A stretch of DNA of 64,000 bases from Anaerolineales bacterium (GTDB taxonomy: Bacteria; Chloroflexota; Anaerolineae; 4572-78; NAK82), in assembly GCA_020343875.1 (NCBI GenBank), contig CP070811.1, positions 3,601,127 through 3,665,126 of the forward strand. The letters are read 5' to 3'. A model generated the notes under the pieces. The model was not told the DNA's origin, did no database searches, and saw nothing but the letters and a program-made list of their open reading frames with translations. Shown piece by piece: positions 1-64,000 of the stretch (position 1 is the first letter of the stretch; every line of letters begins with the position of its first letter). The translations under genes and the position numbers were made by a program.

Positions 1-264
1 ACCATCGCTGCCGTTTTCACGCCTATCCTCATCAACCTTAGCCGGGCCAGAGGCCTGGACCCGGTCTTCTTGATCCTCCCCACAACCCTGGCCACCACTT
101 TCGGCTACTCCTTACCCTCAGCGTCAGCACGTATGGCGCTCATCTACAGCACTGGCGTGATGAGCCGCAGCGAGATGATGCGCTACGGGATCTTGCTGAC
201 TCTTCCTTCGGCGCTGGTGCTGATCGGCTTCTTTCTGCTCCTATCCCTTCTCAACTGGATTTAG
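1..264 (+). CDS. DASS/SLC13-type anion:Na+ symporter, C-terminal fragment
   Basis: The reading frame is open from base 1 and ends at a TAG at 262-264, giving the last 87 residues of a membrane protein; the 5' part lies outside the window. The visible part has a TTLATTFGYSLPSAS stretch followed by a short cytoplasmic segment (MSRSEMMRYG) and a final hydrophobic helix. This matches the C-terminal end of divalent-anion:sodium symporters (sulfate, dicarboxylate or phosphate carriers), where an 'A-F-LP-A-P' reentrant loop precedes the last helix. The substrate cannot be told from the fragment. Another 11-12 helix ion transporter superfamily member is possible. Confidence 0.6.
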   Translation, partial: TIAAVFTPILINLSRARGLDPVFLILPTTLATTFGYSLPSASARMALIYSTGVMSRSEMMRYGILLTLPSALVLIGFFLLLSLLNWI

Positions 265-336
265 CCTTTGCTCATTCTGAGCTTGTTTGTTATAATCCGA
301 GCGATTGACAGAACTGCCCCCAACGAGGTGCTGATT

Positions 337-1155
337 ATGCCAGGTCAAACGCCAGAGAGCACAGCGATGTGCTTTCTGTCCATCATAGTGCCTGCCTACA
401 ACGAAGAAAAGCGACTACCCAACAGTCTGCCGAAAATAATCGATTTCGTGCGGCAACAGGATTATTCTATCGAAGTCATCGTCGTGGACGACGGCAGCAC
501 AGACCGGACCGTGGACGTAGTCAGGGAGTTTCAACAGGAGGCGGAGTTCATCACTCTGCGGCAAGTAGAGCACGGCGGCAAAGGGCACGCGGTAAGAGCC
601 GGCATGATGCAAGCCCACGGCCGGTATCTGTTTCTATGCGATAGCGATCTCTCGATGCCCATCGAAGAGGTGACCAAGTTTTTGCCCCCAGTTCTGGATG
701 GGTACGACCTGGCGATCGCCTCCCGGGAGATTGAGGGAGCCCGGCGGTACAACGAGCCTGCCTATCGCCACCTCATGGGGCGAATCTTCAACCTGATTGT
801 GCGCCTGCTGGCAGTCCATGGCATTCAGGACACTCAAGCGGGCTTCAAGTGCTTCCAACGTGAAGCGGCTCGCCAGCTTTTCCCACTTCAAACCATCGAC
901 GGATGGGGCTTCGATGTCGAGATACTGTTCATTGCCCGCAGGCAGGGCATGCAGATCGTTGAAGTGCCCATCAACTGGTACTACGAGGATCGCAGCCAGG
1001 TAAGACCTATTCAGGACACCTATAATATGCTCCGAGAAGTCCTGAAAGTGCGTCTCAATGCCTGGCAGGGGCGATACCAATCGGCAGGCCAAGATTTGGA
1101 CCAGCGCGTCAACCAGTCAGCGAATCAACAATCACCACCAATCGGAGAGTCATGA
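337..1155 (+). CDS. GT2 family glycosyltransferase, dolichyl/polyprenyl-phosphate glucose synthase type
   Basis: A cytosolic or membrane-associated GT-A glycosyltransferase expected to move a sugar from a nucleotide sugar to a lipid phosphate. Visible motifs: SIIVPAYNEEKRLP near the N-terminus, VIVVDDGSTDRT (nucleotide binding), the CDSDLSMP variant of the DxD metal site, and GWGFDVEILFIARRQG with ...VPINWYYEDRSQV near the C-terminus, the hallmark of the DPG synthase subgroup. No C-terminal membrane helices are present. The ATG at 337 is chosen because GAGGTG lies 6 bp upstream; the frame extends to a TTG at 268 but without a ribosome site. Its stop overlaps the start of the next gene (ATGA), so the two are translationally coupled. 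Confidence 0.85.
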   Translation: MPGQTPESTAMCFLSIIVPAYNEEKRLPNSLPKIIDFVRQQDYSIEVIVVDDGSTDRTVDVVREFQQEAEFITLRQVEHGGKGHAVRAGMMQAHGRYLFLCDSDLSMPIEEVTKFLPPVLDGYDLAIASREIEGARRYNEPAYRHLMGRIFNLIVRLLAVHGIQDTQAGFKCFQREAARQLFPLQTIDGWGFDVEILFIARRQGMQIVEVPINWYYEDRSQVRPIQDTYNMLREVLKVRLNAWQGRYQSAGQDLDQRVNQSANQQSPPIGES

Positions 1156-2912
1156 CCGGTAGATCCGCTGCTTTGCGGTCTCGTCATGCCCGGAGTTGGG
1201 ACACGAGACGCATATTCGTGACGCTGGCCCTGGGAGCGATGAGCACTTTGAACGCCTGTGGCTTAGTCCCGGCACCGCCCAGCCCCACACCTTCCGCACC
1301 ACAGACATCAACACGCCCAGATTCTCCATCACCAGCGGAAATCCTACCTGCTGGCGACCCGACCCAAACCGCACACTTCCTGACCGCCACATCGGCGCAT
1401 CCAACAGCCGCGCCAAAAGAGCACTCAACCTCTACTACCCAGGCTGACAGGGCCGAGCCGACCCCGACGGCCGGTGTGCCGCGCCTTACGCCGACAATCC
1501 GGCCTACGGCCACCCATCATCCGCCCGCCCCAACCCCTCAGCCATCGGCCACACCGACGTCTTCGTCGACACCGCCTGCGACGGCGAGGTCTGACATATC
1601 TGTCTCCACGGAACAAGTGACGCTTCTGACTTATCCGTATCACGACTTTCTGCGAGCGGAACAAGACACCCTGTATGGAATGACGGTCCAGCATCTGGAA
1701 CGGGCAGCGTATGAAGCAGCGGCGCCCAACCCATCACCCCGGAACTACCAAACCCTGGTGATCGAGAACGCATTCCTGCGACTCACCTTTCTACCTGTGC
1801 TGGGTGGACGTCTCTACAGTGTGATACTCAAATCTACCGGCCAGGAAGTCTTCTACCACAATCCCGTCATCAAACCATCCCGCTACGGGCCACTTCTTCC
1901 TATCGAAGACAACTGGTGGCTGGCGGTAGGGGGTATGGAATGGGCATTTCCAGTGCAAGAACATGGCTACGCGTGGGGCCAGCCCTGGACTTACGAGGTG
2001 AGCTCTACTCCCCAAAACGTTACGGTCACTTTGCAGGATAGCACCCAAGCGGGACGCGTACGCGCGGAGGTGCGAGTCATCCTGCCGGCATACAGCGCGA
2101 CCTTCTCCATTCAGCCCCGGCTAATCAACGGCAGCGATCATACCATGCCCGTGCAATTCTGGCTGAGCGCGGCCCTTGCCCCCGGTGCCACATCGGTGGT
2201 ACCCGACACCCGCATCATCGTTCCGGTGAACCAGGTGGTTGTCCATAGCCGGGGTGAAACAGGCTGGCAGCTGCCGGGTCCGCGTTCGCCTATGCCATGG
2301 CCGGTGGCTGGCAACCAGGACTTGAGTCGCTACGACCAGTGGTCCGATTACTTGGGATTCTTCGCCCCTTATATGCAAGCCAGTTTTATGGCAGTCTACA
2401 ATCCGAGCGCGGATGTGGGTATCAGCCGGATCGTGTCGGCGGGCCAGATACCTGGTCACAAGATCTTCGCCTTTGGGCTCAACTTTGGTGATCGCAGCTA
2501 TACCGAGGGTAACAGCCAGTACCTCGAAATGTGGGGCGGCGCTAACCCAGGCTTCTGGCCAGAAGACGACATCCAGCTTGCCCCGGGTGACGCTATCGAG
2601 TGGCGCGAGACCTGGTGGCCTCTAGCCGGGCTGGGCGGGCTCACCTTCGCCAACGAGCAGGTAGCCTTCAACCTGTTGCATGGCTCAAGCCTACGCATTC
2701 TCGGCGCGCGATCACAAGAGGCCATCCTGATAGTATCAGCCGACGGGGTCGAACTCTCTCGCACCTCTCTGGACTTGCACCCCAGCCAACCCGCAGAATC
2801 GCCCATCCCAGGGAGTAGCAGCCCATCGCTTCGCATTCAGCTCATCACGCCTGACGGAGTCCTGATGGCAGATTACCAGACTTCGCTTCCACTTGCAGGT
2901 ACTTCGCTATGA
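1152..2912 (+). CDS. Lipoprotein with Thr/Pro/Ser-rich linker and DUF5107-like mutarotase-fold domain
   Basis: A predicted exported lipoprotein of 586 residues. The N-terminus has Arg-rich residues, a hydrophobic stretch and a lipobox (STLNAC, Cys at about residue 36). Residues 40-150 are almost entirely Pro, Thr, Ser and Ala, a flexible surface linker. From about 185 the sequence (VIENAFLRLTFLPVLGGRLYSV, then IKPSRYGPLLPIEDNWW) resembles DUF5107, a beta-sandwich of the galactose-mutarotase/carbohydrate-binding superfamily. It probably binds or acts on glycans outside the cell; catalytic residues are not evident. The start overlaps the preceding glycosyltransferase and its stop overlaps the next gene, so the three form a tightly coupled unit. 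Confidence 0.75.
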   Translation: MTGRSAALRSRHARSWDTRRIFVTLALGAMSTLNACGLVPAPPSPTPSAPQTSTRPDSPSPAEILPAGDPTQTAHFLTATSAHPTAAPKEHSTSTTQADRAEPTPTAGVPRLTPTIRPTATHHPPAPTPQPSATPTSSSTPPATARSDISVSTEQVTLLTYPYHDFLRAEQDTLYGMTVQHLERAAYEAAAPNPSPRNYQTLVIENAFLRLTFLPVLGGRLYSVILKSTGQEVFYHNPVIKPSRYGPLLPIEDNWWLAVGGMEWAFPVQEHGYAWGQPWTYEVSSTPQNVTVTLQDSTQAGRVRAEVRVILPAYSATFSIQPRLINGSDHTMPVQFWLSAALAPGATSVVPDTRIIVPVNQVVVHSRGETGWQLPGPRSPMPWPVAGNQDLSRYDQWSDYLGFFAPYMQASFMAVYNPSADVGISRIVSAGQIPGHKIFAFGLNFGDRSYTEGNSQYLEMWGGANPGFWPEDDIQLAPGDAIEWRETWWPLAGLGGLTFANEQVAFNLLHGSSLRILGARSQEAILIVSADGVELSRTSLDLHPSQPAESPIPGSSSPSLRIQLITPDGVLMADYQTSLPLAGTSL

Positions 2913-4873
2913 CGACCATTTGCGATAACTGTGGGGCAAGCGTTCCCACTCACCAGCCGTTTTGCCCCAGCTGTGGCAAACCACAGCCAATAGCTGGAGA
3001 AGGCGCGCCAGCCGCCACGCCAGAGTCACCTGCCCTGCCAGCGGGTGCCGTCCCCAGAAGAAGGTCCCTGCGGCGGGCCATGGTTGGTTGCCTGCTAGCC
3101 TTCAGCTGCGTGGTCCTCATCTTCCTGGCTATTGGTGGCGTGGCCACTTATCAGGGCTTGCAGGAGCGGGCTGCGCTCACGCGCCAGCAGGCAACTGTCC
3201 ACTTCCAACGCGGCCTGGAGCATATGGAAGCCGGTGAATACGAACTGGCCATCGCCGAGTTTGAGCACACTCTGCGCCTGGACCCAGCCCACCGTGAAGC
3301 GCGTGACGCCTTGCGCGACGCCAAGACCACCGCACTGGCTCAGCCTACACCCACATCAGCCACCCTGCAGGAGGCAACCGCGGCTATGTTGGCCGAGGCC
3401 GAGGCACTGGTTGGTGAGGAGAAGTGGACAGAGGCCATCCAGCGACTGTCTCAACTGCGCGACCTGGCGCCTGATTTCCAATCCCAACAGGTGGCTGACC
3501 TGCTCTACACAGCCCAGTTCAACCTGGGCATTCAGTTGGTGAGCGACAGCCGGGTAAATGAAGGGGTGCACGCTTTTGAGCAGGCGCTGGCCGAGCGCCC
3601 CGGCGACCCCGAAGCCAGCCGCCAGCTTGATCTGGCTTCTCTGTACGTGTCCGCCCAGGTAACCTGGGGCGCTGACTGGCCCAGCACCGTTGACTTTCTG
3701 GAGCAGCTTTACACCCTCACCCCCAACTACCTGGATGTGGGCAGCCAACTCTACCAGGCTTACGAGACTTACGGAGACGACCTGGTGGCTGAGGAAGCGT
3801 GGTGCCTGGCCGAGTTACAGTATGCGGAAGCTGCCTTGTTAGAACCGGGTCCTGCCATTCAACGCAAATGGGAGCAAGCGGTCGAATTGTGCCGCACTCC
3901 CACTCCCACCCCCAGCCCGACCGTCATACCCTCGGCCCCCATCACCGACACACAGGCCATGACGGCCACCATGGGTAGCACCCAAACGCTTCTCTCCCCC
4001 GCAGGCTCGATTCTCTTCTCTAAATTCAACGAGCAAGACAAGCGCTGGGAAATCGCTGCAGCAACGCCAGGAGGTGGCGCCCCGGTGGTTATGCTCGACA
4101 ACGCGACCCAACCGGCTACCAGCCCCAATGGCCAGTTGCTGGCCTATCACGCCGAAGCAGCCGAAAGCGAAGGGTTACACGTGTTTAACGTGGCAAGCGG
4201 CGAAGACATCCGGGTCAGCACTTTCCGCGAAGACGCCACCCCCGACTGGGCACCCGATAACCTGCGTTTCGTCTTCCCCTCCCAACGCTCTGGCAACCGT
4301 CGCTGGCAAATCTACATCGGCTGGGCCGACGGCAAGGGAGAAGCCGTGCCTTTGGTTGAGGGCCGCACGCCAAGCTGGTCCCCGGATGGCAGGTTGATCG
4401 CCTATCAGGGCACTGACGCCCAGGGCAACAACCCTGGCCTTTATCTGATCAGCGCCGAAGGAGGGCCTATCACCCGCCTGACGCAAGACGACAGCGACCG
4501 GGCTCCAGCCTGGTCGCCCGGGTGCGCTGAAGGAGTGCTTACTCTTACTGACGAAGGAGTTGGGACAGCAACCCCCGAGGATGCGAACGGAAGCGATTGC
4601 CAGATAGCATTTATGTCAACTCGGCGCGGAGATTGGGAAATCTTCGTCACCCATGTACTGAGTGGGACGGTGACACGCCTCAGCACCTCAGCCGGGAACG
4701 ACGGATTACCTACCTGGTCCCCCGATGGGAGTCATATTGCATTTGTTTCGGACCGAGGCGGCACCTGGGGTGTATATATTATGCCAGCCACGGGGGGAGA
4801 AGCGATCAAAGTTGCTGACTGGAGTGAAGAGCACGTCGATTGGTTGGTGGAGCGCATCGACTGGGTCAAGTAA
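2909..4873 (+). CDS. Zinc-ribbon, single-TM, TPR and TolB-like beta-propeller protein
   Basis: A 654-residue mosaic protein. Residues 5-22 form a zinc ribbon (CDNC...CPSC). A transmembrane helix spans about 58-80 (VGCLLAFSCVVLIFLAIGG). TPR-like helices follow (FQRGLEHMEAGEYELAIAEF and two further copies to about 310), then a Pro/Thr-rich spacer, and from about 370 a PD40/WD40-like propeller with repeated 'W-S-P-D-G' blades (SWSPDGRLIAYQG, TWSPDGSHIAFVSD). Such propellers bind peptides or glycans and occur in TolB-type proteins. No enzyme activity is predicted. It starts inside the stop codon of the DUF5107 lipoprotein and probably belongs to the same envelope complex. Confidence 0.75.
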   Translation: MTTICDNCGASVPTHQPFCPSCGKPQPIAGEGAPAATPESPALPAGAVPRRRSLRRAMVGCLLAFSCVVLIFLAIGGVATYQGLQERAALTRQQATVHFQRGLEHMEAGEYELAIAEFEHTLRLDPAHREARDALRDAKTTALAQPTPTSATLQEATAAMLAEAEALVGEEKWTEAIQRLSQLRDLAPDFQSQQVADLLYTAQFNLGIQLVSDSRVNEGVHAFEQALAERPGDPEASRQLDLASLYVSAQVTWGADWPSTVDFLEQLYTLTPNYLDVGSQLYQAYETYGDDLVAEEAWCLAELQYAEAALLEPGPAIQRKWEQAVELCRTPTPTPSPTVIPSAPITDTQAMTATMGSTQTLLSPAGSILFSKFNEQDKRWEIAAATPGGGAPVVMLDNATQPATSPNGQLLAYHAEAAESEGLHVFNVASGEDIRVSTFREDATPDWAPDNLRFVFPSQRSGNRRWQIYIGWADGKGEAVPLVEGRTPSWSPDGRLIAYQGTDAQGNNPGLYLISAEGGPITRLTQDDSDRAPAWSPGCAEGVLTLTDEGVGTATPEDANGSDCQIAFMSTRRGDWEIFVTHVLSGTVTRLSTSAGNDGLPTWSPDGSHIAFVSDRGGTWGVYIMPATGGEAIKVADWSEEHVDWLVERIDWVK

Positions 4874-4891
4874 GAGTCCACTTGCCATCAT

Positions 4892-4920
4892 TTGATGTTT
4901 AGGCCGGATTGGGCTATACT
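4892..4920 (+). promoter_or_regulatory. Sigma-70 promoter for tRNA-Pro
   Basis: A TTGATG -35 box and TATACT -10 box are separated by 17 bp. The predicted start site lies a few bases before the mature tRNA at 4931. Confidence 0.8.
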
Positions 4921-4930
4921 ATCGCCTGTT

Positions 4931-5004
4931 CGGGGTGTGGCGCAGTCGGCTAGCGCGCTGCGTTTGGGACGCAGAGGTCGCCGGTTCAAGTCCGGCCACC
5001 CCGA
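4931..5004 (+). tRNA. tRNA-Pro (anticodon UGG)
   Basis: A 74-nt cloverleaf with acceptor CGGGGTG/CACCCCG, anticodon stem CTGCG/CGCAG, loop TTTGGGA (anticodon TGG) and T arm around GGTTCAAGTCC. The 3' CCA is not encoded. It sits immediately before a YbaK-type editing enzyme that acts on mischarged tRNA-Pro. Confidence 0.97.
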
Positions 5005-5029
5005 CTCATCAGAGCCAAACTCAAGACCC

Positions 5030-5070
5030 GGGCGCAAGGTATAACCTGCACACCTTGCGCCCTTATGTTT
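5030..5070 (+). terminator. Stem-loop terminator after tRNA-Pro
   Basis: A perfect 11-bp stem (GGGCGCAAGGT at 5030-5040 with ACCTTGCGCCC at 5052-5062) is followed by TTATGTTT. It would end the tRNA transcript before the ybaK-like gene. Confidence 0.7.
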
Positions 5071-5137
5071 CCTGGCAGCATAGATTTGAATTGACCGCTC
5101 ACGCGCCGCTCCCGCCTTTTGGGAGTTACATTGAATT

Positions 5138-5629
5138 GTGACCCAAGAAAAAACCAACGCTATGCGCGCTCTCGAGGCGCGCCAGATCCCGTACCAGGTC
5201 TTCACCTTTTCGCCCGACATCCACTCGGCCGTCGGCGTGGCGGAGGCGGTCGGGCTGCCCCCACACCAAGTCTACAAGACGTTGGTGGTCCTCCGCACTC
5301 AGGGAAAACCGATGCTCATCATGGTCGCTGGCGAACGGGAGTTGGACTTGAAGCGCGTAGCCCGATCAGCTGGGGAGAAGAAGGTGCGCATGGCCTGGCA
5401 CAACGAGGCAGAGAGGCTGACCGGCCTGCAAGTGGGCGGCATTTCGGCGCTGGCGCTCCTCAATCGCCCCTTCGACGTGTTCATCGACCAGCCGGCCACA
5501 GAATTAACGCACGTGCTGATCAGCGCTGGCAAACGGGGGATTAACCTGCGCGTCCCGGTGCCTGATCTGATTCGCATCACGCGAGCGCGCATCATTGAGG
5601 CCACCCCGCCATCAGGCGAACATTCCTGA
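5138..5629 (+). CDS. ybaK: YbaK/EbsC-family Cys-tRNA(Pro) deacylase
   Basis: A 163-residue single-domain trans-editing enzyme that hydrolyses Cys-tRNA(Pro) made in error by prolyl-tRNA synthetase. The sequence follows YbaK closely: GLPPHQVYKTLVV with the conserved lysine, LDLKRVARSAGEKKVRMA, and GLQVGGIS followed by the ISAGKRGINL segment. The start is a GTG at 5138 after GGGAG (spacing somewhat long at about 12 bp). The gene directly follows tRNA-Pro(UGG) and its terminator, a neighbour relationship that makes functional sense. The last 38 bases overlap tail to tail with the glycoside hydrolase on the opposite strand. Confidence 0.9.
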   Translation: MTQEKTNAMRALEARQIPYQVFTFSPDIHSAVGVAEAVGLPPHQVYKTLVVLRTQGKPMLIMVAGERELDLKRVARSAGEKKVRMAWHNEAERLTGLQVGGISALALLNRPFDVFIDQPATELTHVLISAGKRGINLRVPVPDLIRITRARIIEATPPSGEHS

Positions 5630-7109
5630 TCTGAAAATCATCCCAGGCAAAGTCATCGTGCTGCAAATCAGGCGCCAGGCGGGCGGCCGTAACCGTCAAC
5701 TCGTTGTAGCCGGGGCGTAAGGCCGAGACCGGTACCCGACGACGCACGGTCAACCAGCGGCGGGCAAAATCACCCTGTGGCAGATCAGGCGCCAGAGGCA
5801 CACCATTGACGGCGATACTCGATCCCACCTCGTTTTGCTGCATCAACTCCAGGACCAAAACCCAATCCGAGCTGCCTGGGTCGTCCAGGTAAAACCCGCC
5901 CGTCCATTTCAGGCTGGGCTTGCGTCCGGCCAAGAGCGGCCACCACGGCGACGGCAGGTCGCTGTCGCCCAAATGGATCACGGCGTCCTCGGCCAGTACC
6001 TGCACCCACTCGGGTTGTCTGCTGCCTGCTAAGAATCCGCTCCGGGCCCGTGGTCCGGTGTCCCGAAGCCCTGTTGTGCGTGTCCCTGCCGCCTGCTGCC
6101 AGGCCTCATACGCCGGGCGTGGCTTACCGGCCAGGTCAATCAGGCTGTAGCCCCCGAACGGGTCCCCCGGCTCTGGCTGTGATAGATTCCAAACCGCCAA
6201 CAATTCTACCCATGGCCACTCGCGCCGAACTTGGCCCAGGGCAGCGCTCAGGTAGTCTGCCTGCTGGGCCAGGCTGACGCCGATGTCTGGCTGGTTCGGT
6301 GGCGAATCCACCGTCCAACCCATCTCAGTGATCCATACCGGCTTATGCCCGTCTCCATTTTCCAGCATAATGGCCCGCAGGCTCTCCAGTCGGCGAAAGA
6401 CCAAGCCATGGTTGGCGCTGGCCGGGGCATCAGGTGGCAGGCCAAAGCCATAAGCATGGGCACCCAGCACGTCAAAGTAGGGAGCCGCACCAGCGTCGTA
6501 CAACCCTTGCAGGAAGGCTCGTTCGTCCATGGCCTGGTCGCCGTCACCATTGGTAGGCGCCAGACCCGCAGCAACGACTAGCGCCTTGGGGTCCCCGGCT
6601 TTTACTGCCCGGTAGCCAACCCGAAGCAGCTGGGCGAAGGCGTCCGGGCTGGGCGGGTGGCCACCCCATTCCAGCGCCAGGTTGGGCTCGTTCCAGATGA
6701 TGTAGGCCCGGATCCGCCCCCTATAGCGCCACGCGACTCGCTCCACGAAATGCTGATAATCCCCCAGAGCGTCAGGCGGAGCATTGAGCGGTGGCTGCAC
6801 ATCACTCACCCAGGTTGGGTGCTGGTCGAGTCGGACGACCAAGTCCAGCCCATAGTACTCGGCCCCAGCTACCACCTGGTCCGTCACTTCCCAATGAAAC
6901 TGGCCCCGGGTCGGCTCAATCTCCCGCCAGGCGAAGACCTGCACCAGGGTATCGAATCCCGCCGACCTGGCCAACATCAATGATCGATCGTCAGCCCTGA
7001 GTGTGTGCGCCGCCAGCCGTAGCTCCCGGCTCCCACCGCCCGTCAGCCCAGGCAGCATAAGCGTGCATCCAGCTAACAGCCAGACGACCGCTGGCAAAAA
7101 CCATCGCAT
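5592..7109 (-). CDS. Lipoprotein glycoside hydrolase, clan GH-A (GH39/GH42/cellulase-like)
   Basis: A surface lipoprotein with lipobox LLAGC (Cys about residue 15) followed by a TIM-barrel hydrolase. Retaining clan-A signatures are visible: the acid/base in IIWNEPN (Glu about 141) and the nucleophile in VWITEMGW (Glu about 262). The N-terminal barrel strand FAWREIEPTRGQFHW is typical of the clan. From about residue 370 a beta-sandwich follows, probably a carbohydrate-binding module. The specific substrate cannot be named; beta-xylosidase, beta-galactosidase and glucanase are all possible. The ATG at 7109 is preferred over a TTG at 7121 because GGAGGT precedes it at the right distance. The upstream region carries a phased tandem repeat. 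Confidence 0.8.
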   Translation of the reverse strand: MRWFLPAVVWLLAGCTLMLPGLTGGGSRELRLAAHTLRADDRSLMLARSAGFDTLVQVFAWREIEPTRGQFHWEVTDQVVAGAEYYGLDLVVRLDQHPTWVSDVQPPLNAPPDALGDYQHFVERVAWRYRGRIRAYIIWNEPNLALEWGGHPPSPDAFAQLLRVGYRAVKAGDPKALVVAAGLAPTNGDGDQAMDERAFLQGLYDAGAAPYFDVLGAHAYGFGLPPDAPASANHGLVFRRLESLRAIMLENGDGHKPVWITEMGWTVDSPPNQPDIGVSLAQQADYLSAALGQVRREWPWVELLAVWNLSQPEPGDPFGGYSLIDLAGKPRPAYEAWQQAAGTRTTGLRDTGPRARSGFLAGSRQPEWVQVLAEDAVIHLGDSDLPSPWWPLLAGRKPSLKWTGGFYLDDPGSSDWVLVLELMQQNEVGSSIAVNGVPLAPDLPQGDFARRWLTVRRRVPVSALRPGYNELTVTAARLAPDLQHDDFAWDDFQIRNVRLMAGWPQ

Positions 7110-7180
7110 CCACACCTCCAACTGATCCCTGACCGGAAACGCTCCGAGAACTTTGAGATAACTGGGGTAATCTCCGCTCC

Positions 7181-7205
7181 AAATCAGCCAGCTGCCAGCT
7201 GATTT
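7181..7205. repeat. Inverted repeat upstream of the glycoside hydrolase gene
   Basis: AAATCAGC (7181-7188) and GCTGATTT (7198-7205) form 8-bp arms around a 9-bp centre. The element abuts the TTGGGATAA repeat array and may be an operator. Confidence 0.5.
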
Positions 7206-7290
7206 GGGTTTAATTGGGATAGATTTGGGAAAGTTTTTGGGATAAAGTTGGGATAACTTGGGATAAGGTTGGGATATTTTGGGATAAACC
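7203..7290. repeat. Degenerate tandem array of TTGGGATAA units
   Basis: About seven or eight copies of a TTGGGATAA-like unit, spaced roughly 10-12 bp apart (TTGGGAT begins near 7214, 7239, 7248, 7258, 7269 and 7279, with degenerate copies at 7203 and 7225). The spacing is close to one helical turn. The array lies in the 5' upstream region of the GH lipoprotein gene and just downstream of the AlbA_2 ATPase gene, both on the minus strand. Confidence 0.75.
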
Positions 7291-7308
7291 CGGGAGTCTC
7301 AGCTAAAA

Positions 7309-10956
<3,648 letters not shown>

Positions 10957-10962
10957 ACTTCT

Positions 10963-10991
10963 ATTATACGAACATTTGTTCGATATGTCAA
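10963..10991 (-). promoter_or_regulatory. Consensus sigma-70 promoter of the radical SAM-ccrM-ATPase operon
   Basis: On the minus strand TTGACA (10991-10986) and TATAAT (10968-10963) are both perfect matches, separated by exactly 17 bp. The predicted start site coincides with the ATG at 10956, so the transcript is leaderless. A GANTC site (GATTC, 10996-11000) sits 4 bp beyond the -35 box. Confidence 0.92.
10969..10982. promoter_or_regulatory. LexA-type SOS box inside the promoter spacer
   Basis: CGAACATTTGTTCG is a perfect match to the CGAAC-N4-GTTCG SOS box known from Bacillus and other Gram-positive-type LexA proteins. It fills most of the 17-bp spacer between -35 and -10, where repressor and RNA polymerase cannot bind together. 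Confidence 0.88.
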
Positions 10992-11140
10992 GGGCGATTC
11001 GATCCGAATTGGCCGGTCAGGCCTGTTTGACCCAAACCCCTGGCTCACCCATACCTGATTATACCTGAAAGGCAGGCTGCTGACCACCCCCAAACCACCC
11101 CGAGGGTGCGTCCCCAAACCTGGGGCACACCCCCTCCCGG

Positions 11141-12025
11141 CTATGTGTCTTTGACCCTGGACTGGGAGCCAAACTCACGGGCCAGGCTAACCCATTCAGC
11201 CAGGCTAAGCGTCTGGGCACGCCGGTGGGAATCGATCCCAGCTCGTGCCATAGCAGCCGATACATCAGACGAAGATCGGCCCAACCCGGCAGCCAAAGCG
11301 TTCTTGAGTTGCTTGCGTTTTTGCCCGAAGCCAGCCCGGGCAACCCGGAAGAAAGTCTCCGCATCGCTCGGGCCGGGTATGCAGGTGTCAATCCGGACCA
11401 CGGCCGAGTCGACTTTAGGGGGCGGCACAAACGCACCGGCTGGGATGCGGGCGACAATGCGGGGCTGACCATAATACTGGACACTGACCGCCAGCAGGCT
11501 CATATCGCCCGGTCCAGCCACGATGCGCTTGGCAACCTCACGCTGGACGGTCAGCACCAATCGGCGAGGAGGCAAGTCCGCTTCCAGCAAATGGCGGATG
11601 GCAGCCGAGGTGATGTAATAGGGCAAGTTGGCGACGACCGTGTATTCCAAGGGAGATTGCAGGTTTGAAGGCAGGGCGTCTCGGATGAGTGTAGCCGGGT
11701 CAAGCTGCAGAATGTCGCCCTGAACCAGGTGCAGGTTAGCCAGATGAGCCAACTCACCCCGCAGCACACCCAGCATCCCCTCATCCAGCTCTACGGCAAC
11801 GACGCACCCGGCGGCCTGGGCCAACTGGCGAGTGAGCATGCCCAGGCCAGGCCCAATTTCCAGCACGACCCCCTGCGTAGATAGATCGGCTGCCTCGACA
11901 ATCTTGTGTAGGACATTGGGATCAGCCAGAAAATGTTGTCCCAGCCCCTTACGTGGGCGCAAGTCGTATTTGTCCAGGAGTTCCCGCACACCCGGAGACT
12001 TTTCGTCGTGAGGAAGGAGGTTCAT
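11141..12025 (-). CDS. rsmA: 16S rRNA dimethyladenosine transferase RsmA/KsgA
   Basis: A 294-residue SAM-dependent enzyme that dimethylates A1518 and A1519 of 16S rRNA during 30S assembly. Visible motifs: RPRKGLGQHFLAD at the start, motif I VLEIGPGLGMLT, acidic loop VAVELDEGML, and catalytic motif IV VANLPYYIT. Length is normal. The ATG at 12025 lies just 4 bp after the stop of the YabE-like gene, so the two are co-transcribed. The yabE/rpfB-ksgA neighbourhood is conserved in Bacillus and actinobacteria. Confidence 0.96.
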   Translation of the reverse strand: MNLLPHDEKSPGVRELLDKYDLRPRKGLGQHFLADPNVLHKIVEAADLSTQGVVLEIGPGLGMLTRQLAQAAGCVVAVELDEGMLGVLRGELAHLANLHLVQGDILQLDPATLIRDALPSNLQSPLEYTVVANLPYYITSAAIRHLLEADLPPRRLVLTVQREVAKRIVAGPGDMSLLAVSVQYYGQPRIVARIPAGAFVPPPKVDSAVVRIDTCIPGPSDAETFFRVARAGFGQKRKQLKNALAAGLGRSSSDVSAAMARAGIDSHRRAQTLSLAEWVSLAREFGSQSRVKDT

Positions 12026-12028
12026 TTT

Positions 12029-13591
12029 CTAACGCCGTGGCTCTTGCGGCCAATTGGGGAGGACATAGCGAATCTGGTCGGCTGGCGGCACGGGGGTGGC
12101 GATGTACACGTCCACCCAGCGATACCAGAGAGGAGGCTCATCCTCGTCAAAGCCCAGGTCGACGTGTCGGCCCAGAATGGAGCCTCCCGTATCGCCTGCC
12201 AGAGCCTTGCCATATCCGGGCACGTACACCTCGCTCCAAAGGGGAATGACTTTGGGATCCACAGCAATGATGCCGTAGCCCGCCTGCAGCCCGGTGCGAG
12301 TGATGCCGTAACGCGGATGATCCTTGTCCTTGCCCGAGGTAGCTGCCGAATATGAAGTGGCCAGCACCCGGAAATGCCGCCAATACTCAAAGTCACCCTC
12401 CGGGGTTTCCAAGGTATGGACCGCGATTTGGGTTCCGTAGGCAAAGATCTTGTCGCTGGGTGGATGATCCACCCATTCGTCTTCCAAGACGTTAGCCACC
12501 TCTTGCCCATCTTCGTAAGTGACTCGGTAGCGGCGTTTGATCACCCCAGAGTCGCCGGGTTGCTCCAATTGCTGCCTATCCAGGAGCATGTCTGAGTCAG
12601 GCACCCATTTGGTCTCAAAGGGAATGAGCTGCTGCTCAATCTCCAGTGCTTCATGGACTCGCACCACTCGAATACTGATATCTTCGACAATGGGTGTATT
12701 GGCGGGGGGCAGGCTGTAATCCTTGCCTATCAGCGCAACTCCCTGGTGCGCCAGCACGTCGCCGACTGTGCGCGCCTGGCTGCGAGTGCGCAAGATGCGC
12801 CCATCGACGCCTATGGTGACCGGCATCGAACGCTTGATGTAAACTCGCATGCCCGGCAAAATACGGCTGCCCAGGCTGGGAGTCACCTGGTCCCCCAAGT
12901 AGAGAAGAATGCCTTGCGCCAGAAGAGCCTCGCCGACGGTGGCCTGGGTGGTATAAAAAGTGACCGGAACCGAATCGTCAGTGAGGATGACGGGTATTGC
13001 ACGCCGCAACACGATGCGCACCGGCACGGGCCTGTAGGAGGCGCTGGCCAGCCCTGGCCCACGCCGACTTCCGCCGTCCAGGGCAGACTGGGGCAGGTCG
13101 GCCTCCAAATTCCAGGCCTGGCCATCAACCAGCACCTGGTCGCGCGACTTGACGTGAACGCCTGCCTCGGTCAGGATGTCGGCCACGCGCCGAAGTTGAG
13201 TGCGTATCTCCAGGCTGCGTCCATCGGCCTCAATGGTCACCGGGCGCGCCAGGCGAACCTGAACCACACTGCCAGCAGCCAGTCTCGAGTCGAGTGCTGG
13301 GTCAATCAGGTCTTCGGGCTGCAAGCGAATGTCAGCCTCACGCAGCAGCCCTTCGAAGGTATGCTGGTGGGTCCGCCAAGTCCTAGGCTGTTCATCCACC
13401 ACCAGCGTGACCGGCACGCCGGTGATGTGGTAGCCCACGATCAGAGCTGCCCAGGCCAATAGGGTCAGCAAGCCGCTCGTCGAACGCCGTGACGAGCAGC
13501 AGCCGGCAGCCAGCCTCAACAGACGGCGGCCGACGCGACGCAGCGGTAGGTTAATGCCCAAGAGCATCAAGGCCACGAAAGAGAAAGGCAA
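12029..13591 (-). CDS. YabE-like cell-wall protein with DUF348 repeats, G5 domain and 3D catalytic domain
   Basis: A 520-residue envelope protein. A transmembrane anchor is near residues 40-58. Ubiquitin-like DUF348 repeats follow (VTLVVDEQPRTWRTHQHTFEGLL..., VTIEADGRSLEIRTQLRRVADIL..., VTIGVDGRILRTRSQARTVGDVL...), then a G5 domain around 340-410. The C-terminal 3D domain has its three aspartates visible (IIAVDPKVIPL, LAGDTGG, GRHVDLGFDE). 3D domains share the double-psi barrel of lytic transglycosylase MltA, so peptidoglycan cleavage or remodelling is expected. It lacks the lysozyme-like domain of true RpfB. The start is a TTG with GGAGG 6 bp upstream. Confidence 0.85.
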   Translation of the reverse strand: MPFSFVALMLLGINLPLRRVGRRLLRLAAGCCSSRRSTSGLLTLLAWAALIVGYHITGVPVTLVVDEQPRTWRTHQHTFEGLLREADIRLQPEDLIDPALDSRLAAGSVVQVRLARPVTIEADGRSLEIRTQLRRVADILTEAGVHVKSRDQVLVDGQAWNLEADLPQSALDGGSRRGPGLASASYRPVPVRIVLRRAIPVILTDDSVPVTFYTTQATVGEALLAQGILLYLGDQVTPSLGSRILPGMRVYIKRSMPVTIGVDGRILRTRSQARTVGDVLAHQGVALIGKDYSLPPANTPIVEDISIRVVRVHEALEIEQQLIPFETKWVPDSDMLLDRQQLEQPGDSGVIKRRYRVTYEDGQEVANVLEDEWVDHPPSDKIFAYGTQIAVHTLETPEGDFEYWRHFRVLATSYSAATSGKDKDHPRYGITRTGLQAGYGIIAVDPKVIPLWSEVYVPGYGKALAGDTGGSILGRHVDLGFDEDEPPLWYRWVDVYIATPVPPADQIRYVLPNWPQEPRR

Positions 13592-13719
13592 TCAGGCCTC
13601 CAACAAGGACGAACGGGACGAGCCGTCACCGGTCGCCCCGCATAATCCCATAAAGAGGTCGTGCACCCCCTGTCGAACTGGGTCTCTCGTCTTACCAGCA
13701 TCAGCCAGCTCCGGCCAGG

Positions 13720-13805
13720 TAGACCTGCGGCACCCGAGAGGGGCTGCTTATGGCTGCTTCCTTCCGGACCTGACCAGGTTCGCAGGCTCCCGCCGCGCAG
13801 GACCC
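13720..13805 (-). ncRNA. ffs: Signal recognition particle RNA (4.5S type)
   Basis: On the minus strand the invariant apical hairpin CAGGTCCGGAAGGAAGCAGC is present (complement of 13754-13773). The flanks pair as expected: CCTGCG (complement of 13796-13801) with CGCAGG (complement of 13724-13729), with further pairing of GGC/GCC and GGGAG/CTCTC. It scaffolds Ffh for cotranslational membrane targeting. The ends are approximate. It lies in line with two tRNA-Ser genes, a common arrangement. Confidence 0.93.
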
Positions 13806-13928
13806 AACCTTCTACACCGCTTAATGCCAGCAGTCACGAAAGCTCTAAGCCCTCGAGGGGGAATTCGATCCCGCTGTGGCGGATTGCGGGTACAGGGCAC
13901 CGCCAGCTCCCCATCTAGCACGACCAGG

Positions 13929-14015
13929 CGGAGAGGGCGGGATTCGAACCCGCGAGGCTGTTACGCCTACACGATTTCCAATCGTGCGCACTAGACCAGA
14001 CTATGCGACCTCTCC
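13929..14015 (-). tRNA. tRNA-Ser (anticodon GGA)
   Basis: An 87-nt class II tRNA. Acceptor GGAGAGG pairs with CCTCTCC and the discriminator is G. Anticodon stem CACGA/TCGTG carries loop TTGGAAA (anticodon GGA). It has a long variable arm (GGCGTAACAGCC region) and T loop TTCGAAT. CCA is not encoded. Confidence 0.97.
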
Positions 14016-14112
14016 TGACTCCCCTCCTATGCGGCACGAGCGCGCCATAGGCCAAGCCCCCGCCTGGGGAACACGTGCCACATCAAGGGCAGGCCCTCGC
14101 CCGGAGGGCAGG

Positions 14113-14199
14113 CGGGAAGGGTGGGATTCGAACCCACGGCGGAGCAAGCCCCGCAGCGGTTTTCGAGACCGCCCCAATCGTCCACTCTGGCACCTTCCC
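14113..14199 (-). tRNA. tRNA-Ser (anticodon CGA)
   Basis: An 87-nt class II tRNA. Acceptor GGGAAGG pairs with CCTTCCC and the discriminator is G. Anticodon stem GCGGT/ACCGC carries loop CTCGAAA (anticodon CGA, reads UCG). A long GC-rich variable arm is present. It lies about 100 bp upstream of tRNA-Ser(GGA) in the same orientation. Confidence 0.97.
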
Positions 14200-14351
14200 G
14201 CCCAGCATTATAGCATGAGCATTTCTGCCAAGCAAAAGCATGCCATTTGAGTTGGGTAGCCCTCTCGCAGCCTGCGGTGCTCCGCCCCCCTCCCGGGCAG
14301 GCGCAAGGCTACACGCCTGGGGTCGCTGGCGACGCGAAATCTATGCTGGGA

Positions 14352-14380
14352 TTGCAAAACCCGTCTCTGGATAGTATAAT
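14352..14380 (+). promoter_or_regulatory. Sigma-70 promoter of sucCD
   Basis: TTGCAA (-35) and a perfect TATAAT (-10) lie 17 bp apart, about 84 bp before the sucC start. The rest of 14200-14463 shows no gene. Confidence 0.85.
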
Positions 14381-14463
14381 CAAGGCCGGTTCAGCGCCCA
14401 TTTACAACGGAGTGAGAAGGAGCGCTGGCATTCTGTTTTGATTTCTCAACCAAGGAGAGACAG

Positions 14464-15600
14464 GTGAAACTACACGAATACCAGTCGAAGCGGATCTTTG
14501 CTAAGTATGGCATACCTATCCCAGAGGGTGATGTAGCAATGTCTGCGGCTGAGGCACGCCAGATCGCGCAGCGCTTGGGGGGACGCGTGGTGGTTAAATC
14601 CCAAGTGCTGGTGGGTGGACGAGGCAAGGCCGGTGGCATCAAGTTGGCCAAGGATGCAGATGAAGCTGAGGCATTGGCCGACCAGATTCTGGGCATGACG
14701 ATCAAGGGCCTCACGGTGGACAAAGTGCTGATCGACCAAGCCGCCGACATCCGGGAAGAGATTTACCTGGGCATTACCATAGACCGGGCCCGGCGCAAAC
14801 CAGTGATGATGGCTTCCTCCGAAGGCGGGGTAGAGATCGAGGAAGTGGCCAAAGCCACGCCCGAGAAGATCTCAAAGCTGATCATCGACCCGGCGACGGG
14901 ACTAATGGACTATCAGGCTCGAAATCTGGCCTTTGATTTGGGTATGCGGCGGGCTTCCATTCGCCAGTTTACCATCATCGCCAAGGGTCTCTACCAGGCT
15001 TTTACGGAGTCCGATGCCAGCCTGGCCGAGATCAACCCGCTGGTGGTCACTGGTGACGACAAACTGCTGGCCGTGGATGGCAAAATCGTCCTCGACGATA
15101 ATGCCCTCTTCCGCCACAAGGACTTGGCTGAACTGCGGGACGTGCAGGAAGAGGCGGAGGCCGAGCGCCAAGCTCGACATGCTGGCATTTCTTACGTAAA
15201 ACTCGATGGCGAAATTGGCTGCATGGTCAACGGCGCCGGTCTGGCCATGGCCACCATGGACATCATCAAGCTCTACGGCGCCGAACCCGCCAACTTTCTT
15301 GACATCGGCGGCGGGGCCAAATCAGATAAGGTGGCGGCTGCACTGCGTATTATCCTGTCTGACTCCAATGTGAAGGCAGTACTTTTCAATATTTTCGGCG
15401 GCATCACCCGCTGTGACGAGGTGGCACGCGGCATTTTGGAGGCCCTGAAAGAGGTGCCCACTGACGTGCCTATGGTCGCCCGGCTGGTCGGCACCAACGA
15501 AGAGGAAGGACGAAGAATCCTGGCTGAGGCTCAAATGGCGACGGCCAAGTCGCTGGCTGAGGCCGCCGAGCGGGCCGTCGCTATGGCTCAGACAAACTGA
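14464..15600 (+). CDS. sucC: Succinyl-CoA synthetase (ADP-forming) beta subunit
   Basis: A 378-residue ATP-grasp subunit that binds nucleotide and succinate and forms succinyl-CoA reversibly with the alpha subunit. The N-terminus [22 protein letters not shown] is diagnostic. Other motifs include [12 protein letters not shown] (nucleotide loop), [12 protein letters not shown] and the C-terminal [13 protein letters not shown] and [14 protein letters not shown]. Length is slightly under the usual 385-400. The start is a GTG preceded by AAGGAGA. It is followed after 22 bp by sucD. In an acetyl-CoA-pathway organism the pair can serve a partial TCA cycle or substrate-level phosphorylation. Confidence 0.97.
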
Positions 15601-15622
15601 GAGATCTCGAGGAGACGTTTTC

Positions 15623-16489
15623 ATGGCCATTTTGGTAGGCAAAGAAACCCGCCTGGTGGTGCAGGGCATCACCGGCCGCGAAGGGGCATTTCACACCCAG
15701 CAGATGATTGAATACGGCACGCAGGTAGTGGCCGGCATGACGCCAGGTAAGGGAGGGGATTGGGTCCACACTGTGCCTGTCTTCGACACTGTTAAGGAAG
15801 CTGTCAACGCAACTGGCGCCAATACGTCGATCATTTACGTGCCAGCTGCCTTCGCCCCTGATACGATTATGGAAGCTGCAGACGCAGGAATCGAGCTAAT
15901 TGTGTGTGTCACCGAGGGTATCCCGGTGTTGGACATGGTGCGATTGCGCCATTTCCTCGATCAAACCGACGCCCGCCTCATCGGCCCCAATTGCCCAGGC
16001 GTCATTTCGCCGGGCACGGCCAAGGTAGGCATTATGCCAGGGCACATCCACAAGCCCGGCCCGGTAGGGTTGGTTTCGCGCAGCGGGACTCTCACCTACG
16101 AGGTGGTGCAAGCCCTGACCGACCAGGGGCTGGGCCAGTCCACGGCCGTGGGCATCGGCGGCGACCCCATCATCGGCACCAACTTCATCGACATTTTGCG
16201 GCTCTTTGAGTCAGATCCCATGACCGACCACGTGGTTCTCATCGGCGAAATTGGCGGCAGCGAAGAAGAGCGAGCCGCGCAGTTCATTGCGACCGAGATG
16301 AGCAAGCCGGTCACGGCCTTCATCGCTGGCCGCACCGCGCCTCCTGGCAAGCGTATGGGACACGCCGGCGCCATCATCGAAGGCGGCGAAGGGACCGCCC
16401 AAGAGAAAATTGCAGCCTTTGAAGCGGTCGGTGTCAAAGTTGCCCGCCAGCCAGCTGAGGTGGCCGACCTGGTTGCCCAGCGGATATAA
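15623..16489 (+). CDS. sucD: Succinyl-CoA synthetase alpha subunit
   Basis: A 288-residue CoA-binding subunit. It has the N-terminal CoA-binding Rossmann fold ([21 protein letters not shown]), [14 protein letters not shown], and the phosphohistidine loop [17 protein letters not shown]. The ATG at 15623 follows GAGGAGACG. It is co-transcribed with sucC and has the normal family length. Confidence 0.97.
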
Positions 16490-16676
16490 TCCACTGGGAG
16501 ACCAGGTGGCTGAGCTGGCTGCCTTAACTCCGGGAGGCCCTGCGCAGCACAGGCTTGCGCATTGTACGCGCCCCATCAGCGAAGCATAAGCAGGCTCATC
16601 GGCACATCATTGCTGCCGTGATGCTTTGGTGGGCCACGCCATCCCGAATGATGAGCAGGTCCTTGAGCAGCAAGGA

Positions 16677-16705
16677 TTGCCCCCCCGTTTCAACTGTTGT
16701 ATACT
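16677..16705 (+). promoter_or_regulatory. Sigma-70 promoter giving a leaderless mannosyltransferase mRNA
   Basis: TTGCCC and TATACT lie 17 bp apart. The -10 box ends 6 nt before the ATG at 16712, so the expected start site is the first base of the start codon. The stretch 16490-16676 after sucD shows no gene. Confidence 0.75.
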
Positions 16706-16711
16706 GGCCGT

Positions 16712-18277
16712 ATGAGGCAACCGCAGGCCATTCCCGCCCTCCTCGAGCCCGGCCCAGGTGTCAATACTGAACGCAGCCAAGAGGGCCTTTCTAAAGACCT
16801 GATCCGGCTGATCTTGATCGGCCTGGCTATGCAGGTCATCTACCTGCTATACATTGTCGCCCTACCCCTGGTCTCCAACACGCAGAAGGGAGGACCGGCC
16901 GCCGATCTGGAGATCTTGATGCGCGGCTACCGCTGGTTCGCGCCCGTCTACACGGCCGGTTTGCTGCTACTTTATTACCTGCTCTGGAAGGCCTGGCAGA
17001 CAGCTCAAGACCTCTCACGCCCCATACAAAAACAAATTAAACCCCTGGTCCTGGCTTTTGGCCTGCTTTTTGGCTTCACCCTGGTCTGGCTCTACCCCAT
17101 CACAGCTAACGATCTTTTCCGCTACGTGCTTCGGGGGCGAATCTGGGCCATCTACGGCGCAAGCCCTATGCTATCGCCCCCCAACGATTTTCCTGGCGAT
17201 CCCTATCTGGCCTTTGCCGGGGAATTCGGCCACTGGGTATCCGGCTATGGGCCAGTGTGGGAGATGTTGGTACAGGTCCCCTTGCGCCTGGGCGCTACGG
17301 AGATGGTTCCCGGCGCCATCAGCCTCAAGCTGTTGGTTCTGCTGTCTTACCTGGCTTGCGCCATTCTCATCGGCTGGTTGGCGGTACCTGAAAAGGCCCT
17401 AAAGCACGGCTCTGGCAAATCTTCGCTGGCCGCCCTCATCTTCTTCGCCTGGAACCCACTCATCTTGATGCAGGGACCTGGCAACGGCCACAATGACATG
17501 CTCCTCATGGCCTTGATGGTGATGGGGATTGTACTCTGGCAGCGCAAACGGTGGTGGTGGGCTGCCAGCATCTTGACGCTGGCAGCCCTGGTGAAGGTCA
17601 CTGCGGTGCTGATCATTCCCCTCTTTGGGGTGCTTCTATTAAGGGATGAACCGACCTGGCGAGGACGTATCCTCAAGGGGCTGGGCGCGGCTCTCACCGG
17701 CCTGGCCCTGGTAGCCCTGTACTACTCTGCACTCGGCCCGCTTCCAGACGTGTTTAAAGGCGTGTTTGATATGCTGACCACCCGGCGCAGCTTCGCCATC
17801 GCTTCCGGCCTGCGCATGGTGCTGCGCGAGATCATTCCTCGCCAGGTGGCCGAAACCCTGCCCCGCACCACTGGCCGCACCCTATTTCTCCTCTTTTACG
17901 CCGGCCTACTGGTGCAATTGTGGCGGGGCAGACTCAACCTGGTCACGGCCGGATTCTTGGCCTATTTCAGCCAGCTGATGTTGGGACGTACCTTCCGCAT
18001 ATGGTATCCGATGTGGCTAGTACCGCTGGCAGCGCTGCACCTGACGCCAGCTGCCTTCTGGCGTACCACCCTATTTGGTCTCACGGCCGAGCTATCCATC
18101 ATCAACTACTTCGTTGTATGGCGCTGGTGGCTGCGAGACCTGCCCTGGGGCAAATCCGGTCCCTTGAGCCAATATTGGAATTACTGGACGATCATGCATA
18201 CGCTAACAGTGCCCTGGTTGTTCGGTATTCCTTTGGTGGGGCCGATCCTGATGAAATGGTGGAAGACAGAGAGGTGA
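16712..18277 (+). CDS. GT-C fold polyprenol-phosphate-mannose-dependent mannosyltransferase-like membrane protein
   Basis: A polytopic protein of 521 residues with about 11-13 hydrophobic segments. An early loop carries the acidic residue expected in GT-C enzymes (YPITANDLFRYVLRGRIWAIYG). Downstream are SGYGPVWEML and FFAWNPLILMQGPGNGHNDMLLMALM, which resemble the MptA/MptB and GT87 families that extend mannans or lipid-linked glycans on the outer membrane face using polyprenol-phosphate sugars. The acceptor is unknown. The ATG at 16712 is preferred over an upstream GTG at 16697 because the promoter ends at 16705. It stands alone between sucD and a hairpin. Confidence 0.8.
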   Translation: MRQPQAIPALLEPGPGVNTERSQEGLSKDLIRLILIGLAMQVIYLLYIVALPLVSNTQKGGPAADLEILMRGYRWFAPVYTAGLLLLYYLLWKAWQTAQDLSRPIQKQIKPLVLAFGLLFGFTLVWLYPITANDLFRYVLRGRIWAIYGASPMLSPPNDFPGDPYLAFAGEFGHWVSGYGPVWEMLVQVPLRLGATEMVPGAISLKLLVLLSYLACAILIGWLAVPEKALKHGSGKSSLAALIFFAWNPLILMQGPGNGHNDMLLMALMVMGIVLWQRKRWWWAASILTLAALVKVTAVLIIPLFGVLLLRDEPTWRGRILKGLGAALTGLALVALYYSALGPLPDVFKGVFDMLTTRRSFAIASGLRMVLREIIPRQVAETLPRTTGRTLFLLFYAGLLVQLWRGRLNLVTAGFLAYFSQLMLGRTFRIWYPMWLVPLAALHLTPAAFWRTTLFGLTAELSIINYFVVWRWWLRDLPWGKSGPLSQYWNYWTIMHTLTVPWLFGIPLVGPILMKWWKTER

Positions 18278-18390
18278 GCCAGCCCTGGCCAGTACCTAGC
18301 CAAGGCGAGGAGCGGCAGCCTATAGGCTGGAATGTTCGGCTGCCGATCATCATCAGGGGCCAGTGGCCGGTCGCGAATCTGAAAATCTGA

Positions 18391-18430
18391 AGACCCGTGG
18401 GGTTTGGAAACCCGACGGGTCTATTATGTT
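18391..18430. terminator. Stem-loop between mannosyltransferase and STAS genes
   Basis: AGACCCGT (18391-18398) pairs with ACGGGTCT (18415-18422), with GGGTTT/AAACCC pairing inside. The flank ATTATGTT is only modestly T-rich. The two flanking genes converge here, so a shared bidirectional terminator is likely. The remaining bases of 18278-18526 hold no gene. Confidence 0.65.
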
Positions 18431-18526
18431 CAAGCCCCAATGGCTCAGGTTGCCTTTTTGTGCTCGGTCAAGTGCTTGCCATCAGGATGCCAGGTTATCA
18501 GAAGGCGAGTTTTTTGAATGTGAGGG

Positions 18527-18910
18527 TTATGCTACCAAATTTTCCGGGACCACCGGCCGCGGTGCAAAAACCGGCCATCGATAGCCCGTCAATCCCGGAA
18601 TATGTGGTACAAACTCAAAGACCTGATCAAACCCGGTCAGTTCGAACAGCAACCGGGGCTGATCCTGGATTCCGGTCAACTGAAAGTTGTGGGGATCGCT
18701 GCCGAAGATTCTATAGCCGGCTATCAAGGCGGCCAGCCCTCGACTGTCGATAAATGGCACGTCCTCCAAGTTAACCACCACACTATGAACCCCCCGCTCA
18801 GACACATCCCGAAAGAGCTGCACAGCGCTTTCTGCCCGGCTGGCGTTCAGCGCCCCGCTCAGGCTTAGCAAGTGAATATTCGGAGCCGTTTCCCAATACC
18901 CTGCGTTCAT
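18527..18910 (-). CDS. STAS-domain anti-sigma factor antagonist
   Basis: A 127-residue single STAS domain like SpoIIAA/RsbV. The phosphorylatable serine sits in the usual loop (VPFIDSRGLAALIAGY). Unphosphorylated, such proteins bind an anti-sigma kinase and free the sigma factor. A Pro-rich C-terminal tail follows the fold. The ATG at 18910 has GGAGAGGG 6 bp upstream; the frame extends to 18952 without support. No anti-sigma kinase or sigma gene lies beside it. It is about 130 bp downstream of the ABC permease in the same direction. Confidence 0.85.
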   Translation of the reverse strand: MNAGYWETAPNIHLLSLSGALNASRAESAVQLFRDVSERGVHSVVVNLEDVPFIDSRGLAALIAGYRIFGSDPHNFQLTGIQDQPRLLFELTGFDQVFEFVPHIPGLTGYRWPVFAPRPVVPENLVA

Positions 18911-19037
18911 CTTAATCCCTCTCCAAAGGCTGATGTTCACAATTTCTCTCACTACAGGACTATACGCACCGACTGAACAAAAGTTGCACCGATCGAGAGC
19001 AATTCACGGGCGGGTATCAACCAGTCGTCACTGTTTG

Positions 19038-20291
19038 TTACTCGTACCGCAGCGCGTCAATCGGATTGAGGCGAGCGGCCCGGGTAGCCGGATAAATGCC
19101 AAAGAAGAGTCCCACCGCCGCCGAAAAGCTGGTGGCCAACAAAATTGCGCCCGCCGTGACCACTGTTTGCAACTCAAGCACACCGGACAGCAGCGTCGAG
19201 GCCCCATAGCCAAGAGTAATGCCCACAAAGCCACCAATCATAGACAGCACCATGGCTTCGATCAGGAACTGAAGCAAGATGTCGCTACGTTTTGCCCCTA
19301 CCGCCTTGCGAATGCCGATCTCACGCGTGCGCTCCGTTACCGAGACCAACATAATATTCATGATCCCGATGCCCCCCACCAGCAACGAAATGCCGGCGAT
19401 CGCCCCCAGAACGGTGGTGAACACGGCCGTGAACTGTCCAAATACCTGGATCAGGTCGGCCTGATTGACGACCGTGAAATCGTCATCATCTTTAAAGCTG
19501 ATGCGGTGGCGCTCGCGGAGAACCTCGGTGATGCGATCGGCAACATCCCCCATCTTCTCCTGGCTGACAACCTGAATGAAGACGATCGAAATAACCAGTT
19601 CTCCTCGCACCGCCCCGGCACTGAAAAGGCGTGTCTGAGCCGTACTAATGGGTATCATCACCAAGTTGTCCGCGTCGCCAAAGCCGCCGCCGCCCCCTTT
19701 TTCCTCCAGCACACCGATGACCTTGAAGGGCACGTCGTTGAGCTTGATGGTCTGGCCGATGGGATACTCAAACTCGTCGAAGAGTTCCTCCGCAACCGTG
19801 TCACCTATCACAGCCACTCGCGAGCGCCCGTTGACGTGCTCTGCGGCAATGAACTCTCCCAATACGGGCCTGAAGTTGCGTACGCTCTCGTACTCCGGCG
19901 TCACGCCGCTGATCGAGGTGCTCATATCCACTTTGCCACGCACAACCCTACCTGAGCGTTGAAATTCGGGTGCCACAGCCACCACATCCGAAATCTGGAA
20001 GGGATCAGCCAATGCCTCAGCATCTCCCATAGTCAGAGGCTGAAAGCGCTGGCGGCTAGCCCGGGCGCTGCCCGGGCCGCCGCTTTCAAGCTGCCCCGAA
20101 ATCACAAACAGCAGATTGCTCCCCAGGCCCTCAAATTGCTCGGTGATGTACTGTTCAAACCCGTGCCCTACCGACAACAGAGCTATGACCGCCCCCACTC
20201 CGATGACAATGCCCAACATGGTGAGGATAGAACGCATCTTGTTGGCGGTCAAGGCGCGCAAGGCAATGCGAACACTTTCCAAAATCTGCAT
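19038..20291 (-). CDS. MacB-type ABC transporter permease (FtsX fold)
   Basis: A 417-residue permease. One transmembrane helix near 20-42 is followed by a large extracytoplasmic MacB-PCD domain (about 45-285) and three C-terminal helices. The FtsX motif TERTREIGIRKAVGAKR precedes the last two helices, and the protein ends ATRAARLNPIDALRYE as usual. It forms a mechanotransmission exporter with the ATPase and HlyD-type adaptor encoded just upstream. Its start directly abuts the stop of the ATPase. Substrates may be peptides, lipoproteins or toxins; the sequence does not tell which. Confidence 0.93.
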   Translation of the reverse strand: MQILESVRIALRALTANKMRSILTMLGIVIGVGAVIALLSVGHGFEQYITEQFEGLGSNLLFVISGQLESGGPGSARASRQRFQPLTMGDAEALADPFQISDVVAVAPEFQRSGRVVRGKVDMSTSISGVTPEYESVRNFRPVLGEFIAAEHVNGRSRVAVIGDTVAEELFDEFEYPIGQTIKLNDVPFKVIGVLEEKGGGGGFGDADNLVMIPISTAQTRLFSAGAVRGELVISIVFIQVVSQEKMGDVADRITEVLRERHRISFKDDDDFTVVNQADLIQVFGQFTAVFTTVLGAIAGISLLVGGIGIMNIMLVSVTERTREIGIRKAVGAKRSDILLQFLIEAMVLSMIGGFVGITLGYGASTLLSGVLELQTVVTAGAILLATSFSAAVGLFFGIYPATRAARLNPIDALRYE

Positions 20292-21071
20292 CTATTCTAC
20301 CTGCTCGGATGCTGCCTTACGATTGACGATGTCACGCACGCGAACCCCATATGCCCGCTCACCGGCTATGCGTGGTTCGCGTACCGGGCGGTCGTCGACG
20401 ATACGTCCGTCGGCGAGGCTCACGATACGCCGGGTGTGCTGGGCAATCTCGGGCTCGTGGGTGACGAAAATGATGGTAATACCCCGAACTTCGTTCAAAT
20501 GCTGGAAGATGGCCATGATCTCGGCGCCCGATTTGGAGTCCAGGTTACCAGTCGGTTCGTCGGCCAAGATGATCGAGGGCTCGTTGATCAAGGCTCGGGC
20601 AATGGCCACTCGCTGCTGCTGCCCACCCGAGAGTTCGTTAGGGCGATGATGCACCCTGTCAGCCAGCCCGACTGCGTCCAGAGCGTCCATCGCCCGCTTA
20701 CGGCGCTGGCGCCCGCCCATCCCGCTGTAGACAAGAGGTAGCTCCACGTTACTCAGGGCAGTCGTGCGAGACAGCAGGTTGAAAGTCTGGAACACGAAGC
20801 CTATCTTCCTGCCCCGGATTTGGGCCAGCTGATTATCATCCAGCTGGTCAATCTCTACCCCTTCCAGGAAATACTCCCCCGAGCTTGGCTGGTCCAGGCA
20901 GCCCAGAATGTTCATCAGCGTGGACTTACCCGATCCGGAAGGCCCCATGATGGCCACCAGTTCCCCCAGCCGGACCTCAAGTGTGGCTCCGCGCAAGGCA
21001 TGCACCTGCATATCGCCCATCTGGTAGATTTTGGTTATATCCCTGGCCTCAATGAGTACCTTGTCACCCAC
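20292..21071 (-). CDS. MacB/LolD-type ABC transporter ATP-binding protein
   Basis: A 259-residue ATPase with Walker [11 protein letters not shown]-loop FVFQTFNLL, signature [15 protein letters not shown], Walker [10 protein letters not shown] and H-loop FVTHEP. It belongs to the LolD/MacB/FtsE class, which has about 225 residues plus here a roughly 30-residue C-terminal tail. It lies between the adaptor and the permease without intergenic bases, so the three are one operon. Confidence 0.95.
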
Positions 21072-22628
21072 TTACTCTGCCCCTTGGAAGGCCCGCTGCA
21101 ATTGCTCTTGCCTGGACAGGCCCCTGATGATGATCTGGTCTCCCTCTTCGAGTCCGCTCAAAATCTGACTCATGGTTTCATCCCGCAAGCCCAGCTCGAT
21201 GTCCGTACGTACCGGGTTGCCACTTTCATCCACCTTTTCGACATAGGCAACTGGCTCGCGACTGCTCCGGTCAATGCTAACCGCCCGATTGGGGATCAGC
21301 AGGACATTTTCCAGCCGCTCAGTCTCAATAGTAGCATCGCTGGTCATACCGGGCAGCAGGCGGGGGTCGTGGCTATCAAGGGCGATGGTCACCTCATAGG
21401 CCACGATGCCGCTGGAAGCCCCTTGGATCGGTCCTGGCGAGATGTCCGCCACGTGGCCGGTAAAGTCGGCGTCGGGGATGGCATCAATGGCAACCACCAC
21501 GCTCTGGTCACGCACGATGCGACCTATATCAATCTCGTCCACCTCTACGTGGATATGGTAAGCAGACATGTCAGTCAGGACGATATCAAGCTCACCCGGT
21601 GGGCGCTCACCTACCTTGACATTCACCTGCGCCACCACTCCGTCAATGGGGGCCACCAGGGAGGCTTTCGCCAGGTCAAGCTGGGCCTGCTCCAGTCCAA
21701 TCTCAGCCACGTCCACCGCTGCCTGGGCTGCAGCAACACTGGCTTCGTCGGGACCTTCCAGCAGCTTGGCCAGGCTGGCCTGGGCCTGGGCTAACTGCGA
21801 CCGGGCAGCTGTTACGTCGGCTTCCAGGGGCGATTCGAGCAGCCGGGCCAGGCTGCTCTCGGCCTGCGCCAATTGCGACTGGGCGGCGACAATGTCAGCT
21901 TGGGTGGGGCCTCGTACCGCCAGATTGTAGTTGGCCAGCGCTGTCTCGTAATCTATAGTGGCCTGCTCCAGCTGTGATGCTTGAGGCATAGCACCGATGT
22001 CACCCTTGTAGGCCACCTGGTCGTAGGCCCACTGCGCCTGCTTGAGGGCAATCTGAGCCCGACGCAGACTAGCAGCGGCTACGGTGATGTCATCCTCGCT
22101 GGGGCCGTCCTGCACCCGCTCCAGGTTGGCCTGAGCGCTGTCCACAGCCAGGCGGGCCGACACCAACTCGTCCTCGCGAGGCCCAGCTGACGCCCTTTCC
22201 AGATTGGCCTGAGCACTTGCCACCGCCGCCTGGGCTGAAGCTGTCTCCTCATTCAACACCGATGGGAAGAGTTGGCCAAGTTGTGCTTCAGCGCGGGCCA
22301 GGTCGGCCCGAGCCCGTTTGACCGCCAATTCCAGGCTATCTGTCTCCAGCCGGGCCAGGGTCGTCCCGGCTGTCACATATTGGCCGCGCTGGACCAACAC
22401 TTCGGCCACCACCCCATTGCGCTCGAAAGCTACCTGCACCTCGGCGTCGGGTTCAATACGCCCAGCGGCATTGATGGTGGCCAGGATCGTGTCACGCCGG
22501 ATTTGGATGACTTCAACGTCAGGGTCATCGGTGATACTGTAGGGCTCAGGATTCAGGAATTGATAGCCAGCTACAGTTGCCCCGATAACTACGGCCAGGA
22601 TCAATACAATGACAGCCACACGCTTCAT
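21072..22628 (-). CDS. HlyD/MacA-type periplasmic adaptor with repeat-extended coiled coil
   Basis: A 518-residue membrane-fusion protein. An N-terminal signal anchor (VAVIVLILAVVIGATVAGY) is followed by a lipoyl/barrel-sandwich half, a long alpha-helical hairpin (about 100-335) and beta-barrel plus membrane-proximal domains. The hairpin contains near-repeats of about 26 residues (ADIVAAQSQLAQAESSLARL, ADVTAARSQLAQAQASLAKL), which makes it unusually long. The hairpin tip (AYKGDIGAMPQASQLEQATIDY) is recognisably similar to the adaptor at 38321-39793. It is the first gene of the operon; GGGGAGAT precedes the ATG. Confidence 0.9.
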   Translation of the reverse strand: MKRVAVIVLILAVVIGATVAGYQFLNPEPYSITDDPDVEVIQIRRDTILATINAAGRIEPDAEVQVAFERNGVVAEVLVQRGQYVTAGTTLARLETDSLELAVKRARADLARAEAQLGQLFPSVLNEETASAQAAVASAQANLERASAGPREDELVSARLAVDSAQANLERVQDGPSEDDITVAAASLRRAQIALKQAQWAYDQVAYKGDIGAMPQASQLEQATIDYETALANYNLAVRGPTQADIVAAQSQLAQAESSLARLLESPLEADVTAARSQLAQAQASLAKLLEGPDEASVAAAQAAVDVAEIGLEQAQLDLAKASLVAPIDGVVAQVNVKVGERPPGELDIVLTDMSAYHIHVEVDEIDIGRIVRDQSVVVAIDAIPDADFTGHVADISPGPIQGASSGIVAYEVTIALDSHDPRLLPGMTSDATIETERLENVLLIPNRAVSIDRSSREPVAYVEKVDESGNPVRTDIELGLRDETMSQILSGLEEGDQIIIRGLSRQEQLQRAFQGAE

Positions 22629-22743
22629 TTGGATATCTCCCCTGAATCAGCGTTCACCAAGCGGCCTGCCCAAATGGGGCCTGCAGGTATGGGGCAGGCG
22701 TGCGCAGTGTGGGTTCGCTAACTCAGAATTATTGTTTCGCGTT

Positions 22744-23499
22744 CTAGCCCCCGGCCAATCCTGCCCCCAGCAGCCCTGGAATCACCGTAATGGCCACAGA
22801 CAAGGCTGCATAAATAACCGTCAGCACCAGCGACTTCTGGCGGCTGAAGCGGGCCACCACCGAAAGACCCAAAACTACCAAAAGCAAATGCCACAGCCAG
22901 AAGGGGTCCAAGCGTCCCAAGAGCAGGAACATAGGGTTTCGAGCGTCTTTCAAAAGATCGCCCGTAGCCACCAATGCAGACAACCCTGGAGCATTGATAG
23001 CCCGCTTGGCAACCAGCATAAACCCTGCCTGCACCAAGAAGTAGAAAACCAGGGGTAAGCGGGTCCAGACGCTCACGGTGTACACCGAGCCAAAGTTTAC
23101 TTCGCCCCCAGCCACCAGGGCTCCGAAGTAAAGAATCGCTGCCTGGCCCACCACCCCTATGAGCAGGAAAATGGTGACTGTGATCAGCCCCATCGCCAGC
23201 CGGAACGGCAGCGCCATAAAGGTTGCCATCGTCTCACGGGCCGCTGCTGCCTGGTCGGCGGGCATCGAGGCGAGTTGACGCTCCATCTCCTGGCGGGTGA
23301 GCTCCAGGTCGTACGGTGTGCGCACCACCGTCACAGCCGCCATGCACAAAAGCACCACCAAGAGCGGCACCGCCCACATCCACCACTTGCGCTGCGCCAG
23401 CACCGCCTTGAACGTGGCCGTCGGCCTGTCTATGATGCCAAAGAGAAGTTGCCACAATGGTGGCGTTTTGCTGTTTGCCAGACTCTCGACCGCTGCCAT
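22744..23499 (-). CDS. Yip1-family membrane protein
   Basis: A 251-residue integral membrane protein with five or six hydrophobic helices. It fits the Yip1 domain family (PLWQLLFGIIDRPTATFKAVLAQRKWW at the N-terminus, then GEVNFGSVYTVSVWTRLPLVFYFLV). Function is not established in bacteria. A sequence AGGAGGGGTGCG lies before the ATG at 23499. It is upstream of the ABC exporter in the same direction with a 115-bp gap, so co-transcription is possible. Confidence 0.75.
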   Translation of the reverse strand: MAAVESLANSKTPPLWQLLFGIIDRPTATFKAVLAQRKWWMWAVPLLVVLLCMAAVTVVRTPYDLELTRQEMERQLASMPADQAAAARETMATFMALPFRLAMGLITVTIFLLIGVVGQAAILYFGALVAGGEVNFGSVYTVSVWTRLPLVFYFLVQAGFMLVAKRAINAPGLSALVATGDLLKDARNPMFLLLGRLDPFWLWHLLLVVLGLSVVARFSRQKSLVLTVIYAALSVAITVIPGLLGAGLAGG

Positions 23500-24116
23500 C
23501 GCACCCCTCCTGTTTCCAATGCCTTTTCTAAGGTACGCCTGTCCCCAGCATACCAGAGAGAAGTCTAGCTGTCATCAGACAAAAAGTGGATTCGTCATAC
23601 GCAAAAAGAACCAGCCCTGGGGCTATCCTACTCCACACCGAAAGTATGAGGCCTACGACAAATGTTGCATGTGAAGTGCATTATCCGTGCTTCTCCAGCC
23701 ACGCCAACCACCATCCAGGTGGTCACTTGGACAATGTCATGTTCCACGTGGCTTACCTTCCCTCACGCTCCGAGCGAGTCCGTGACCGACGGTCTTAACA
23801 CAAACCCGGCTAGAGCGAAACGTGACATTGCTAGGCTACTCAGCCGTCCGCTCGGAGGCGGCTCAAATTTCCGACTTAGCATTCAGAATCGGCGGGAGCG
23901 ACCCAGGTAGTATCATTTGGGAAGGTAAAACCGCCCCGCGGGTCAGCAGTCGACAGCGCCAACTATATCATCAACTGTGGCGGGTGTCAAAGGCTGTGAA
24001 TTTCATCTCCAATCCACCTGCTATGATACTACAATTGCCGGCCCAATTCATGACTGGAACCCGACGCCTACCAGATACCTACCATCCCGAGACGAAGATT
24101 AGACGCTATGTCAAGC
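23500..24116. other. Intergenic region with no gene seen
   Basis: About 600 bp between the divergent Yip1 and rex genes. Several short frames exist but none has a ribosome site, codon bias or recognisable protein. I found no riboswitch consensus or strong hairpin. It may hold the Yip1 promoter. Confidence 0.5.
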
Positions 24117-24145
24117 TTGCAACCACGAAAAAAATGTGGTATGAT
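24117..24145 (+). promoter_or_regulatory. Sigma-70 promoter of rex
   Basis: TTGCAA and TATGAT lie 17 bp apart. The predicted start site is about 24152, inside the Rex operator. Confidence 0.88.
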
Positions 24146-24146
24146 G

Positions 24147-24166
24147 TTGTGTGTATTGCCTCACAA
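24147..24166. promoter_or_regulatory. Rex operator (autoregulatory)
   Basis: TTGTG (24147) and TCACAA (ending 24166) form a 20-bp inverted repeat matching the TTGTGAA-N6-TTCACAA Rex consensus at 11 of 14 defined positions. It overlaps the start site just after the -10 box, where bound Rex would block transcription until NADH rises. Confidence 0.82.
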
Positions 24167-24232
24167 AGGCTGTGACCGCAACCCAATACATAAAAGCTTG
24201 CCTGTTAAGTTGCGCCCAAGGAGGACAAGGCC

Positions 24233-24853
24233 GTGGACTCGAACCAAGCTCCCGATATTGTGGTTGGCCGTCTGCCCATCTATTTGCGCGCCCTGACATT
24301 TATGGGGGAAGAGGGGCGCGAAATCACCTCGTCACAAGAGCTCAGCGAAAGGCTGGGCATCAGCTCGGCCCAAATTCGCAAAGACTTTTCACACTTTGGG
24401 GAATTTGGTAAGCAGGGCACAGGCTACGAAATCGCTTATCTGCGAGACCAACTCAAGCGCATCTTACAAGTCGAGCGCATGTGGCCAGTAGCGCTGGTGG
24501 GCTATGGCGATCTGGGTCACGCACTAGCCAACTACGGCGGGTTTGCGCCCAAAGGATTCGAGATCGTGGCCGTGTTTGACAACGATCCGGCCAAGATTGG
24601 GCAGCAGGTGGCAGGCAAGGAAGTGTTGAGCATCGCCGAATTGGCCACGATCGTGCGCCAAAAAAAGATCAAGGTAGCCATTATGGCCATCCCTTCCTCA
24701 GCCGCGCAGCAGGTAGCCAATATGCTGGTGGATTCAGGGATTCAGGCTATCTTGAACTACGCACCCATCAATATCTCTGTCCCTCACAATGTACGAGTGC
24801 AAGACATTGACCCAGCAGCCCGCTTACAACATATGACTTTTTACCTGAAGTGA
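24233..24853 (+). CDS. rex: Redox-sensing transcriptional repressor Rex
   Basis: A 206-residue regulator that binds DNA when the NADH/NAD+ ratio is low. The N-terminal winged helix ([37 protein letters not shown]) and the Rossmann domain ([19 protein letters not shown], with [10 protein letters not shown]) are both complete. [10 protein letters not shown] is the usual C-terminal segment. The start is a GTG with AAGGAGG upstream. It has its own promoter and operator, and a strong terminator follows. As NADH sensor it is well placed to control fermentative and energy genes here. Confidence 0.97.
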
Positions 24854-24911
24854 ACCTGGAGTGTAGGAAGTCTCCGGCTGGGTCTTAATTACGAAATATT
24901 ATCAGGGAATA

Positions 24912-24955
24912 AAAATACCGCGCGAGTTATGCCAACTCAACGCGGTATTTTTTGT
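24912..24955. terminator. Strong bidirectional terminator between rex and mreB
   Basis: AAAATACCGCG (24912-24922) pairs with CGCGGTATTTT (24941-24951), the loop pairs further (GAGTT/AACTC), and six T follow on the plus strand. On the minus strand the stem is also followed by T-rich sequence, so it can end both converging transcripts. Confidence 0.92.
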
Positions 24956-24967
24956 GCGCTTGAAATG

Positions 24968-25972
24968 TCAGTCTGCCACCATGCTCCGCTGGATGGCTTC
25001 GTAAATGTCGAGTGCCCGTCCAGCTCCCAGGGCCACACAGGCCATAGGGTTTTCTGTCACGTAACAAGGTACGCCGGTCTCCTGAGTCAACATGCGATCT
25101 ATGTTGCGTAGCAAAGCCCCCCCTCCGGTGAGGATCATGCCCCGATCAATGATGTCTGAGGCCAGTTCGGGCGGCGTTTGCTCCAGCACACTCTTCACCA
25201 CGCCCACTACCGACGATAGGGGCTCGGACAAGGCCTCGGTGACTTCGTCGGAGGTGATCTTGATAGTACGCGGCAGGCCGGCCACCTGGTCGCGGCCCTT
25301 CACTTCCATCTCCAGTGACTCGTCCAGCGGGAGCGCGCTGCCAATATTCAGTTTGACATCTTCGGCTGTCTGCTCTCCAATGATCAGGTTGTATTTGCGC
25401 CGAATGAAGGAAGCAATGGCTTCGTCGAACTTGACGCCGCCTACCCGCACCGAACCCGAAACCACAATGCCATACATTGCCACTACCGCTGCTTCGCTGG
25501 TGCCGCCCCCAACATCCACCACCATGTTGCCCGTCGGCGTATCGATCGGCATACCCGCACCGATGGCGGCTGCCAGTGGTTCGGGGATCACGTAGGCTTC
25601 ACGCCCGCTGGCCTGGCGAGCGGCGTCTTTCACGGCCCGCTCTTCCACGCTGGTCACCCCCACCGGCACACTGACCATCACAATGGGGCGAAAAAGCCGG
25701 AAGCGTCCCACAATACGATTAATAAAATAGCGCAGCATGGCTTCGGTGACAATGTAGTCGGCGATCACACCGTCGCGCAGCGGGTGCAACACCTCAATCG
25801 CTTCCGGCACCCGGCCCAGCATTGTGCGCGCCTCTTCCCCCACAGCCACGATCTTATTATCATTCACAGAAATCGCGACCATGGAGGGCTCTTGCACCAC
25901 AATACCATGCCCCTTGACGTAGACCAAGACGTTGGCCGTACCCAGATCTATTCCGATCTTCTTTTCAAGCAT
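24968..25972 (-). CDS. mreB: Rod shape-determining actin homologue MreB/Mbl
   Basis: A 334-residue bacterial actin that organises cell-wall elongation. The actin/HSP70 phosphate loops are clear: [14 protein letters not shown] at the N-terminus, [16 protein letters not shown] (phosphate 2) and [15 protein letters not shown] (adenosine). The ATG at 25972 is only 12 bp after the atpC stop, so mreB is probably read through from the atp operon. It lacks mreC and mreD neighbours. Normal length. Confidence 0.95.
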
Positions 25973-25984
25973 TCTATCTCCGAG

Positions 25985-26446
25985 TTACTCCGATGGAGTT
26001 CTCACACCTGGCTTTGGGGTTTCGGTCCGGCGACCGCCTCGTCTGCGGCGGGCTTCGCCTAACTTGATACGGATCAACGACCGCCGCAGGGCGGCCTCGG
26101 ACCGGGCAAAATCCACCTTGTTCTGTAGCTGGCGCTCAAGATGCTCCTCGGCTCGGCGGCGAGCTGCCTGGGCCCGTTCCAAGTCAATCTCCTCAGCGCG
26201 CTCGGCGGTGTCGGCCAGCACAGTCACCCGATCGGGCTGCACCTCCATAAACCCACCGCCGATGGCGAAGCTTTCCTCTTCACCCCCGCGCTTGACGCGG
26301 AGTTCGCCGTAGGTCAGAGCTGTCAGCAAGGGCGCGTGACGAGGCAGAATCCCCAGTTGCCCTTCGATGCCAGGCGCAATGACCATGTCCACATCTTCGG
26401 AGTAAACCAGGCGCTCAACCGTCACAATGTCCAGTTTCAGGGGCAT
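25985..26446 (-). CDS. atpC: ATP synthase F1 epsilon subunit
   Basis: A 153-residue subunit with an N-terminal beta-sandwich (LDIVTVERLVYSEDVDMVIAPGIEGQLGILPRHAPLLT) and a C-terminal helical hairpin, slightly extended (about 15 residues longer than usual, Arg-rich). It couples the rotor to F1 and can inhibit hydrolysis. Last atp gene before mreB. Confidence 0.95.
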   Translation of the reverse strand: MPLKLDIVTVERLVYSEDVDMVIAPGIEGQLGILPRHAPLLTALTYGELRVKRGGEEESFAIGGGFMEVQPDRVTVLADTAERAEEIDLERAQAARRRAEEHLERQLQNKVDFARSEAALRRSLIRIKLGEARRRRGGRRTETPKPGVRTPSE

Positions 26447-26470
26447 GCTGAACCTCAGTCTCGAATGCGA

Positions 26471-27919
<1,449 letters not shown>

Positions 27920-28828
27920 TCACGCTCGGGCGCTCACCAGCGCCTCAGCGCCGCCAGCAATATCAAGCATCTCCTTGGTGATGGCTTCCTGGCGGGCACG
28001 GTAGAAGCTCAGTGTCAGATCACCGATCAGCTCATTGGCATTCTCGGTGGCGTTGCGCATGGCTACCATGCGAGCACTGTGTTCACTGGCCAAGGCCTCC
28101 AGAATGGCCTGGTATATTTGCAACTCGGTGAATCGGGGCAACACCGCATCAAGAATCGCTTGTGGGGCCGGCTCATAAATGTACTCACCCGTCGCATGTA
28201 GAGGGGCGTCGGACATATACTCGCGCATCACCGAGCTCTCTGCCTGCCCGGGGGTGATGGGTAACAAGCGCCTGACGGTGGGCTGCTGAGTGAGCGTGTT
28301 GATGAAATCGGTGTAGACCAGATAAACCTCATCGAACTCGCCCTTTAGAAAATCGTCAATCGCCGTGTGCGCGATAGGGGTGATGTCCAGCAGGGACGGA
28401 CGGGGAGGCAGATCTGAGAACTCAGCGATAATGTTACCCCCATGCCGGATCATAAATTCTCGCCCCCGGCGCCCCACAGTGATGAGCCGGGTCGGATGGC
28501 CCAAGTCCCGCATAAAATGCAGGGCGGTTCGGATCACATTGCCGTTATAGGCCCCACACAACCCTTTGTCGGAGGTGATGAGCAGGATGCCGGTCGTCTG
28601 AATCGGATCACGGCGAGTCAACAGTGGGTGCATCTCCTGGCGGTTGCCGCGCTGGGCCGCCAGATGAGTCAGCACCTCCCAGGCCTTGGCCGAATAAGGC
28701 CGCGTAGCGAGTACCTGTTCCTGGGCCCGCCGCATCTTGCTGGCAGCTACCATCTGCATAGCCTTGGTAACCTGGGCAATATTCTTGACGCTTCTAATGC
28801 GTCGCTTGATTTCACGAACGTTTGTCAT
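27920..28828 (-). CDS. atpG: ATP synthase F1 gamma subunit
   Basis: A 302-residue central rotor shaft. It has the N-terminal coiled coil (REIKRRIRSVKNIAQVTKAMQMVAASKMRRAQ), the GLCGAYN motif and the C-terminal helix (EHSARMVAMRNATENANELI). Lies between atpA and atpD as usual. Confidence 0.97.
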   Translation of the reverse strand: MTNVREIKRRIRSVKNIAQVTKAMQMVAASKMRRAQEQVLATRPYSAKAWEVLTHLAAQRGNRQEMHPLLTRRDPIQTTGILLITSDKGLCGAYNGNVIRTALHFMRDLGHPTRLITVGRRGREFMIRHGGNIIAEFSDLPPRPSLLDITPIAHTAIDDFLKGEFDEVYLVYTDFINTLTQQPTVRRLLPITPGQAESSVMREYMSDAPLHATGEYIYEPAPQAILDAVLPRFTELQIYQAILEALASEHSARMVAMRNATENANELIGDLTLSFYRARQEAITKEMLDIAGGAEALVSARA

Positions 28829-28859
28829 AGCGTCGTCTTTAATCGGTCAGCAAAGAAAA

Positions 28860-30368
28860 CTAGAAACCGGCTGTCTGCTTGTACTCCCCAATCGCTGCAT
28901 TCAGCGCGTCGCGGATGGGGTCGGTGAGCACCTTCTCAGCCATAATCGTCTGGCCAATTTCGGGATGGACCGTGCGCATAAACTGGAGGAGCCCGGCTTC
29001 AAAGTCTCTGATCTTATCCACAGGCACATCGTCAGCCAAACCATTGGTGACGGCATAGATACCAATGACCTGCTCATCAAGGGGCATCGGCTCATACTGA
29101 GGCTGTTTGAGCAATTCGGTCAATCGCTGGCCTCGCTCGAGTTGGGCCCGAGTTGCCCTATCAAGGTCGGATCCAAACTGGGCAAAGGCGGCCAATTCTC
29201 GGAACGATGCCAACTCCAGTCGCAGGCGGCCGGCTACCTGCCGCATGGCCTTGACTTGTGCATCGCCACCCACCCGTGAAACCGAGAGACCCACATTCAC
29301 GGCTGGCCGAATACCGGCATAGAAAAGATCGCTCTCCAGGTAGATCTGCCCGTCGGTGATGGAGATGACGTTGGTAGGGATATAGGCACTCACGTCGCCG
29401 GCCTGGGTCTCAATAATGGGCAGCGCGGTCAGCGAGCCACCTCCTTGGTCAGCATGCATGCGGGCAGCCCGCTCCAATAGACGCGAGTGAAGGTAAAAGA
29501 CGTCGCCAGGATAGGCTTCACGACCAGGCGGCCGCCGCAGCAGCAGCGAGATCTGCCGATAGGCCCAAGCATGCTTACTCAGGTCATCGTAGACAACCAG
29601 TGCATCCTTGCCCCGCTCCATAAAGTCTTCGCCGATGGCACACCCGGCATAAGGGGCAATGTATTGCAGAGCTGCCGGATCAGAAGCCGCTGCCACAACC
29701 ACGATGGTGTGTTCCATAGCGTCGTATCGTTCCAATGTGGCTACTACCTGGGCCACCTGGGCCAACTTCTGCCCGATGGCCACATAGATGCAGATCAGAT
29801 CTTTGCCTTTTTGATTGATGATGGTATCAATGGCCAGGGCGGTCTTGCCCGTCTGGCGGTCGCCAATGATCAGCTCACGCTGTCCCCGCCCAATAGGGAT
29901 CATCGAGTCGATAGGCTTGATACCCGTCTGCACGGGTGTATCCACATTCTGTCGATAGACAACGCCAGGCGCAATGCGTTCGATAGGGCGATAAACGTCA
30001 GATTGAATCGAGCCCTTGCCATCAATCGGTTGCCCCAAAGCATTAACCACGCGACCGATAAGGCCGTCGCCCACAGGCACCGAGGCGATGCGGCCCGTAC
30101 TGCGTACCATATCCCCTTCTTCAATCTCGGTGTAATCGCCCATGATGACGACGCCCACATTGTCCGCCTCCAGGTTGAGGACAATGCCCATCACACCGCC
30201 GGGGAACTCTAACAACTCACCGGCCATCACGCCGGCCAGACCGCTCAAGCGGGCGATCCCGTCACCCACCTCCAGCACATAGCCGACATCCACCGTCTGT
30301 ACCGGCGCCTCAAAGGCTTCGATTTCGTGTCTGATTCTTGCGGTAATATCCTCAACTCGTAAGGCCAT
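28860..30368 (-). CDS. atpA: ATP synthase F1 alpha subunit
   Basis: A 502-residue nucleotide-binding subunit. Walker A GDRQTGKT, the family motif [29 protein letters not shown] and the conserved [13 protein letters not shown] are complete. Normal length. A GGAGTTAGT ribosome site precedes the ATG. Confidence 0.98.
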
Positions 30369-30466
30369 ATACTAACTCCTTCAGAGTTGGAGTCAAAGAG
30401 TATGGAGTGGGGAGCAGGACGATGCCATCCTCAACCCCCAATCCCCAATCTCTAATCTCCAGTCTT

Positions 30467-31012
30467 TCAGCGCAGCGCCGCCAGCCGTTCGTGCAACGCG
30501 TTGAGCTTGCCGGCAACGCTTCCGTCTATGATTTTGTCGCCAACCTGTACGATGGCTCCTCCCAGGGCAGAGGAGTCCACGCGAAAATCCAGGTCTACGT
30601 CGGGGCCAAACCGGGCGTGAACCCGCTGCCGGAAGGCCTCCTTCTCGTCAGAGGTGAGCGGCACGGCACTGGTGATGCGCGCAATCTGCGCTTCCGGTCC
30701 CCGGGTGGAAAAGCGCGTCAGATCAGCGATTACATCGCCCAACAGGCCGAGGTGCCCTTCACGGAGCAGCAGGTACAAGAAGTTTCTCACATCCGGCTGG
30801 ACGTCGGACGACAGCAGCCCGTCAAGCCGTGCCTGACGTTCCTCAAAGCCAACGTCGATGTTGTCGAGATCAGCCAACAAGCCCGCATCAGCCGCCAGTC
30901 GCTCATGGACGGCATTCAATCCGCTCAACCATCCCTGTGTCGTATGTTGGTAGGCAGCCTGGGCATAGGTCTGGGCAAGTTCCTCACCCTTAGAGTACTT
31001 CGCTGCGCTCAC
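30467..31012 (-). CDS. atpH: ATP synthase F1 delta subunit (OSCP)
   Basis: A 181-residue peripheral stalk subunit joining F1 to the b subunits. The N-terminal helical bundle (AQTYAQAAYQHTT) and the C-terminal motif GGAIVQVGDKIIDGSVAGKLNAL are typical. The GTG start overlaps the atpF stop by 4 bases. A 98-bp gap with repeated GATTGGGG-like words (30430-30462, minus strand sense) separates it from atpA. Confidence 0.95.
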   Translation of the reverse strand: MSAAKYSKGEELAQTYAQAAYQHTTQGWLSGLNAVHERLAADAGLLADLDNIDVGFEERQARLDGLLSSDVQPDVRNFLYLLLREGHLGLLGDVIADLTRFSTRGPEAQIARITSAVPLTSDEKEAFRQRVHARFGPDVDLDFRVDSSALGGAIVQVGDKIIDGSVAGKLNALHERLAALR

Positions 31013-31518
31013 GACAAATCTCCCGCCTCTTGCAAGAACTGCTGAATAAGCTGCCGCTGGGCTTGCTCATCCACCGTTACGGTCCGGCCCAGCACTTTGC
31101 GAGCGAGCTCCACGGCCACATCCACCACCTGGCGCTGCAATTCAGCCATCGTCTGCTGACGCTCTACCTCAAGTTGCTGGCGCGCCTGGGCCCGAATTTG
31201 CTCGGCTTCCTTGCGGGCCTCGGCCAAGATCGCCTCGCGCATCTTCTCAGTTTCCTGGGCAGCGCGGGCGGCCGCCTCCTGCGAAGTCTTGCGCGCTTCC
31301 TCCAGCTCGCGCTGAAACTCAGCCCGCTGGACCTCGGCTTCCTGGCGCACTTTATCAGACTGTTCCAGCGAGTCCTGGATCTTTTGCCGCCGCTCGGCCA
31401 GCATGTTTAGAACTGGCCGGTACAGAAAGAGACGCAGCAAAAAGAGCAGGATAACAAAGTTAATCAGGTAAGCTACCAGGAGCGCGGGGTCAATCCCCAA
31501 AGGTCTTAACGCATCCAA
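31009..31518 (-). CDS. atpF: ATP synthase F0 b subunit
   Basis: A 169-residue stator subunit with one N-terminal membrane helix (VAYLINFVILLFLLRLFLYRPV) and a long charged coiled coil. Positioned between atpE and atpH as in typical operons. Confidence 0.96.
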   Translation of the reverse strand: MDALRPLGIDPALLVAYLINFVILLFLLRLFLYRPVLNMLAERRQKIQDSLEQSDKVRQEAEVQRAEFQRELEEARKTSQEAAARAAQETEKMREAILAEARKEAEQIRAQARQQLEVERQQTMAELQRQVVDVAVELARKVLGRTVTVDEQAQRQLIQQFLQEAGDLS

Positions 31519-31564
31519 AACCTGACCCTCCTTTCAGAACAAAAAGGTGCAATTTGATGAATTG

Positions 31565-31810
<246 letters not shown>

Positions 31811-31857
31811 TTAAATTTTACTAACAAATTCTTTGCAGATTAAGAAATTTGCCGATT

Positions 31858-32874
31858 CTAATGATGCTCCTCACCGTGCTCGTGAGAAATGGTGGCAATG
31901 GTAAAAAAGGCCAACGTCAATATGTAGAAGATAAATGCCTGGATCAGGCCGACGAAGACCTCCAAGCCCAGGAAGGGAATGGTAAGCACCAACGGCACCA
32001 GCGAGGCCAACACCAGTAACATCACCTCTCCAGCGAAGATATTGCCAAAGAGACGGAAGGAGAACGAGATAATCTTGGCGAACTCGCTGATTGTCTCCAG
32101 GATGCCTACGAAGAAGTCAATGGCACCGAACATAAAAGCGCCCAGCATCCCTGCGCAGCCACGTCGCTGGCCATGGTCATCCGGCCCAAAGGCGCGTAAC
32201 ATGCCCTTGACGTTTAGGAATTTGGAGAAGTAGTTTACGCCCAGCGCCCATACGCCAAACACCTGCGTCATGAAGACCGAAACGAGGGCCAGGGCGAAGT
32301 TATTATTCAGGTCGGTGCTGGGAGAGCGGAATAGAGGCACAATCACCTGGCCTGCCTGGCAACCCAGAGGAGGTCTGACCTCTTCCTCGGGGTGATCCAG
32401 AAGCGGCGCTGCCAAGCCAGGCACCATGGCGTGCTCGCCCTCTTCTTCCACGTGATGCTCCTCACAGATGCCAACGGCGGCCAGGCCAGGAACCAACCCA
32501 AACCAGTTCGAGACTAAGACGTAAAAGAAAATCGTGGCCACCACAATGAAGAAACGCGGAGTCCACTTACTGCCGGCCACCGACTCCGTTAGGCCATACA
32601 GCACCTCAATGATCCACTCCAGGAAGTTCTGCAGGCCCGAGGGGACAAGTTTCATCTTTCGAGTTCCCAAAAAGGCCAAGACCACCAAAATGACATCCAC
32701 CAGGAGTGCGGTGACAATGGCATTGGTAATTTGAATGCCAAAGAGTTCTACGCCGGGCAGGTGCTCGGCCCTGACCACCACCGGCGGCAAGTGAAAGCGC
32801 AATAAAAGGCTACCACCAACCAGGAGGGCAAGTGTAACGACGACAGCCAGAATTACTTTGTCCCTGGTTTTCAT
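31858..32874 (-). CDS. atpB: ATP synthase F0 a subunit
   Basis: The proton-channel subunit, about 338 residues. The essential arginine is in SFSFRLFGNIFAGEVML and the C-terminal helices are normal. A polar loop near residues 140-185 (rich in Glu and His: EEHHVEEEGEHA, with two Cys nearby) is longer than in most homologues. The ATG at 32874 is chosen, with GGGAGG some 11 bp upstream; a GTG at 32904 overlapping the atpI-like gene would add ten residues. The protein ends in a His/Glu-rich tail. Confidence 0.93.
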   Translation of the reverse strand: MKTRDKVILAVVVTLALLVGGSLLLRFHLPPVVVRAEHLPGVELFGIQITNAIVTALLVDVILVVLAFLGTRKMKLVPSGLQNFLEWIIEVLYGLTESVAGSKWTPRFFIVVATIFFYVLVSNWFGLVPGLAAVGICEEHHVEEEGEHAMVPGLAAPLLDHPEEEVRPPLGCQAGQVIVPLFRSPSTDLNNNFALALVSVFMTQVFGVWALGVNYFSKFLNVKGMLRAFGPDDHGQRRGCAGMLGAFMFGAIDFFVGILETISEFAKIISFSFRLFGNIFAGEVMLLVLASLVPLVLTIPFLGLEVFVGLIQAFIFYILTLAFFTIATISHEHGEEHH

Positions 32875-32896
32875 CCCTGTAGCGACCTCCCTGTCT

Positions 32897-33100
32897 TTAC
32901 TCACTCAGCTTTTTCGTCACGCGATAAGCGCCGAAAACCGCCAAAACGAATCCAATTATCACCAACACGAGCATCAAGCACGGCGCAGATCCTAAGCGAC
33001 GATCGAGCCACATCCCCAAAAAGAACGCCCCCAGCACCGAACACACAATGAGGCCGCCTACCTGAAACACCAGCCCCATAGTGACTACAAATCGGCGCAT
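32897..33100 (-). CDS. AtpI/AtpZ-like ATP synthase assembly protein
   Basis: A 67-residue protein with two membrane helices (GLVFQVGGLIVCSVLGAFFLGMWLD and LMLVLVIIGFVLAVFGAYR). First gene of the atp operon, where AtpI/AtpZ-type proteins help c-ring assembly or Mg2+ uptake. The short size fits AtpZ better than full AtpI. Confidence 0.85.
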   Translation of the reverse strand: MRRFVVTMGLVFQVGGLIVCSVLGAFFLGMWLDRRLGSAPCLMLVLVIIGFVLAVFGAYRVTKKLSE

Positions 33101-33221
33101 GACGATGCTTCTCCAGCATCCCGGGCGCGCTCCACCCTAGTGCCAGGCGTGGGCCGGAATTCGGACCTACAGGGGCCTGATCCCACCCAAGCACTTAGAG
33201 CTTTACTGGCAGAACGCAGCG

Positions 33222-33250
33222 ATTATACCACGAGGGGATATATCGGACAA
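33222..33250 (-). promoter_or_regulatory. Sigma-70 promoter of the atp operon
   Basis: On the minus strand TTGTCC (33250-33245) and a perfect TATAAT (33227-33222) lie 17 bp apart. The transcript would have a leader of about 115 nt. It overlaps the intergenic end of fabF, so upstream readthrough is also possible. Confidence 0.87.
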
Positions 33251-33256
33251 ATGCAG

Positions 33257-34498
33257 TCAGCTAGAATACCGTTTCATGGCCAGCACCACATTCTGGCCGC
33301 CGAAACCAAAGGCATTCACCAGTGCCGCGTTCACCTCGGCGCGGCGCGCCTGGTTGGGCACATAGTCCAGATCACACTCAGGGTCCGGGTTCTCTTGATT
33401 GATAGTAGGCGGAATAATGCCCTCGTATAGAGTCAATGCGGCGGCTGTCGCCGCAACCGCCCCAGCCGCACCCATCATATGCCCCACCATAGACTTAGTG
33501 CCGGTAACCGCCAGGTCATAGGCATAGTCGCCAAACGCCCGCTTGATTGCCCTTGTCTCGGTCACGTCGTTTAGGGGGGTGCTGGTACCGTGAGCAAAGA
33601 TCACGTTCACATCGGTGGGCTGTAACCCGGCACTCTGCATAGCCCCTTTCATAGCCCGCACTGCCCCGTCACCCTCCGGATCGGGCGCAGTGATATGGAA
33701 GGCATCGCCAGTCAGTCGTCCCCCTAACACCTCGGCGTAGACCTTCTCAACTCCTCGCGCCCTGGCATGCTGCTCCGTCTCCAAGATCATGATTGCTGCG
33801 CCTTCACCATACACAAAGCCATCTCGATCTGCATCGAAGGGACGACTGGCGTGCTGTGGATCATCATTCCGCGACGAAAGCGCGCCCATGCGGCCAAGCG
33901 CCGCGAAGCCCAGCGGCGTGGTGGTCGACTCGGCCCCCCCCACGATGATCACATCTGCCTCACCCCGCTGCAAGAAATTATAACCCTCGATCACCGAATA
34001 GTTGCCGCTGGCGCAGGCCAGGGTTGAGGTCAGTATCGGCCCTCTTGCCCCCGTCTCAATTGAGACCAGGCATGAGACAGCGTTGGGCATCAGGCCAGGC
34101 AACAGAAAAGGGCTGACAGCACGTGGGCCTTTGTCGATCAGGATATGCGTCCCTTCTTCCACCAAGCCGATCCCCCCGCCACCAGTAGCAATCACCACCC
34201 CAATGTTGTCGCGATTGTCGGCGTCAATCGTCAGGCCAGCATCGTCCAAAGCCTGCTTGGTGGCGGCCAGCGCAAACTGGGTACCACGCGCAGTTCGCCG
34301 GGTCATTTTTCGGTCCATCCACTGGGCTGGATCGAAATCTTTCACTTCACAGGCAATGCGAACGGGAAACTCGCTGGCATCAAATGCGGACACGGCCCCT
34401 GCCCCAGACACGCCGTTGGTCAGATTCCTCCAAAACGTCGGAACGTCGTTTCCAATGGGTGTGATTGCTCCCAAACCTGTGACAAGAACTCGAGACAT
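33257..34498 (-). CDS. fabF: 3-oxoacyl-ACP synthase II (FabF)
   Basis: A 413-residue condensing enzyme of fatty-acid elongation. The catalytic Cys-His-His triad is visible in TLACASGNYSV, FAHGTSTPLND and KSMVGHMMGAAG. N-terminal VLVTGLGAITPIGNDVPTFW is typical. The ATG at 34498 follows GGAGAGGAGGG; an upstream GTG at 34519 lacks support. Other fab genes are not adjacent. It has its own promoter and a divergent ferritin gene upstream. Confidence 0.96.
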   Translation of the reverse strand: MSRVLVTGLGAITPIGNDVPTFWRNLTNGVSGAGAVSAFDASEFPVRIACEVKDFDPAQWMDRKMTRRTARGTQFALAATKQALDDAGLTIDADNRDNIGVVIATGGGGIGLVEEGTHILIDKGPRAVSPFLLPGLMPNAVSCLVSIETGARGPILTSTLACASGNYSVIEGYNFLQRGEADVIIVGGAESTTTPLGFAALGRMGALSSRNDDPQHASRPFDADRDGFVYGEGAAIMILETEQHARARGVEKVYAEVLGGRLTGDAFHITAPDPEGDGAVRAMKGAMQSAGLQPTDVNVIFAHGTSTPLNDVTETRAIKRAFGDYAYDLAVTGTKSMVGHMMGAAGAVAATAAALTLYEGIIPPTINQENPDPECDLDYVPNQARRAEVNAALVNAFGFGGQNVVLAMKRYSS

Positions 34499-34560
34499 GT
34501 GGTTGTCCCTCCTCTCCAAGTTGCATTCGCGCCCGAATCACGACCAACGCACAAGGTCAC

Positions 34561-34589
34561 AGTATAACGACGACCTCCCAATTCGGCAA
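34561..34589 (-). promoter_or_regulatory. Sigma-70 promoter of fabF
   Basis: Minus-strand TTGCCG (34589-34584) and TATACT (34566-34561) lie 17 bp apart, about 60 bp before the fabF start codon. Confidence 0.8.
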
Positions 34590-34724
34590 GTCAGATCACT
34601 CAAAATGGCAGCCCGGCTGGTCCTGTCAGGTACCGGGTGCCTGGGAAGTTCTCTATCCATGGCCACCCTTGCCGTTGAAGTTGTGGTTGTGATTTGTTTC
34701 GCTCACAATCACGGGCAAAGAAAA

Positions 34725-34753
34725 TTGACAAGCCAGGATACCTTTGCTATGCT
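34725..34753 (+). promoter_or_regulatory. Sigma-70 promoter of the ferritin gene
   Basis: A perfect TTGACA and TATGCT lie 17 bp apart, about 70 bp before the ferritin start. No clear iron-regulator box is visible between them. Confidence 0.88.
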
Positions 34754-34821
34754 TTAAGCATTCGAAACGCGTCGTGATCCAGGTAACCAGACTCTTTTTA
34801 TCAAGGAAAGGAAAATCAACT

Positions 34822-35313
34822 ATGTTAAGCAAAACACTTCAAGAGGCGATCAACGAACAGATCAAGAACGAGCTCTATTCTGCCTACCTGTATCTGTCGA
34901 TGTCAGCTTACTGCGAAGCGAACAACCTGCCAGGTTCCGCCCGCTGGATGCGACTTCAGAGCCAGGAAGAAACGGCTCATGCGATGAAGTTGTTTGACTA
35001 CATGAATGATCGAGGCGCTCGCGTGGTGCTTCAGGCAATTGATCAGCCGACTGCCGAATTTGAGTCGCCACTGGACATCTTCCAGCAAGTCTTGGCACAC
35101 GAGCAAAAAGTAACCGGCCTAATCAACAAGCTTTACGAACTTGCAGTCAAAGAAAATGACTATCCCACTCAAATAGAGTTGCAGTGGTTCATCGCGGAGC
35201 AGGTCGAAGAGGAAAAGAGCGCCAACGACGTGGTAGAGCTCATGAAGGCAATAGGCGATCACGGTCCGTCTTTGATCATGGCTGACAGGCAATTGGGTAG
35301 CAGAGAGGACTGA
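34822..35313 (+). CDS. Non-haem ferritin (FtnA type)
   Basis: A 163-residue four-helix-bundle iron store. Ferroxidase ligands are in place: Glu17 ([10 protein letters not shown]), Glu50 and His53 (QEETAH), Glu94 (AHEQKV) and the EQVEEEKS segment near 127-132. It mineralises Fe(II) and supplies iron for the abundant Fe-S enzymes of this organism. The ATG at 34822 has AAGGAAAGG upstream; the longer frame from 34744 lies across the promoter and is rejected. The gene is single, followed by a hairpin. Confidence 0.95.
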
Positions 35314-35402
35314 GCAAAGCGCACCGGCCTGCGGGCCAGAGACCATCTGACAAGGCCGATCGCTGCCATAGGCACACCTCCTCTTCAAGAAACAAACATC
35401 TC

Positions 35403-35438
35403 AGAGGCGAGGCACGCGCCTCGCCTCTGCCCCTTTCT
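35403..35438 (+). terminator. Hairpin downstream of ferritin
   Basis: A perfect 11-bp stem (AGAGGCGAGGC with GCCTCGCCTCT, loop ACGC) is followed by GCCCCTTTCT. The T-run is short, so termination may be partial. Confidence 0.65.
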
Positions 35439-35631
35439 GGACAACAAGCCCACCGCCTGGCCCCATCTTTCGCGGCTCTCTCTGAGATAGGGATATTCCT
35501 AACCAGGCAATGCCGTATACAACCTTTGTCGTAGAGAGCATACAATCAGCGTGGAGAAACGCTGATTGAAAGGCGATACTTTTGGCGGAGGGCAAATGCA
35601 TCTTTTGTGCGATGCCCGTTGGTTCTCCATC

Positions 35632-35640
35632 TGATATAAT
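35632..35640 (+). promoter_or_regulatory. Extended -10 promoter upstream of the duplicated permease
   Basis: TGATATAAT is a consensus extended -10 element (TGn plus TATAAT). No good -35 box is present. It would give a leader of about 325 nt before the gene at 35975. Confidence 0.55.
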
Positions 35641-35701
35641 GAAGACAAGGGTATCCTGTAGGAGTTACGTGCTGTACATAGATTTTTCCATTGCCAGAAA
35701 T

Positions 35702-35717
35702 TGTGACATATATTACA
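35702..35717. promoter_or_regulatory. CRP/FNR-type palindrome
   Basis: TGTGA-CATATA-TTACA matches the TGTGA-N6-TCACA consensus at nine of ten positions. It lies within the presumed leader about 260 bp before the ABC permease, downstream of the extended -10, where it would act as a roadblock or as a site for another promoter. Confidence 0.5.
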
Positions 35718-35974
35718 ATCCGTCTGCAGGCAGTGTGATTCCCTGGGGCCGCGGCATAGCAGCAAACAAGAAGCCCTAATCGTGGGGTAGGCTTGCAGAG
35801 TGCCGCCTAAATGGCGGGTTGAAAATGCAACCTAGGGGGACCCTGACAAAGCATTGAGTTCGTCACCTGCGGATGGAATAAAGGTGTCACATGTCGGGTT
35901 CGGGTCATGATTGGAGTGACCCCATATGATATCGTTAGAGAGAGTCTCGAAGAGACCAGTATGGGGCGCGAACT

Positions 35975-38206
35975 ATGATTCTGCGTAATTTGTGGCGCCG
36001 CAAGGCACGTAGCCTATTGACTATGCTGGGCATTGGCATCGGGGTGGCGGCCGTCATCGCCTTGGGCGCCATGGCCGAGGGCATTGCCGAAGGCTATGCC
36101 GCTTTTGCCGGTGGCAGCGGCGCCGACTTGCTGGTGACCAGATCTGACGCCGGCGACCTGACGTTGAGCACAGTGGACGAGCAGGTCGGCGAGCGTATCA
36201 GGCAGCTGGCTGACGTGCGCAACGTGTCGGGCGTAATCTTCAACATGGTCAGCCTAGAAAGCATCCCTTACTTCATTATCGGCGGCTACGACCCAGAGGC
36301 GGTGGCCATCCAACATTTCAAGATCATCGAAGGCCAGCCCTTGGCACGCGAGCGGGAGATCATCCTGGGCCGGCAGGCGGCCGACAATTTGAAACTATCG
36401 GTGGACGACACCATCAAACTGTATGAAACCTCTTTCCGGATTGTGGGAATCTACGAAACAGGGCAGAGTTTCGAAGATGGTGGAGCCATCATCTCGCTGG
36501 CTGATGCTCAGGCCATCTTCAAGAAGCCACGCCAGGTGACTTTCTTCGAAATACAGGTACGCGACCCCACCCAATTGGACGGGGTACAAGCTCGCATCGA
36601 GCAACTGTACGACGACCTATCGGTATCAAAGGCGTCCGACGTGGGCGACGAGCAGGTAATGGTTGAATCCATGCGATACATGGCCTGGGGCATAGGCTTG
36701 ATCGCCGTGCTCATCGGCGGGCTGGGCATGATGATTACCATGGTGATGTCCGTCTTTGAGCAGACGCGAGAAATTGGTGTGCTGAGAGCTGTCGGGTGGC
36801 GAAAGGGCCGCGTGTTGCGTTTGATAATGAGCCAATCTTTGGTGCTGAGCGCACTGGGCGGGGTGTTGGGTGTGGGTATCGGATTCGGCCTGGTATGGCT
36901 GATCAACCATACGCCAGCGGTGTCCAGTTTTGCGCCAGGCGTCGTGCGAACCCCCCTCTTGATCCAGGGCATGTCGGTAGCGCTGGTGCTGGGAACGGTG
37001 GCCGGCCTCTACCCGGCCTGGCGCGCGGCTGGCCTGAACCCTATCGAGGCGCTACGCTACGACGGTGGGACTGGCGATAGAGATGAGTCCTCTTGGGCCC
37101 AGGCCTTTGGCATGACTTTCCGCAACTTGCTGCGCCGTCGCGCCCGCAGCCTGATGACTATGGGCGGCATCGCCATCGGCGTGGGGCTGATCGTATCCCT
37201 GGGCGCTATCACCGAGGGGGTGATACAGGGTTTCACCGACATGACCTCGCAAGGAGGCGCGGAGCTGATTGCCAAGCAGGCCAATGTAGCGGACATGGGC
37301 TACTCGGTGATTGAAGAACGGATAGGGTACGCCATCGCAGCTATGCCAGAGGTGCAGGACGTGTCGGGCATCGTTTGGGGCTTCTCCATGGGGAAAGACG
37401 CACCTTTCCTGTTCGTCTTTGGCATGGACCCCAATGGACGAGCGATCCAGCACTTTCGCACCGTCGAAGGAGAGCGAATTCGAGGGCGGGGCGAGATCAT
37501 GTTGGGCCGGGCTGCTGCCGACACGCTGGAGAAGAAGGTGGGTGACGTGATCAGATTGCCGGGTGGCGTGTTTCGCGTCACGGGCATCTACGAAACCGGC
37601 GTAGGCTACGAAGAAGGCGGTGGCGTGATGGCCCTGCATGACGCCCAGATCGCTTTTGAAAAACCACGCCAGGTGAGCATACTTCAGATCAAGGTGCGCG
37701 ACCCAACCCAGGTTGAGGCCGTCCGGGCCCGAATTGAAGAGCGCTATGGCGGCGACGTGTCGGTTGCGACCACCGCCACCTTTATTGAGAAAAGCGCCGA
37801 CATTCAGAATACCAAAGCCATGCTGGGAGCCGTGTTCGTTCTGGCCATCCTGGTGGGCGGGGTGGTGGTGACCAACACCATGGTGATGGCTGTGATGGAG
37901 CGGACGCGGGAGATCGGTACCTTGCGCGCCCTAGGCTGGCGTCAATCGCGTGTGCTGTGGATGATTCTGGCCGAGTCCCTTCTGCTGAGCCTGATAGCAG
38001 CCGGACTGGGCATCTTGGTAGGTATGGGACTTACGGGGGGGCTTCAGGCCATTCCTGGCGTGGGTTCGTTCATGAGCGCAGTCTACACCCCTCAGGTTAT
38101 CGCCCAGGCCATCGCTGTCTCACTCTTTTTGGGAGCCGCCGGAGGTTTGTATCCTGCCTGGCACGCCAGTCGCCTGCGCCCCGTCGAGGCACTGCGCTAC
38201 GAGTAG
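35975..38206 (+). CDS. Tandemly duplicated FtsX/MacB-type ABC permease (two modules fused)
   Basis: A 743-residue protein made of two complete permease modules in one frame. Module 1 (about 1-365) starts ILRNLWRRKARSLLTMLGIGIGVA and ends AAGLNPIEALRYD. Module 2 (about 376-743) starts TFRNLLRRRARSLMTMGGIAIGVG and ends ASRLRPVEALRYE. Each has one N-terminal helix, an extracytoplasmic MacB-PCD-like domain and three C-terminal helices with the TREIG motif (QTREIGVLRAVGWRKGRV; RTREIGTLRALGWRQSRV). A single chain could therefore replace the usual homodimer. It is followed by its adaptor and ATPase genes. Confidence 0.9.
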   Translation: MILRNLWRRKARSLLTMLGIGIGVAAVIALGAMAEGIAEGYAAFAGGSGADLLVTRSDAGDLTLSTVDEQVGERIRQLADVRNVSGVIFNMVSLESIPYFIIGGYDPEAVAIQHFKIIEGQPLAREREIILGRQAADNLKLSVDDTIKLYETSFRIVGIYETGQSFEDGGAIISLADAQAIFKKPRQVTFFEIQVRDPTQLDGVQARIEQLYDDLSVSKASDVGDEQVMVESMRYMAWGIGLIAVLIGGLGMMITMVMSVFEQTREIGVLRAVGWRKGRVLRLIMSQSLVLSALGGVLGVGIGFGLVWLINHTPAVSSFAPGVVRTPLLIQGMSVALVLGTVAGLYPAWRAAGLNPIEALRYDGGTGDRDESSWAQAFGMTFRNLLRRRARSLMTMGGIAIGVGLIVSLGAITEGVIQGFTDMTSQGGAELIAKQANVADMGYSVIEERIGYAIAAMPEVQDVSGIVWGFSMGKDAPFLFVFGMDPNGRAIQHFRTVEGERIRGRGEIMLGRAAADTLEKKVGDVIRLPGGVFRVTGIYETGVGYEEGGGVMALHDAQIAFEKPRQVSILQIKVRDPTQVEAVRARIEERYGGDVSVATTATFIEKSADIQNTKAMLGAVFVLAILVGGVVVTNTMVMAVMERTREIGTLRALGWRQSRVLWMILAESLLLSLIAAGLGILVGMGLTGGLQAIPGVGSFMSAVYTPQVIAQAIAVSLFLGAAGGLYPAWHASRLRPVEALRYE

Positions 38207-38320
38207 GGGCAGCCCGGCTGTCAGGCGGGACCGAGCGACGAGCCCATTTGCCGGAGATTTGGCGCATAAGCAATATGAGATGTTATCGTTCGCCTCCTGG
38301 CGACTTGAGGAGAACCTACA

Positions 38321-39793
38321 ATGCGACGTAGAACTATTGTCATCATCATAGTCGTACTACTGGCAGTGGTAGGCTACTTCGGTTATACTCAACTCTACTC
38401 TCCATCGGGTTCACCCAGCCCCACCCCACCGCCAGTGGACGATTTCGAAACTGTTATCTGGGCTTCCGGCGAGATCATTCCTGCCAGATGGGCCAATCTG
38501 AGCTTTCCGATTAGCGGTCGGGTGGTGGAGTTGCTGGTGTCAGAAGGAGAGACCGTCGCGGCTGGGACGGTTCTGGCCCGCTTGGACCCGGCAGAGCTGG
38601 AAGACGCCGTAGCGGCAGCCGAAGCAGGTCTGGCCATGGCTGAGGCCGACCTGGCCCGCTTGCAGGCCGGCGCCCGGCCAGCTGAGATCGCCCAGGCCGA
38701 ACAAGCCATACGCTCGGCCCAGGCCGTTCGTGAGGCGGCTCAGGCCCAGGTAGGCCAGGCTCAAGCACAGCTCGAGCGCCTGGTGAACGGTGCGCGACCG
38801 GCCGAGATTTCCCAGGCGGAGGGAGCCGTACGAGCGGCTCAGGCCGCCCGCGACACGGCTAAAGCCCAGGTGGACCAAGCCCAGGCAGAACTCAAGCGAC
38901 TGCTGGCTGGCGCCCGTTCAGAAGAACTTGAGGCAGCCGCAGCCAGCCTGATGAAGACGGAAGCAGCTTTGCGCCAGGCCCAGGCGGAATACAACAAGAT
39001 TTCCTGGGCCGGCGACGTTGGCAATACGCCGCAGGCATTAGCCCTAGAATCGGCTACCCTTGACTACGATGTGGCCCGAGCCAACTACGAAGCGTTGGTC
39101 GAGGGTGCCAGGCCGGAGGAGATCGAAGCGGGCCAGGCCACGGTGGCAGCAGCTCAGGCCAACCTGGCTCAGGCAGAGGCGGGCGTCGGCTCGGCACAGG
39201 CAGCCCTGGACTTGCTCCAAGAAGGGGCCAGGCCTGAAGAGATCGCAGCCGCCGAAGCCGTTGTGGCCCAGGCCGAAGCTAACCTGGCCCAGGCGGAAGC
39301 GGGCGTGGGTTCGGCCCAAGCGGCCCTGGATCTGCTCCAGGATGGGGCTACCCCTGAGGAAATTGCCGCCGCCGTGGCGAGGGTAGCCCAAGCCGAGGCC
39401 AATCTCGAGTCGGCGCGCACAGCACTTGACCAGGCCATATTGACAGCCCCCTTCGATGGAACGGTGAGCGAAGTGCTGGTCCGGCTGGGCGAACAAGTGA
39501 ATTCGGTTCAGCCTGACCAAGCGGTGATTGTGCTGGGTGATCTGACACATATGCGGGTGGAGACCACCGACCTGCGCGAGACAGACGTAGGGCGCATCGC
39601 TGTTGGGCAGGAAGTGGACATCACCTTCGACGCCCTGCCTGATACCCTGCTCAAGGGACAGGTGGTGCACATCAGCCCCAAGGCTAGCAGCGAACAAGGG
39701 GGGGTCAACTACACCACCATCATCCAGTTCAACGAGTTTGATGCCCGGCTGCGATGGGGCATGACCGCTTACGTGAACTTCGCGGTGGACTAG
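38321..39793 (+). CDS. HlyD-type adaptor with 40-residue coiled-coil repeats
   Basis: A 490-residue membrane-fusion protein. N-terminal signal anchor (IVIIIVVLLAVVGYFGYTQLY), split lipoyl domain (SFPISGRVVELLVSEGETVAAGTVLARLD), then a very Ala/Gln/Glu-rich helical hairpin (about 95-370) and a barrel region. The hairpin is built of 40-residue units beginning GARPAEI or GARPEEI: two in the ascending half, two near-identical ones in the descending half. The tip (SWAGDVGNTPQALALESATLDY) resembles the adaptor at 21072-22628. The preceding 114 bp hold no gene. Confidence 0.9.
   Translation: MRRRTIVIIIVVLLAVVGYFGYTQLYSPSGSPSPTPPPVDDFETVIWASGEIIPARWANLSFPISGRVVELLVSEGETVAAGTVLARLDPAELEDAVAAAEAGLAMAEADLARLQAGARPAEIAQAEQAIRSAQAVREAAQAQVGQAQAQLERLVNGARPAEISQAEGAVRAAQAARDTAKAQVDQAQAELKRLLAGARSEELEAAAASLMKTEAALRQAQAEYNKISWAGDVGNTPQALALESATLDYDVARANYEALVEGARPEEIEAGQATVAAAQANLAQAEAGVGSAQAALDLLQEGARPEEIAAAEAVVAQAEANLAQAEAGVGSAQAALDLLQDGATPEEIAAAVARVAQAEANLESARTALDQAILTAPFDGTVSEVLVRLGEQVNSVQPDQAVIVLGDLTHMRVETTDLRETDVGRIAVGQEVDITFDALPDTLLKGQVVHISPKASSEQGGVNYTTIIQFNEFDARLRWGMTAYVNFAVD
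39160..39399 (+). repeat. 120-bp direct repeat inside the HlyD-type gene
   Basis: Two consecutive 120-bp units (about 39160-39279 and 39280-39399) encode nearly identical 40-residue coiled-coil segments (LAQAEAGVGSAQAALDLLQ in both). DNA identity is high, suggesting recent duplication or recombination. Confidence 0.85.
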
Positions 39794-39794
39794 T

Positions 39795-40670
39795 ATGAAC
39801 AAACGACCTATTGTCGTGGAGACACATGCCCTGATCAAGATCTACGGCGACGGGGCAGAGATTCATGCCCTGGATGGCGTTGATTTGGTCATTCTCAGAG
39901 GTGAATTTTTGACGGTGATGGGGCCATCGGGCAGCGGCAAGAGCACCCTGCTCAACATGATCGGGGCGCTCGACAAGCCCACCGGCGGCCAGGTCATCGT
40001 CAATGGCGAAGATCTGGCAACCATCAGGGACGTGGATCGGTTCCGAGCGCGGACGGTAGGTTTCGTCTTCCAACTGCATAACCTGCTGCCAGCTCTAACC
40101 GCTCGCGAAAACGTCGAGGTGCCTATGCACGGGCAGAGTATCGGCGAACGAGAGATGCGGGAACGCTCTGAACACCTGCTGGAGTTGGTGGGCTTGCCAG
40201 ACCGGATGCGTCACCTTCCCAGTCAGCTTTCGGGCGGTCAGCGACAACGAGTGGCCGTCGCGCGCGCCCTGGCCAACGATCCGGCCATCATCCTGGCCGA
40301 CGAGCCCACCGGCAGTCTCGACACCCAAGCCGGGGGCGAGATTGTAGACTTGCTGGAGCACATCAATCGCAACCAGGGCACGACCATTCTTATCGTTACC
40401 CATGACCCCAAGGTAGCGCGCCGCACCCGGCGTATCCTAACCATGCGGGATGGCAAGATTGCGGACGATCACCGGGTGGAGAGCCCGGTAAGAGAGGACC
40501 TGCGTGATCTGGCCCGTTCCAGATTGGGCAGTATGCTGCTCAACGGAGCCAAAGATCAGGTACTGGCCGAGATTGGATTAGACCAACACGACGAGGAAAC
40601 AGCTATCGAAACCCTGCGCCTATTGTTGAACCGGACTCTGACAGACCAAGATACCCATGACGCACAGTGA
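39795..40670 (+). CDS. ABC transporter ATP-binding protein with C-terminal extension
   Basis: A 291-residue MacB/LolD-class ATPase partnering the duplicated permease. Walker [11 protein letters not shown]-loop FVFQLHNLLPALTA, signature LSGGQRQRVAVARAL and Walker [10 protein letters not shown] are intact. About 60 residues beyond the normal end form a charged, Leu-rich tail (REDLRDLARSRLGSML ... EETAIETLRLLLNRTL) not seen in the other ABC system of this window. The ATG directly follows the adaptor stop. Confidence 0.93.
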   Translation: MNKRPIVVETHALIKIYGDGAEIHALDGVDLVILRGEFLTVMGPSGSGKSTLLNMIGALDKPTGGQVIVNGEDLATIRDVDRFRARTVGFVFQLHNLLPALTARENVEVPMHGQSIGEREMRERSEHLLELVGLPDRMRHLPSQLSGGQRQRVAVARALANDPAIILADEPTGSLDTQAGGEIVDLLEHINRNQGTTILIVTHDPKVARRTRRILTMRDGKIADDHRVESPVREDLRDLARSRLGSMLLNGAKDQVLAEIGLDQHDEETAIETLRLLLNRTLTDQDTHDAQ

Positions 40671-40687
40671 GCTGTAGGGCGTTCTGC

Positions 40688-42079
40688 CTACGACCAAAAT
40701 TGTGGCAAGTGCTCGCGGTACGTGTGCAGATAGTCATCCAGTATTTGCTGCGCTACGTCCAGGTCGGTCACCACAGGGTCCAATAGCAGACACTGCAAAG
40801 CGGCCTGGCGGTCCCCACCAACAGCAGCATCCACACACAGACGGGCGACAGCAATTTCACGCCGACACAGCTCGGCGATAGGCTCCGGCAGGCAGCCTGC
40901 GCTCACCCCTTGCACTCCGGCCCCAGTAACCAGTCCAGGAACCTCTACAATGGCCGTGGCCGGCAGATTGGAAATGTATCCCTGGTTGGGTAGATTCAGC
41001 GCCAGGTGATAGTGTGTTCCCGCTCCGGCGATGTTCTCGATGATTTCCAGTGCGCCCTCGCTGTCAGCGTCGCGAAGAGCCTCAACATCCCTATGTCCGC
41101 TGGCCATCTTGCCAATTTCAGCGTGGCCCAGCTCGCGCAGCTCGCCCCATAGATCCCACTCGTAAAGACTGATGTCGTACTTTTCCCAAGGCCTGGTGGC
41201 TGGATCGCTAACCCAAGGCAAGTACTCACAAAGGTGTTCATCACCCGGGATGGGGAATTGGTTGAAGGCCTGGTACACGCGCCGGGTAAGAGGCTCAAAG
41301 GCCGGGTCCATGGCCGCCCAACGCTCCGCAAAGAGAGGATACAGGTCTTCACCTGTTCGTTTGTCGCGCACGTCCAGCATCCAGGTGAAGTGATTCACCC
41401 CGGCAGCTTTGATGTCAATACGCTCCATTGCCTGGCGGGCTACGTGTCGGCGCGGTGAAATCGTGGACGGAGAAGCATGTGTATTGGTGAAGCCGGCTGG
41501 CACGTCAATATCCAGCTCATCAGCCAACGCCAGTCCCACCATTGCGTAACCCGCCTTGATCTGATGGCACAGGCCCACCACCCGAATACCACTGTAGCGG
41601 GCGACGGCATCGCAAATGCGGATCATGGGGTTGGTGAAGTTCAGCAACCAGGCATTGGGGCAAGCCTGCTCCATGTCGCGCACGATCTCCATCACGGGGC
41701 CGATGTTGCGCGCCGCATGGGCAAAACCACCCGGCCCTCCGTTCTCTGCATAAGGCTGGCGTACCCCATACTTCAGGGGGATTTCGAAATCCGATCGCCA
41801 TAGCGCTTCGCGGGGCGGCACCTCAATGGAAAGTATCACGAATTCAGCGTCCTGGAGGGCATCGGCATGGTGAGTGTGCGTGGTTACGTCCATGCGCGCC
41901 TGCCACTCCCGGTTGAGTCTCCCGGCCAGCTCGCCCATAGGTGCCAGCGCGTCACGGTCTCGGTCCACCAGGGCCAACTGGCTGCCGCGCAAGCGTTGGC
42001 TACCCATCAAGGTGGCCAAGGTGTTAAGTCCAAAGATGGCGCTACCAGCGCCAATCACAACGATTTTGGTGGGTAGCAT
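40688..42079 (-). CDS. GH4 family NAD+/Mn2+-dependent glycosidase
   Basis: A 463-residue enzyme of the alpha-galactosidase/6-phospho-glucosidase family, which cleaves glycosides by NAD+-assisted oxidation rather than by classical acid catalysis. The Rossmann start KIVVIGAGSAIFGLNTLA, the substrate and metal motifs LNFTNPM, GLCHQIKAG (Cys and His metal ligands) and GVNHFTW are present. The 6-phospho preference cannot be decided. Third gene of an operon with the phosphatase and GH57 genes. Confidence 0.9.
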   Translation of the reverse strand: MLPTKIVVIGAGSAIFGLNTLATLMGSQRLRGSQLALVDRDRDALAPMGELAGRLNREWQARMDVTTHTHHADALQDAEFVILSIEVPPREALWRSDFEIPLKYGVRQPYAENGGPGGFAHAARNIGPVMEIVRDMEQACPNAWLLNFTNPMIRICDAVARYSGIRVVGLCHQIKAGYAMVGLALADELDIDVPAGFTNTHASPSTISPRRHVARQAMERIDIKAAGVNHFTWMLDVRDKRTGEDLYPLFAERWAAMDPAFEPLTRRVYQAFNQFPIPGDEHLCEYLPWVSDPATRPWEKYDISLYEWDLWGELRELGHAEIGKMASGHRDVEALRDADSEGALEIIENIAGAGTHYHLALNLPNQGYISNLPATAIVEVPGLVTGAGVQGVSAGCLPEPIAELCRREIAVARLCVDAAVGGDRQAALQCLLLDPVVTDLDVAQQILDDYLHTYREHLPQFWS

Positions 42080-42084
42080 AGAGA

Positions 42085-42642
42085 CTATTCCTCGTCCGTC
42101 GCGAATTGCTCCAGCACTGCCAATTGCGGCTGGGTAGGTTTAACAAAGGGCCGGGTTTTGCGGATGAGCGCCCAGGCCTGATCGGGTCTCAGGCCAGTGC
42201 TGATGAGATAGGCAGCTGCCATAGTGGGGGCTCGCCCAACGCCACTGGCGCAGTGCACATAGACTTTCGCGCCTCCTTCAATAGCCTGGCGGATGAAGGC
42301 AACCCCAGTGGCAAGCTGCTCGAGGGTAGGAGCATGGTCGTCGTGGGTAGGAAGCCACAAGTACGCTTCTGGTTCAATGCCGAGGCTGGTATCATCCAAC
42401 TCGCTGCGCATATTCACGTCAGCGGTGAAACCCTGCTCCGCCAGCCAGCGCCAGCCGCGCGCGTTGATCTGCCCCCCTACGCATAATTGAGGGGTTACCA
42501 GGCAATAGCGCAACACCGGCCGGCGCGCGGTCCATAGATAAAGGCGGGTCCACGCCCAAGCGAATGTGACCCGCAGGCCGTGGTGACGCAAGCGCCATAC
42601 CAGGATGCTGAGACCCTTGAAGGCCAGACGCAGCGCCTTCAC
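42085..42642 (-). CDS. Dual-specificity protein phosphatase
   Basis: A 185-residue cysteine phosphatase. The P-loop VHCASGVGRAPT has the catalytic CX5R, and the general acid aspartate is in the loop LPTHDDHAP. A hydrophobic, basic N-terminal 50 residues (ILVWRLRHHGLRVTFAWAWTRLYLW) may tether it to the membrane. The GTG start has GAGGTGA upstream and lies 1 bp after the GH57 stop; GH4 follows 5 bp after its own stop. The setting suggests a substrate linked to glycan metabolism rather than signalling. Confidence 0.88.
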   Translation of the reverse strand: MKALRLAFKGLSILVWRLRHHGLRVTFAWAWTRLYLWTARRPVLRYCLVTPQLCVGGQINARGWRWLAEQGFTADVNMRSELDDTSLGIEPEAYLWLPTHDDHAPTLEQLATGVAFIRQAIEGGAKVYVHCASGVGRAPTMAAAYLISTGLRPDQAWALIRKTRPFVKPTQPQLAVLEQFATDEE

Positions 42643-42643
42643 C

Positions 42644-44863
42644 CTAAGTCACCTCAATGAGCCTGAAGTTGTGCAGCGCATCAGGCGGGATAGACTCGAT
42701 CGTACGGCCATCGCGACTCAATACGATGGCTACACCCACTTGATTCCCCAAACGCAATCCGAGGGCGCCAATCGGCAAAGCAAGCTCCCAAACTCTCTCA
42801 CCAGCTACGCTTGAAATGGCCGCCTCCAACTCCAGCCAGCTTCCCCGATCACTGGCTAGCTTCAGGGCCGCACCCAGGCCGGGCAACAGGTCCACCCGCC
42901 AGTTGGAACCGAAGGGAGTAGCAAGAGGTTCACTTTCCAGGCTTGGAAACATCAGTTGCTCAGCACCATCCGGCTCGACCCACAGGAAAAGGCTTACATC
43001 GTAGGGACCCAAGGCTGACCACGCCTCGACCCGAAAATAGAGATGAGTCGGGTTGTAGCCAAAATAGAGCCTGCGCAGCGTACCCGCCTCGGCCCGCTGC
43101 ATAGCACCGCCAGCAGCCGCAGGCTCCAGAAAACCGGCACCGGTCCATTCCAGACTGGCTTCTTCGCTTCCCGCCAGGTGGGGCGTAATATAACTGCTGG
43201 TAGCACGGTAGTCTTGGCGAACAGTAAGGCCCTGGATGGGTTTGTTCAGCCAGGGAGGCGCTGGCCGACCAATGGCAAAATAGACATCCGCCAAATGCTC
43301 ACGGAAGGCCCGGTCGAAGAGATGATCCTGCCCGCTGACATTTCGGCTGTAATACCACCAGAACCAATCACTCCCCTCAGCGATGTAGATTTGTCGCCAG
43401 GCCGCCTCCAACACGTCGAATCCTGCACCGGGGGTGGCATTTTGCCAGGCAACCAGTTCGTCCCGCACCCGGCCCAACACCTCCCAGGCCCGATTCTGCT
43501 CAGCTTCGCCGATCCACGTCTCCAGGTTGCCACCGATCCACGAGCCAGTCGCGAGGTGATGAATGGTCTCCCGAGGCGGAAACTCTTCCAGGTATTCCGA
43601 GACTGTGACGGTCTGGATTTCTTTCTCCTCGGTCAGCCGCCGGTAGAGATGGTGGAGGAAGGGATCGCCATAATCTGGGTAACTTTCCCAACAATTCTCG
43701 CCATCGAGGATGATGGAGACCAGGTGAGGCTGATCTGAACCCTTCAACCGCTCGCGGATGACAAGCAACCGGTGCATCAGATCCTCGGCCGCTTCTCGGC
43801 CAGGCATGCTCTGGTAGACAAAGCCGATTCGATCCGACAGCGTGTGATCGCGGAAGATAGCTGCCAGGGGCCCATTTGGGGAGTGGGAGTTGGTGGGCAC
43901 CGTGTAGGGTTGGTAAAGTACATGCGGGTTATTAACGTGGCCATAGGCGTCCCGCTCAATACCAATCCCCATGGAACGGGCCAGGATAGCCTCGTCGGTG
44001 GCAAACCAACGGATGCCGTGGCGGGCTAAGATGGGCAATGCCTCGGCGCAAATGGCTCCCTCCGACGGCCAGGCGCCGCGGGGTGCCTGGCCAAAGTAAG
44101 CATGGTGCGCCTCCACGGCCCGGCGCATTTGCTCGGTTGCGTCTTCAGCATGGCGGAAGTAGGTGGCCGGTAGAGGCAGGCCGGCGCTGGCTCGATGTGC
44201 CAAGCCTGAGTCGACAAGCAGAGGCAGAATCGGGTGATAATAGGGCGAAGTGGTCAACTCAATCTGGCCCCGATCACGTAACGCGCTGTAAAGGGGAATA
44301 ACACATGCCAGGTAATCCTGCTGCTTGGCCAGGATCAGGTCAACATCTTCACGAGTGAAATCCCGCCCCTTCTCGACCAGGGCTCGCAATTCGAGGTCGT
44401 TCTCCAGCGCCACGTGATCCAGCCAGACCAAGTTGAACCACGCCACCAAGTCCCGGTAAAAGCCTTGACTCAGAAGCCGATGGTCGCCCTGCGCGTGCTG
44501 CCGTAATTCCAGCAATTGGCGGTAGCGTGGGTAGCGCCGGATGACCCGATCCCAGTTGACACTAAAGAAGAAAGAGAGCAGGTAGGCCTTGTCATCGTCG
44601 GACCAAGTCTGTTGTCGGCTAAGGGCCAACGCACGGTCAACCGCCTCTCCCTGAGCGTACTCTTGAATCTGCTCCACCAAAAAAGGCACAAAGTTAAATG
44701 TCGCCTTGACGGCGGGGTATTGGGCCAGCACTTCGGCCATATGGACATATTCTTTGGTTCCGTGCAGCCGTGCCCAGGGCAAGACGTATTCGCCCGTGGT
44801 GAAATCCTTGTAGTAAGGCTGATGCATATGCCACATGAAAGCCACGTAAAGTGGGTGAGACAA
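42644..44863 (-). CDS. GH57 family glycoside hydrolase
   Basis: A 739-residue enzyme of the alpha-amylase/4-alpha-glucanotransferase/amylopullulanase family. N-terminal motif VAFMWHMHQPYY, the motif RGAWPSEGAI with the nucleophile glutamate, and ILDGENCWESY with the catalytic aspartate are visible. The last 150 residues form a beta-sandwich resembling a glucodextranase C-terminal domain. No signal peptide, so intracellular alpha-glucan is the likely substrate. A TTG start with AGGAGG about 9 bp upstream. First gene of the GH57-phosphatase-GH4 operon. Confidence 0.9.
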   Translation of the reverse strand: MSHPLYVAFMWHMHQPYYKDFTTGEYVLPWARLHGTKEYVHMAEVLAQYPAVKATFNFVPFLVEQIQEYAQGEAVDRALALSRQQTWSDDDKAYLLSFFFSVNWDRVIRRYPRYRQLLELRQHAQGDHRLLSQGFYRDLVAWFNLVWLDHVALENDLELRALVEKGRDFTREDVDLILAKQQDYLACVIPLYSALRDRGQIELTTSPYYHPILPLLVDSGLAHRASAGLPLPATYFRHAEDATEQMRRAVEAHHAYFGQAPRGAWPSEGAICAEALPILARHGIRWFATDEAILARSMGIGIERDAYGHVNNPHVLYQPYTVPTNSHSPNGPLAAIFRDHTLSDRIGFVYQSMPGREAAEDLMHRLLVIRERLKGSDQPHLVSIILDGENCWESYPDYGDPFLHHLYRRLTEEKEIQTVTVSEYLEEFPPRETIHHLATGSWIGGNLETWIGEAEQNRAWEVLGRVRDELVAWQNATPGAGFDVLEAAWRQIYIAEGSDWFWWYYSRNVSGQDHLFDRAFREHLADVYFAIGRPAPPWLNKPIQGLTVRQDYRATSSYITPHLAGSEEASLEWTGAGFLEPAAAGGAMQRAEAGTLRRLYFGYNPTHLYFRVEAWSALGPYDVSLFLWVEPDGAEQLMFPSLESEPLATPFGSNWRVDLLPGLGAALKLASDRGSWLELEAAISSVAGERVWELALPIGALGLRLGNQVGVAIVLSRDGRTIESIPPDALHNFRLIEVT

Positions 44864-44936
44864 GACACAAAGCCTCCTGATTCAGTGTATTGTGATGGAC
44901 TGTACCACAGGTAAGGTCAGGCGGTCAAATGAGTAG

Positions 44937-44959
44937 GGGCAGGTCTGTCCGACCTGCCC
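44937..44959. repeat. Palindrome downstream of cooC
   Basis: GGGCAGGTC (44937-44945) and GACCTGCCC (44951-44959) form a 9-bp perfect stem with loop TGTCC. It may end the CODH/ACS operon transcript, although the T-run is weak. Confidence 0.6.
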
Positions 44960-45004
44960 GCGCTCACTAAACTATCCAATTCTTAGGTAAGAGGCCACCA
45001 AGGG

Positions 45005-45787
45005 TCAGCCAGCCAGGGCATGGTCAAAGGCGGCAGCGATCTCACGTGCTTCATCCACCAATTCCGGCACAGCGTCGAAGATGGCCTGACCCCGTATGTC
45101 AGCCTCCACCGCCCGGGGATTCGCCGACAAAAAACCAATCACCGGCAGGCCGGGGAGGCTGCTGCGGATATAGTCACGATCGGCCTCATTGCGCACCTTG
45201 TTGCCCACCGCATAGCAGCGGGCCACGCCAATGTCGGCGGCCAGTCTTTGGATGGTCTGCGCGGTGCTCAGACTGCGCCGCCCGGGTTCTACCACAATCA
45301 GAAAGGCGTCCACAGCGCCGGCCGTCGCCCGGCCTAGATGCTCGACACCGGCCTCCATGTCTAAGATCATCACTTCGTCCCGGTAAAGGATAACGTGGGT
45401 CACCAACGTTTTGAGCATAGCACTTTCCGGGCAAATGCAGCCGCTCCCGCCGGTGCTGATGGTGCCCAACTGCAGCAATCGCACTCCGCGATGAAGCACA
45501 CTGAAACGGTCAGGGATGTCATCCACGCGAGGGTTGAGCTTGAAGAACCCGCCGGTAGTGCCTGGTTTGGCTCCAGTGCGTTCGTAGATCAACTCTTCCA
45601 TCTCGGCAACAGGCGCCACCTGGGCCGCCAAATCTTCGGGCATACCCAGTGCATAGGCCAAGCTGGCAGCCGGATCCGCGTCAATGGCAATGACCGAATT
45701 TCCAGCTTCGGCATAAATATGGGCCAGCAAAGCCGCCAGTGTCGTCTTACCCACCCCGCCCTTGCCGGTAATTGCGATTTTTGACAT
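45005..45787 (-). CDS. cooC: CO dehydrogenase nickel-insertion ATPase CooC
   Basis: A 260-residue MinD/ParA-type P-loop ATPase that loads nickel into the CODH C-cluster. The deviant Walker A GKGGVGKTT is at residues 8-16 and the metal-binding CxC (GSGCICPES, Cys117 and Cys119) is intact. The start codon lies directly after the aldo/keto reductase stop. Last gene of the long CODH/ACS cluster. Confidence 0.95.
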   Translation of the reverse strand: MSKIAITGKGGVGKTTLAALLAHIYAEAGNSVIAIDADPAASLAYALGMPEDLAAQVAPVAEMEELIYERTGAKPGTTGGFFKLNPRVDDIPDRFSVLHRGVRLLQLGTISTGGSGCICPESAMLKTLVTHVILYRDEVMILDMEAGVEHLGRATAGAVDAFLIVVEPGRRSLSTAQTIQRLAADIGVARCYAVGNKVRNEADRDYIRSSLPGLPVIGFLSANPRAVEADIRGQAIFDAVPELVDEAREIAAAFDHALAG

Positions 45788-46762
45788 TTAGTCTTTCCCC
45801 TTCAGGGTTCGTTGATGATCATCGAGCAGCGCTTCAATGAACCCAGTATCCTCTTGAGAGAGCACCCACTCACCCACACCGACTGTTTCCTCGATCTGAG
45901 ATGCGCGCCTGGCGCCCACGATGGCCGCGGTCACTTCAGGGCAGCGCAACACCCAGGCAATGGCCAGTTGTGCCAGTGTCTTGCCTCTCCTTTCGGCAAC
46001 GACACGCAAGGCATCAACCAGTTCAAGGTTTGCACTCAACCTGGGTTCTCGAAAATTGGAATCTCTACGCCGGTGGTCACTTTCGTGCAAATTGCGCACG
46101 CGCTCCCGGGTGATTTTTCCCGTCAACAGGCCCTTTTGCATAGGGCTGTAGGGAATAACGCCGATGTTATTTGCTGCGCAATAAGCCAGCAGATCTGCTT
46201 CCACGCCGCGGGCCAGCATGCTGTACGGAGGTTGCACTGAGGCGACCGGATGAATGGGCTGGATACGATTGAGCTGTTCGACGCTAAAATTAGACACGCC
46301 CAAGTACCGCGCTTTGCCCTCTTTGACCAGCTCAACCATTGCCTCCCAGGCCTCTTCGATGTCCTCATCAGGATCCGGCCAGTGAATCTGATAGAGATCA
46401 ATCGTATCGATCTTGAGGCGCGTCAGGCTGGACTCTGCCTCAGCCCGAATACTCTCCCGCTTTAGATTCCCGAAGATCTTGCCTGTCTCATTCCAAACCC
46501 GCCCACACTTGGTAGCAATGATAGGTTTTTCCACCAGGCCCTGAATTGTCCGGCCCACCACTTCTTCTGAACGGCCCAATCCATAGGCTGATGCAGTGTC
46601 TATCCAGTTGACCCCCAGTTCCAGCGCTCGCCGAATGGCAGCCACCGACTCTTGCTCATCTTGAGGTCCCCACCCATACTGCCAGACACCACCAAGAGCC
46701 CAAGTTCCCAATCCAATGCTAGACAGATGAAGGTCTGTAGGGCCCAATCTTCTGGTATGCAC
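45788..46762 (-). CDS. Aldo/keto reductase
   Basis: A 324-residue NADPH-dependent (beta/alpha)8 oxidoreductase. The tetrad is visible: Asp and Tyr in NWIDTASAYGLG, Lys in IIATKCG, His in YQIHWPDP. Cofactor-binding GLLTGK and the late arginine segment are normal. The GTG at 46762 after GGGGGGC is preferred to a frame start at 46798. It abuts cooC, so it is part of the CODH/ACS transcript although no pathway role is known to me. Confidence 0.88.
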   Translation of the reverse strand: MHTRRLGPTDLHLSSIGLGTWALGGVWQYGWGPQDEQESVAAIRRALELGVNWIDTASAYGLGRSEEVVGRTIQGLVEKPIIATKCGRVWNETGKIFGNLKRESIRAEAESSLTRLKIDTIDLYQIHWPDPDEDIEEAWEAMVELVKEGKARYLGVSNFSVEQLNRIQPIHPVASVQPPYSMLARGVEADLLAYCAANNIGVIPYSPMQKGLLTGKITRERVRNLHESDHRRRDSNFREPRLSANLELVDALRVVAERRGKTLAQLAIAWVLRCPEVTAAIVGARRASQIEETVGVGEWVLSQEDTGFIEALLDDHQRTLKGKD

Positions 46763-46937
46763 GTACTGCCCCCCTCGTGCCCAGATAGAAAAGTGCACAC
46801 ATAAAAAAGACTACAGCGGCGCGCTTTGTGCTTTACACCTTGAACTTACCACTCAAGGGCCCGAGTCTGGTGAGCGCACCTCAAGGTAGCCCGCCTGAGA
46901 TGTTATCAGGGCATCCCCACTGCTGGAGACCAGGATT

Positions 46938-47663
46938 TTACTCTAAACCGCCCGTCTGCAGAATCGATTGCAGACGCAGCACATACTCCGGCGGCAAGGG
47001 CAAAAGCGACAGCTTGCGAATGGTATGCTGAGGATGATAGTGCAGATGATGAACCTGCACGCGTCCATCCTGCCAAGCCGCAAAGGTCGGATCAGGCACC
47101 CCATAGCGAGGCAGCCCCAAGCTGCCCGGGCAAACGATAAGGCGATCACCAACCTGGCGCAGTGCGGGCACATGAGTCCCACCTAACAGGATGATGTCGG
47201 CTTCAACGTCGCCAAAACGTTCCCGTAGCTGCGCTTGAGGCATAGTGACGAGCACACGGCTTTCACTCTCTAGGTCATCCGGCATAAGGCGCGTGAGATG
47301 AAAGCGCGTGCCCGCGACCTCGACGGTCAACTGCGTGGGCAAGGAAGCCAGATAGGTGCGCTCTTCGGCGGACAACATCGAGCGCGTATGTGTCCAGCTG
47401 GCTTCCAACAGATCTTCGTCCCGACTGAAGTCCTTCGTGGCATCAGTGGTTAGGGAATCTTTGCCCATGGCTCGGTCGTGCACTCCACCAATCAGATGCG
47501 TGACGCTGGCACGGACCGCATCTAAACAACGCTTGGGGTCCGGGCCATAACCCACGATATCACCCAGGCAGAGCACCGCATCAGGGCGGCGCTCTGCCTG
47601 TTGCAGAGCCAGCAAAGCTTCCCAGTTGGCGTGCAGGTCCCCAAAGATTATAACTCGTGTCAT
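46938..47663 (-). CDS. Metallophosphoesterase (calcineurin-like, YfcE/MJ0936-type)
   Basis: A 241-residue phosphoesterase with the metal motifs IIFGDLHANWEAL, LGDIVGYGPDPKRC, GGVHDRA (usually GNHD) and LGGTHVP (usually GHTH). Two motif positions deviate, so metal binding or activity may differ. The ATG at 47663 is chosen; the longer frame overlaps the metF coding end. Substrate unknown. Placed between metVF and the aldo/keto reductase in the cluster. Confidence 0.8.
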   Translation of the reverse strand: MTRVIIFGDLHANWEALLALQQAERRPDAVLCLGDIVGYGPDPKRCLDAVRASVTHLIGGVHDRAMGKDSLTTDATKDFSRDEDLLEASWTHTRSMLSAEERTYLASLPTQLTVEVAGTRFHLTRLMPDDLESESRVLVTMPQAQLRERFGDVEADIILLGGTHVPALRQVGDRLIVCPGSLGLPRYGVPDPTFAAWQDGRVQVHHLHYHPQHTIRKLSLLPLPPEYVLRLQSILQTGGLE

Positions 47664-47728
47664 GCGTCGTTCTTCTGTTTCGTGTTGCGGCAGGCATTTC
47701 TCTGCTGCCAGGGAACGCGCAACCTCTG

Positions 47729-49246
47729 TCAGGCAGCTTCCGTTACGCCGACCGGCTTCTCTCTCACCCAAGCCAAGTCATCAACTTCTGACAGGCTGCT
47801 GACGACCGGGCGGGGCACTCCAGACTCCTCCACCAACCGAGGCACAATTGACTCCCAGTGCACGGCCATGACGTGCATACCGTTGATGCCCGGGGTGTTC
47901 TTTAGCTTCTCAATCATCTCCAGGGCAATGGCCACACCTTCTTCTTGCTGCCCTTCCTTGTCTCCTGCCTCATCCATGCGCGTGACAATTTCAGGAGGCA
48001 CCATCACCCCCGGCACTTCCTCGGCCATGAAGTGGGCCGCCCGGGCACTCTTGAGCGGGATGAGACCGGCCAGGATATACACCTTATCCAACAGGCGTCG
48101 CTTATCCAAAGCTTCCAGCCAATCCGTAAAGCGATCGTAATCGAACACAGGCTGGGTCTGTATGAACTGAGCACCCGCGTTGACCTTCTTCTCGGCACGG
48201 ATGGCCTCGTATTCAGGCGGCGCGCCGAAGGGCGAGGCAGCGGCGCCCAGGAAGAAGCGCGGGGGTTGCTTGATATCACGCCCATCCAGGTATTTGCCGT
48301 CGTCGCGCATCCGGCGCAACATCCACAGCACCTGGATGGCGTCCATATCGAACTGGTCGGGCTTGGCCATCGGAGCCGGGCCAAAGCGATGATGATCCCC
48401 ACTCAAACAAAGGATATTGCGAACACCCAGACCTGCCGCCCCCATGGCATCTGACTCGATCACCACGCGACTCCGGTCCCGCGCCTGGAGCTGCATCACG
48501 GGTTCCAGACCCGCTTCTAGGCAAATCTTGCTAGAGGCCATACTATTCATGCGAGCTGAGGCAGACGCATTGTCAGTAAAGTTAGCCGCCGCCACATATT
48601 CTTTCAGCCAGCCTACTTTCTTGAGAATGATATCTCCCGATGCCCCCAAGGGTGGTGCAATCTCGCCAGTGGTGACGAACATGCCTGACCGCAGATTCGC
48701 CTCTAAAAGGGAGTTTGGCTCTTGGTAAACCGCTGGGTGGTAGAGGGCATCTCCCTGCCACCAATCGGGCTGGCGCAATTCATAGAAGAAACGATCCCGA
48801 TCCTGGTTGAACTTCTTCCGATTGAAGAAGAAGTCCAACGGGTATGGCCCTTGCTCCCGTTCGCGCCAGAATCTAATCATTTCCAGCCACGTTTCTCGGC
48901 CGGCTCGCGAGCCGTCGATGGGGGCATTCACCTCCAGCAGCTTGTCCTGCCGTCCCATTCGCTCGGCCCGATTGTAGATCATATACCAGGTACAGGGCCG
49001 TGACGGATCCACCTCACAATGATCGGGGCTGGCCCCTCCGCACAGGCCATTGCGTAATCCCTTAGGGCAGGTCATGGGGCAGACGAAGGCTGTCTCCTGC
49101 AAAATACAGTTGCCACACATGCGACAACCAAACAGCCAACCCTTGACAGACCGTTCAAAAGCGGTAAAAGCCCGGGCCGGCCACGTCTCTTCCTGGCGGA
49201 CAGGATAAAATGGGGGTTGATAACGTCTAGGTGAAAACAATGGCAT
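47729..49246 (-). CDS. metF: Fused MetV-MetF methylenetetrahydrofolate reductase
   Basis: A 505-residue fusion. Residues about 35-90 are the MetV-type metal domain, rich in cysteine (Cys41, 44, 47, 56, 60, 69, 77 and 85). From about 185 the TIM-barrel MetF domain follows (GMFVTTGEIAPPLG, then GLGVRNILCLSGDHH and AGAQFIQTQPVFD), which reduces methylene-THF to methyl-THF on FAD. In many acetogens MetV and MetF are separate subunits. The product feeds AcsE encoded upstream in the same operon. AAGGAGAC precedes the ATG. Confidence 0.92.
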   Translation of the reverse strand: MPLFSPRRYQPPFYPVRQEETWPARAFTAFERSVKGWLFGCRMCGNCILQETAFVCPMTCPKGLRNGLCGGASPDHCEVDPSRPCTWYMIYNRAERMGRQDKLLEVNAPIDGSRAGRETWLEMIRFWREREQGPYPLDFFFNRKKFNQDRDRFFYELRQPDWWQGDALYHPAVYQEPNSLLEANLRSGMFVTTGEIAPPLGASGDIILKKVGWLKEYVAAANFTDNASASARMNSMASSKICLEAGLEPVMQLQARDRSRVVIESDAMGAAGLGVRNILCLSGDHHRFGPAPMAKPDQFDMDAIQVLWMLRRMRDDGKYLDGRDIKQPPRFFLGAAASPFGAPPEYEAIRAEKKVNAGAQFIQTQPVFDYDRFTDWLEALDKRRLLDKVYILAGLIPLKSARAAHFMAEEVPGVMVPPEIVTRMDEAGDKEGQQEEGVAIALEMIEKLKNTPGINGMHVMAVHWESIVPRLVEESGVPRPVVSSLSEVDDLAWVREKPVGVTEAA

Positions 49247-49377
49247 TACTAGTCTCCTTGTGTATTTATCTTCTCGAACCAGACAGAAGAAGGGGAAGGC
49301 CAGACGTCAACCTTCCCCCGACCCCTGTCTACTATCCGATCAACATACCCAGCGCCAACGTTTCAAGTACTCCAACG

Positions 49378-50283
49378 CTACAGAGTTGGCAGCAAATACT
49401 CGTACGCACTCAGGGCGGCCTTGGCGCCTTCGCCGGCTGCCACCAAGACTTGCTCAGCATAAGTATCCGTCACATCACCGGCAGCGAAGATGCCGGGGAC
49501 GCTGGTACGATTGCGCCCATCAACCTTGATACGACCCTGTGTGTCAAGGTCAACCAACTCAGCTACCATGTCCGAGTTGGGAATGAGGGCCATCTCGATG
49601 AAAGTCCCGTCAGCGCTAACCTCTGCTTCCTGGCCTTCAGGTCCTTGCACGGCCACACGTTCCGCGTAGTCCTCGCCCAGAATCTCGATAACGCGGTAGC
49701 CTTCCAAAATAGTGACGTTTTCGGCTTCTTTCAGCTTTCTACCCAGGGTCGACTCCAAGACTCCAGCCCTCGGCCCCACCACATAGACATGTTCAGCCAC
49801 CGTTGACAGTTCGGCCGCCGATCGTAACGCCAGGTCGCCGTCCCCAATGACAGCGGTCGTCTTGTCTATGAAGAGAGGGGCATAGCTAATAGCTGAGTAG
49901 CAAAGCCCACGCATCAAGAGTTCTTTCTCACCCGGCACGTTTAAGCGCTGGTGGGTGGTGCCGCTGGCTACGACCACGGCTTTAGCCAAGAGTCCGCCGC
50001 CTCGCCTGGCATGCACAGCGAATCCGTCCTGGTGCCGGCTGATACGATCAACCGGTTCCATGTGGCGGGCAAAGTCAAGGTACTCCAGCTCAGCCCTAAA
50101 CTTGCCAACGATTTCAAGCCCTCGGACAACCTGATAGTCTTCCACGCCAGGCAATTCCAGGCGAAAATTGGTCTTGCCGCCCAAGTCCTTCGACACAAGC
50201 AGGACGTTAAGCCGTTTCCGGATGGCATAGATAGCTGCGGTGAGTCCTGCGGGCCCCCCTCCGACGACGATCAAATCGTACAT
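49378..50283 (-). CDS. TrxR-like FAD/NAD(P) oxidoreductase without the CxxC
   Basis: About 301 residues with an FAD-binding GxGxxG (DLIVVGGGPAGLTAAI), an NAD(P)-binding site (TTAVIGDGDLALRSAAEL) and the closing VPGIFAAGDVTD. The redox-active CxxC expected in the NAD(P) domain of thioredoxin reductase is replaced (GLCYSAISYAP), so it cannot reduce thioredoxin in the usual way. It may be a flavin-based NAD(P)H dehydrogenase or ferredoxin reductase type. ATGATG lies at 50286-50281; the second ATG is better spaced from GGAGGT. It lies between malic enzyme and metVF. Confidence 0.85.
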   Translation of the reverse strand: MYDLIVVGGGPAGLTAAIYAIRKRLNVLLVSKDLGGKTNFRLELPGVEDYQVVRGLEIVGKFRAELEYLDFARHMEPVDRISRHQDGFAVHARRGGGLLAKAVVVASGTTHQRLNVPGEKELLMRGLCYSAISYAPLFIDKTTAVIGDGDLALRSAAELSTVAEHVYVVGPRAGVLESTLGRKLKEAENVTILEGYRVIEILGEDYAERVAVQGPEGQEAEVSADGTFIEMALIPNSDMVAELVDLDTQGRIKVDGRNRTSVPGIFAAGDVTDTYAEQVLVAAGEGAKAALSAYEYLLPTL

Positions 50284-50349
50284 CATTTCACCTCCAAATG
50301 TTAGCACATCCTATCCGGTTTTGCCAGTCTGGTGACCATAAAGTCGATC

Positions 50350-51708
50350 CTAGCTGGGTGGTTCAGCGATGAAGCCCCCATCCATCATCATACTCGTCAA
50401 ATCGCGAGAGCGCTTGATGATGGTCCTGGCGTGATTGAGCAAATCGTCGTAGCTCATCTGAAGCTGGGCCACGCCCTGCTCTTGAGCTTTCATCCCAACA
50501 GCAGCCGCCTCGCGGGGGAAGACTTCCCAGTCGTCCATCGAGGGCAAAATGTGCTCCTCATCAAGCTGGTCACCAATCTGGTTAGCCAGGGCCTCAGCTG
50601 CCGCAAAACACATTTCGTCAGTTATGGTGCGGGCACGTACATCCAGCGTGCCCCGGAAGATGCCCGGAAAGCCAAGGGAATTGTTGACCTGGTTGGGGAA
50701 GTCCGAACGTCCAGTAGCCACGACGGCCGCTCCCCCCGCCTTGGCTTCCCAAGGCCAGATTTCTGGAACCGGATTGGCGCAGGCAAAAAGGATGGCATCT
50801 CTATTCATGCCCGCCACCCACTCAGGCAAAATGGTGCCCGGGCCGGGTCTCGACAGGGCAATTACCACGTCGGCACCCTTCATTGCCTCGGGGATGCCGC
50901 CTGTGCGCCCCTCAGCATTGGTGGTTCGACAAAGTCGCCATTTGTCCACGAATTCCGCTTTGCGCATCTCCAGGTCTTTGCGGTGCTTGCCCAGGATACC
51001 CTTGCTATCCACCATCATACACTTGGCCGGGTCAACACCCCAGCCAAAGATGAGACGGGAGCAAGCCACGTTGGACGCGCCGCTGCCGATGAAGCTAACC
51101 CGCACCTCATCTTTCTTCTTGCCGACCACCTTGAGGGCATTGATCAAGCCAGCCAGGGTGACGGTGGCCGTACCCTGCTGGTCGTCGTGCCAGACAGGGA
51201 TTTCGGCCTTCTCTCGCAAAGTGTCCAGGATACGGAAGCACTTAGGTTGTGACAAGTCTTCCAGGTTCACTCCTCCGAAGGAAGGCTGGATCATCAGAAC
51301 GGTCTTGATGATCTCGTCTGGATCCTTGGTGTCGAGCATAATGGCCACGCCGTCGATACCACCCAGGTACTTGTAGAGCAACGCCTTGCCTTCCATAACC
51401 GGCAGGCCAGCCTTGGGGCCAATGTCGCCCAGTCCCAGCACCCGAGTTCCGTCGCTAACAACCGCCACGGTGTTCCACTTGTTGGTGTAATCGTAAACCC
51501 TCTCCGGTTCCTTGGCGATGGCACGGCAAGGCGCGGCCACTCCAGGCGTATACCAGATGGCAAAGTCGTTAAAATCGCGTACCGTGCACTTGAGCGCTGT
51601 CTCGACCTTACCCCGGTAAAAAGGATGCAGCTTCATAGCGTCGGCCGAAGGCTTTTGGGCCTGGGCCAATAGCTCTTCAACATTGACAGTCTTCTCTTCC
51701 TTGAGCAT
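50350..51708 (-). CDS. NAD(P)-dependent malic enzyme
   Basis: A 452-residue decarboxylating malate dehydrogenase (malate to pyruvate plus CO2). The N-terminal malic motif [15 protein letters not shown], metal and substrate segment [22 protein letters not shown], dinucleotide fold [13 protein letters not shown] and the late motif [19 protein letters not shown] are present. It supplies pyruvate and reducing power within a cluster for acetyl-CoA formation. Coenzyme preference is not obvious. Confidence 0.93.
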
Positions 51709-51779
51709 CGTTGACCTCCTTTGTCAACAGCCATAAGTCAGATCAGTTGCCAGCCAGGCAGCCCTGTCATGGCTGACGG

Positions 51780-52700
51780 CTAAACCCGCAGATAAGAGTC
51801 GGTGTAGATGATATCATTGTAGAGAATCTGCACCGTCTTGAAGATGTCCGCTTGCTCGGGATCATCCATATCCACATCATCAATGGTGAGTCTGTCCATA
51901 GCGGCGGTCTTATCGTAGAGGGCGAGAAGCAGCTTGCCGATGCCGGTGCTATCATCCCTCTGGTTCACAATACGCAGGAACTCTTTGAGTTGCACATCCA
52001 GTGGGTCAGCGATGGCATAGTCCACGCCAGCAGCCATCAGCATCACGCAATACGTGCGATTGATCAGGGGCCGCATAGCACCAGGTACCGCATTAGATAC
52101 GTTGCTCAGGCCGGTGTTGGTCATGGGTGGGGGGTCGCCGGCGACTTTGAGAATCCGCACCGCCTCCACACACTCAGGGCAGTATTCCTGGCAACCACTC
52201 ACCGTCAGGACCAATGGATCTATGAGCAAGTCTTCCATGGCGATATCGAGCTCCATGGCGCGGGGAATGAGCTTCTCCAAGGCGATGTTCACCCGCTCCT
52301 CAGCACCAACCGGGATGCCCCCTTTTCCCATAGTGAGGGCTATCAGTTTAGCATTGTATTCCTTGGCCAACGGCGGAACCTTCTCCAGCCGTTCCTCCTC
52401 AGCGGAGGTGGAATTGATGATACACTGGGCCTTGGCCACCTTAAGACCTGCTTCAATTGCAGCCAGGTTGGTGGTATCAAGAGAAAGAGGCACATCCACC
52501 ACTTCTTGGACCCCCTTAACCAGCCAAGGCATGATCTCATGGCCTGCCTTCTTCTGAGGCCCGATGTTCAGATCCAGAACATGGGCGCCGGCCTCAACTT
52601 GCTTTACTGCTAAGTCCTGGAAGAACCTGATGTCGCGCGCGGCAACGGCATCTTTGACTGCTTGCGAGATGATGTGAATGTTTTCTCCGATGATGTACAT
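51780..52700 (-). CDS. acsE: Methyl-THF:corrinoid iron-sulfur protein methyltransferase AcsE
   Basis: A 306-residue TIM-barrel pterin-binding enzyme that moves the methyl group from methyl-THF to cob(I)amide in AcsCD. The pterin-binding elements GAHVLDLNIGP, LSLDTTN, IINSTSAEE and TNTGLSNVSNAVP are all present. Slightly longer than the Moorella enzyme (262 residues), mainly at the C-terminus (YDKTAAMDRLTIDDVDMDDP). GGAGGGT precedes the ATG. Confidence 0.96.
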   Translation of the reverse strand: MYIIGENIHIISQAVKDAVAARDIRFFQDLAVKQVEAGAHVLDLNIGPQKKAGHEIMPWLVKGVQEVVDVPLSLDTTNLAAIEAGLKVAKAQCIINSTSAEEERLEKVPPLAKEYNAKLIALTMGKGGIPVGAEERVNIALEKLIPRAMELDIAMEDLLIDPLVLTVSGCQEYCPECVEAVRILKVAGDPPPMTNTGLSNVSNAVPGAMRPLINRTYCVMLMAAGVDYAIADPLDVQLKEFLRIVNQRDDSTGIGKLLLALYDKTAAMDRLTIDDVDMDDPEQADIFKTVQILYNDIIYTDSYLRV

Positions 52701-52753
52701 TGATTTACCCTCCTTGGTAGCTAGTCACTGGATGCATTGTGACCGAACTCGTG

Positions 52754-54832
52754 TCATCTAACCGATTGCATATCTCGGTCCGCCAACACCTCAGCCACCG
52801 AGGGGAACTGAGCCAACTCGGTGTGGGGTAGGAAAAGAGCCGAAGTAAAAGCCTCATAGAAGCTGTTGTCGGCCGAGAGCTCCAGGTAGGTCATTCCTTG
52901 AGCCGCTTCGCCTATTTGTTGACGATACTCCCGATTGAGAAGCGCCAGCAATGCACCCTGCAAGGCAGTATTGCCCAGGAAGTGGAATTTCTCCCAGGGT
53001 AGGTCGGGTAGCAAGCCAATCTGGACCGCTTTCTCAATGTTGATGTACTGGCCAAAAGAGCCTCCAATCAGCACCCGCTCGACCATGCTCAGGTCAATGC
53101 CCACGCTCTGGGCCAAAACGGTGAACCCCGCATAGATGGCACCCTTGGCCCGGATCAGATTGTCAATATCCACCTTGGTGATCACGATGTCGTGGCCCTG
53201 CTCCGTCTGGTCCGCCCAGGCGACGACATATTCAGGCCCATGTTCGCCCCGGCGGATGCGGGAAGAACCCAAATCGAAGTTCAGGTTGCCCGCTTTGTCT
53301 ATTACGCCGGTGATAAACATTTCCGAAAGCAACGAGATGAGCCCTGAGCCACAAATGCCACGGGATGGCGTAGGCTGACCCTGGGCTTCGAGCTTAGGAT
53401 TGGAGATCACCCGGTAAGTAGGCTCGTAGGTTTCGCCGTTGATCCACACTTCCTCAATAGCGCCAACAGTGGCGCGCATACCATCTCGTACCCCGGCCCC
53501 TTCAAAGGCAGGGCCGGCAGAGCAAGCACAGCTGATCAACCAGTCGCAGTCGCCCAACACCATCTCCCCGTTGGTGCCCACATCCAGGAAGAGGGTAAGA
53601 GCGCTGCTGTCGCACATTTGTGAGCCGATGACCCCGGCCGAGATGTCGGCGCCCACATAGCTGGCCACACCTGGCAAGCAGTCCACATTGGCCTGAGGAA
53701 AGATGTTGATGCCTAAATCGCTGGCAAGGGCAGGAGGTGGGTGATTGATGGTCGTAACAAAGGGCTCCAATCGAATCGAGCTAGGAGGCAAGCCCAACAG
53801 CAAGTGTATCATGGTGCTATTGCCAGCCACCACCATCTTGTAGATCTCGGACGGGCTGATCTTGGCCCGTCGCGCTGCCCGCTCGAGCAGCTCGTTGATA
53901 GTGCCGACGACCAGGGATTGCAGTTCTCCCAGACCATCATTTTTGCTGGCATAGATAATGCGCGAAATGACGTCCTCACCACGCTTGATTTGACCGTTAT
54001 ACTCAGCCGCCTTGGTGGCTACTTCGCCGGTCAGCAAATCCACCAGGTACAAGCTGACGGTGGTGGTGCCAATGTCAACAGCGGCGCCCCACAGATGCTC
54101 GGTGCGACCGGGCGGCAGCAAGTCAATCAAGCGCGCTGGCCCATCAGGACGATCCCAGATGTCTATCTCGACGACAGCATTGACAGCCCAATTGTGCTGG
54201 CGGAGCATGGTCCCGACCCGGCGCAGGGTGGACAGGTCGGCCATCAGGTCAACGACACCGGTGCCGTCATCAGCAGCCGATTCTTGCTTCATCCAAGTAC
54301 CATTGCCCGAATCCCATTGGCCAAGAGATGACGAAGGCGCACTGGCCATAGCTCGTTTCAGGCGTGACCAGTCATCGGTCTGATCGACCATACTGGGTGG
54401 ATCAAGGGTCAGCGGCAGCAGGCGCACCGACTGGTGCTGGAGCGGGTCGTAGGTGAAAGGCAAAACTATTGGGGTGGCCGTCTTGTCAGTTACCAGGCGT
54501 CGCTCAATCTTCTCCTGCACAGGAACGGTGACAACCACATCCCCTTCCAGCACCGTCTGACAAGCCAGGGCATAGCCAGCTACCAGATCCTCGGAAGTGA
54601 GGCGCAACGTGGAGCGGCGACGGATGCCGGCCCCACCATCTTGCACAATAACGGCACAACGGCCACAGCGACCCTGGCCGCCACAGGGCATATTCAGGTC
54701 AAGACCCACCTGGCGCGCTATCTCAGAAATAAGCGCTCCGGTACGAGCTTGAACAGTCTGGCCGGATGGCTCAAAACGTACGCTGTGCTCAGCGATGATT
54801 ATCCTCCGAGTACTATTCCCCGGCAGGGCCAC
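52754..54832 (-). CDS. acsV: Reductive activator of the corrinoid protein (RACo, AcsV)
   Basis: A 692-residue ATP-dependent reactivator. The N-terminal [2Fe-2S] ferredoxin domain has Cys50, 56, 59 and 91. A linker with a low-complexity insert (about 150-205) is followed by the ASKHA/DUF4445 ATPase part (GAAVDIGTTTVSLYLVDLLTG, VVAGNSTMIHLLLG, FLDVGTNGEMVLG). It returns oxidised Co(II) CFeSP to Co(I) using ATP. The start is a GTG close to GGAGGT. Located between acsC and acsE. Confidence 0.94.
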   Translation of the reverse strand: MALPGNSTRRIIIAEHSVRFEPSGQTVQARTGALISEIARQVGLDLNMPCGGQGRCGRCAVIVQDGGAGIRRRSTLRLTSEDLVAGYALACQTVLEGDVVVTVPVQEKIERRLVTDKTATPIVLPFTYDPLQHQSVRLLPLTLDPPSMVDQTDDWSRLKRAMASAPSSSLGQWDSGNGTWMKQESAADDGTGVVDLMADLSTLRRVGTMLRQHNWAVNAVVEIDIWDRPDGPARLIDLLPPGRTEHLWGAAVDIGTTTVSLYLVDLLTGEVATKAAEYNGQIKRGEDVISRIIYASKNDGLGELQSLVVGTINELLERAARRAKISPSEIYKMVVAGNSTMIHLLLGLPPSSIRLEPFVTTINHPPPALASDLGINIFPQANVDCLPGVASYVGADISAGVIGSQMCDSSALTLFLDVGTNGEMVLGDCDWLISCACSAGPAFEGAGVRDGMRATVGAIEEVWINGETYEPTYRVISNPKLEAQGQPTPSRGICGSGLISLLSEMFITGVIDKAGNLNFDLGSSRIRRGEHGPEYVVAWADQTEQGHDIVITKVDIDNLIRAKGAIYAGFTVLAQSVGIDLSMVERVLIGGSFGQYINIEKAVQIGLLPDLPWEKFHFLGNTALQGALLALLNREYRQQIGEAAQGMTYLELSADNSFYEAFTSALFLPHTELAQFPSVAEVLADRDMQSVR

Positions 54833-54892
54833 TCACCTCCGGCACTCCGCAGCAAGAAGATGCCAGAGAGGAGCAAGCACCTGGCTATGCGC

Positions 54893-56239
54893 CTATCCCC
54901 ACTGCATCTTGAGGAAATTGGGCAGGTCCACCGCCTCGCGCGGGCCAACGTTGATCTCCCAACCCGGCAGTTCCTCTTCCAATTCGCCCATCAGCACTGC
55001 CACGTGGCCAGGGATGACGATGCGCTGATGGCTCAGTTTCTCCGCGACACCAGTGGTCTTCACGCTCTTGGCAATCCGCTCGGCGTCAAACTTGCCGGCG
55101 GCCCAGGCGGTTAGCACACTCATACCTTCAGCGTCAGCGACCAGCAGCCAGCCTGGGATGCCGCTGCTCTCGATCTCATTCGCCACCGAGAAGTAGGTGA
55201 TGGAGAAATTGGTGGTGACCATCAGTGGATCGCCTGGCTTGGGGTTGTTAATCTCATAGATGCCAGGCTTCACCTGAATGGGCTTTTGCGGATCCGTAAA
55301 GATGTTAGCTCGCATCACTAGCAACGGATAGACGGTGCCGGAGCTAAAGCGATCCAAAACCACGAACCCGGCATACTTGGCAATGTGCTGACCAGCCAAG
55401 ACCGGATCATCGCCCGCAAAGGCAATGATGGGATAGCCCACATTACGCTCGTTATGCTTCAGGGCCAGGCGCCGCAGTTGGGTAAAGGCTGCCAGGCTAC
55501 TGTCATAGTCACGTACACCCGGGTCAAGCACGATATCTTCTACCCCGGCCCCCTTAACCTGCTCAGCCAAGGCTGCCAGCGCATCCAGGTCACCCCCAGC
55601 TGCACGCACCGCCAGCGGGACCTTATATTGGGCCGCCAGCTTGGCCATGGCCTCCCAGTTGTCAGGGGTAGCGGCCCAAAGTAATGATTGAGTGCCTTGG
55701 GCCGCTGTTAAACCGGCCTCAGCCGCGGCTGGATCCTCAACCAACAAGACAAGGGGCAATGGGCAGGCAGATTTGACTGCGGCCACCGTGGCTGCGAAAT
55801 CACCACCAGCAGCTTCAACAGCGACACCATTCATGGTGAGATTCATACCCACATAGTCCACCATGTATTCGCCGACCGCTTTTGCCACCTCGGCAGCGTC
55901 AGCCTGGGTGTCTTTGACACGCACAAATAGACCCGGCTCATGATAGAAGGTCTTTTCGTGTCGGAAGAGCACGGTCTCGTTGCCTACCTCCAGTTTGCGC
56001 CCGTTGGCCGAGATGGTGATGAGCCGAATCGGGGGTGCAGCCGAGGCCTCAAGTTTGGCCTTCGACTCCTCTTCTACATAGGGACACTGAGCCAACACAG
56101 CCTGCTTCTGACCCAGCTTCATAGCAAAGGCCAGGCAGGTGGGAAAACCACACTCCTTACAATTAGCGTGCTTCTTCACCTCAGGATTCTTGCTACTACC
56201 AGGAAGAAGTTTGTAGATTTCAAGGCCAGACAGAGCCAT
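54893..56239 (-). CDS. acsC: CFeSP large subunit (AcsC)
   Basis: A 448-residue corrinoid iron-sulfur protein subunit. The N-terminal [4Fe-4S] motif has Cys27, 30, 35 and 52 (NCKECGFPTC ... AQCPYV), then a TIM barrel and a C-terminal B12-binding domain. It carries the methyl group to acetyl-CoA synthase. GGAGGTAAATC precedes the ATG. Confidence 0.97.
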   Translation of the reverse strand: MALSGLEIYKLLPGSSKNPEVKKHANCKECGFPTCLAFAMKLGQKQAVLAQCPYVEEESKAKLEASAAPPIRLITISANGRKLEVGNETVLFRHEKTFYHEPGLFVRVKDTQADAAEVAKAVGEYMVDYVGMNLTMNGVAVEAAGGDFAATVAAVKSACPLPLVLLVEDPAAAEAGLTAAQGTQSLLWAATPDNWEAMAKLAAQYKVPLAVRAAGGDLDALAALAEQVKGAGVEDIVLDPGVRDYDSSLAAFTQLRRLALKHNERNVGYPIIAFAGDDPVLAGQHIAKYAGFVVLDRFSSGTVYPLLVMRANIFTDPQKPIQVKPGIYEINNPKPGDPLMVTTNFSITYFSVANEIESSGIPGWLLVADAEGMSVLTAWAAGKFDAERIAKSVKTTGVAEKLSHQRIVIPGHVAVLMGELEEELPGWEINVGPREAVDLPNFLKMQWG

Positions 56240-56352
56240 GATTTACCTCCAGTGATTATAGCTATTGCGTATTGCCTTGCCCGTTGGTCCACTTCCGGGG
56301 AACCATATTGGGTAAAGCGTAACAAGAGTGGCTGCATACAACGCCTGGCGTC

Positions 56353-57321
56353 TTAGCTTGTTACGCCTGATTTGCTCATCAACACGTCAATCATCCCCCG
56401 CACCCGCTTGACCGACTCGGGATGGCGCAGCACCACGATGTCGGCCCCTGATTCAACAAGAGTGCTGGCAGTCAGAGTTTCCCAGTTGATGGCCCGCTCA
56501 GCCCAATCGCCCCAGGCCTGGGGGACACCTTCGCCAGCGCGGGCCTCTTTGGCACGCCAGGCCTCTTCGCCAGGGGTAACCAGCATGGGCTGTTGGGTCA
56601 TGCCGTCACCTTGCAGGGCCGCCAGCCGCAGGCGCTCCATCACGCTGTAGCCATACTCCATACCGTAACCCAAGGCGCCAGTAGTCGGATCCATCACGAT
56701 ACGTTCCAAGGGCAATCCCATGTCGCTGATAAGAATGTTGAGCTGCTTGGCCAGGTTGACGTCCATAGCAGTACGGGCATTTACTAAATGGCCGTGGGCC
56801 AGCGCAGCGGCGACGATGGTGCGATAGTTCTTGTCCTCGCACACACCTAGCACGAAGTTCTCACCCTTTCCCTCCTCAGCTACAGCCACCAGAACGTCAT
56901 TGTCCAAGTCGGCCTGGCCCGGCCCGAAGACAATCAGGGGCAAACCAGTGGCATCCAGCACATGGCGTAAGACTTGCCGTGCATAGTCAGGGCTTAGCTC
57001 GTCGTGCAGTGAGAATTTGAGCAGAATAACGTCAGCGCCTGCCTCCGCCGCCGCTTTGGTCCAGGCGGCAACATCTTCGGTGACATCGCCCCACGCCTCG
57101 AGCAATACGGGCGACCAGTCGACGGGCTTCCGATCCTGCACTTCGATAGCGATGGCAGGTGGGCGGGGAATCTCGCCCTCAAAATGGAGAAACGGGAGCG
57201 TAGTCTCTCCCCCCACCGTGACGGTTTTGGCCCGGGTCCCCCCTTCGGCGGCGGTAGCGCCCAGAGTGATCTCGCGGACTTTACCGTTCCACTTCTCTTT
57301 GGGGACTTCGATGGTTGGCAT
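56353..57321 (-). CDS. acsD: CFeSP small subunit (AcsD)
   Basis: A 322-residue TIM-barrel partner of AcsC. Motifs include VILLKFSLHDELSPDYARQV, IVMDPTTGALGYGMEYGYSVMERLRL and MLVTPGEEAWRAKEA, characteristic of the subunit. The ATG at 57321 with AAGGAGG upstream is preferred to the TTG at 57330, which touches the ribosome site. The 113-bp gap to acsC shows no gene. Confidence 0.96.
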   Translation of the reverse strand: MPTIEVPKEKWNGKVREITLGATAAEGGTRAKTVTVGGETTLPFLHFEGEIPRPPAIAIEVQDRKPVDWSPVLLEAWGDVTEDVAAWTKAAAEAGADVILLKFSLHDELSPDYARQVLRHVLDATGLPLIVFGPGQADLDNDVLVAVAEEGKGENFVLGVCEDKNYRTIVAAALAHGHLVNARTAMDVNLAKQLNILISDMGLPLERIVMDPTTGALGYGMEYGYSVMERLRLAALQGDGMTQQPMLVTPGEEAWRAKEARAGEGVPQAWGDWAERAINWETLTASTLVESGADIVVLRHPESVKRVRGMIDVLMSKSGVTS

Positions 57322-57345
57322 CTGCGACAACCTCCTTTAGTAATG

Positions 57346-57876
57346 TTATAAAGAATGGGTCTCTGAGTGATCTTTGGTAGCGTTTGAATAGCGTTCCATA
57401 AATGTTTCAATGGGCGACTTGCGAGGCGCGCTATGCCCTTTGTCAGCCAAATCAGCTTCGGACTCGGCCGCCAGATAGTTCAGCACATCCGCAAAACGCA
57501 AAACAGCCGCCGGCCAGCTCATACCGCCTGCGTGGTGCATCAAATAGATCTCACGCACCCCTCGATCGAGCATAATCTGGACGGCAGCCGGGGCAGGTAT
57601 ATCGGGAGGGACTTCGGGGATGTCGGACCGCATCACGTCAGCCACGGTCAGGCTCATAAGTTCATCCATATCTACCCCTGACCTACCATACACAGCCACG
57701 GCCTCGCGCCGGCTGAACATGCCCACAGCGTGGCCGTGGCCGTCAAGTACAATGAGTGATTCGAGTCTTTCGCGGAGTAGAGTGCGCACCGCTTCCACAA
57801 GAAGCGTATCGGCCTGGCAGGTCATGACTCCGATGTGCATCAAATCACGCACCAGTTTGGTAGTCACCCAGCTCAC
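57346..57876 (-). CDS. CBS-pair protein 2 of the CODH/ACS operon
   Basis: A 176-residue protein with two CBS motifs (LVRDLMHIGVMTCQADTLLVEAV ... and TVADVMRSDIPEVPPDIPAPAAV...). CBS pairs bind adenosine nucleotides or SAM. The first motif shares MHxGVxTC with CBS protein 1, so the two come from a duplication. A C-terminal tail (HSAPRKSPIETFMERYSNATKDH) is extra. The ATG overlaps the previous stop (ATGA). A regulatory role for acetyl-CoA synthesis is an inference from position. Confidence 0.87.
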   Translation of the reverse strand: MSWVTTKLVRDLMHIGVMTCQADTLLVEAVRTLLRERLESLIVLDGHGHAVGMFSRREAVAVYGRSGVDMDELMSLTVADVMRSDIPEVPPDIPAPAAVQIMLDRGVREIYLMHHAGGMSWPAAVLRFADVLNYLAAESEADLADKGHSAPRKSPIETFMERYSNATKDHSETHSL

Positions 57877-58283
57877 TTCCCCTGCTTCTCAGTAGAGCCA
57901 GCCATCTCACGCACTACGTCACTCAACGAAAGCACACCGACTGGCCGATTAGGGGTTCGTCCTCCCTGCACGATAAGCAATCGATGGATACGCTTATCAA
58001 GCATGATCTGAACCGCGACGTTCAGGGGGATATCACCGCTGATGGTGACGACATCAGGAGTCATGATTTCGTCGGCGGTACGATACACCCAATCGCCCTG
58101 CACGTAAGCGCGGGCCAAGTCGGTTTGAGAGATAATCCCCTCAGCTCGCCCGCTCTCATCCAAAACAAATATAGCATTGATAGCGTACTCACGCAAACGC
58201 CGGGCAATGTCACCAGCGCGTTCATCAGCCCAACAGGTAATCACACCCCGGTGCATTACATCGCGGACCAGCTTGTGGCCCAT
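57873..58283 (-). CDS. CBS-pair protein 1 of the CODH/ACS operon
   Basis: A 136-residue protein of two CBS motifs only (LVRDVMHRGVITCWADERAGDIA, and TADEIMTPDVVTISGDIPLNVAV). The ATG at 58283 follows AAGGAGAG; the frame extends to 58307 into the hairpin and is rejected. Located immediately after a large intercistronic hairpin and before its paralogue. Nucleotide sensing is likely; its target is unknown. Confidence 0.87.
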   Translation of the reverse strand: MGHKLVRDVMHRGVITCWADERAGDIARRLREYAINAIFVLDESGRAEGIISQTDLARAYVQGDWVYRTADEIMTPDVVTISGDIPLNVAVQIMLDKRIHRLLIVQGGRTPNRPVGVLSLSDVVREMAGSTEKQGK

Positions 58284-58304
58284 CGTACTCTCCTTACCTC
58301 TTGG

Positions 58305-58343
58305 CACAAGTAGCAGGCAGCTGGCTGCTGCCTGCTACTTGTG
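58305..58343 (-). repeat. Large intercistronic hairpin after acsB
   Basis: Perfect 16-bp arms (58305-58320 and 58328-58343; CACAAGTAGCAGGCAG and its complement) with a 7-nt loop. No T-run follows in the transcription direction, so it is more likely an RNA stability or processing element than a terminator. Confidence 0.85.
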
Positions 58344-58370
58344 ATCTGTCACCTAGTTCCCCAGCACTGG

Positions 58371-60644
58371 CTAGAACATCGGGTCCATCATCAGGGCGGG
58401 GTGACCGACCCGCTCCAGATGGGCCAGCAACTCTTCTACGTCAGTGCATACAGTTTCATCGGCGATCTTATCGATAAGATCTGGATCGCCCTCACGTGCA
58501 GCCACCGTCGTAAACTCGTCAGGCATGCTCTGTTTGAGGAAGCTGCTCATCCACACCACCCGCTTGAACCCACCATCGGCCGAGATGAACTTGGGGCTGG
58601 TGAGATAGAATTTGCCCACACCCATCACGCCTGGGCTTTGCAAACCGCCGCCTGCAATGCCAGCCAGGGTGCTGAAGGTCATGCCCGCCGGCGTCATGCT
58701 GGGATCTTCTCGCGAGACAACCATGACCCCATTGGCCTCAGGTACGACCATGACGATGCACTCGAAGCAACCGCAGGCGGTCATGGGGTTCTCCATGATG
58801 GAGTACATAGTCACTTCCTGAACAGAGCCGTGGGAGGCCTGCCCAGCATACTGATTGGTGCCCTCCCAATAGCCTTTCAGCTCGTCAATCGCTCGGCCTT
58901 TGGTGATGGGCTGGTTGGGGCCAGTCGGGTTTATCTCGAAGCTGGCCTTGCAGTCGAGCCAGTTGTAGGCGCCACACAGGCCCAACCGCTCAGGGGAGAC
59001 AATGCAGACGTGATCGGGGGCAAAGCTCTGGCAGAGGGTGCACGAGTAGAACTCATCCACTCGGTCATCGGTCAGATCGGCCAGTCGCTGGTTGCGGTAG
59101 TCGAAGGCAATCCGTGCCTGAGCCAGCCAGTCGGCATGTAATTCAGGATCACTGATGATTTTCACCTGGACTTTGTCAACAATGCTGCCGAAGTCAGCGT
59201 GGAAGCGGGCGTGCAGAATATCTCCGAAGTGCCGCAGGGTGAAGCCCTTTTCAGCGGCTGTCTTGCTGATACGGATCCAGGCGATGTCGCGCTGGCCGAT
59301 GTGCTGGATACCCGAGGCGCCATTGATAAAATAGTGCACCTGGCGCTCCAGCACAGGCTCAAAGTCGAGCTGCATCTTGCGGCCTGCGACCTCGATGACG
59401 ATGCCCACGTCCATTGCGCCGCCGGCCTCCGCTTCGTCGAAGTCAGGGCCAATAACCTCGATCTTGCCATCTTCCACTTCGTCCATCTCGACCATACGCA
59501 GGTACTCGAAGGCACGCGAATTTTTGCCCCCAAATTCCACCCGCATATCAGCCCGGCGCACAACCTCACCCTCGAAGGCCGAACCATAGGGAACCGGTAC
59601 CGGCACGTCGGCCACCTGCACCTTGACGCCCCGCACTTCAATGGCCTTCTGCACCAGTCGCTCGGCCTTTTGCATATCGTCCTCGCCCGGGATTTCGTTC
59701 CAAGGCATGGAGATGACATGTTCGTAGCTGGTGACGCCCGTGGGCAGGATTTGAGGAATGACGGTATCAGCGATGACCGGGAAGCCATAGCTAATGGCGC
59801 CGGCAGCGGTGGCATATTTCAAATCGTCCACCTCGCCCAAGGCCAACACAAAGGCAAAAACACGCGCCCGGTTATACAGCAAGATTTCGCGAGATTGGCC
59901 ACCCTTCATACCCCCAAAGGTCAAAGCCGAACGGGTGGCAAAGCCCAGGGCGTAAATGGCGCTCACGGTGTCGGTGCCAAAGGGAACAATGTAGGTATCG
60001 TAGCCCATCTCCACCCCTTCTTCTTGCAACTGGTGGATAATGGAACGCCCATTGACATTGCCGCACAGGAAAGTCAAAATGTTGCGGCGTTGTAACTCGC
60101 GCACAATCTTGACAGCGACTTCGTTGCTCTTTGCGCAACCCACAATGGCGGCAAAGCCGGGCATGCGCCCATCCACGAGCTGGATGCCCCAGCTGCGGAG
60201 CTGGATATCGTCTATGGGGCCATTCAGATGCCCATCGCCATTGCTCCCCAGGGCCGGGTAAGCGGTGCCACCGGCCAGTTCAAATCCGGGAAACCGCTCC
60301 GGCTGATGGCCCTGCACAAACCGAACAGCCTCGATAGACTCTTCGGCCAGCAGAGTGGCGATCCCGCTGTCAAGCGTCTCTCCCAGGTAGGGAGTCCACC
60401 TTTGCTTGGACGGAACCGGGTGCAGCATAGACCTGGCCTGCTCCAGCACTGGTACCAGGTCGCCCAAGGTACTTACCTCCCGACCGGTCAGGCCCAAGAT
60501 GAGGGGCATGTAGTAGGCCGTATTGGGGAACGCAACCGGCGTTTCGCTGCCCTTTTCGGCGATGGCCTTTTGCAGGAGCGTCTCGGCCTCGTTGACAATC
60601 ATGTTCGCGCCAGTGATGGCACGCGTAGCAATATATCGACTCAT
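58371..60644 (-). CDS. acsB: Acetyl-CoA synthase (CODH/ACS subunit alpha)
   Basis: A 757-residue bacterial-type ACS that joins methyl, CO and CoA at a Ni-Ni-[4Fe-4S] A-cluster. The five cluster cysteines are in SCTLCQSFAPDHVC ... LGLCGAYN (about residues 533-560) and CGCFEC (about 625). The N-terminal 300 residues form the CODH-contacting domain, absent from archaeal CdhC. Slightly longer than Moorella AcsB (729). The ATG follows AAGGAGAGAAGC. Confidence 0.97.
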   Translation of the reverse strand: MSRYIATRAITGANMIVNEAETLLQKAIAEKGSETPVAFPNTAYYMPLILGLTGREVSTLGDLVPVLEQARSMLHPVPSKQRWTPYLGETLDSGIATLLAEESIEAVRFVQGHQPERFPGFELAGGTAYPALGSNGDGHLNGPIDDIQLRSWGIQLVDGRMPGFAAIVGCAKSNEVAVKIVRELQRRNILTFLCGNVNGRSIIHQLQEEGVEMGYDTYIVPFGTDTVSAIYALGFATRSALTFGGMKGGQSREILLYNRARVFAFVLALGEVDDLKYATAAGAISYGFPVIADTVIPQILPTGVTSYEHVISMPWNEIPGEDDMQKAERLVQKAIEVRGVKVQVADVPVPVPYGSAFEGEVVRRADMRVEFGGKNSRAFEYLRMVEMDEVEDGKIEVIGPDFDEAEAGGAMDVGIVIEVAGRKMQLDFEPVLERQVHYFINGASGIQHIGQRDIAWIRISKTAAEKGFTLRHFGDILHARFHADFGSIVDKVQVKIISDPELHADWLAQARIAFDYRNQRLADLTDDRVDEFYSCTLCQSFAPDHVCIVSPERLGLCGAYNWLDCKASFEINPTGPNQPITKGRAIDELKGYWEGTNQYAGQASHGSVQEVTMYSIMENPMTACGCFECIVMVVPEANGVMVVSREDPSMTPAGMTFSTLAGIAGGGLQSPGVMGVGKFYLTSPKFISADGGFKRVVWMSSFLKQSMPDEFTTVAAREGDPDLIDKIADETVCTDVEELLAHLERVGHPALMMDPMF

Positions 60645-60661
60645 TGTGCTTCTCTCCTTGT

Positions 60662-62650
60662 TTAGACCATTTCACCGTACAGGGCAGCCTGTCGCTCGGC
60701 GAAGGGCAGTTCTACCAGTTCCAGCATGCGTGCGTCGCCGCTCTTACCCCACTTGCTGGCGTCGTATTTGGGGAGCTTAAGAGCTTCACGCCGCTCGTCG
60801 ATGTGAGCCAGGGTATTCTGCAAGATTTCATCGGGGTCGGTGATGAACTCCAGGCGGCCGCCAAACTTGTCGCGCCAGCCTTCGCTGATGAGGCGGCTGA
60901 CTTCCTCGCTCCCTTTGACCGGGTTGGTGGTACCCATAATCACATACGCGCCCGAAGCAGCCGCATAAGTAGCAATCGCCATGGCCTTTTCACTCATCCA
61001 CTCGGGTGCCATGCCGACCGCAGGTATGTCGCTGATGTCGTCACCCAAGCCGCCTTCACTGGCCATTTGGCTCAACACGGTCAGGATACGGCTGTTATCC
61101 ACGCAGGAACCCATATGCAGCACGGGGGGCATACCTACAGCCTCGCACACCTCACGCAAGCCAGGGCCTGCATATTCCAGGGCCGCCTCACCCAGTAGAT
61201 AGCCTTCCTTGGCGCTGGCAATTGCGCCGCAGCCAGTCTGTACCACCAACACATCATTCTTGAGGAACTCTGTGACCAGGTATCGGTGCTGCCAGTCCTG
61301 AGTCACGCGCGGGTTGTTGCAGCCAATATTGGCAACCACCCCCCGGATACGTCCAGCGGCGATGGCATCGTTGAGCGGCCGGAAAGAACCTCTCAATACA
61401 CCGCCCAGGGCATAATTTACATACTCGTGAGAGAAGCCGGCCACCAGATCAGAGCTGACATCGGGGATATGGGTCTCACCCCGATTGGCGAAGTTGTCAA
61501 TGGCCCGGCGCACGATTTGCCTGGCGATTTGCATGGCATGGTGCTCATCGAACTCTATGTGGGTGGCGCCGCTGATTTTCACCTTGGGAGAAGTGGTGAT
61601 CACCTCGGTATGGAACTTCTCGGACAGCGGAACCAGGGCCTGCATGATGCACTGCACGTCCACCACCATAGCCTCGACGGCGCCGGTCAGGATAGCCAAC
61701 TCCTGGTGCAAGAAGTTGCCGGCGCTGGGTACCCCCTGGCGCACCAGCGTCTCGTTGGAAGTGCAGCAGATACCAGCCAAGTTGATGCCCTTGGCTCCCT
61801 TGCTGCTGGCATACTCAAGCAACTCCGGGTCGCCAGTGGCAGCCAGAATCATCTCGCTCAGAGTAGGCTCGTGGCCGTGGACAACAATATTAACTTCGTC
61901 ATGCTTGAGAACGCCCAGGTTTGCCTGCCCAACCAGCGGGCTGGGGGTGCCAAAGAGCACATCCGAGATGTCGGTGGCCAGCATGCTCCCGGCCCAACCA
62001 TCTGAAAGGGCGCATCGGATAGCAGCATCCAAGATGTGATCAGGCTCCTGGTCATCACCCATGTGAGTCCGGTGCAAAACATCCACTACTTCGCGATCAA
62101 TGCCACGCGGGACGTAGTTCAATTCTCGCCACAATTTCTGTCGCTTGGCCGGAGCCCGCTTGATATAGGCAACCTCACCGGTTTGCTGACCGAACTGGGC
62201 AATAGCAATGTCAGCCACGTCAGAGGCGATTTCTTCCACCGAGCGACCGTCCACAGGAACGCCCAGCGTCTCGGCCATGCTGTACAGCTTGTAAGGATCA
62301 CGCACTTTGTAATCGGAGCCTTTTACGGTGGCAGCCGCTTTGAGCGTAAAGGCCATGTCACGTCCGTGGTCGGAGTGAGCCGCCGCGCCAGCAGCCACGG
62401 CCCGGGCAAAGTTGCGGGCCACGATCGTTTCTACGGTGGCACCACACACGCCAACCTGGCCCTCTTTCACCACTCGGCAGGGTCCCATAAAGCAGTTCTT
62501 GCAGCAGAGGCCGTCGGCCCCAATCGGGCAAGGTGACATGGTATCGGCCCGGCTAAAGGCAGTGCTCAAACCAGATTCCTCGGCTAGCTTCAGCATCTGA
62601 ATGGCAGCCGGGTCTGCGCTACGCTCCTCAGGTGTTCGTGCTCTAGGCAT
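60662..62650 (-). CDS. acsA: Ni-containing carbon monoxide dehydrogenase catalytic subunit
   Basis: A 662-residue CODH that interconverts CO and CO2. Cys41, 49, 50, 53, 58 and 69 form the D and B clusters (CPIGADGLCCKNCFMGPC). C-cluster ligands appear in GICCTSNETLVRQG, ANIGCNNPRV, VQTGCGAIAS and HMGSCVDNSR. It delivers CO through a tunnel to AcsB, encoded 18 bp downstream. AAGGAGTACTTATT precedes the ATG. It could equally be named cooS. Confidence 0.97.
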   Translation of the reverse strand: MPRARTPEERSADPAAIQMLKLAEESGLSTAFSRADTMSPCPIGADGLCCKNCFMGPCRVVKEGQVGVCGATVETIVARNFARAVAAGAAAHSDHGRDMAFTLKAAATVKGSDYKVRDPYKLYSMAETLGVPVDGRSVEEIASDVADIAIAQFGQQTGEVAYIKRAPAKRQKLWRELNYVPRGIDREVVDVLHRTHMGDDQEPDHILDAAIRCALSDGWAGSMLATDISDVLFGTPSPLVGQANLGVLKHDEVNIVVHGHEPTLSEMILAATGDPELLEYASSKGAKGINLAGICCTSNETLVRQGVPSAGNFLHQELAILTGAVEAMVVDVQCIMQALVPLSEKFHTEVITTSPKVKISGATHIEFDEHHAMQIARQIVRRAIDNFANRGETHIPDVSSDLVAGFSHEYVNYALGGVLRGSFRPLNDAIAAGRIRGVVANIGCNNPRVTQDWQHRYLVTEFLKNDVLVVQTGCGAIASAKEGYLLGEAALEYAGPGLREVCEAVGMPPVLHMGSCVDNSRILTVLSQMASEGGLGDDISDIPAVGMAPEWMSEKAMAIATYAAASGAYVIMGTTNPVKGSEEVSRLISEGWRDKFGGRLEFITDPDEILQNTLAHIDERREALKLPKYDASKWGKSGDARMLELVELPFAERQAALYGEMV

Positions 62651-62706
62651 AATAAGTACTCCTTTACTATAGTAAGTGCCCTTCTTTTCTCACCGGGCAA
62701 CTATCC

Positions 62707-63249
62707 CTAATAACGTCGGAATTCCCCACTCAATTTCAAATCCACCTGGTTGGTCTTGGTCACTCGAACGCCAAGCGCATTCCAGGCCGGGTCCTTGGCA
62801 TTGGGCAGCGGGGAAGGCGAAGAGAAGATAGCCCCGTTGCCCGCTTGATACCCTGCCTGTTCAAGTATGCGGTTGATGTCGTCAACCGAGATAGCTGACG
62901 GTTCGTACGCCACCTGAACCTGCCGCCAAGCCGAGCTGGCCCACACTTCCTCCACCCCCGGCACCGCCAGCAGCGCCTGGCGCACGGCGATCACGTGATG
63001 ATCAGCATACATCGAAGGAACATCAAAAAGCGCGTTTTCCATATCTGTCTCCTTTTTAATCAGCTGTTGAGCTAGTGCCATCACGGCTTTGGCTTCGTAA
63101 CGACGGTGTCCTCCCAAAGTCTTGACCGAAGGAAGTTTGCCTGCCTCGGCCCAACGCGCAACCGTGCTGGGAGACACCTGAAAAATCTCCGCCACTTCGG
63201 CACGCGTTAGAAGACGGGCACCAGAATCTTTCAGTATGTTCATAGGCAT
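62707..63249 (-). CDS. HTH (BldC/excisionase-type) regulator fused to a cysteine-less HMA-like domain
   Basis: A 180-residue regulator. Residues about 10-60 are a MerR/BldC-type winged helix (LLTRAEVAEIFQVSPSTVARWAEAGKLPSVKTLGGHRRY). Residues about 75-140 follow the ferredoxin-like HMA pattern (FDVPSMYADHHVIAVRQALLAVPGVEEVW ... YEPSAISVDDINRILEQAGY) but the metal motif MxCxxC is MYADHH. First gene of the CODH/ACS cluster, 56 bp before acsA. The ATG at 63249 has GGGGGAG upstream; the frame to 63366 crosses the repeats and is rejected. Ligand unknown. Confidence 0.82.
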   Translation of the reverse strand: MPMNILKDSGARLLTRAEVAEIFQVSPSTVARWAEAGKLPSVKTLGGHRRYEAKAVMALAQQLIKKETDMENALFDVPSMYADHHVIAVRQALLAVPGVEEVWASSAWRQVQVAYEPSAISVDDINRILEQAGYQAGNGAIFSSPSPLPNAKDPAWNALGVRVTKTNQVDLKLSGEFRRY

Positions 63250-63318
63250 TTTTGCTCCCCCTCGGCGACAAAGACACACGCCTTGCCCGTCATCATTGGC
63301 AGGTGGCGTGTGCAATTC

Positions 63319-63343
63319 TTGCGCGTTTTGCGCGTTTTGCGCG
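63319..63343. repeat. Three TTGCGCG repeats upstream of the CODH/ACS regulator
   Basis: TTGCGCG begins at 63319, 63328 and 63337, an exact 9-bp period. It lies between a possible -10 box (TATATT, minus strand, 63360-63355) and the start codon at 63249, in the 5' leader. A candidate autoregulatory site. Confidence 0.65.
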
Positions 63344-63405
63344 CTACGCACACTAATATACCCCACATTTGGCCGGGGAAAAAGATGCAGATTGCCTATA
63401 TTTAC

Positions 63406-63421
63406 TAGTGCATGTGCACTA
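63406..63421. promoter_or_regulatory. Palindromic candidate operator TAGTGCA-TG-TGCACTA
   Basis: Perfect 7-bp arms around a 2-bp centre, about 45 bp upstream of the possible -10 box of the regulator gene. Fits an activator or repressor site for the CODH/ACS operon. The surrounding 63250-63478 shows no gene. Confidence 0.55.
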
Positions 63422-63478
63422 TCTTTCTAGCGGCTATCCAAAGCAGTGTAGATTGGGATAGGACATGGGAAGCTCACA

Positions 63479-64000
63479 TCAGACAAGTCCATGTTCATAA
63501 GCGTAGGATACCGCTTCCAGCCGACTATGAACATGAAGCTTGTAGAGGATGTTTTGAACGTGGTTGCGCACGGTCGAAGGACTGATTGATAGAGACTGAG
63601 CTATGTCGGAAGTGCTCAGTCCTTGCGCCAGGAGGGACAGCACCTCCCGTTCGCGATTTGTCAGATCTTGTGCCAGAGACTTTGACGGCCCAGAGGAAAC
63701 AGCCTGAGGAAAGCTGCCACTCCGCAGCCCTCTAGCAGCGTCCATCACTTGACGCGTGAATTGCTCGCTCTGCTTCTGTTGTGTGGCGTCACGAAACAGG
63801 TGGACGACCAAGAGGTTCGTATCATCGGAGGTGGAGCAAGCCAGGATGCTGACGTTGATCCAACGGGTTTCACCAGACTTGGTATGAGCACAGGTATCAT
63901 AACTGGTCACCGGGCTCCTGGTGAAGGCAGTGGACGCCACGTAGCAGTGGTGACGGCATATCACCTGCCCCTCGTCGTCGCGCCCGGCCAGCACTTCGTG
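63479..64000 (-). CDS. PAS-like/LuxR-type transcriptional regulator, N-terminal part outside window
   Basis: The frame is open to the right edge, so the 5' end is missing. The visible 173 residues start in a PAS-like sensor (HEVLAGRDDEGQVICRHHCYV, then GETRWINVSILACS) containing several Cys and His, followed by a LuxR HTH (LTNREREVLSLLAQGLSTSDIAQSLSISPSTVRNHVQNILYKL). It is transcribed toward the CODH/ACS operon and could regulate it; this is inference from position. Confidence 0.85.
   Translation of the reverse strand, partial: HEVLAGRDDEGQVICRHHCYVASTAFTRSPVTSYDTCAHTKSGETRWINVSILACSTSDDTNLLVVHLFRDATQQKQSEQFTRQVMDAARGLRSGSFPQAVSSGPSKSLAQDLTNREREVLSLLAQGLSTSDIAQSLSISPSTVRNHVQNILYKLHVHSRLEAVSYAYEHGLV

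Follow-up and report, generated by a model that had tools for sequence, protein, structure and literature searches.

CBS-domain genes between acsB and acsD of Anaerolineae, and a candidate regulatory role for their products at the acetyl-CoA synthase step

Genes for small CBS-pair proteins are associated with the CO dehydrogenase/acetyl-CoA synthase (CODH/ACS) operon in the class Anaerolineae, and the association is both conserved within the class and specific to one position, between acsB and acsD. Two such genes lie side by side in the window, by which we mean the whole 64,000-nucleotide stretch of DNA that was analysed, from an Anaerolineae-class bacterium with a 5.35-Mb genome (G000). Judging from sequence, we put at about an even chance the reading that their products, CBS1 and CBS2, act in trans as Bateman-type regulatory subunits at the ACS/corrinoid-protein step, with CBS1 the adenylate-sensing partner and CBS2 more concerned with docking. 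Control of CODH/ACS is usually ascribed to expression, metal loading and redox potential; conserved CBS genes at acs suggest that acetyl-CoA synthesis also responds to energy or redox state through a so far undescribed control. Text searches of a literature that takes in few subscription papers gave nothing that describes CBS proteins alongside CODH/ACS, alongside pyruvate:ferredoxin oxidoreductase (PFOR) in Chloroflexi, or alongside crotonyl-CoA carboxylase/reductase (CCR). If true, the proposed control would offer a direct means of studying how energy-limited anaerobes fix both the direction of the Wood-Ljungdahl pathway and its rate.

The two CBS genes and their operon position

From open reading frames and NCBIfam/Pfam matches, the gene order on the minus strand of the window is cooS-acsB-cbs1-cbs2-acsD-acsC-acsV-acsE-like. 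These encode the CO dehydrogenase catalytic subunit (cooS/acsA, 60662-62650, 662 aa), the acetyl-CoA synthase subunit (acsB, 58371-60644, 757 aa, NF040764 at 974 bits), CBS1 (57873-58283, 136 aa), CBS2 (57346-57876, 176 aa), the small and large subunits of the corrinoid iron-sulfur protein (acsD, 56353-57330, 325 aa; acsC, 54893-56239, 448 aa), the reductive activator of the corrinoid protein (acsV, 52754-54832, 692 aa) and a methyl-THF:corrinoid protein methyltransferase (acsE-like, 51780-52700, 306 aa). The same-strand cluster also holds malic-enzyme-like, thioredoxin-reductase-like and MTHFR-like genes. The thioredoxin-reductase-like flavoprotein (49378-50307) carries CYSA where CxxC is expected, and similar genes occur near acs genes at four other loci (L080, L082, L105 and L138). 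Directly upstream of cooS, positions 62707-63366 encode a protein in which a BldC/MerR-like helix-turn-helix (HTH) is joined to an HMA metal-binding domain; it may regulate the operon in response to metals.

CBS1 starts at an ATG at 58283, preceded by a AAGGAGAG-like Shine-Dalgarno sequence, and stops at 57873. Its stop shares four nucleotides, GTGA, with the GTG start of CBS2 at 57876, as is usual for translationally coupled genes. Each protein has two PF00571 CBS domains and no other Pfam domain; in a whole-genome CBS scan the second domain of CBS2 scored 23.4 bits against a cut-off of 24. The two proteins share 32% identity over 134 aa (E = 5e-21) and are true paralogues. The sequence-only reading, which had described two paralogous CBS-pair proteins in overlapping frames between acsB and acsD, each with the motif MHxGVxTC, was borne out on all of these points: the motif is MHRGVITC in CBS1 and MHIGVMTC in CBS2. 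When CBS1 was used as a query on genome contigs, it returned a single close relative (L001, an Anaerolineae MAG) and distant CBS proteins.

The spacer between acsB and CBS1 contains a perfect minus-strand hairpin (58305-58343, 17-bp stem, 5-nt loop) with no T-run behind it. Just 3' of acsB, perfect stems of at least 8 bp were present in 29 of 108 loci (the window, L177, L083 and others), with approximately none expected from shuffles. Their sequences are unrelated between loci although their place is the same, and they occur with or without CBS genes. Such hairpins may set the expression of acsB relative to the genes downstream.

Among the 396 class genomes, acsB was detected in 155, and we mapped 115 of its loci with the window proteins and CBS-group profiles, leaving the window itself out of the counts. 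At 101 of these, acsB and acsD lie on one contig, and at the other 14 acsD is off the stretch. One to three CBS genes, every one co-oriented with the operon, lie between acsB and acsD in 53 of the 101 loci; AcsB and AcsD are fused in 14, none of which has a CBS gene between; and 34 have neither. Median spacings are 122 nt from acsB to CBS and 119 nt from CBS to acsD. CBS genes were found at other operon junctions almost never, although one locus (L188) has a fused AcsB-AcsD and two CBS genes between acsD and acsC. Three of the 14 loci whose acsD is off the stretch also have CBS genes. Elsewhere in the home phylum, 1 of 20 acs loci from other classes has CBS at that position (L227), and none of 20 acs loci does in the phylum sampled through one Deltaproteobacteria genome (L003).

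The census rules out chance adjacency of CBS and acs genes. It also answers the check proposed with the original observation, a search for CBS genes flanking acsB or acsD in other genomes: a lack of co-occurrence with acs genes in relatives, which would have refuted the idea, was not what we found, co-occurrence being strong and position-specific. Since 34 of the 101 loci lack both a CBS gene and the fusion, CBS proteins are dispensable for CODH/ACS as such; the well-studied acetogen enzymes work without a CBS subunit. Two further features were seen at these loci. In ten (L180, L181, L183-L190) acsB is interrupted by in-frame insertions close to residues 544 and 633, and the three insertions scanned (L188:4624-6225, L188:6517-8046 and L184:3933-4514) match intein splicing domains, two of them also LAGLIDADG. 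In one family (L102, L126 and L287), a gap of about 1 kb between CBS2 and acsD holds a gene that reads, by its sequence, as ferredoxin-NADP-reductase-like (FNR-like).

Two operonic types and their conserved residues

Two types can be told apart among the operonic proteins: acs1, which resembles CBS1 and is about 135 aa long, and acs2, which resembles CBS2, is about 165 aa long and ends in a conserved tail. We built a tree from 114 CBS pairs and 148 columns, few columns for that many rows. In it, acs2 forms one clade of 33 rows (UFBoot/SH-aLRT 100/93), all at acs loci. The acs1 type is not a single acs-only clade, having five label changes and two non-acs members nested inside; this scatter indicates that acs1 was recruited or lost several times, or that it has recent ancestry in common with other CBS genes. 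Adjoining the group that contains the window's CBS1 are its closest tree neighbours, CBS1-like modules with an N-terminal XRE-type HTH; three genomes of a single family have these, away from acsB (L191, L192 and L193).

An acs2 profile built from operonic members was then searched genome-wide, so that matches were not confined to operons. Matches of at least 149 bits occurred in 47 of 396 genomes, 46 of which have a detected acsB (Fisher P = 5e-20). The remaining genome (G180, 70% complete) has acsD directly downstream of the CBS gene, and further acs2 members fetched after the profile search likewise adjoin acs genes. Where acsB is off the contig, acs2 was still found with acsD or acsD-acsC in four of four cases examined (L286, L287, L288 and L292). 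One locus has acs2 near acsB with no acsD on the stretch (L109, in G193), and another has acs1 with acsB alone (L147, in G008).

These distributions bear on whether the CBS genes are general-purpose passengers, held in place by operon inertia and with a function unrelated to ACS. CBS genes are common, many of them without a known partner, and the window's genome alone has approximately 41 CBS domains. However, acs2 is confined to acs loci in all of the many class families that have it, even though mean column identity is about 48% and the operon has been rearranged repeatedly, and the acsB-acsD position is specific. We therefore regard a passenger origin as very unlikely.

Residue counts were taken from 29-row alignments of each type and from an alignment of all CBS pairs (acs1, n = 32; acs2, n = 33). 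The Cys of GVxxC is invariant in acs1 (32/32) and acs2 (33/33), that is, in all 65 operonic proteins, as the sequence-only reading had anticipated. That reading had also taken the motif His as conserved and the motif as special to these two proteins, and neither claim held. The His is present in 21 of 32 acs1 and just 6 of 33 acs2 proteins, a variability that rules it out as a functional residue. The Cys recurs in PFOR-fused modules (7/8), CCR-fused modules (10/17) and non-acs CBS genes, and MHxGVxxC itself is found in one CBS module elsewhere in the window's genome. The motif is thus a signature of a wider family rather than of acs.

The positions associated with nucleotide binding differ between the two types. 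CBS1 has two ribose-binding-type motifs of the form G-x-x-[ST]-x-x-D (GIISQTD and GVLSLSD), and the ribose-type Asp is kept in 28 of 32 acs1 proteins at the first site and 26 of 32 at the second. In CBS2 the first Asp is replaced by Glu (GMFSRRE) and the second site is Asp; across acs2, Asp is found in 3 of 33 at the first site and 12 of 33 at the second. The PFOR- and CCR-fused modules keep the ribose-type Asp at both sites with few or no exceptions. Another Asp, that of MxD in the second CBS domain, is invariant in acs2 (33/33) and present in 18 of 32 acs1 proteins. CBS2 also ends in a conserved, basic tail of about 35 aa (PRKSPIETFMERY), with a helix predicted at 155-171. Because acs2 has mostly lost the nucleotide-contact Asp positions, it is unlikely that both proteins sense AMP/ATP.

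The invariant Cys raises the alternative of a redox switch, in which this Cys of the first CBS domain would become oxidised or linked when conditions are oxic or ferredoxin is low, whereupon the CBS protein would block or protect the oxygen-sensitive ACS or Co(I) corrinoid protein. The Cys is more conserved than any nucleotide-site residue of acs2. It lies, in our own alignment to the published numbering (PMC13121692), two residues after Ile12, an adenine contact of AcuB, and the strand next to it is one whose backbone reads adenine in AcuB. A redox role would also fit the thioredoxin-reductase-like flavoprotein in the operon of the window and of some relatives, and the FNR-like gene that separates CBS2 from acsD in one family. 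However, no second Cys is conserved in the acs1 or acs2 alignment, and the presence of the same Cys in PFOR-fused, CCR-fused and non-acs CBS proteins suggests that it may be a structural signature of the family. A search for zinc or disulfide precedents among CBS proteins, in literature that put most subscription papers out of scope, gave nothing on HRP1 itself. On balance we consider a redox switch unlikely.

Fusions of AcsB to AcsD and of CBS modules to other enzymes

The 14 fused AcsB-AcsD reading frames (L120, L121, L122, L124, L133, L135, L137, L138, L141, L143, L155, L180, L188 and L190) have Pro/Ala-rich linkers of 146-281 aa with a short conserved helical motif (SIRRALEAALRELGG-like). 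A CBS domain inside the linker was ruled out: there was no CBS-profile hit, and the one linker run against Pfam gave no match. A nearby CBS gene and the AcsB-AcsD fusion partially exclude each other (Fisher P = 2e-4, in a test that ignores shared ancestry), and the exclusion of acs2 and fusion across acsB-positive genomes is weak (P = 0.07). The partial exclusion keeps a tethering or docking role among the explanations to be weighed.

In its simplest form, such a role would make the CBS2-type protein an adaptor that holds AcsB and AcsCD together, or orders their assembly, without sensing any ligand; elsewhere the AcsB-AcsD fusion would replace it. None of the fused loci has a CBS gene between, the ligand-site Asp of acs2 is mostly lost while the C-terminal tail is conserved, and CBS2 remains linked to acsD where acsB lies elsewhere, all of which this explanation accommodates. 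It accounts less well for the 34 loci with neither CBS nor fusion, for L188 with both, and for the CBS1-type proteins, which keep their ligand-site residues; the Fisher test, moreover, takes no account of ancestry, and the genome-wide association is weak. Pure assembly or docking is, in our estimation, rather unlikely. A related proposal, drawn from the same sequence features, is that CBS2-type proteins are dedicated non-nucleotide gating and docking subunits, CBS pairs without their former nucleotide sites, which through the Cys and the tail would control access of the methyl-corrinoid to the A-cluster of ACS, with the Pro/Ala-linked AcsB-AcsD fusion as the covalent alternative. This we hold to be improbable, on a par with the redox switch.

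CBS pairs of the same family also occur fused to enzymes. They are found at the C-terminus of PFOR (POR_N, POR; alpha/gamma) at seven loci (L267, L268, L271, L278, L279, L282 and L284) and, usually as two pairs, at the C-terminus of CCR at nine (L266, L269, L272-L274, L276, L277, L280 and L281), the identity of CCR being given by TIGR01751 at 561 bits (cut-off 379). In one family they are also joined to an XRE-type HTH. The PFOR- and CCR-fused modules resemble CBS1 and CBS2 in belonging to the MHxGVxxC family, and they are attached to CoA-ester enzymes. They differ in lying in cis, with an intact ribose-type Asp and on tree branches of their own, whereas CBS1 and CBS2 are separate proteins. 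We read these in-cis fusions as a sign that modules of this kind target CoA-ester enzymes in the class, and they suggest a control logic common to its CoA-ester metabolism.

Predicted folds, proposed role and known CBS systems

AlphaFold2 models of CBS1 and CBS2, built from the alignments of the two types, are standard CBS pairs (pLDDT 90.9 and 91.8), and in VIA-align both match many solved CBS pairs at Z > 14. Among the nearest folds to CBS1 are AcuB (2o16, Z = 19.1) and MJ0922 and MJ0100 (both approximately 18.8); against the AMP/ADP-bound AcuB structure 9s4v, it aligns over 130 aa at 2.2 Å (Z = 18.9). Those near CBS2 include the CBS pair of CcpN (3fv6, Z = 17.4), MJ0100 (16.8) and AcuB (16.4). 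Fold matches of this kind do not identify a ligand.

CBS repressors of the CcpN type are known, and their match to the CBS2 fold, together with the HTH-fused near relatives of CBS1 in one family, would fit a pair that regulates expression and not enzyme activity, perhaps by partnering a transcription factor. Neither CBS1 nor CBS2 has a DNA-binding domain by Pfam, however, and the other fusion partners of the family, PFOR and CCR, are enzymes and not regulators. Control of expression is accordingly a highly improbable role for the pair.

Regulation of the enzyme step is the reading that we prefer. The sequence-only reading had proposed that the two proteins may sense AMP/ATP, SAM or a redox state and set flux through ACS or the corrinoid protein; a sensory or regulatory role there is still the best account, helped by the PFOR and CCR fusions and by the AcuB precedent, and the part in which both sense AMP/ATP is unlikely. 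CBS1, to judge by its motif residues alone, would bind an adenine nucleotide of the AMP/ADP/ATP type in two intact sites and so report the energy state; SAM, a CoA ester or no ligand at all would be less likely alternatives. CBS2, with its ribose-type Asp mostly lost and its invariant Cys, invariant Asp and basic C-terminal tail kept, would be mainly a docking or adaptor part in contact with AcsB or, more probably, with AcsD/AcsC. As the adenylate state, or possibly the CoA-ester or redox state, shifts, the pair would speed up or slow down methyl transfer or the formation of acetyl-CoA, in a manner comparable to the indirect control of acetyl-CoA synthetase by AcuB in Bacilli.

Among other known systems, MJ0100, seen with SAM/MTA bound, is among the closest to CBS1 in both fold (Z = 18.8) and sequence (E = 2.5e-12). 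The CBS pair of MJ0100 is joined to other domains in its parent protein. CBS-CP12 of cyanobacteria is likewise a CBS pair tied to control of carbon fixation, and its structures match in fold (5nmu, 5nvd and 5npl, Z approximately 15-17). It acts on the Calvin cycle through CP12, a domain that CBS1 and CBS2 do not have.

AcuB is the nearest functional analogue, although by this comparison CBS1 and CBS2 are not AcuB. AcuB binds ribose through Asp52 and Asp122, and in its AMP-bound form it inhibits the deacetylase, AcuC, that reactivates acetyl-CoA synthetase (PMC13121692); Ap4A has also been described with AcuB (PMC13039410). Like AcuB, CBS1 is a CBS pair of closely similar predicted fold that keeps both Asp positions of the ribose-binding type. 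Unlike CBS1 and CBS2, AcuB, an energy sensor of Bacillus subtilis and Geobacillus, has a C-terminal ACT domain and acts on AcuC; no ACT domain is present in CBS1, whose 136 aa leave no room for one, or in CBS2, where Pfam finds only CBS and the tail is helical. CBS1 and CBS2 are encoded instead beside CODH/ACS, an unrelated Ni-Fe-S enzyme of the Wood-Ljungdahl pathway. The AcuB precedent establishes that energy charge can act on acetyl-CoA synthesis through a CBS pair.
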